The notes under the pieces are model-generated. The model ran no database searches. It was not told the origin of the DNA and worked only from the letters and a program-made list of their open reading frames with translations. Below, in pieces: positions 1 to 20,676 of a DNA stretch of 20,676 nucleotides (position 1 is its first letter; the number at the start of each line of letters is the position of its first letter). The stretch lies in IMG/VR virus record IMGVR_UViG_3300042900_000687, positions 1 to 20,676 of that record. The stretch is one strand, 5' to 3'. The DNA is from a virus. Made by a program: the position numbers and the translations under genes.

Positions 1-26
1 ATCGTGATGTCGTAGGAGGCAGCCAT
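1..26 (-). CDS. start of an unidentified downstream gene (cut by window edge)
   Basis: An ATG at 24-26 on the minus strand shares one base with the TAA stop of the fibre-like gene at 26-28, giving a TAATG junction. The same type of junction joins the tape measure gene to its neighbour at 6476-6480. Only eight codons are visible (M-A-A-S-Y-D-I-T), so no function can be assigned. By position it should be another tail, fibre or post-tail gene of the same transcript. No Shine-Dalgarno motif lies in front, which suggests translation by re-initiation. Confidence 0.5.
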
Positions 27-1561
27 TATACGTCTGGTTCGCGGACTATCTCGTTGGCTGCATTAACCGCAAAGCTATCTGAACTAAAAGTGCCCATTGT
101 AGTCACCCACTGAAGCTCGCCCAAAAGAGTTTGGCTTGCGTTACTGCCAGCTAAAAGGTTGGCGGCTTGGGCAGTCAGCAAATCCTCGTCATTTGCCAGC
201 ACTACCATCCGATAGTAGTTAGCGTCGCCAACCGAGACAATGGTCGTGTTAGTATTGTAAAGCCTGTATGCGCCGCTGTTGGCGGAATCTCTGACAGCGA
301 GTTGCACCGCCGTAGCGCCGGGATCAACCACATAAGTACCTGTGTGAAAAACCACGCCTAAGATTGCGTTGTCGTTGGGCTTTAAGCGCAGGCTGCCCAA
401 GCTACTAGATACAACGCGGCTACGCAGGTTAACCTGCAGATCTTGGATCGCCCAATCTGTTGAAAGTTCATTTACTGCTGTTGTTAGGGTTACATTACTC
501 ACGCTGGCTTCTCCTCCTCCGGTTACGGCGCCTCCGCCAGTGACTACGGCTGTGTCAAGGCCCGTCAAAGTCATAGTGGAAGAAGCAGAAACAGTGCTTA
601 CGCCTTGGCAACAGACGGCGTAGGTGTCCAGCGTGTAGCCGCTGGGCACGCTGGCATAGGTGGCCGGGATTTTTTCCTCCACGCGCACGGTGTAGGATCC
701 GCTAGTGGGGATGCTGGCGGCGGCAATGCTGCCGACAAATCCCCCTGCGCCGACGGTGACGATGTTGGACGTGGACAAAAACGTGGAGGCAACATCCACC
801 CCGCCGGACAACACGGAGACGCGGTACACGTTAGTTACGGTCTGATCCGGGCCGGTGGGCTGAGACCAGGACAAAAGCAAGCCCGGCGCGTTGCTGGAAG
901 AAGCGGCGGAGCGGAACGGAACGGTGACGACTAGGGCGTTAGACACGTTTTGCGCGGCGCTGAACGTGAGCGTGGACGGCGCCGCGGCGAAGTATCCAGC
1001 GGTGACGGGGAAAAGGCTGGCAGAGGCCACGGCGGCCACGGTGACGCCACTGTTGAAGGCGCGAAGACCGGTTGTCATAAAAAACATGGAATAGATTGTG
1101 GCGGCGCTGGCTCGCAGAAGGGGGAGCGAGCTATCGGCTGTCGATAGACTGCTATGACCACTTGATCGGCTTCGCACGGTGACGCCGACCTTCATTAAAG
1201 TGCCAGCCGTTGTGACAAAATAATCTCCGTTCGTGGTGCCCTCCTGTCCGTTCAAATCCACTTGCTGACTAACCCGCTTGGCGCCCGACCCAGTAAGGTT
1301 ATTGCTAGTGCTTCCAAAAACAAAACCAGCCCCCGACAAGCCCGCTATGGGACTGACCGCAGAGTCATAAAACCCTTGGTAACCATAATAAAAATCCTTA
1401 GGAGTGGACAAAATTTCTGGGTTTTGCCACGAATAAACAATCTGCACGCCAGGGGCGTAGTACTTGGTCACGCCGCTTTCGTAGCGCACGTGGCCATGGC
1501 CTAGGGCCACCACTTGGTCAAATTTCAAATCAGTAACGGGAAAAAATCTATCTTGAGGCAT
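26..1561 (-). CDS. large beta-rich virion protein, probable tail fibre/appendage subunit
   Basis: A 511-residue protein of unrecognised family, very rich in Ser, Thr, Val, Ala and Gly and poor in charged residues, as expected for an extended beta-structured virion protein. Residues about 195-330 read like a fibronectin-III-type or other Ig-like beta sandwich (a segment around L-L-S-W-S-Q-P, then Y-R-V-S-V, then S-G-S-Y-T-V-R-V). A Gly-rich linker follows at about 341-350 (T-G-G-G-A-V-T-G-G-G), then a C-terminal beta-rich domain. There is no signal peptide or membrane segment. It starts 4 bases after the stop of the 794-residue fibre protein; GAG of the GAGTAA at that stop is the only Shine-Dalgarno-like element. 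Its place at the end of the tail block fits a host-contact or appendage protein, but function is inferred from position and composition only. Confidence 0.6.
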   Translation of the reverse strand: MPQDRFFPVTDLKFDQVVALGHGHVRYESGVTKYYAPGVQIVYSWQNPEILSTPKDFYYGYQGFYDSAVSPIAGLSGAGFVFGSTSNNLTGSGAKRVSQQVDLNGQEGTTNGDYFVTTAGTLMKVGVTVRSRSSGHSSLSTADSSLPLLRASAATIYSMFFMTTGLRAFNSGVTVAAVASASLFPVTAGYFAAAPSTLTFSAAQNVSNALVVTVPFRSAASSSNAPGLLLSWSQPTGPDQTVTNVYRVSVLSGGVDVASTFLSTSNIVTVGAGGFVGSIAAASIPTSGSYTVRVEEKIPATYASVPSGYTLDTYAVCCQGVSTVSASSTMTLTGLDTAVVTGGGAVTGGGEASVSNVTLTTAVNELSTDWAIQDLQVNLRSRVVSSSLGSLRLKPNDNAILGVVFHTGTYVVDPGATAVQLAVRDSANSGAYRLYNTNTTIVSVGDANYYRMVVLANDEDLLTAQAANLLAGSNASQTLLGELQWVTTMGTFSSDSFAVNAANEIVREPDV

Positions 1562-1565
1562 AAAA

Positions 1566-3950
1566 TTACTCGATCACCACTTTAATTTGATCTGATCCAG
1601 AGTAGGGCCGCATGGCGTAGCCCATCCAACCGCGTGCGTCGCCTTGGCTGTCGACCACGTCAAAATTGGCCAGCCTGCCCCGTAGGATGAAGTTGCGGGA
1701 GCTGGGCTTGCCCGTGGTCGCACTGGCCCAGATGCCGTAGCTAAAGTAGTTGGCGTCCATTTGCGTGGCGGTAGTGGCCAACACTTCGACGCCTAAGCTG
1801 TGGGTCATCGCCTCGCTAGTCACCAAAAGCGGCTGCGATAAGATGGGGTAACTGTTATAAACTATGTCGCTGATGTTATCGGTTTGCGTGGCTGGCGCCG
1901 TGGTGGTGGTGACCGTGCCCACGTCGACCAAGCAGTACCATTGTGCGGTGGCGTTCGCCGCCTTGCTTTGCACATGTAAATTAAATTGCAGCTTAGCCTT
2001 TGTACCCGCGCGAAACATTTTGTCGTTGAATGGAATTTCAAACAGGGTCGCCTCGTATGCCTTGGGGTAGTAGGTGCGGCCAGAGCTGTAGTTATCCACT
2101 TGATAGACTAGGCTACGGGTGCTTTCTGCGCCGATGTAGGCCACGCCAGTAGGCAGGCGGGCGCCGGGGATAAGGCCGATGCGCGGGAGGAGGATATTAA
2201 GGCCAGAGGTGTAGGCGCGGACGATATCTACAGTGGTGACGGTAGGCAGTGCCACGCTGGCGGCTGTGCCCACGGTGACAGATAGTGCTTCCAATAGTTG
2301 CGGGGGTTGCACTGATGGCACGCTGCTGATTTGTAAAATGTTGTCTGTGGCCGTCCAGGTGCCTAGGCCGTTTGTAAAGAGAACTTGCTGGCGTGCGGAT
2401 ACTGGAATTTCAGTAGGCACGGTTACTGATGTGCTAGAGCTAATTCCGGTAGCTGGCAAAATATCCTCAACGTTATCTAGCCTGTCCGATAAGCTGTTTA
2501 GCAAATCCTGCAGGCTTACTACTTGCGCTACGGTGTGGGTGTGCGCCTGAAATACGCTTGTCGGCCCTGCGCTGGAGATCATCACGGCCCAGCCAGCGGT
2601 GGGAATACTATATACGGAAGTAACTATTACGCTGTTACTTGTTGCGCTTTGCAGTGCGTAATCACCAGTATTACTTGAATTTGAATAGGGTTGCAGGAAA
2701 TAGCCTTGAGAAAGGTTTTCACGAACTGTGACGTGGATAGCCTCCGTGCCTAGATTATGCGCGATAGTCCACGGCCCGGCGCCTGTAACGACTGCGGTAA
2801 AGCTCTGAATGCCGGTAATGACTTGGTCGGTAGTGAAAGGGATATAGTTGACCGGCTGCGGCGGGTTGAGCCAGTTGATCCGTTGGGCGGCCGCTAATCC
2901 TGTCCACGCACCGTCGGCCTGAACGGTTAGGTTCTGTTGAAACACGGTGACGTACTGCACGTTAGGCGTAGCTACTGATCCGTAGTTAATTCCGATCTCG
3001 CAAGTCAGCGGGTGGGTAACTTCAAAGTCGCCACGCAACGCAGCCAGCATGCCTTGGGTGTTTAGATCTAGGTCAAAGGTAACATCACCCTGCGGACTGA
3101 CGGGCACTGATACGGTCAGTAGATTATGGGTTTTGCCAGCCATAGATCCTGCAAACTCGATATTTGCGACAAAACTTTCTGGGTTAGTTACGAGGAACGA
3201 TTCTCCTGCCCCAACCGTGACGCATGCCTTATTTAATGCATCCTGAATCTCGGCTGCGCCGTCATCTTTATTCAGCAAGGCGGTGCGAGATGTGTCTCTG
3301 TAAATTTGGTAAGTTGTATCAAAGGAAGGCGGAATGTAGAGCCGCTGGACTTCGTTCACGGATACGCCCCGCTCCTCATTTGCATACCCTGTTACTACGC
3401 GGGTGATGGTAGGTGCGGGCGGAACGATCAGGCCGAACGCGCTGGTATAAGCCAGCGGCGACTGCATCGGCCGCAGCTCTTGGTAGAAGATGTTGTTGGC
3501 GGAGTAGCTAGTCACCCTGACAAAGCTCTCAGGCGTGAGGTTATTATCGACGATGGTGATGCCGCTTGTGGTCGTCCAGTTGGCCGTCCTGCCTACGATG
3601 TAGGAGCCTTGATCTTCAGTGACGCTCCAGCCGGTAGCGGCTGAGATGGTGTTGAGGATGGCGGCCACGCTGGCGGCCGTAGACCCCAGGGTGATAGCGC
3701 TGGATGTGACTGCGTTGACCCGCACTTTGAACGTGCCGGCCGTAGGTGCCACATCCACCGGGCCATAGCTGAGACGAGCGGAGTAGATGGATGGTGCGGT
3801 AACCGTGGTAATGTTGTTAGCGGTTTCGGTCAGCCTTACGGCTAGGGTAAAGAGATCGCCCTGCACGACTGTGGGCAGAGTGATCGAACCAGGCTCAATC
3901 GTGTATGAGGCGGTCTTTTGCGAAATGTTGCCGAATACTAGAGTAGCCAT
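1566..3950 (-). CDS. tail fibre / receptor-binding protein with HxH motif
   Basis: A 794-residue beta-rich protein. Two features are typical of phage fibres. One is a W-T-I-x-H-N-L-G-T module at about 394-402, followed by a strand-like V-T-V-R. The other is an H-T-H-T motif at 470-473 followed by a short leucine-rich helical stretch (about 475-497). In known long tail fibres, HxH motifs bind metal along the trimer axis, and the helical segment resembles the usual short coiled coil after it. The region before about 390 probably attaches to the tail tip; the part after 500 (beta-rich, ending R-G-W-M-G-Y-A-M) probably carries the distal domain. It starts 2 bases after the preceding small gene with no clear Shine-Dalgarno site. 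No chaperone or endosialidase motif is seen. Fibre assignment is fairly secure; receptor is unknown. Confidence 0.7.
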   Translation of the reverse strand: MATLVFGNISQKTASYTIEPGSITLPTVVQGDLFTLAVRLTETANNITTVTAPSIYSARLSYGPVDVAPTAGTFKVRVNAVTSSAITLGSTAASVAAILNTISAATGWSVTEDQGSYIVGRTANWTTTSGITIVDNNLTPESFVRVTSYSANNIFYQELRPMQSPLAYTSAFGLIVPPAPTITRVVTGYANEERGVSVNEVQRLYIPPSFDTTYQIYRDTSRTALLNKDDGAAEIQDALNKACVTVGAGESFLVTNPESFVANIEFAGSMAGKTHNLLTVSVPVSPQGDVTFDLDLNTQGMLAALRGDFEVTHPLTCEIGINYGSVATPNVQYVTVFQQNLTVQADGAWTGLAAAQRINWLNPPQPVNYIPFTTDQVITGIQSFTAVVTGAGPWTIAHNLGTEAIHVTVRENLSQGYFLQPYSNSSNTGDYALQSATSNSVIVTSVYSIPTAGWAVMISSAGPTSVFQAHTHTVAQVVSLQDLLNSLSDRLDNVEDILPATGISSSTSVTVPTEIPVSARQQVLFTNGLGTWTATDNILQISSVPSVQPPQLLEALSVTVGTAASVALPTVTTVDIVRAYTSGLNILLPRIGLIPGARLPTGVAYIGAESTRSLVYQVDNYSSGRTYYPKAYEATLFEIPFNDKMFRAGTKAKLQFNLHVQSKAANATAQWYCLVDVGTVTTTTAPATQTDNISDIVYNSYPILSQPLLVTSEAMTHSLGVEVLATTATQMDANYFSYGIWASATTGKPSSRNFILRGRLANFDVVDSQGDARGWMGYAMRPYSGSDQIKVVIE

Positions 3951-3952
3951 GG

Positions 3953-4147
3953 TTACTTGGCGGGAGGCGTGTCAATCCCCGTCTTTTGTTCCGTAAGCCC
4001 CTTAAAGAAAGATGGATCAAATTGGGCATTTTCGCCTATCGGATACCACGGCCCTGGCTCAGTTAGTTGAACGAGGCCCAGCTGCCGCAGCTTGCGGTTT
4101 TGCTCGATGATCTTTTTGCGACGTTCCGCTGATTTGTCCAGGCTCAT
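3953..4147 (-). CDS. small charged hypothetical protein in tail operon
   Basis: A 64-residue protein: a strongly charged, probably helical N-terminal half (about 3-23, K/R/E-rich) and a Pro/Gly/aromatic C-terminal half containing E-P-G-P-W-Y-P-I-G. Its ATG overlaps the stop of the 322-residue gene by ATGA, and its own stop lies 2 bases before the fibre gene, so it is locked into the operon. It has no membrane segment or signal peptide. I do not recognise the family. It could be a small tail-tip adaptor or an assembly chaperone for the following fibre; both are guesses from position. Coding is supported by the overlap pattern and the lack of any other candidate on this strand. Confidence 0.6.
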   Translation of the reverse strand: MSLDKSAERRKKIIEQNRKLRQLGLVQLTEPGPWYPIGENAQFDPSFFKGLTEQKTGIDTPPAK

Positions 4148-5112
4148 ACGGCGTAGAACTTTCCAGCCAAATCTCTTTGATTTAGATAGGAGAGCACATC
4201 ATTTGCCACATTTAGCCCGCCCGTTAAAAGATTGTTAAAGATCGAATCAGCCAGGCCAAAGGCTAGGCCCGTCTGTATGGTAAGCGGCTTTTCGTAGTTT
4301 GTTTTGGCTTTGGCGATTTGTTGGGTCGCGTGAACTAAATTATGATGGCAGTTGTATTTTGTGAAGGGCTGCCAATTCGAGAGATCGTCTGGTTCCAGTA
4401 TGGGTAGTTGCGGGGAAAGCAAATAGAATCTTGAAAGATGAAATTCATCCCTGCCCTTGTCTACGAACGTGTTAAAGAAAACAGAGCGAAAAGAAGGCGG
4501 TTCCTCTTTCTCAATAAATAAAGGAGTGGAAATGACAAACGGTTCGCGGTTTGATGGCACGAACAAGCCTGGCGTGCTTGTAATTTGCACGCCTGATCCG
4601 AATAAACCGTAATCAACCCGATTCGTCAAAGAAGGTCTAGGCTGAACTAGCACGACATCGCAGCTTTTCAGCAATCGCGTAGCGGTAGATTCAAGCTCTC
4701 CAGCCCTATTTGTGACAGGATCGGTGACGCCTAGCCTTTTGAAGAAATCGGGAGCACCGCCACCTGAATAATCCCTAAATCTTTCAAGGGTAAGTTTCGC
4801 CCCCTCATCCAGATAGACAGATACAGAATCGCCTGGGCCTGCCTTCTCTTTTTTTTGTTCTTCTCTTTCGGCATCCACACGCTCTTGCGCTGCCAAGGGC
4901 AAGTCTTTGTAAAGCATGGTAACGTAGGCAGGAAGGGCGTTAACCAATCCGGGCAACAAGGATGCCTGCCATGCTTTCTTTTCGTAATTATAGATTGCCG
5001 ATATTTGCCAAGGGTGCGATCTGGATGGGCCTGAAGTATAATCAAAACGCACCGGCAGATACTGCTCGAGTTTTTGCAAGAGTTTGCGCCAGAATTTTGA
5101 CTCGTACTTCAT
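4144..5112 (-). CDS. hypothetical tail-tip protein, 322 aa
   Basis: An unrecognised 322-residue soluble protein. Visible parts are a basic-aromatic N-terminus (about 1-45), a charged stretch at about 77-92 (E-R-V-D-A-E-R-E-E-Q-K-K-E-K) likely to be helical, a central beta-rich portion, and a C-terminal helical part. It has no signal peptide and no enzyme motif that I can identify. It overlaps both neighbours by ATGA (5109-5112 and 4144-4147). The DNA is A+T-richer than the head genes: 52 G+C among the 120 bases at 4441-4560 by hand count. It lies four genes below the tape measure, so a hub, baseplate or fibre-anchoring role is plausible but not shown. Confidence 0.6.
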   Translation of the reverse strand: MKYESKFWRKLLQKLEQYLPVRFDYTSGPSRSHPWQISAIYNYEKKAWQASLLPGLVNALPAYVTMLYKDLPLAAQERVDAEREEQKKEKAGPGDSVSVYLDEGAKLTLERFRDYSGGGAPDFFKRLGVTDPVTNRAGELESTATRLLKSCDVVLVQPRPSLTNRVDYGLFGSGVQITSTPGLFVPSNREPFVISTPLFIEKEEPPSFRSVFFNTFVDKGRDEFHLSRFYLLSPQLPILEPDDLSNWQPFTKYNCHHNLVHATQQIAKAKTNYEKPLTIQTGLAFGLADSIFNNLLTGGLNVANDVLSYLNQRDLAGKFYAV

Positions 5113-5699
5113 GACGGCCAGTAAATAATTGTTTTAATTTCAGCATGCTCAAAAGCGCGAACCTGCAGATTGTGTGTGACAAATTGAAAAAAAACATTCT
5201 TGCGAATGAATGCCAGCGGGATTAGCCCTGTCATTTTTTCAGCATTGATAGCTAGGTTGGCGCTACCAGTTCGCGGAACTTCGGATGGCTTTTTTGTGAC
5301 AATTTCGCAGCTTTCTATTTTATATTCTTTATCAAAGATGACTTGGGCACACACAAGAAGCGGTCGCTCTGGCGGCAGTTTGGCTGGCGGAGCTGGCACG
5401 CCGTCCGGGTCGACGATCTCCTGCAGTTGCCCGTTACTTGGTTTAATCTTGGGCAGCTTGCCGTTGATGTAGCCTTCCCCAACGCTAAAGAATTTATCGC
5501 CACTGAGCCGCACTTGAAGCGGGGTGGTAATTGATGGCGGCCGATCGACCATGGAAACGTAGGTGCCGTTGGGTGTGGTGTTGACTAAAACGCGATCATC
5601 GACAGAGACCAGCCGCTGCGAATCGATCCAAGCGACCAGCTTTTTGAACTTAGGCAGGATCTTGTCGCCAGATTTTGCCTCAATCTCAGCCGGGATCAT
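5109..5699 (-). CDS. hypothetical tail protein, 196 aa
   Basis: A 196-residue protein with mainly beta-type composition and a proline-rich middle (about 99-112, P-D-G-V-P-A-P-P-A-K-L-P-P-E) that probably links two domains. It has no signal peptide, membrane segment or catalytic motif I recognise. The ATG at 5697-5699 overlaps the upstream stop as ATGA, and the downstream gene overlaps in the same way. A small hairpin lies immediately upstream of the start (5701-5720), so translation probably depends on ribosomes arriving from the previous gene. Its position two genes after the tape measure matches distal-tail or hub genes of other siphoviruses, but I see no sequence resemblance to a Dit or gpM/gpL protein. 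Confidence 0.6.
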   Translation of the reverse strand: MIPAEIEAKSGDKILPKFKKLVAWIDSQRLVSVDDRVLVNTTPNGTYVSMVDRPPSITTPLQVRLSGDKFFSVGEGYINGKLPKIKPSNGQLQEIVDPDGVPAPPAKLPPERPLLVCAQVIFDKEYKIESCEIVTKKPSEVPRTGSANLAINAEKMTGLIPLAFIRKNVFFQFVTHNLQVRAFEHAEIKTIIYWPS

Positions 5700-6478
5700 T
5701 GGGCACCAGGGACAGTGCCCTTTTCGTACATACCGTCAGCCACACCCTTTGAGTCTAGCAGCACATACTCCTGCACCACCTGCCAAGCCTCCCCCTGCCG
5801 GCTAACGGCCGGCGCCTGCATCATCCAGCGTCGGGGTATCTCTTTCCCTGCCTTGTCCTTTTCGCCCTTGGGGATGGGAATGCCAGCGGGGAGCTTATCG
5901 ACCACGCGGCCAGCCGTGTCCCAGATGTTTGCATTAACGTTTTTAGTGTAGTAGCTGTGGCGCAGGGTTAGGGTGATCTCTTTAAAGCGAGTCACCCCAA
6001 ACATAGGGTTGGGGATAGGCGTGCCCGTTCCAAGCCCACCGCCGCTAGTTGGGGTGAAAGTGGGTGGCCATTGGGCTTTACTGTCAGAATTGATGTAGCC
6101 CCCAAAGTCTTGAATTAGCTTATCAATTCTAGGGTGCAGCTCAATGTTCTTACTTTCAAAAGAACAAAACATTTCAAACGTTCCCTTAACCCCGTTCTGC
6201 AGCCATACGGTTGTGCCAGCTCCCGAGCTTTCGGTTTGAGCCTCGTAAGTTACGGTCTGTTCGTAGGCTGTCTCGTTAATTTTAACGTAGTTTATGGCTG
6301 TAGCCGAATAGCCCGTCAAAACGGGAGCAGTTTCTAGTTGTGATGCGTCAGTAACAAAATACTTTTTTGTGACAGTAGTTTTGCCCCTAGCGTCGACTCC
6401 GCCCCCAGTGCCTAGCATTTCCACGCCGGTATGACTGCCGCCACCACCACCACTGCCATAGCTAGACCCGCGAGCCAT
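5696..6478 (-). CDS. hypothetical structural protein following tape measure, 260 aa
   Basis: A 260-residue protein beginning with a Gly/Ser-rich stretch (about 4-27, including five Gly in a row) and followed by beta-rich sequence with many aromatic residues. A further Gly/Pro-rich turn lies at about 141-160. No enzymatic motif or signal peptide is seen. It starts on the tape measure stop codon (TAATG, 6476-6480) and ends in an ATGA overlap. In most siphoviruses the gene just after the tape measure encodes the distal tail protein, so that role is the first hypothesis, but I cannot see the fold from sequence. Family not recognised. Confidence 0.6.
   Translation of the reverse strand: MARGSSYGSGGGGGSHTGVEMLGTGGGVDARGKTTVTKKYFVTDASQLETAPVLTGYSATAINYVKINETAYEQTVTYEAQTESSGAGTTVWLQNGVKGTFEMFCSFESKNIELHPRIDKLIQDFGGYINSDSKAQWPPTFTPTSGGGLGTGTPIPNPMFGVTRFKEITLTLRHSYYTKNVNANIWDTAGRVVDKLPAGIPIPKGEKDKAGKEIPRRWMMQAPAVSRQGEAWQVVQEYVLLDSKGVADGMYEKGTVPGAQ
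5701..5720 (-). promoter_or_regulatory. hairpin over ribosome landing site of the 196-aa gene
   Basis: An inverted repeat gggcac (5701-5706) / gtgccc (5715-5720) with an 8-base loop ends one base upstream of the ATG at 5697-5699. It lies within the last codons of the upstream gene. It would cover the place where a Shine-Dalgarno site would be; none is visible. It may make translation depend on the upstream ribosome. The stem is short, so chance is possible. Confidence 0.3.
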
Positions 6479-7881
6479 TACGAGAATACCCCGGCGTTTG
6501 CGATTAGCTTGTCCAGTTTATCCATAATGCCTTGTAAATCTGGCGGATTTTCTAGTTTCACAGGTTGGGTGCGTTGTGCCTCGGTAGTGGAAGGGATGTC
6601 ACGGAGCTCGCTGGCAGTAGGTAAAGCGCCCACTACCGACTCTGTGGCGGCCTTTGCTCGGCTAAATGATTCTTCGCCAAAACCACGGTCGCGCAAAACA
6701 CGCTCTTTTGCTTGCTGTAAATCGAGCTGCGCTTTACGAGCCTCTGCCGTGTCCTCCGCGCTGCCGCTGGCTCGTGCAGTTTCAGCGGCTGTTCTGGCTC
6801 TATTTTCCAGTAGCTTCATTTCAGCGGCAGGGCCAGAGATCTGCGCTTCCAGATCCTCAATTTGCGGGATCAGTTCGGCCTTCCTGCGCTCATGTTCTTC
6901 TGCCCGCTGCAAGCTGCGCTGCCGGTACTTCTCCTCAATATCCTGCTTCATCTTTTCGGCCAGTTCTTTGCTAGATATTGTGGCCTCAATCATTTTTAAC
7001 TCATGGCGTGCTGCTGCTTTTTCCGACTGCTCAAACGTTTTCTGCTCCTCCTCCAACTTCTTTTGATCGACCACCTCTTTTTCCATACCCGCCCGCAGCT
7101 TGCGCTCGTCCAACACGGCTTTCTTTAGTTTTTCTGTTTTTTCAAACATGCGGTCTAGGGCAGACATATCGCCTGTTAAAAACTCAAGAGGATTATCCCG
7201 AATGGCTTTAGCCAGCTCAATAATGTTAGCCGTGCCAACAGCCGCCAACTGACCGACTGAATTTTGAAATTGCCTTAAAGTAACATTGGCGGCGTCTAGG
7301 CTAGCAACCATAGCGTCAGACATTACTGCGCTGGCGTTGCCTAATTTAGTATACTCCTCTGTTGTCATGCGAAGAATAGGCAGAAAGCGCTGGTAATCTT
7401 TAGCAAGTAATTCGTTTACTGTTTTTAGTTCTTCACTGGCTAGTGCGCCGGAGCTAACTGCCTCGCGCAATTTATTAAATAATTCTTCCGGGTTTAGCCG
7501 AACCAAGTCCTGCCCCGTGACTCCGATTTTTGCAAATGTTTTGGCCAGCTCAGTGTTACCGCCAGCCGCGTCTTGAGCGGCTTTGCCCAGCTTGCCTAGT
7601 TTGCTGCCTATTTCCTCGATGGATAGATTTGCAGTTACGCCTACGGCCGCTAAGCGTTGGATGCTTTCTGCGCTTACGTTAAAGGCGTCCGACACGTCCT
7701 GCAGTTGTCCTGCTTTGGCCAATATGTTGTCGATGCCCGCGACTAGACCTGCAAGGCCGCCGCCGATTCCAACTAATCCAACGGCAGATTTAGCAAAGGA
7801 GCCGATATCTTTCTCTAGGCCGCGCAGGCCAGTCATAGCACCGGCTTTATTTAGTACGACATCGATTGCTAGTTTGGCCAT
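6478..7881 (-). CDS. tail tape measure protein
   Basis: A 467-residue, almost entirely helical protein. Residues about 1-30 are typical of the start of tape measure proteins. A hydrophobic Gly/Ala-rich segment follows at about 31-50. Residues about 55-235 resemble the conserved N-terminal tape measure region (Q-L-Q-D-V-S-D-A-F-N followed by S-I-Q-R-L-A). A long charged coiled coil occupies about 240-400, rich in Glu, Lys, Arg and Gln. The C-terminal 60 residues are less structured. It lies 3 bases after the minor tail gene, upstream of the tip genes, the normal place. It is short for the family (lambda gpH is about 850 residues). At about 0.15 nm per residue this predicts a tail near 70 nm. 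No lytic transglycosylase or peptidase domain is seen. Confidence 0.85.
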   Translation of the reverse strand: MAKLAIDVVLNKAGAMTGLRGLEKDIGSFAKSAVGLVGIGGGLAGLVAGIDNILAKAGQLQDVSDAFNVSAESIQRLAAVGVTANLSIEEIGSKLGKLGKAAQDAAGGNTELAKTFAKIGVTGQDLVRLNPEELFNKLREAVSSGALASEELKTVNELLAKDYQRFLPILRMTTEEYTKLGNASAVMSDAMVASLDAANVTLRQFQNSVGQLAAVGTANIIELAKAIRDNPLEFLTGDMSALDRMFEKTEKLKKAVLDERKLRAGMEKEVVDQKKLEEEQKTFEQSEKAAARHELKMIEATISSKELAEKMKQDIEEKYRQRSLQRAEEHERRKAELIPQIEDLEAQISGPAAEMKLLENRARTAAETARASGSAEDTAEARKAQLDLQQAKERVLRDRGFGEESFSRAKAATESVVGALPTASELRDIPSTTEAQRTQPVKLENPPDLQGIMDKLDKLIANAGVFS

Positions 7882-7884
7882 GAC

Positions 7885-8730
7885 TTAAAATCCAGAGGCT
7901 TTTAGGTCTGCCCCAAATGCACTATCTAAAGCCCGTTTCATCTTTTCTGCCTGAATGTCAATAGCCCTCTGTGCCTGTGCATCTGTCAGACAATTACTTA
8001 CCCACGGCACATGGTTTATCATTCTGATTAACCCGGTAAAAAAGTTGTCCGACTGATCTAGCACTGTGCCCGTGGCTCGGTTGCCAGCGTGACGCTTTAC
8101 CCAAGCGGGTACGGCTTGCTGCTCAGCTCCCTCTACATTTGTACCCATTCTGCCTCTAGTGCCCCCAAGCTGCATGGCACAAGCGGCCCAGCCGCCCTTT
8201 GCGATGCCTACCCTTTTTTGTATTTCTTTAACGTATTGGCGCAGCGGGATTCTATCGTTTGTAATTAAGAGCGGTTCTTGGCGGGTGCTCATTCTAGGTC
8301 TTTTGGGGATTGGCTTTAAAGCCTGCTTGTGCGCCGTAGCGCTCATCGTGCCCACGTTTGCTTGCATCAACCCTGGCACACGCAAACGCACCAACAGATT
8401 TTTAGCTAAATCAAAATCGCCCTTACGCATCATAGCGACAAAAGCGCGACCTGCTCCGATGCCTTGTTTTTCTATTGCCTGAAATATATCGCTGGGCGTT
8501 TTTATTGCTTTGCGTATGTCCCGAGCGACGGCTCCTTCCCCTTGACTCTTGGCGCTGTCTTGCTGGCCGCCTACTGCCTTAGTCCCTCCAAAGGGTTGCG
8601 TTTGAAAAGCAAGATTTACAGCCATTAACCTAGCTTGCGCCCGCATGACTTGTGCCGGCGTTTTGGTTTTATAAAAACGCAGCAAGGCTTGCTGCAGTTC
8701 CCGATCGTCTATGGTGATTTTCTCAATCAC
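7885..8730 (-). CDS. minor tail/virion assembly protein, 281 aa
   Basis: A 281-residue soluble protein with a basic middle (about 136-170, many K, R and P) and a conserved-looking segment V-G-I-A-K-G-G-W-A-A followed by a Gly/Arg-rich stretch and P-A-W-V-K-R-H. I do not recognise a named family. The start is GTG at 8728-8730, in a GTGA overlap with the upstream gene. It is preceded by a full AGGAGG 8 bases away, the strongest ribosome binding site seen in the window. It sits just before the tape measure gene, where lambda carries its tail assembly chaperones, but it is larger than those. A minor tail protein or tail-tube-associated protein is the likeliest role. Confidence 0.65.
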   Translation of the reverse strand: MIEKITIDDRELQQALLRFYKTKTPAQVMRAQARLMAVNLAFQTQPFGGTKAVGGQQDSAKSQGEGAVARDIRKAIKTPSDIFQAIEKQGIGAGRAFVAMMRKGDFDLAKNLLVRLRVPGLMQANVGTMSATAHKQALKPIPKRPRMSTRQEPLLITNDRIPLRQYVKEIQKRVGIAKGGWAACAMQLGGTRGRMGTNVEGAEQQAVPAWVKRHAGNRATGTVLDQSDNFFTGLIRMINHVPWVSNCLTDAQAQRAIDIQAEKMKRALDSAFGADLKASGF

Positions 8731-9290
8731 TTTCCTGCCCTCCTAGCTCGAACAGTCTCAATCGCCAGCAGTTCGCCTTCGCTTAGCAGATCCACGCTCG
8801 ATCCTCGCTGCATGGCAAAGCCCACGTGATACCAGTACGCCTGCCCGATCGGCATGTTCCAAACGTACTCTGCGCTCCAACCCGTAGATCCGCACACCCC
8901 CGTGACGATGGCCAGCGCCCAGGGCAGGCCCGTAGGCTCACGGCCACCGCTCTTGCTGCGCTCCGGCTGCCAGAGCTGGGGCAGCGCATTAAAGTCGTCT
9001 AGGTAAACGTTAAATTTAGCAGTCTCGATTAAAAATTTGCACCGCCAACTTTTAAACCAGTTGCGGTAGAAAGTGCGATCGGACAGATCGGGCAATCGCG
9101 GGAAGTCTGTCCGGCAAATGTTGACCGCAAGGCGCAGATCTTTCGCCGTAGGGAAACTGCCGCCAATAAAGTAAGGGGATTGAGCAACCTCAAGATTGAA
9201 CATGTGCCACAAGCTCAGCGGCCGTAGCGGTAGGCCCAGCACGCAGTGATCTGCGCGATTTAGAAAAGACTCGGCAAAGTGGCGATTCAT
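8727..9290 (-). CDS. putative tail assembly protein between tail tube and tape measure, 187 aa
   Basis: A 187-residue protein with an N-terminal helical part (about 1-40, including the segment L-G-L-P-L-R-P-L-S-L-W-H) and an aromatic-rich C-terminal half. The C-terminal section M-P-I-G-Q-A-Y-W-Y-H-V-G-F followed by D-L-L-S-E-G-E resembles, to my eye, proteins that precede minor tail genes in other prophages; I cannot name the family. Its place between tail tube candidates and tape measure corresponds to lambda G/GT, so a tail assembly chaperone is the working idea. It shows no sign of the usual programmed frameshift. The ATG at 9288-9290 has an AAAGG-like site about 11 bases upstream. It ends in a GTGA overlap. 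Confidence 0.6.
   Translation of the reverse strand: MNRHFAESFLNRADHCVLGLPLRPLSLWHMFNLEVAQSPYFIGGSFPTAKDLRLAVNICRTDFPRLPDLSDRTFYRNWFKSWRCKFLIETAKFNVYLDDFNALPQLWQPERSKSGGREPTGLPWALAIVTGVCGSTGWSAEYVWNMPIGQAYWYHVGFAMQRGSSVDLLSEGELLAIETVRARRAGK
8739..8744 (-). promoter_or_regulatory. consensus Shine-Dalgarno AGGAGG for the 281-aa gene
   Basis: The plus strand reads cctcct here, so the transcript carries AGGAGG, separated by 8 bases from the GTG start at 8728-8730. It supports the GTG start. It also shows that this phage is built for a host with the ordinary anti-Shine-Dalgarno sequence, although most of its genes lack such a site. Confidence 0.8.
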
Positions 9291-9308
9291 CGCCCGCTCG
9301 CCTTTAGA

Positions 9309-9629
9309 CTAACTCTGCAAAGAGCTGGAAGGGTTATAAACGCCGGTCACGCTAACCTTCACAACATCGCCAACCGTTTTTGTAAGATTCTCGCCCGTTT
9401 TTACAAAGGTGTTGCCGTCGATTGTAAATGTTGCCGGCACGGAGGTGCCAGAGCTGATGCCCTCGATGGAAGCGTTGTAGCGCGGATTGTAGTAGGTGGT
9501 GACAGTGGGGGCGGTGTTGGCTGTGCCGGGATCAATCACGATCTCAGTCAGTTCGCCCGTGATCGTCATGGAAATAAATTCTTCAATACCCGTGATGCTC
9601 GTTACCCCAGTAAATCCTTTGTATGGCAT
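9309..9629 (-). CDS. small beta-rich protein, tail tube candidate
   Basis: A 106-residue beta-type protein with many Thr, Ser, Val and Gly, almost no basic residues in the core, and an alternating hydrophobic/polar pattern (T-I-T-G-E-L-T-E-I-V-I-D; later D-V-V-K-V-S-V-T-G-V-Y). Composition and location before the tape measure fit a tail tube or tube-associated subunit, though it is much smaller than the usual tube protein. Its ATG is preceded by TAAGGA with 9 bases between AAGGA and start, and the TAA of that motif is the stop of the upstream gene. The same arrangement occurs in front of the preceding 88-residue gene. Strong ribosome binding sites agree with a high-copy virion protein. Family not recognised. 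Confidence 0.6.
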   Translation of the reverse strand: MPYKGFTGVTSITGIEEFISMTITGELTEIVIDPGTANTAPTVTTYYNPRYNASIEGISSGTSVPATFTIDGNTFVKTGENLTKTVGDVVKVSVTGVYNPSSSLQS

Positions 9630-9638
9630 AAATTTATT

Positions 9639-9643
9639 TCCTT
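9639..9643 (-). promoter_or_regulatory. Shine-Dalgarno AAGGA for the 106-aa tail tube candidate
   Basis: The transcript reads TAAGGA here, 9 bases before the ATG at 9627-9629; the TAA is the stop of the upstream gene. It closely matches the site at 9918-9922 in sequence and spacing. Confidence 0.75.
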
Positions 9644-9908
9644 AGGCGATGGTCGAGAACGTTACGGCAGTGTTAGTCAGCCGGGCAAAATCTGTGTTCG
9701 ACAGACGCAGCTCTTGGCGAAAGGTTCCGGCAGTAGCGACTGCTGGGAAGGCAAAGCTGTTGGGCAGGGTCTCAGTGACGGTTTCGATTCTTTTGTATTT
9801 TTTAATGTGCTTAACAATCGTGCCGTCAGTACCCGTTATAAATACGTACTCCTCATTATTGTTAATGTTTTGCGAGATTCCTGCAGTTACTCCATACGTC
9901 ATAGCCAT
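9642..9908 (-). CDS. small beta-rich structural protein, 88 aa
   Basis: An 88-residue protein with a central basic patch (about 34-40, K-H-I-K-K-Y-K) within otherwise beta-type sequence ending in T-A-V-T-F-S-T. No signal peptide or membrane helix. It starts at the ATG at 9906-9908; a second ATG two codons later is possible, but the AAGGA site 9 bases upstream favours the first. It ends 12 bases before the next small beta-rich gene, which carries an almost identical ribosome binding site. The pair may be two components of the tail tube, or one tube protein and one companion. I do not recognise the family. Confidence 0.6.
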   Translation of the reverse strand: MAMTYGVTAGISQNINNNEEYVFITGTDGTIVKHIKKYKRIETVTETLPNSFAFPAVATAGTFRQELRLSNTDFARLTNTAVTFSTIA

Positions 9909-9917
9909 ATTGCTTTT

Positions 9918-9922
9918 TCCTT
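9918..9922 (-). promoter_or_regulatory. Shine-Dalgarno AAGGA for the 88-aa gene
   Basis: The transcript reads TAAGGAAAAAGCAAT then ATG, with 9 bases between AAGGA and the start codon. It lies in the short gap after the upstream stop at 9928-9930. Confidence 0.75.
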
Positions 9923-9927
9923 ACGTG

Positions 9928-10326
9928 TCAACTGGGCACGACAAAGGCGGTAAACTTTACCGAATCTTCCATCACCTTATCGTTAGATCCAGTGCTTTCT
10001 TCGCCCAAATACCCGCCCATCAGAGTGGCCCCGGCAATCGTAGTCACTGCCGCCAGCTGGGTATTGAGCCAATCAAAGTTTGTCCTGTGAGCCGTCACGG
10101 TGCTGGCTACCTCTAATGGCGTCATAATAGTGCAGGTAAAGGTTACTTTGCGGGTGGTTGCTAAACTGCCCTCAATTACCGGCACGCTAGATTCAGCGTG
10201 TACCACGGCCGCAGGTAGCTGCAGATCGGTAATGCGGTGCCCTGCCTGCACATAAAGCCCAGCGGGTTTACTGGCTGTGGATAGGTAGGCGGCTAAGCCG
10301 TCCTCTGCTGCAAGCCTCAAACTCAT
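9928..10326 (-). CDS. tail completion/terminator-like protein, 132 aa
   Basis: The start is taken at the ATG at 10324-10326, which overlaps the upstream stop as ATGA; the frame is open further upstream, but that part would lie wholly inside the previous gene. The 132-residue product begins with a helix (M-S-L-R-L-A-A-E-D-G-L-A-A-Y-L), then a short loop and beta-rich sequence with the pattern of small head-tail or tail-terminator proteins. It contains A-V-V-H-A-E-S-S followed by T-R-K-V-T-F-T-C-T-I. Size, predicted helix-then-sheet layout and place between the connector and the tail tube candidates fit the lambda gpZ/gpU group. I recognise the type, not a specific family. Confidence 0.6.
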   Translation of the reverse strand: MSLRLAAEDGLAAYLSTASKPAGLYVQAGHRITDLQLPAAVVHAESSVPVIEGSLATTRKVTFTCTIMTPLEVASTVTAHRTNFDWLNTQLAAVTTIAGATLMGGYLGEESTGSNDKVMEDSVKFTAFVVPS

Positions 10327-10631
10327 CGCACATCCTCTGGATCTGCCAGAATAAGAGTCGTGACGCCCTGATCGGATTGTACGCCGGTTAATCTCTTGGC
10401 GGCTCCCCCAACCGTCACGATGGTCATCAGCTTGGGCAAGCTGACGGCGCTGGTTAGGCAAACAAACTCGGCATTTTGCGGGTTTACAAATCCGCCCATG
10501 CCCAGCTCAGCCGTTTGTTCGTTAGGGGTGTAGACACCCCGGACGGGCAGGCCACTAACAGTGGCGGTAGTTGGATTGGCTGAAATCATGTCGACCACGC
10601 CAGTAGTCATAAGGGTTTGGAGTTCGGTCAC
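10323..10631 (-). CDS. head-tail joining protein (gpFII-like position)
   Basis: The reading frame opens at a TTG at 10641-10643, but I prefer the GTG at 10629-10631. It overlaps the methyltransferase stop as GTGA, exactly as at three other junctions in the window. The product is then 102 residues, with a short helical start (M-T-E-L-Q-T-L-M) and small beta strands with the pattern A-T-V-S-G-L-P-V-R-G-V-Y. That pattern recalls small head-tail joining proteins of the lambda gpFII type, which cap the portal and receive the tail. In lambda such genes directly follow the capsid gene; here three sugar-modifying genes intervene. Assignment rests on position, size and pattern only. Confidence 0.55.
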   Translation of the reverse strand: MTELQTLMTTGVVDMISANPTTATVSGLPVRGVYTPNEQTAELGMGGFVNPQNAEFVCLTSAVSLPKLMTIVTVGGAAKRLTGVQSDQGVTTLILADPEDVR

Positions 10632-11185
10632 GGTTGAGAGCAAGTTGTCAAAGTTGGTTCAGCCGGAAGTTTTTTGGCGTAGACGATAAACACGTCTGGG
10701 CAGTCTCCCTGCTGGTCAATGCGGTAGATGGTCATGGCTTGTCTATCTATCCAGTCGCATATCTTGCGATGAGTTGCGTCACCGTGTGTCTCGATTGCGA
10801 CTGCTTCAAGGCTGGGCAACGCACTTTCAATGGCGGCCAAGTGCTCCTCGGCCCCCTCTATATCGCTTTTAATATGGGTAATCGAGTGAGCTGTGATCCA
10901 GTCACAGATCTGGGCTGGGCTATCTATTGACGCTTCTAAAAAATGAGCGCCTAGCTCATGAGTTAGCAGCGCGATGTCCGCGTTGTTTTGATCAATGCCG
11001 AGGTAAAATGCAGGCTTCTGTCCTAGGTAAAAGTATGGCGTGCCAAGACGATCCGCCCGTAGTGGCTCGTCCCAAAAAGCACAGCCCAGATCTAGGACTC
11101 TGCTTTGACTGTCCACGGGCATGTGCGCCCAGTGGATCGACGGGTTCTCGTCGCATACCCTGCCGCGCTCTATATTACTATCCAT
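10628..11185 (-). CDS. FkbM-type SAM-dependent methyltransferase
   Basis: A 185-residue class I methyltransferase. Motif I is V-L-D-L-G-C at residues 30-35 (SAM binding), followed by an acidic residue in G-I-D-Q (D65). The I-K-S-D-I-E-G-A-E block at 105-113 is the hallmark of FkbM-type methyltransferases (usually I-K-x-D-x-E-G-A-E). These enzymes typically O-methylate sugars or polyketide hydroxyls. The ATG at 11183-11185 gives a 16-base overlap with the glycosyltransferase; the frame extends to 11260, but those residues are basic and lie inside the upstream gene. It is the last gene of the sugar cassette, so it may cap a glycan built by the two transferases. The substrate is not known. Confidence 0.8.
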   Translation of the reverse strand: MDSNIERGRVCDENPSIHWAHMPVDSQSRVLDLGCAFWDEPLRADRLGTPYFYLGQKPAFYLGIDQNNADIALLTHELGAHFLEASIDSPAQICDWITAHSITHIKSDIEGAEEHLAAIESALPSLEAVAIETHGDATHRKICDWIDRQAMTIYRIDQQGDCPDVFIVYAKKLPAEPTLTTCSQP

Positions 11186-11844
11186 CGTGTTTTCTTTTCT
11201 TGTGCTGTGGCCACGCGGGTGGCGTGATGATTTTCTTGGTGAAATTCTGCGCTCGGACAAAAGGCGCCCCGCGTTGCCCCTATGTTTTGGATGCGACTAA
11301 CTCGCGGATATAGTTCCCCCATGGCCAGCTCGGATCGAATGCGCTGAACGCCTCCGTCCCAAAAAGAGTTATCCCACCTAGGCGCCAAATACTTTTCCCA
11401 ATGGCTACGCCAAGTGGCCCAGCCCCACGGGGTGAACCACTTTCTAAAACTTGCCATCTCCGGCTCTGCTTCTCCGCCGTGCTGATTGTAGGCGCTGATG
11501 GTCAGAGTCATCGGTGACGCCCAGTTTGCCGCCCACTCAAACCAGCGCAGGCAGTCTTGGCTTGGCACGGTATCGTCCTCTAGGTGCACATGAAAATCGC
11601 TGTTACGAAATCCCGTTTCCATGCAGTAGCGGATCGTCGCCCCGCAGCCCATGTGCTCAACCGGGCTAAGCGTGGTGAGGCCCATTTGCTTGGCAATTTC
11701 TACAAGCTCGTCGGTTTTATCTGAACGATCTAACACGCAGACGATGTCGTACTCGCCTACGCCGTCGCAGGCTGAAAGCGCTCCCAGGGTTTGCGTAAAG
11801 TAGTCAGGCCGATTATAGCCCGACACGGTCAGAGTTTTGTTCAC
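11170..11844 (-). CDS. GT-A fold glycosyltransferase (GT2-like)
   Basis: A 224-residue glycosyltransferase-like protein. The N-terminus (T-L-T-V-S-G-Y-N-R-P-D-Y-F at 4-16) is the first strand and loop of a GT-A nucleotide-sugar site. H-L-E-D-D at 87-91 is the metal-binding DxD-type motif. A W-G-W-A-T-W segment at 140-145 and P-R-V-S-R-I-Q-N-I-G-A at 180-190 are features I know from family 2-like transferases acting on surface sugars. It starts at GTG in a GTGA overlap with the large glycosyltransferase and overlaps the methyltransferase by 16 bases. No membrane segment is present, so a cytoplasmic enzyme acting on a virion protein or a lipid-linked or free sugar is likely. Donor and acceptor are unknown. 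Confidence 0.8.
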   Translation of the reverse strand: MNKTLTVSGYNRPDYFTQTLGALSACDGVGEYDIVCVLDRSDKTDELVEIAKQMGLTTLSPVEHMGCGATIRYCMETGFRNSDFHVHLEDDTVPSQDCLRWFEWAANWASPMTLTISAYNQHGGEAEPEMASFRKWFTPWGWATWRSHWEKYLAPRWDNSFWDGGVQRIRSELAMGELYPRVSRIQNIGATRGAFCPSAEFHQENHHATRVATAQEKKTRWIVI

Positions 11845-13982
11845 CCCTTTAAAAGCGCATAGGCCGCTAGGTTGCCGCCGGTGCCTTTATTATTTTGCAG
11901 GGCATCTTCGCCTAGCCCCTCCGGCCTAATGCGCAGGCCGTTAGTACGGTTTAGATCTGGCGTGTTGCAGACTAGAGTTGCGATGCCGTTAGCCCGCAAG
12001 GCGTGACTCATAACAAAATCGTCCGCCATAAAACTGGCACGCTCTTTAGGGCTAAGCGCGACAAACTGCTTAGCGGTCATCGCTGGCCACAGCTCTGCCT
12101 TGGGCATGTCTTGTCGTCGGCAAGTCACCCCTGCAAATCCTTCAAGAATCTCGGCCGCGCCGAGATGGTCTGGGGCGATGGCATAGCCAGTCTTGCCCGT
12201 CATAAAGAATCCGCAGATGCCTAGCGCCGTCTTTGTTTTGTTTTTTAGCTCGTCGGCGAGCACCTGCAAAAGTGTGGGGCCGTAAAGAATGTCGTCGTCT
12301 AGCCAGACCAGCTGCGCTTCGGGATCGGCCTCCGATTCCATCAGCCCGACAAACTTGGTGGCCGGGCCGTAATCTTGTGTCCTGTGAATTTCTAATTTAC
12401 CAGAATCAGCCAGCGCTTGTAGCTCTTTAGGTATATCGCCAAAGCGTTCCCCAGTCCGTGCCAGCTTATCAGGCACCGACAAAATAATCCGATCTGCCGG
12501 GCGGTTTTGGCGCAGCAGACTTTGAATTGTCGGAAGTACCTTATGGATTCGGGTGGGAGTAGTGGTGAGTCCCACCACTACTTTGCCCACCCTATCGACT
12601 GGGCTAGGCAGTAAAACGGCGGCGGCTGGAACAGTCCCGGCAGATAGCAGATCCACGTCCCAGCGCAGCGGCGGGCAGATTGTATCTGCCGCACATTTCA
12701 CAAAGAGTACGATGCCACCCAGCGCTTTTGCGGTGGCTTCCTCCGCATCTTTCACAATGTGTATGCGTTTGCCGGCAATCTCAGTACCAGGGTCGGTTAT
12801 AAATAAAGCCTGTATGGCTGCTGGATTGTCCGAGGTATCGATAAAGAATTTATGCAATCTAAAGCAATCCATAAATGGCCCGTTAAAGACCATGGTGATT
12901 TGCCCCCAGTTTTGGCGGAAAGATTCACGCACGCAGCGATCGGCGTCTGCGGTTTGGCCGACGGCCCGCAAGCACTGTTCGATAAGCATTTTGGGCAGGT
13001 GTCCGTACCACTTGGCGTCCAAGTTCCAGATCACGCCCTGCGGCCTGGGCAACATTTCCACTAGGTTTAAAAGTCTGACGGCTTCGCTAAAATTACCCTC
13101 ATCGATAAGCACGGTGGCCAGATGGCCGTAAGCCTCTCGGCGAGTCGGGCAAAGTGTAATTCCCCTGCCCAAGTATTTCCGTTTCTTTACATGATCGGCG
13201 CACATAACCCCTGCCATACAGAAAAGCTGGTAGCGTTCGGTTTCGCCTAGGTCTGGATGCTCTAGCCCTAAAAGAGTAGGGCCGATCGATTCCTGATATG
13301 CCCCGCGCAGATATCCCTCTTGGGCTAAGTAGTACAGATTCATCCCTGTATGCTGTAAGAGAGTGCCGAGGATGCGCTTGTTGCGTTCGCTGCTGTTTTT
13401 CTTGCAGGTGTTCGGGGCGTGAATGACTACGAGGTGATCCGCCAATCCCACCGCCATGTTGGGCACCGGCTTTACCCTTTCGTGTACCGCTCGTTCCCAG
13501 ATGGCGGGCAAGCTGCCGTCAGGTTGGCGCCGGAAAATTCTTTCTCTGCGATTGTCCCGCATTCCGCTGTTCTGCACGTCGTACCGGGTTACAAGGATCT
13601 CCCAGCCCTTCTCCTGCGCCTCCCGCTGTTCGACTGCGTCCCGGTGTAGCTTCGCCTGCCCTGGGTCAAGCAAGTCGTCAGAATCAAACCAGACAACATA
13701 TTTACCTGTCGCCAGGCTAAAGGCTTTGTTGCGAGCGGCAGCAAAATGATCGATGTGGGGCCAGTCGGCGTTTTCGGGTGCGTTCAGATACTCTCCCCAG
13801 ACCAAAGCCTCGCCAGCGGCCTCCTGTGCGCAAATACGCACACCCTGCGCATCATTTTTACCGCAAGCCGACACGCAGACGACTTCGTCCCATAGGCCGG
13901 CGGTGCACTTAATTAAACGGGCAACTAGCTCCCCTTCGTTGGGGCCGACGATAATAGCTAGGGAGACAAGGGGGGTATTCAT
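11841..13982 (-). CDS. large protein with two glycosyltransferase-like domains
   Basis: 713 residues when started at the ATG at 13980-13982. An upstream in-frame start at 14028-14030 would place 16 odd codons through a terminator-like hairpin, so it is rejected. The N-terminal domain (about 1-190) is GT2-like: L-V-S-L-A-I-I-V-G-P-N-E, then W-F-D-S-D-D-L at about 98-104 with the DxD motif. The middle (about 195-390) is helical and repeat-like, probably TPR-like. The C-terminal domain (about 465-713) is a second GT-A domain: V-G-L-T-T-T-P-T-R-I near 471-480, Y-G-P-A-T-K-F near 538-544, and W-L-D-D-D-I near 560-565. Later motifs G-F-A-G-V and A-D-D-F-V support it. It is the first gene of the cassette behind the capsid gene. 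No Shine-Dalgarno site is visible. Confidence 0.8.
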   Translation of the reverse strand: MNTPLVSLAIIVGPNEGELVARLIKCTAGLWDEVVCVSACGKNDAQGVRICAQEAAGEALVWGEYLNAPENADWPHIDHFAAARNKAFSLATGKYVVWFDSDDLLDPGQAKLHRDAVEQREAQEKGWEILVTRYDVQNSGMRDNRRERIFRRQPDGSLPAIWERAVHERVKPVPNMAVGLADHLVVIHAPNTCKKNSSERNKRILGTLLQHTGMNLYYLAQEGYLRGAYQESIGPTLLGLEHPDLGETERYQLFCMAGVMCADHVKKRKYLGRGITLCPTRREAYGHLATVLIDEGNFSEAVRLLNLVEMLPRPQGVIWNLDAKWYGHLPKMLIEQCLRAVGQTADADRCVRESFRQNWGQITMVFNGPFMDCFRLHKFFIDTSDNPAAIQALFITDPGTEIAGKRIHIVKDAEEATAKALGGIVLFVKCAADTICPPLRWDVDLLSAGTVPAAAVLLPSPVDRVGKVVVGLTTTPTRIHKVLPTIQSLLRQNRPADRIILSVPDKLARTGERFGDIPKELQALADSGKLEIHRTQDYGPATKFVGLMESEADPEAQLVWLDDDILYGPTLLQVLADELKNKTKTALGICGFFMTGKTGYAIAPDHLGAAEILEGFAGVTCRRQDMPKAELWPAMTAKQFVALSPKERASFMADDFVMSHALRANGIATLVCNTPDLNRTNGLRIRPEGLGEDALQNNKGTGGNLAAYALLKG

Positions 13983-14000
13983 ATTTTTTAGGTTGGGAAA

Positions 14001-14028
14001 GCCCGGTGCACCCCCCGATGCACCGGGC
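14001..14028 (-). terminator. terminator-like hairpin after the major capsid gene
   Basis: A perfect 10-base inverted repeat, gcccggtgca (14001-14010) and tgcaccgggc (14019-14028), with an 8-base loop. On the minus strand the stem is followed by TTTCCC, so the U-run is short and termination is probably partial. It lies 20 bases after the capsid stop and 18 bases before the glycosyltransferase ATG. Since tail genes follow on the same strand with no obvious new promoter, it may reduce rather than stop transcription after the highest-copy gene. Confidence 0.65.
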
Positions 14029-14048
14029 AACCCAGATGATTCTCTAAC

Positions 14049-14924
14049 TTAGACCAAGCGAACCAGTGAGGCTGTCGATCCACGGCCACAGCCGTAGAGC
14101 AAGATGTAGGAACGGTTACGGGTTCCGAGGGTCGGGTTGTAGAACTCGCGCATTTGCAAGCTCAGGCCAGACACGGGTTCCGTGACGTTTTCTACGCTGC
14201 CAGGGTAATCGCTGGGCACTTCGGGCAGACGGGCCGCCACGAGAAGCGCTTCCTGTTGGGCCGCGAAGCCTTTGCTGATCGCGGAAGGGAGCGAAGGATA
14301 ACTGAACACTTCGATGCCGTTCACGATTCCAACTGAGCCGGTGCGGATTGCGTCACCTTGGATCTGGGCGTTCGCCACGATCGAGGAGTCGTTGAGCAAG
14401 CTGGCTTTGTTGTTCGGGCTAACAATTGCGTAGCGGCTGGCGCTAGGCACTTTGTTGCTATCCAGCGTTACACCCATCGAAACGATGGAGCGGTAGCTGA
14501 GAACGTCCGCCGCCACGGTCATCGTGGAGGTGTAGGACGCGGCGCTGATCGTGCCGAGCAAGGTGTCGACCATCTGTTTGCCCAAGGCGTGTGCGGCCGA
14601 GGCGGCAAAGCGCTCGATCAAGTTGATCGAGGAGCTAGCTGCTTCTTCGTCATTGATTGCCACAGTGCTATGAACAAGGTTGTTCAAGGTCACGATGCAA
14701 TCCGTCTGCGTGCGGTCACCCGCGACGTAGCCGGCTGTGGTGCTGTAGCCTACGGCAGTCGCCGCAGTTACTAGATGAGTGGTGATGATGTCGCCTTTAC
14801 GAGCGGAGGCGTCACTGAAGTCCGAGTAAGCGGACGTTAGGAAAGGGAATTGCTCAACCAGCAACGCGAGCGCGCGCTGAGAAACAATTTTCCCATTTGA
14901 TACTGATGCTAATGTGTTTGCCAT
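14049..14924 (-). CDS. major capsid protein (HK97 fold, P22-coat-like type)
   Basis: A 291-residue protein with the pattern of a phage major coat protein: a helical N-arm (about 10-40), then G-Y-V-A-G-D-R-T with following beta strands, then a long helix (about 95-125, E-E-A-A-S-S-S-I-N-L-I-E-R-F-A). The C-terminal part contains F-A-A-Q-Q-E-A-L-L-V-A-A-R, recalling the coat domain turn before the last strands in P22-type coats. It follows the protease/scaffold gene, as expected. AGAAGGA lies 7 bases before its ATG, among the better ribosome binding sites in the window, consistent with high copy number. A strong hairpin follows its stop. Capsid assignment is firm on order and pattern; the precise subfamily is less sure. 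Confidence 0.85.
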   Translation of the reverse strand: MANTLASVSNGKIVSQRALALLVEQFPFLTSAYSDFSDASARKGDIITTHLVTAATAVGYSTTAGYVAGDRTQTDCIVTLNNLVHSTVAINDEEAASSSINLIERFAASAAHALGKQMVDTLLGTISAASYTSTMTVAADVLSYRSIVSMGVTLDSNKVPSASRYAIVSPNNKASLLNDSSIVANAQIQGDAIRTGSVGIVNGIEVFSYPSLPSAISKGFAAQQEALLVAARLPEVPSDYPGSVENVTEPVSGLSLQMREFYNPTLGTRNRSYILLYGCGRGSTASLVRLV

Positions 14925-14931
14925 ATTTCTA

Positions 14932-14938
14932 TCCTTCT
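14932..14938 (-). promoter_or_regulatory. Shine-Dalgarno AGAAGGA of the major capsid gene
   Basis: The transcript carries AGAAGGA with 7 bases before the ATG at 14922-14924, a near-ideal arrangement. It lies in the 21-base gap after the protease/scaffold stop. Confidence 0.8.
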
Positions 14939-14945
14939 TTCTTGG

Positions 14946-15836
14946 TTATCGTGCGAGCGTGTTTAGTTTTTGATAAATCGCGGCCGCACGACCGGGATTT
15001 TTTTCCTCGTTGAATTGCTTCAGCAACTCAGCGCGGGAAAGCACTGGGGCCACCACTTCAAGGGGTTTCGTCCCCTTGCTGGCTTCTAAATCAATTTTGA
15101 GACGGGCAAGCTCGTTGTTTAAGGCAACGATCTTGGAGTTCTCGGAAAGTTCGGCAGCAACTTCGGCCGCGACTTCTGGGGCGGCTTCGGTTACAGCGGG
15201 TTCAGCGGCTACGGGAGCTTCCTCGACCACGGCTTCAAACTTGGCGGCAAATTTGCCGACGAGTTCGTCGATGCGGGCGGAGAGAGCGGCGATGGCCAGC
15301 TCGGCATTAAACGCCGGGGCCGCCGGTGCTGCGGGCGCGGTTTCGATAACCGGCGCTGATTCCTTTACAGTTGTATCCATATTAAGCGTTTTGAGTGTGT
15401 CAACCCGCGCAGAGTAAACGCCAGTAGGATTGGCCGCGGGTGTGGTCACGAGGTCGACCGAGTAAAGAGTGTTAACGTCGGCCAGCTGCGTGCCATCCTC
15501 AGCCACACGCGGAACGCCAGAGAAACTGATCGAAAAACCAATCTGTCCTGGCAGGGTGCTTAGCAACTCGCTAAAATAGGCAAAGCCATCATGGCTTTCC
15601 AGTAGGGTCAGATCCGCACGGACACGGCCGCCGTCCAAGCTAAAGTTCTCTAAGTATCCGATAATGTTAGAAACGCTAGAGCTGTGATCGGAGAGTACCT
15701 TAATTTGCCCCAGCTCATTACCGGCCCGGACAACTTGCTCTAGGGTGTCGGCGTCGATAGTCATGCCGTGGCCTAAAGCGGGGCCAGCGGTGATAACGGA
15801 AATTCCCTTAAATAATTTTGTTGAAGCCATGCCCAC
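14946..15836 (-). CDS. prohead protease fused to scaffold domain
   Basis: A 296-residue protein with two parts. Residues 1-145 look like a prohead protease of the herpesvirus-assemblin-like serine type. S-D-H-S at 49-52 offers the catalytic His51, G-F-S-I-S-F at 100-105 offers Ser102, and S-V-D-L-V-T-T-P-A at 126-134 is the block before the usual PA motif, with Asp128 a possible third residue. Residues about 160-260 are Ala/Pro/Glu-rich and helical, typical of a scaffold, and the C-terminal 35 residues form the likely coat-binding helix. The start could be GTG at 15834-15836 or ATG at 15828-15830; the first is used here, and neither has a Shine-Dalgarno site. The start lies in a hairpin. It precedes the capsid gene as expected. 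Confidence 0.8.
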   Translation of the reverse strand: MGMASTKLFKGISVITAGPALGHGMTIDADTLEQVVRAGNELGQIKVLSDHSSSVSNIIGYLENFSLDGGRVRADLTLLESHDGFAYFSELLSTLPGQIGFSISFSGVPRVAEDGTQLADVNTLYSVDLVTTPAANPTGVYSARVDTLKTLNMDTTVKESAPVIETAPAAPAAPAFNAELAIAALSARIDELVGKFAAKFEAVVEEAPVAAEPAVTEAAPEVAAEVAAELSENSKIVALNNELARLKIDLEASKGTKPLEVVAPVLSRAELLKQFNEEKNPGRAAAIYQKLNTLAR

Positions 15837-15843
15837 GCATGGC
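15826..15843 (-). promoter_or_regulatory. perfect hairpin enclosing the protease/scaffold start codon
   Basis: gccatgc (15826-15832) pairs with gcatggc (15837-15843), leaving a 4-base loop. On the transcript the loop is GTGG, so the GTG start is exposed in the loop while the alternative in-frame ATG is buried in the stem. An out-of-frame ATG in the other arm would give only a ten-codon peptide. It may control start choice or protein level. The repeat is short, so its role is unproven. Confidence 0.45.
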
Positions 15844-15851
15844 GTGTCAAA

Positions 15852-16367
15852 TTAGTTGCGTGAGCTTACGGGGCTGGGAAAGTATGGCTGATAAGTGACC
15901 GGCGTTCCGCCTGATGGTGGTGGAGTTTGATTGCTATTAATGGCAGCCATAATTGCGTTAGATAGCTCAACGGCATACTGCTTTGTTTTCATGGTGAGCG
16001 TGTGGTTGTTCATGCCGCCAAACTGAAGGGATACATACCAATCATAAGTAAGCGTTTTCTTAATAACGTACAAACCAAAGACTGTAAATATACCACCAGC
16101 GATGTAGCTGCGTGTGCAAAAAAATGTCGTGGCAAGAATCGCAGCTATAAAGAAAAGCAACATCCCAAAAAACGTGAGAACGCCATCTTCTTTTTGATAG
16201 TAAGAAACCCCAATTACTTGAGGCACGGAGAAGGCCTGATTATGCGGAGCGCCAATCGCGATCATTTTTTGCGTCACACGGATTGTACCGTCATCATAAA
16301 AAACAGCCTCTGCGGGTTCTTCGTTTGGCGTTAGGTCAGGCTGGTCAAACTGTATCCTGCTGCTCAC
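15852..16367 (-). CDS. small two-helix membrane protein in the head operon
   Basis: A 171-residue protein. The N-terminal domain (about 20-58) includes F-Y-D-D-G-T-I-R-V-T and I-G-V-S-Y-Y, beta-strand-like. Two transmembrane helices follow at about 63-83 and 87-103. After them come V-S-L-Q-F-G-G-M and a Pro-rich soluble tail (about 148-168). The layout recalls bacterial DUF6232-type proteins, but I am not certain of that family. It is not a normal part of a lambda-like head cluster. The DNA is A+T-rich (69 G+C in 180 bases at 16021-16200 by hand count), unlike its neighbours. The start is GTG at 16365-16367 and a hairpin lies just upstream. A moron that alters the host envelope or a membrane-bound assembly factor are both possible. 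Confidence 0.65.
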   Translation of the reverse strand: MSSRIQFDQPDLTPNEEPAEAVFYDDGTIRVTQKMIAIGAPHNQAFSVPQVIGVSYYQKEDGVLTFFGMLLFFIAAILATTFFCTRSYIAGGIFTVFGLYVIKKTLTYDWYVSLQFGGMNNHTLTMKTKQYAVELSNAIMAAINSNQTPPPSGGTPVTYQPYFPSPVSSRN

Positions 16368-16371
16368 TTCC

Positions 16372-16398
16372 TAAGCCTGCTCCTATGCGGCAGGCTTA
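16372..16398 (-). promoter_or_regulatory. hairpin before the membrane protein gene, AGGAG at loop
   Basis: taagcctgc (16372-16380) pairs perfectly with gcaggctta (16390-16398) around a 9-base loop. On the transcript the loop end and next stem base form AGGAG (16380-16384), 12 bases before the GTG start, and a second AGGA sits too close to the start to be useful. No U-run follows, so this is a weak terminator at best. It could be a translational control element or a processing site between portal and membrane protein genes. Confidence 0.5.
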
Positions 16399-16403
16399 AT
16401 CAA

Positions 16404-18044
16404 CTACTTTCTCTTTTTGGGTTTTGCCTTCGGCCGGTATTTACCAATGCCTAAAGCAGAGACGACCATGTCCTGCTCGGCTTTGGTCAGCTTAAAGTCA
16501 GCATCGTCGCGCATAGTAAAAGTATCAGTGGTAGGGGCGGGTGCAGGTGCAGTCTCCGGCTCGGCCATGGTTAGGTGCACGGTCGCCTCCCCTGCCTCTA
16601 GTGCTGGGGTGACGGTGGCGTCTTGGGCCGGCGGTATACTCGGCGGAGTTACAGCTGCGGTTGGCGCTGGCGAGTTAGTAAAAATCTGCACTGCGGTGGT
16701 ATCGATTCCGGCGGCTTCACATTGCGTTTTTATATAAATAGATTCGGCAATTTTCTGGTTTACAGCGGTTTGCCAGTCTTGGCCTTTTGAGGCGTAAATT
16801 TGGGCCATTGAGGTCAGGCCCATCTTCAAATCTTCTCGGTCAGCTGCAGAATCCCGACCGGCGTCTATGGTCGCTTTTGCTGGCGTGTGATACTCGGCCG
16901 CCCACCACATCGTCATTCCCCTGGGTGGCGTCAGCTCACCGCGTTTAATCGCTTTGGCCAGCGCCCACTTTCTGATCCTTGAAATAAATTGCGTTACCAC
17001 TGTCTGTGCCACCTCATCAAACCGGCGCTGTGCTTGGCCCAGAATAAGGCGGGTGTTAGGCCCGCTCAGTGTGGATGGATCCCACATCATCGCATACGGC
17101 AGGCCGAGGGTTTGCGCGATGGCCTTTAGGTACTGATCCATGTGGGTCTGCAGATTTTGGCTAGGCCGATCGTTTTTAATTTCTCGCAATACTTTCCCCA
17201 TCGGCACATTTAGCAACGCACCGCCGCCAAAGATTTTGTCAGTGGTTAAGTTGTAGTCGTCTGTTTCGGTCGGGTTAAAAAAGCCGGGGCCGCTGTTGGT
17301 GGTAGACTCTAAAGCTAGCCCAATCTGCCCAGCTCTTTTTAGCGCAAGCATTTCTGTCTCAAGAATTTCCGATCTATCTAGGCAAGTGTTAATGCAAGAT
17401 GCCAGCTTGCTAATCGATCGCACCTCATCAGCCCGATCGCGTTCTGCCAGCAAGATCAAATCATTTGCCTGCACCTCAGTAAATTTCTCGCCGTCGTTAC
17501 CCGTGCGAATGTAGTAGCTAAGCGGCCTGCCGTTTTTGTTCAGTCGCACTCCGTCAAAAATGTTTGTCTCTGTGCCTAGGTAAGTTGGCGTTTCGCAGCG
17601 GTGCCCTTCAACCAACTGAATCAGCGGATAGCCGTCACCGTTATCAGTTAGCAGCGCAAAGATTTCGTTATCCCGTAACATAGTGCGGGTGGCCACCTGC
17701 TGCATGGTGTTCCAATCCAAAATTCCCCTTACGTCGCAGCTGCCGCTCCACATATCAAACCACGCTTCGGCGTCTGTGTTCCATGCTTCGTCACTGGTAC
17801 GGGATTGCGCTTTAATGCCGGAGCCAATCGTGTTGCGGGTGATAGTGTCGATTGCGCCGCGAATGGTCGGATCGTTATAGCAAAGCCAGCGGGCTAGCGA
17901 TGATATCGCCTGCCGTGATGCGGCGCTAACGTCCAGCCGTGTATCGCCCAGCTGTGCTTCGACAAACCGACGCTTACGAGTGTCGGGGCCGACCGCTCGG
18001 ATCATGCGGCTCCAAGTCGTGATAATCTTTGAACCTAGGCCCAT
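16404..18044 (-). CDS. portal protein (lambda gpB family)
   Basis: A 546-residue portal protein of the lambda group: L-A-R-W-L-C-Y-N-D-P-T-I-R-G-A at about 50-64, then N-T-I-G-S-G-I-K at 71-78, and W-N-T-M-Q-Q at about 110-115. The Q-N-L-Q-T-H-M-D-Q-Y-L-K segment precedes L-G-L-P-Y-A-M-M-W, the typical wing/crown part near 300-330. Twelve copies form the ring at one capsid vertex through which DNA passes and to which terminase and connectors bind. Residues about 455-510 are a Pro/Ala/Thr-rich linker and the tail K-Y-R-P-K-A-K-P-K-K-R-K is strongly basic. Length is close to lambda gpB (533). The ATG lies one base after the preceding stop and no Shine-Dalgarno site is visible, suggesting coupled translation. 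Confidence 0.92.
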   Translation of the reverse strand: MGLGSKIITTWSRMIRAVGPDTRKRRFVEAQLGDTRLDVSAASRQAISSLARWLCYNDPTIRGAIDTITRNTIGSGIKAQSRTSDEAWNTDAEAWFDMWSGSCDVRGILDWNTMQQVATRTMLRDNEIFALLTDNGDGYPLIQLVEGHRCETPTYLGTETNIFDGVRLNKNGRPLSYYIRTGNDGEKFTEVQANDLILLAERDRADEVRSISKLASCINTCLDRSEILETEMLALKRAGQIGLALESTTNSGPGFFNPTETDDYNLTTDKIFGGGALLNVPMGKVLREIKNDRPSQNLQTHMDQYLKAIAQTLGLPYAMMWDPSTLSGPNTRLILGQAQRRFDEVAQTVVTQFISRIRKWALAKAIKRGELTPPRGMTMWWAAEYHTPAKATIDAGRDSAADREDLKMGLTSMAQIYASKGQDWQTAVNQKIAESIYIKTQCEAAGIDTTAVQIFTNSPAPTAAVTPPSIPPAQDATVTPALEAGEATVHLTMAEPETAPAPAPTTDTFTMRDDADFKLTKAEQDMVVSALGIGKYRPKAKPKKRK

Positions 18045-18045
18045 A

Positions 18046-18375
18046 TTAGTATGCGACCGAAAATGGCTTTTCTACGAAACGCGGATAAGTCACTAGGGTC
18101 TGATCGCCTGTAAAGATTGCCGTCACCTCTGCGTCGGTCTTGCCGCTGACCAAGCGCCAGCCGTCTAGCGCCGCTTTTGCCACCTCCACCGGCGTGATGC
18201 CAGAGGTGACTTGGTAGTTAAAAGATTTGCCAGCCACGCTTGCCGAAATCATTGTGCGCCCGCCATTTTGAAAGACGGTGGCTTGACCAGCTGCGATTGC
18301 TTCCAAGGCAAGGACAAGAGCCTGAGCGTTTTTAGACGCCTGAATCCAGAGAGAAAAAAGGAGAGCACGATCCAC
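18046..18375 (-). CDS. small protein in the gpW position between terminase and portal
   Basis: A 109-residue protein lying between the terminase large subunit and portal, where lambda carries gpW (68 residues), a protein of the head-tail connector. It has an N-terminal helix (about 4-30), a short strand region with Q-N-G-G-R-T-M-I-S, and a helix after I-T-P-V-E-V-A-K. The alternation of helix, beta hairpin and helix is like gpW, but it is longer and I see no clear sequence match. The start is GTG at 18373-18375, the only start codon after an in-frame TGA upstream; GGAG lies only two bases ahead. It sits 22 bases after the terminase stop and 1 base before portal. A head completion role is inferred from place. 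Confidence 0.6.
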   Translation of the reverse strand: MDRALLFSLWIQASKNAQALVLALEAIAAGQATVFQNGGRTMISASVAGKSFNYQVTSGITPVEVAKAALDGWRLVSGKTDAEVTAIFTGDQTLVTYPRFVEKPFSVAY

Positions 18376-18397
18376 GACTCCGTTCTGATCGTGTCAA

Positions 18398-20137
18398 TCA
18401 CGCCTTCGCCTCTGGGGCCATAGCTGCCTCGGCTTGAATTACTTTACCCCATACCGCCAGCCCAGCTAGGTAGGTTTCGCAGTCGTATAAGTGATCTTGT
18501 CTGCCCTTAATTCTAATCCACTCATAAAGATCTTTGCCCGTTTTGCGGTTAATGCGGTGGGCCTTTCTGTGGCTGGCCATGTGCTCGCGGTATTCAGGGC
18601 TAACGTCGTGCGCCACTTCCCACATCGGCCCCTGCCCTCGGCGTAACCACGCCAGCAAATCCTGACACGACGGAGAGCTTAAGAGGAGCAGGCGGCATCC
18701 TGCGTCGGTCGGTTGGTCGGAGCTGTGCACGCTTTTCATTCGACCGCCCACGCCTTCAATATAGAAAAACTGCCGCTCCTCTCCCTTAATGGCTACCCAG
18801 CCGTAACGTGCTGCAATCCTGTAGGTGTCTTGCGTTTCGTAGCCAGAGTCAATGCAGGTATGGATATTTTTTACGCCAAGCTCTTGCAAAGATTGGGCGA
18901 TATCCTCAATCGTTCGGCGTCTGCCTTCCTCAATCAAACGGCTCGATCCATCCCTGGCAAACGCTCTGACGACAAACCAGAACTCGTCGATCTGCCTATC
19001 GATTGCGGCTAGCTTAATGTGATCGGTTTCCCAAGCCTGCTTCTTGCCAAACGCCCCCGGCGGTATGTTTGTTAAATCGTCGTCATCAAATTGATCTTCC
19101 CACGGCATCGCACTCCATCCGTTAACCCACCCCTGCAACCCGTGCAGATAATGTTTTTCTGTAAGAAACTTTTTTGCACAATCCGCAAAAGTAATCGTGG
19201 GGCTGTACCAGCTGGGCAGTCGAAAAGAGCGCCGGCCCGTTTCCGCGCTGTTGTTCGCCGCCACCCACTTGCCCTGCTCGATCGCCTTGCGCCGGTGACT
19301 TTCCGTCCACTTGGCGTCGCACTTCGGGCAGTAGTAAGCGGCCGTTTCGGAGACTCGCTTCATGTCCCACTTACCGTCCTCGGCTCTTGCCGTTTCGTCC
19401 CAGCGGATCTGGCCAAACTCCATCGCCTGAAAGTCGCCGCAGGAATGGCACGGCACGTGGTAGGTTTCTTGGCTGCCAGCCTGATAGTTTATCCAGATGT
19501 CGCCGGTGTTCAGCGTCGGCGTGCTCGTCAGCACGTGCTTGCGTTGCGGAAACGCCTTGGTGCGCTCTAAGGCTAGCGAGTAAGCGGCCGCATCTTTTTC
19601 AGATGGCGCAGCAAAAGAATCCAGCTCATCCAAAACGGCTAAGCAAATCGGGCGTGAGGAAAGATTGGCCGGGCTGTTTGATCCCACCAAAGAAAGCGTC
19701 ATGGTCGCAAACTGCATCTCGAGAATCTTTAGGTCGTCCATGTCCTGCGGGAATAGTTGCTTAACCGGCCTGCACTTCTCAAATATCGGAGTTAGTCGCG
19801 TCTCGCTATAAGAGCGGGCTAAGTCTGCGTTAGGCATAACTAGCAGCGCTGGCGCTGGGTCGTTCGCAATTCGGTAGGCCAACCAAACTGCTAGCGTAAG
19901 CGTCTTGCCAGTTTGCGATCCCCAGCAAAGCGTAACGGTGTGAACGCCCGGATCGGCCAGCGCTTCTAGTACGCCGCGCACGTATGGCGTCCAGGTCGTG
20001 CTGTAAAGTCCGGGGCGAGCAGTCAGCCGGCTATCGAGTTGGATGTTGCGCTCTGCCCACTGAATCACCCCTGGCGGCTTCTCGTAGTGCCAGCGCTGTC
20101 GTGCTCGGCGTCGCAGCTCGGTCTGCGCCTTTGTCAC
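18398..20137 (-). CDS. terminase large subunit (GpA family)
   Basis: A 579-residue packaging motor of the phage lambda gpA type. The Walker A motif is G-S-Q-T-G-K-T at 73-79, Walker B is A-V-L-D-E-L-D at 167-173, and the coupling motif is L-T-S-T-P-T at 203-208. Two Cys pairs, C-H-S-C at 230-233 and C-P-K-C at 270-273, look like a zinc site usual in GpA proteins. The nuclease domain has acidic residues in A-A-I-D (D380), T-C-I-D (D430) and D-H-L-Y-D (548-552). It hydrolyses ATP to drive DNA into the prohead and cuts the concatemer. The GTG start overlaps the small subunit stop (GTGA) and has GAGG 7 bases upstream. GpA terminases often use cos-type ends, but the end sites are not in view. Confidence 0.95.
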   Translation of the reverse strand: MTKAQTELRRRARQRWHYEKPPGVIQWAERNIQLDSRLTARPGLYSTTWTPYVRGVLEALADPGVHTVTLCWGSQTGKTLTLAVWLAYRIANDPAPALLVMPNADLARSYSETRLTPIFEKCRPVKQLFPQDMDDLKILEMQFATMTLSLVGSNSPANLSSRPICLAVLDELDSFAAPSEKDAAAYSLALERTKAFPQRKHVLTSTPTLNTGDIWINYQAGSQETYHVPCHSCGDFQAMEFGQIRWDETARAEDGKWDMKRVSETAAYYCPKCDAKWTESHRRKAIEQGKWVAANNSAETGRRSFRLPSWYSPTITFADCAKKFLTEKHYLHGLQGWVNGWSAMPWEDQFDDDDLTNIPPGAFGKKQAWETDHIKLAAIDRQIDEFWFVVRAFARDGSSRLIEEGRRRTIEDIAQSLQELGVKNIHTCIDSGYETQDTYRIAARYGWVAIKGEERQFFYIEGVGGRMKSVHSSDQPTDAGCRLLLLSSPSCQDLLAWLRRGQGPMWEVAHDVSPEYREHMASHRKAHRINRKTGKDLYEWIRIKGRQDHLYDCETYLAGLAVWGKVIQAEAAMAPEAKA

Positions 20138-20622
20138 AGTGCGGCCTCGACCTGCCGCATAATTTGGCCCACCTCGTTCTCCACGTCTGCCTCAACCTCT
20201 GCCGCTGGCTTGTTAGCGCAGATCGGCGCAAGCCGCTTGGCCATTCCTTTAAGTAGCGGGATGAGTGCGTTATCCCTTGCGGCCAGTACCTTGTCGGCCT
20301 CATCCACCGGCACCATCGTGCCCTCTGCTTGATCGATGTCCGGCCTGTCGCCCTTCATTCTACGCAACGCCTCAACCAGCTTTGTGTAGTTACTGATCAG
20401 CTCAGAGCGGTCGGCCCGTGTGTCGTCCTTTGCCGACTCACCTAGGCTCGCCGCCAGATCCTCAAGCCTCTGGATCTCCACGTCCAGCCCGCCACCTTTT
20501 GCCCTTATCAGCGGAGCGGTCGTCGCAGGCTTAGCGGCCGCTAGGTCGCGGTACGTCTGAGCACGCGACTTGCCTGTCGCCTTCATAGCCGCACGCACCC
20601 GGTGGTTAGGATCTCTACCCAT
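20134..20622 (-). CDS. probable terminase small subunit
   Basis: A 162-residue protein directly upstream of the large subunit in a GTGA overlap. Residues about 12-28 (M-K-A-T-G-K-S-R-A-Q-T-Y-R-D) look like a helix-turn-helix, which small subunits use to bind the packaging site. The middle and C-terminal parts are charged and helical, consistent with oligomer formation. The ATG at 20620-20622 is the first possible start, since an in-frame TAG stands three codons upstream; no Shine-Dalgarno site is seen. The 54 bases to the right edge hold no gene, and I find no convincing promoter there; the packaging site may lie beyond. Length and position match small terminases, but the family is not recognised directly. 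Confidence 0.75.
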   Translation of the reverse strand: MGRDPNHRVRAAMKATGKSRAQTYRDLAAAKPATTAPLIRAKGGGLDVEIQRLEDLAASLGESAKDDTRADRSELISNYTKLVEALRRMKGDRPDIDQAEGTMVPVDEADKVLAARDNALIPLLKGMAKRLAPICANKPAAEVEADVENEVGQIMRQVEAAL

Positions 20623-20676
20623 GATACACTAATTGTTAGAGGCTATACTCAAGTAATTTACGGCAGTCGTTTCCAC

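What the first reader, a model, noticed from the sequence alone, without database searches (positions are those of the whole stretch)
15852..16367. A+T-rich membrane protein gene inside the head gene cluster
A two-helix membrane protein between portal and protease has no counterpart in the lambda head plan. Hand count gives 69 G+C of 180 bases at 16021-16200, against 34 of 60 in a portal stretch (17041-17100) and 38 of 60 in the scaffold region (15181-15240). With its own upstream hairpin, it looks like a later insertion (moron). Possible roles are superinfection exclusion, envelope alteration or a membrane-linked assembly step.
Basis: partly seen in the sequence, partly recalled or inferred. 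Interest (0 to 1): 0.6.

Follow-up and report, generated by a model that had tools for sequence, protein, structure and literature searches.

The report
Swappable membrane-gene slot in phage head operon
Between two conserved capsid genes, this uncultured phage and its close relatives carry one of several unrelated, interchangeable small genes for membrane or exported proteins, most likely ways of altering the host envelope or shutting out rival phages.

Summary
The 171-aa ORF (15852-16367, minus) is real: found in nine related contigs, dN/dS about 0.13-0.2, lowest G+C (45.7%) of 22 genes measured. Its model is a PH-like domain split by a two-helix membrane hairpin. It matches DUF6232 full length, but below Pfam's cut-off.

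The insertion reading is strongly supported, and the real object is larger. The portal/protease junction is an exchange slot. Among about 80 relatives it holds this protein (A), a 1-TM protein (B), a signal-peptide protein (C), C+B, a tiny lipoprotein (F), a deletion scar, or nothing (19 distant relatives and two named phages). The nearest relatives (portal 99%) carry B or C. Conversely, A is 94% identical where the portal is only 66%. Every occupant is predicted membrane-bound or exported. A, B and C are flanked by the same two hairpins, one after the portal stop and one at the protease start.

So the hairpin belongs to the slot, not to this gene. No promoter or terminator stands out. Best function: superinfection exclusion or other envelope alteration, probably co-expressed with late genes; this is inferred. 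An assembly role is unlikely. New variant of a known kind (moron-like slot).

The parts
15852..16367 (-). Slot occupant A: 171-aa two-helix membrane protein, PH-like domain split by the helix pair, DUF6232-like
16372..16398 (-). H1 hairpin between portal stop and occupant start; carries the SD-like GGAG/CAGG; shared by A-, B- and C-carrying relatives
15826..15851 (-). H2 element TTTGACACGCCATGCGTGGGCATGGC between occupant stop and protease; hairpin holding the protease ATG (15828-15830)
16404..18044 (-). Portal gene, upstream border of the slot
   Evidence: Phage_portal_2, E=8e-47; PHROG portal
14946..15830 (-). Protease/scaffold gene, downstream border of the slot (conserved ATG at 15830; the ORF list begins at an upstream GTG, 15836)
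   Evidence: (E=0.0044, weak)
14049..14924 (-). Major head protein gene
   Evidence: PHROG major head protein, E=1.9e-25

Best explanation
The gene is the present occupant of a one-gene exchange slot at the portal/protease junction of a clade of uncultured phages related to Verrucomicrobia phages. Occupants replace one another by recombination, probably in the conserved flanks (H1 and the portal tail on one side, H2 and the protease start on the other). They encode unrelated proteins that all appear to act in or across the cell envelope. Occupant A is probably an inner-membrane protein with both ends and its split PH-like domain in the cytoplasm. It is read from the head-operon mRNA, and its start follows a hairpin that can cover the Shine-Dalgarno-like sequence. 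Most likely it makes the infected cell resist DNA entry by related phages (superinfection exclusion) or otherwise alters the envelope. Shown: slot, exchange, shared flanks, purifying selection. Predicted from models: fold and membrane helices. Inferred: topology, recombination route, translation control, late expression, exclusion.
For: Slot survey: A 10, B 41, C 8, C+B 1, F 2, deletion scar 1, empty 19 (F and scar read from the sequences). Portal tree: at least 19 label changes, at least 6 for A and 5 for C forced by starred branches. Identity steps at the borders: WIN vs L006 portal 96, H1 94, gene 22, protease 94-98%; WIN vs L061 portal 54-69, gene 94, protease 74-80%. A, B, C mean G+C 45.6, 44.4, 45.9% against 55.1% in the portal. 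All occupants carry a membrane helix, signal peptide or lipobox. Replaced while head proteins stay 96-99% identical. Integrase-like gene and a separate lysis region in relatives. Known exclusion proteins are small membrane proteins or lipoproteins that block DNA entry (PMC10883804).
Against: No exclusion assay exists and no occupant matches a known exclusion family. No own promoter was found, so expression from a silent prophage, usual for exclusion genes, is not supported. Cassette type does not follow tape measure type (neutral).
Confidence: 0.42

Rival explanations
1. The slot carries assorted host-interaction genes with no common exclusion role, such as counter-defence against membrane-acting host systems or lysogenic-conversion factors. 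A would bind a host protein at the membrane through its cytosolic PH-like domain.
For: Occupants are unrelated in sequence. DUF6232-like proteins also occur as bacterial chromosomal genes. Bacterial PH-like domains are thought to bind proteins (PMC2817789).
Against: A shared envelope location is more uniform than assorted functions would predict. No PADLOC match.
Confidence: 0.28
2. Occupants tune lysis (holin, antiholin or spanin accessory) late in infection.
For: Late-operon position; B has one membrane helix and A two; F is related to a small lipoprotein beside the lysis genes of other phages of the group (57% over 38 aa, E=0.001).
Against: A separate region has a VanY-type endolysin, small membrane ORFs and lipoproteins. 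C looks fully exported. L012 and 19 relatives have no occupant.
Confidence: 0.15
3. The occupant is a membrane-linked head assembly or packaging factor.
For: Position between portal and protease.
Against: Swapped for unrelated genes, deleted or absent while portal, protease and head protein stay 96-99% identical.
Confidence: 0.06
4. The ORF is a chance or decayed frame in A+T-rich DNA.
For: GTG start; a 110-aa antisense ORF overlaps it (16002-16334).
Against: 171 aa in every complete copy, dN/dS 0.13-0.20, PH-like model.
Confidence: 0.01

Closest known systems
Phage morons / regions of genomic plasticity (lambdoid and Pseudomonas Mu-like phages; PMC4378225)
   Same: Single extra genes of deviating G+C between two genes adjacent in relatives, present in some and absent in others, also within head modules.
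   Different: No promoter or terminator found here. One site with several unrelated occupants that share an envelope location. Conserved flanking hairpins, whereas that paper saw no common flanking sequence and calls the mechanism of acquisition mysterious.
Membrane superinfection-exclusion proteins (P22 SieA, HK97 gp15, TP-J34 Ltp, Tuc2009 Sie2009; PMC10883804)
   Same: Small phage-encoded membrane or lipid-anchored proteins; SieA is about 160 aa and in the inner membrane; gp15 is described as a moron (title cited).
   Different: No family match; PH-like fold; within the head operon without a visible promoter; exclusion untested.
DUF6232 (PF19744)
   Same: Aligned over the whole profile (1-117/117); strands, helix pair, strands, helix in both; profile-profile E=3.3e-6 with bacterial DUF6232-like proteins.
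   Different: Below the gathering score (19.9; best relative 26.0; cut-off 27.4). Extra conserved proline-rich tail (PPPSGG..YQPYFP.PV.SRN). Phage head-operon context.
Bacterial PH-like domains (PHb, PF08000, DUF1200, DUF2244; PMC2817789)
   Same: PH-like fold, in several families tied to membrane helices and predicted to be intracellular; also reported in phages.
   Different: In DUF2244 the helices precede the domain; in the model here they are inserted between strands 5 and 6.

Membership tests
Phage moron | Extra gene between two genes that are adjacent in relatives | tested here: met
   19 relatives with 4-34 bp junctions, and P8625 and Moulinsart without a gene there
Phage moron | Base composition unlike its neighbours | tested here: met
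   45.7% vs 53.6% (portal) and 54.8% (protease); the same for classes B and C
Phage moron | Own promoter and terminator | tested here: inconclusive
   None above shuffles, none on the minus strand just upstream; sigma-70 consensus only, host promoters unknown
DUF6232 (PF19744) | Score at or above Pfam's gathering cut-off | tested here: not met
   19.9 bits; best relative 26.0; cut-off 27.4. Hence called DUF6232-like, not a member
DUF6232 (PF19744) | Full-length profile match and profile kinship | tested here: met
   1-117/117; hhalign E=3.3e-6, probability 87.8
PH-like fold | Seven strands capped by a C-terminal helix | tested here: met
   Predicted model only, pLDDT 69.5; top 50 re-aligned PDB rows Z 9.9-11.5, PH/PTB/FERM-type. 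Plain Foldseek E >= 0.2
Superinfection-exclusion protein | Located in the cell envelope | tested here: inconclusive
   Two membrane helices predicted; location not measured
Superinfection-exclusion protein | Expression alone blocks entry of related phages | not testable with these tools
   Needs an infection assay
Head assembly protein | Kept together with portal and protease | tested here: not met
   Replaced or absent with head proteins 96-99% identical

The most novel reading that the evidence does not exclude
The portal/protease junction is a dedicated exchange site, kept by two conserved hairpins that serve both as recombination anchors and as translation control. Through it a phage population swaps unrelated envelope proteins like alleles, and these set which of the near-identical phages can superinfect which.
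Probability: 0.22. Interest if true: 0.75.

Novelty: new variant of a known kind. Interest (0 to 1): 0.52.

Why it matters
How extra genes arrive between conserved phage genes has been called mysterious (PMC4378225). This site shows many exchanges, empty sites, a deletion scar, a tandem double and conserved flanks, so the route can be studied directly. The fact that every occupant looks membrane-bound or exported points to selection on the envelope of the infected cell. It also gives a phage setting to a DUF6232-like protein and a split PH-like fold.

Tried and rejected
Chance ORF: rejected by purifying selection. H1 as terminator, or an own promoter: nothing above shuffles. Known RNA family: no Rfam match in the window. 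NCBIfam or PADLOC family: none. Named phages carrying the protein: none. Prophage by portal alignment in bacterial genomes: none, so the host is only inferred. Link of cassette type to tape measure type: none seen, few A-carriers. Slot as the lysis module: unlikely, a separate lysis region exists. Structure of C: helical bundle, best Z 7.7, uninformative. Foldseek with A against PDB and BFVD: no E <= 0.001. The automatic H2 fold picked wrong start codons in many loci; only correctly placed segments are used.

Full report
Observation. The window is a 20,676-base virus record. Its genes run on the minus strand: terminase small and large subunits, a small gene, a lambda-type portal, the ORF in question, a protease/scaffold gene, the major head protein, glycosyltransferase-like genes, then connector and tail genes. 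The ORF lies at 15852-16367, with 171 codons and a GTG start. At 45.7% G+C the gene is the lowest of the 22 measured, and 2.4% of equal-sized windows are as low. Its GC3 (0.47) is also low, though the protease's is lower (0.44). The gene is under purifying selection: dN/dS 0.13 to 0.20 in the comparisons where dS could be computed.

The slot. Scans of IMG/VR with the ORF, the portal and a portal alignment gave about 80 relatives. The space between portal and protease was read in each. Ten records, the window included, hold this protein (A). Forty-one hold a 60-85 aa protein with one hydrophobic helix and the motif PVFVFQISN (B). Eight hold a 142-146 aa protein with an N-terminal signal peptide (C); one of these is cut by the contig end. 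L019 holds a shorter C-type gene (135 aa) followed by B. L079 and L080 hold a 44-aa lipoprotein-like ORF (F; MIRVFLAALLLAGCQKP...), too short for the ORF cut-off and read by eye. L012 keeps only H1, the last codons of B and H2: a deletion scar. Nineteen more distant relatives (portal 55-58%) have no occupant, the two genes lying 4-34 bp apart. Two relatives were cut off before the slot. The closest named phages, Verrucomicrobia phage P8625 and Akkermansia phage Moulinsart, have no gene there either. The simplest reading is that the insertion is derived in part of the group. Some loci are near-copies, so these counts are not independent events.

Exchange. The window's nearest portal relatives are L007 (C) and L006, L008 and L009 (B), at about 99% portal identity. 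Against L006, nucleotide identity is 96% in the portal end, 94% in H1, 22% in the gene and 94-98% in the protease. Against L061 it is 54-69% in the portal, 94% in the gene and 74-80% in the protease. Against L005 it is 85-96%, 76% and 94-99%. On a portal protein tree the slot labels need at least 19 changes, with at least 6 for A and 5 for C forced by well-supported branches. That tree is a quick one, and recombination inside the portal could inflate the number. Genes of classes A, B and C average 45.6, 44.4 and 45.9% G+C, against 55.1% for the portal ends. None of the cassette genes occurs elsewhere in these loci. The F type is related to a small lipoprotein beside the lysis genes of other phages of the group (57% over 38 aa, E=0.001), and in the L080 record the only match lies in the slot. 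This suggests relocation of an envelope gene into the slot.

Flanks. After the portal stop, A-, B- and C-carriers share an element H1, TAGTTG...GCCTGC-loop-TAGGAGCAGGCTT in its commonest form. The occupant usually starts 32-36 nt after the portal stop. H1 folds as a hairpin with a variable loop: mean z is -2.3 over 51 distinct sequences and about -3 in the commonest type. A second type can pair GGCTCCC with GGGAGC but does not stand out by z. H1 holds the SD-like GGAG and CAGG. The commonest form occurs once in each of 28 IMG/VR contigs; by contig name these are all relatives already found through the portal. Before the protease lies H2, TTTGACACGCCATGCGNGGGCATGGC, whose hairpin holds the protease ATG; its first part is kept even in some relatives without a slot. 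Relatives with empty sites lack H1. In the window, L006, L007 and L013 the same H1 loop goes with three different cassettes, which puts exchange points between the H1 loop and the start codon. I infer homologous recombination in these flanks; breakpoints were not mapped statistically. No promoter or terminator near the gene exceeds chance, so the hairpin is no evidence of an autonomous transcription unit.

The protein. Pfam DUF6232 matches over its full length but under the cut-off (19.9 bits, E=0.001; relatives up to 26.0 against 27.4). Profile comparison with DUF6232-like proteins of bacterial genomes supports kinship (E=3.3e-6, probability 87.8). Those genomes come from a phylum reached through a contig labelled Akkermansia. 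The AlphaFold2 model (7 sequences, mean pLDDT 69.5) has five strands, a helix pair at 62-84 and 88-106, two strands and a helix: a PH-like domain split by a membrane hairpin. Re-alignment to PDB candidates gave PH, PTB, FERM and similar domains throughout the top 50, Z 9.9-11.5, although plain Foldseek E-values were weak. I place both ends in the cytoplasm from the charges around the helices, which is an inference. Membrane-anchored bacterial PH-like domains are predicted to be intracellular and to bind proteins (PMC2817789). No paper in the library names DUF6232.

Function. What unites the occupants is location: two membrane helices (A), one (B), a signal peptide (C), a lipobox (F). These are predictions from sequence and models. 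Relatives carry an integrase-like gene (PF00589, 26.9 bits against a cut-off of 27.1) and a separate lysis region with a VanY-type endolysin, so the group looks temperate and the slot is not needed for lysis. Known exclusion proteins are small membrane proteins or lipoproteins that block DNA entry (PMC10883804). Exclusion or another envelope change is therefore the best single reading (0.42). Other host-interaction roles (0.28) and lysis tuning (0.15) remain open. An assembly role (0.06) is unlikely because the occupant changes or vanishes while head proteins stay 96-99% identical. The apparent late co-expression argues against exclusion by a lysogen. Tape measure similarity does not follow cassette type, which is neutral.

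Host. Among named phages the head protein matches only Verrucomicrobia phage P8625 (29%), and no prophage was found with the portal alignment. A verrucomicrobial host is a reasonable inference, not a result.

Verdict. The finding is real and its insertion reading is right. The larger object is an exchange slot for envelope proteins in a head operon: a new variant of the moron theme, with conserved flanks.

Noticed in passing
window 11170-14030, minus strand: Two genes after the major head protein have glycosyltransferase-like counterparts in relative L144 (Glycos_transf_2, GNT-I-like). They are conserved in relatives; their role inside a head cluster is unclear.
   Followed up: partly
window 18398-20137 and relatives: Terminase large subunit is 82-90% identical in relatives whose portal is only 57-66% identical, yet about 30% in others: strong mosaicism at the terminase/portal border.
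   Followed up: partly
window 15826-15851: The protease start codon lies in the 3' arm of a near-invariant hairpin (H2). No SD-like sequence is evident just upstream; possible translation control of the protease.
   Followed up: partly
L146 8815-8946; L080 slot: A small lipoprotein beside the lysis genes is related to the slot occupant F of L080 (57% over 38 aa).
   Followed up: partly
window 16002-16334, plus strand: A 110-aa antisense ORF overlaps the gene and stays open in L003; it was not tested for function and is probably a shadow frame.
   Followed up: no
L012 3951-4071: A deletion removed most of cassette B but left H1, the last codons and H2: a natural occupant-minus phage.
   Followed up: yes
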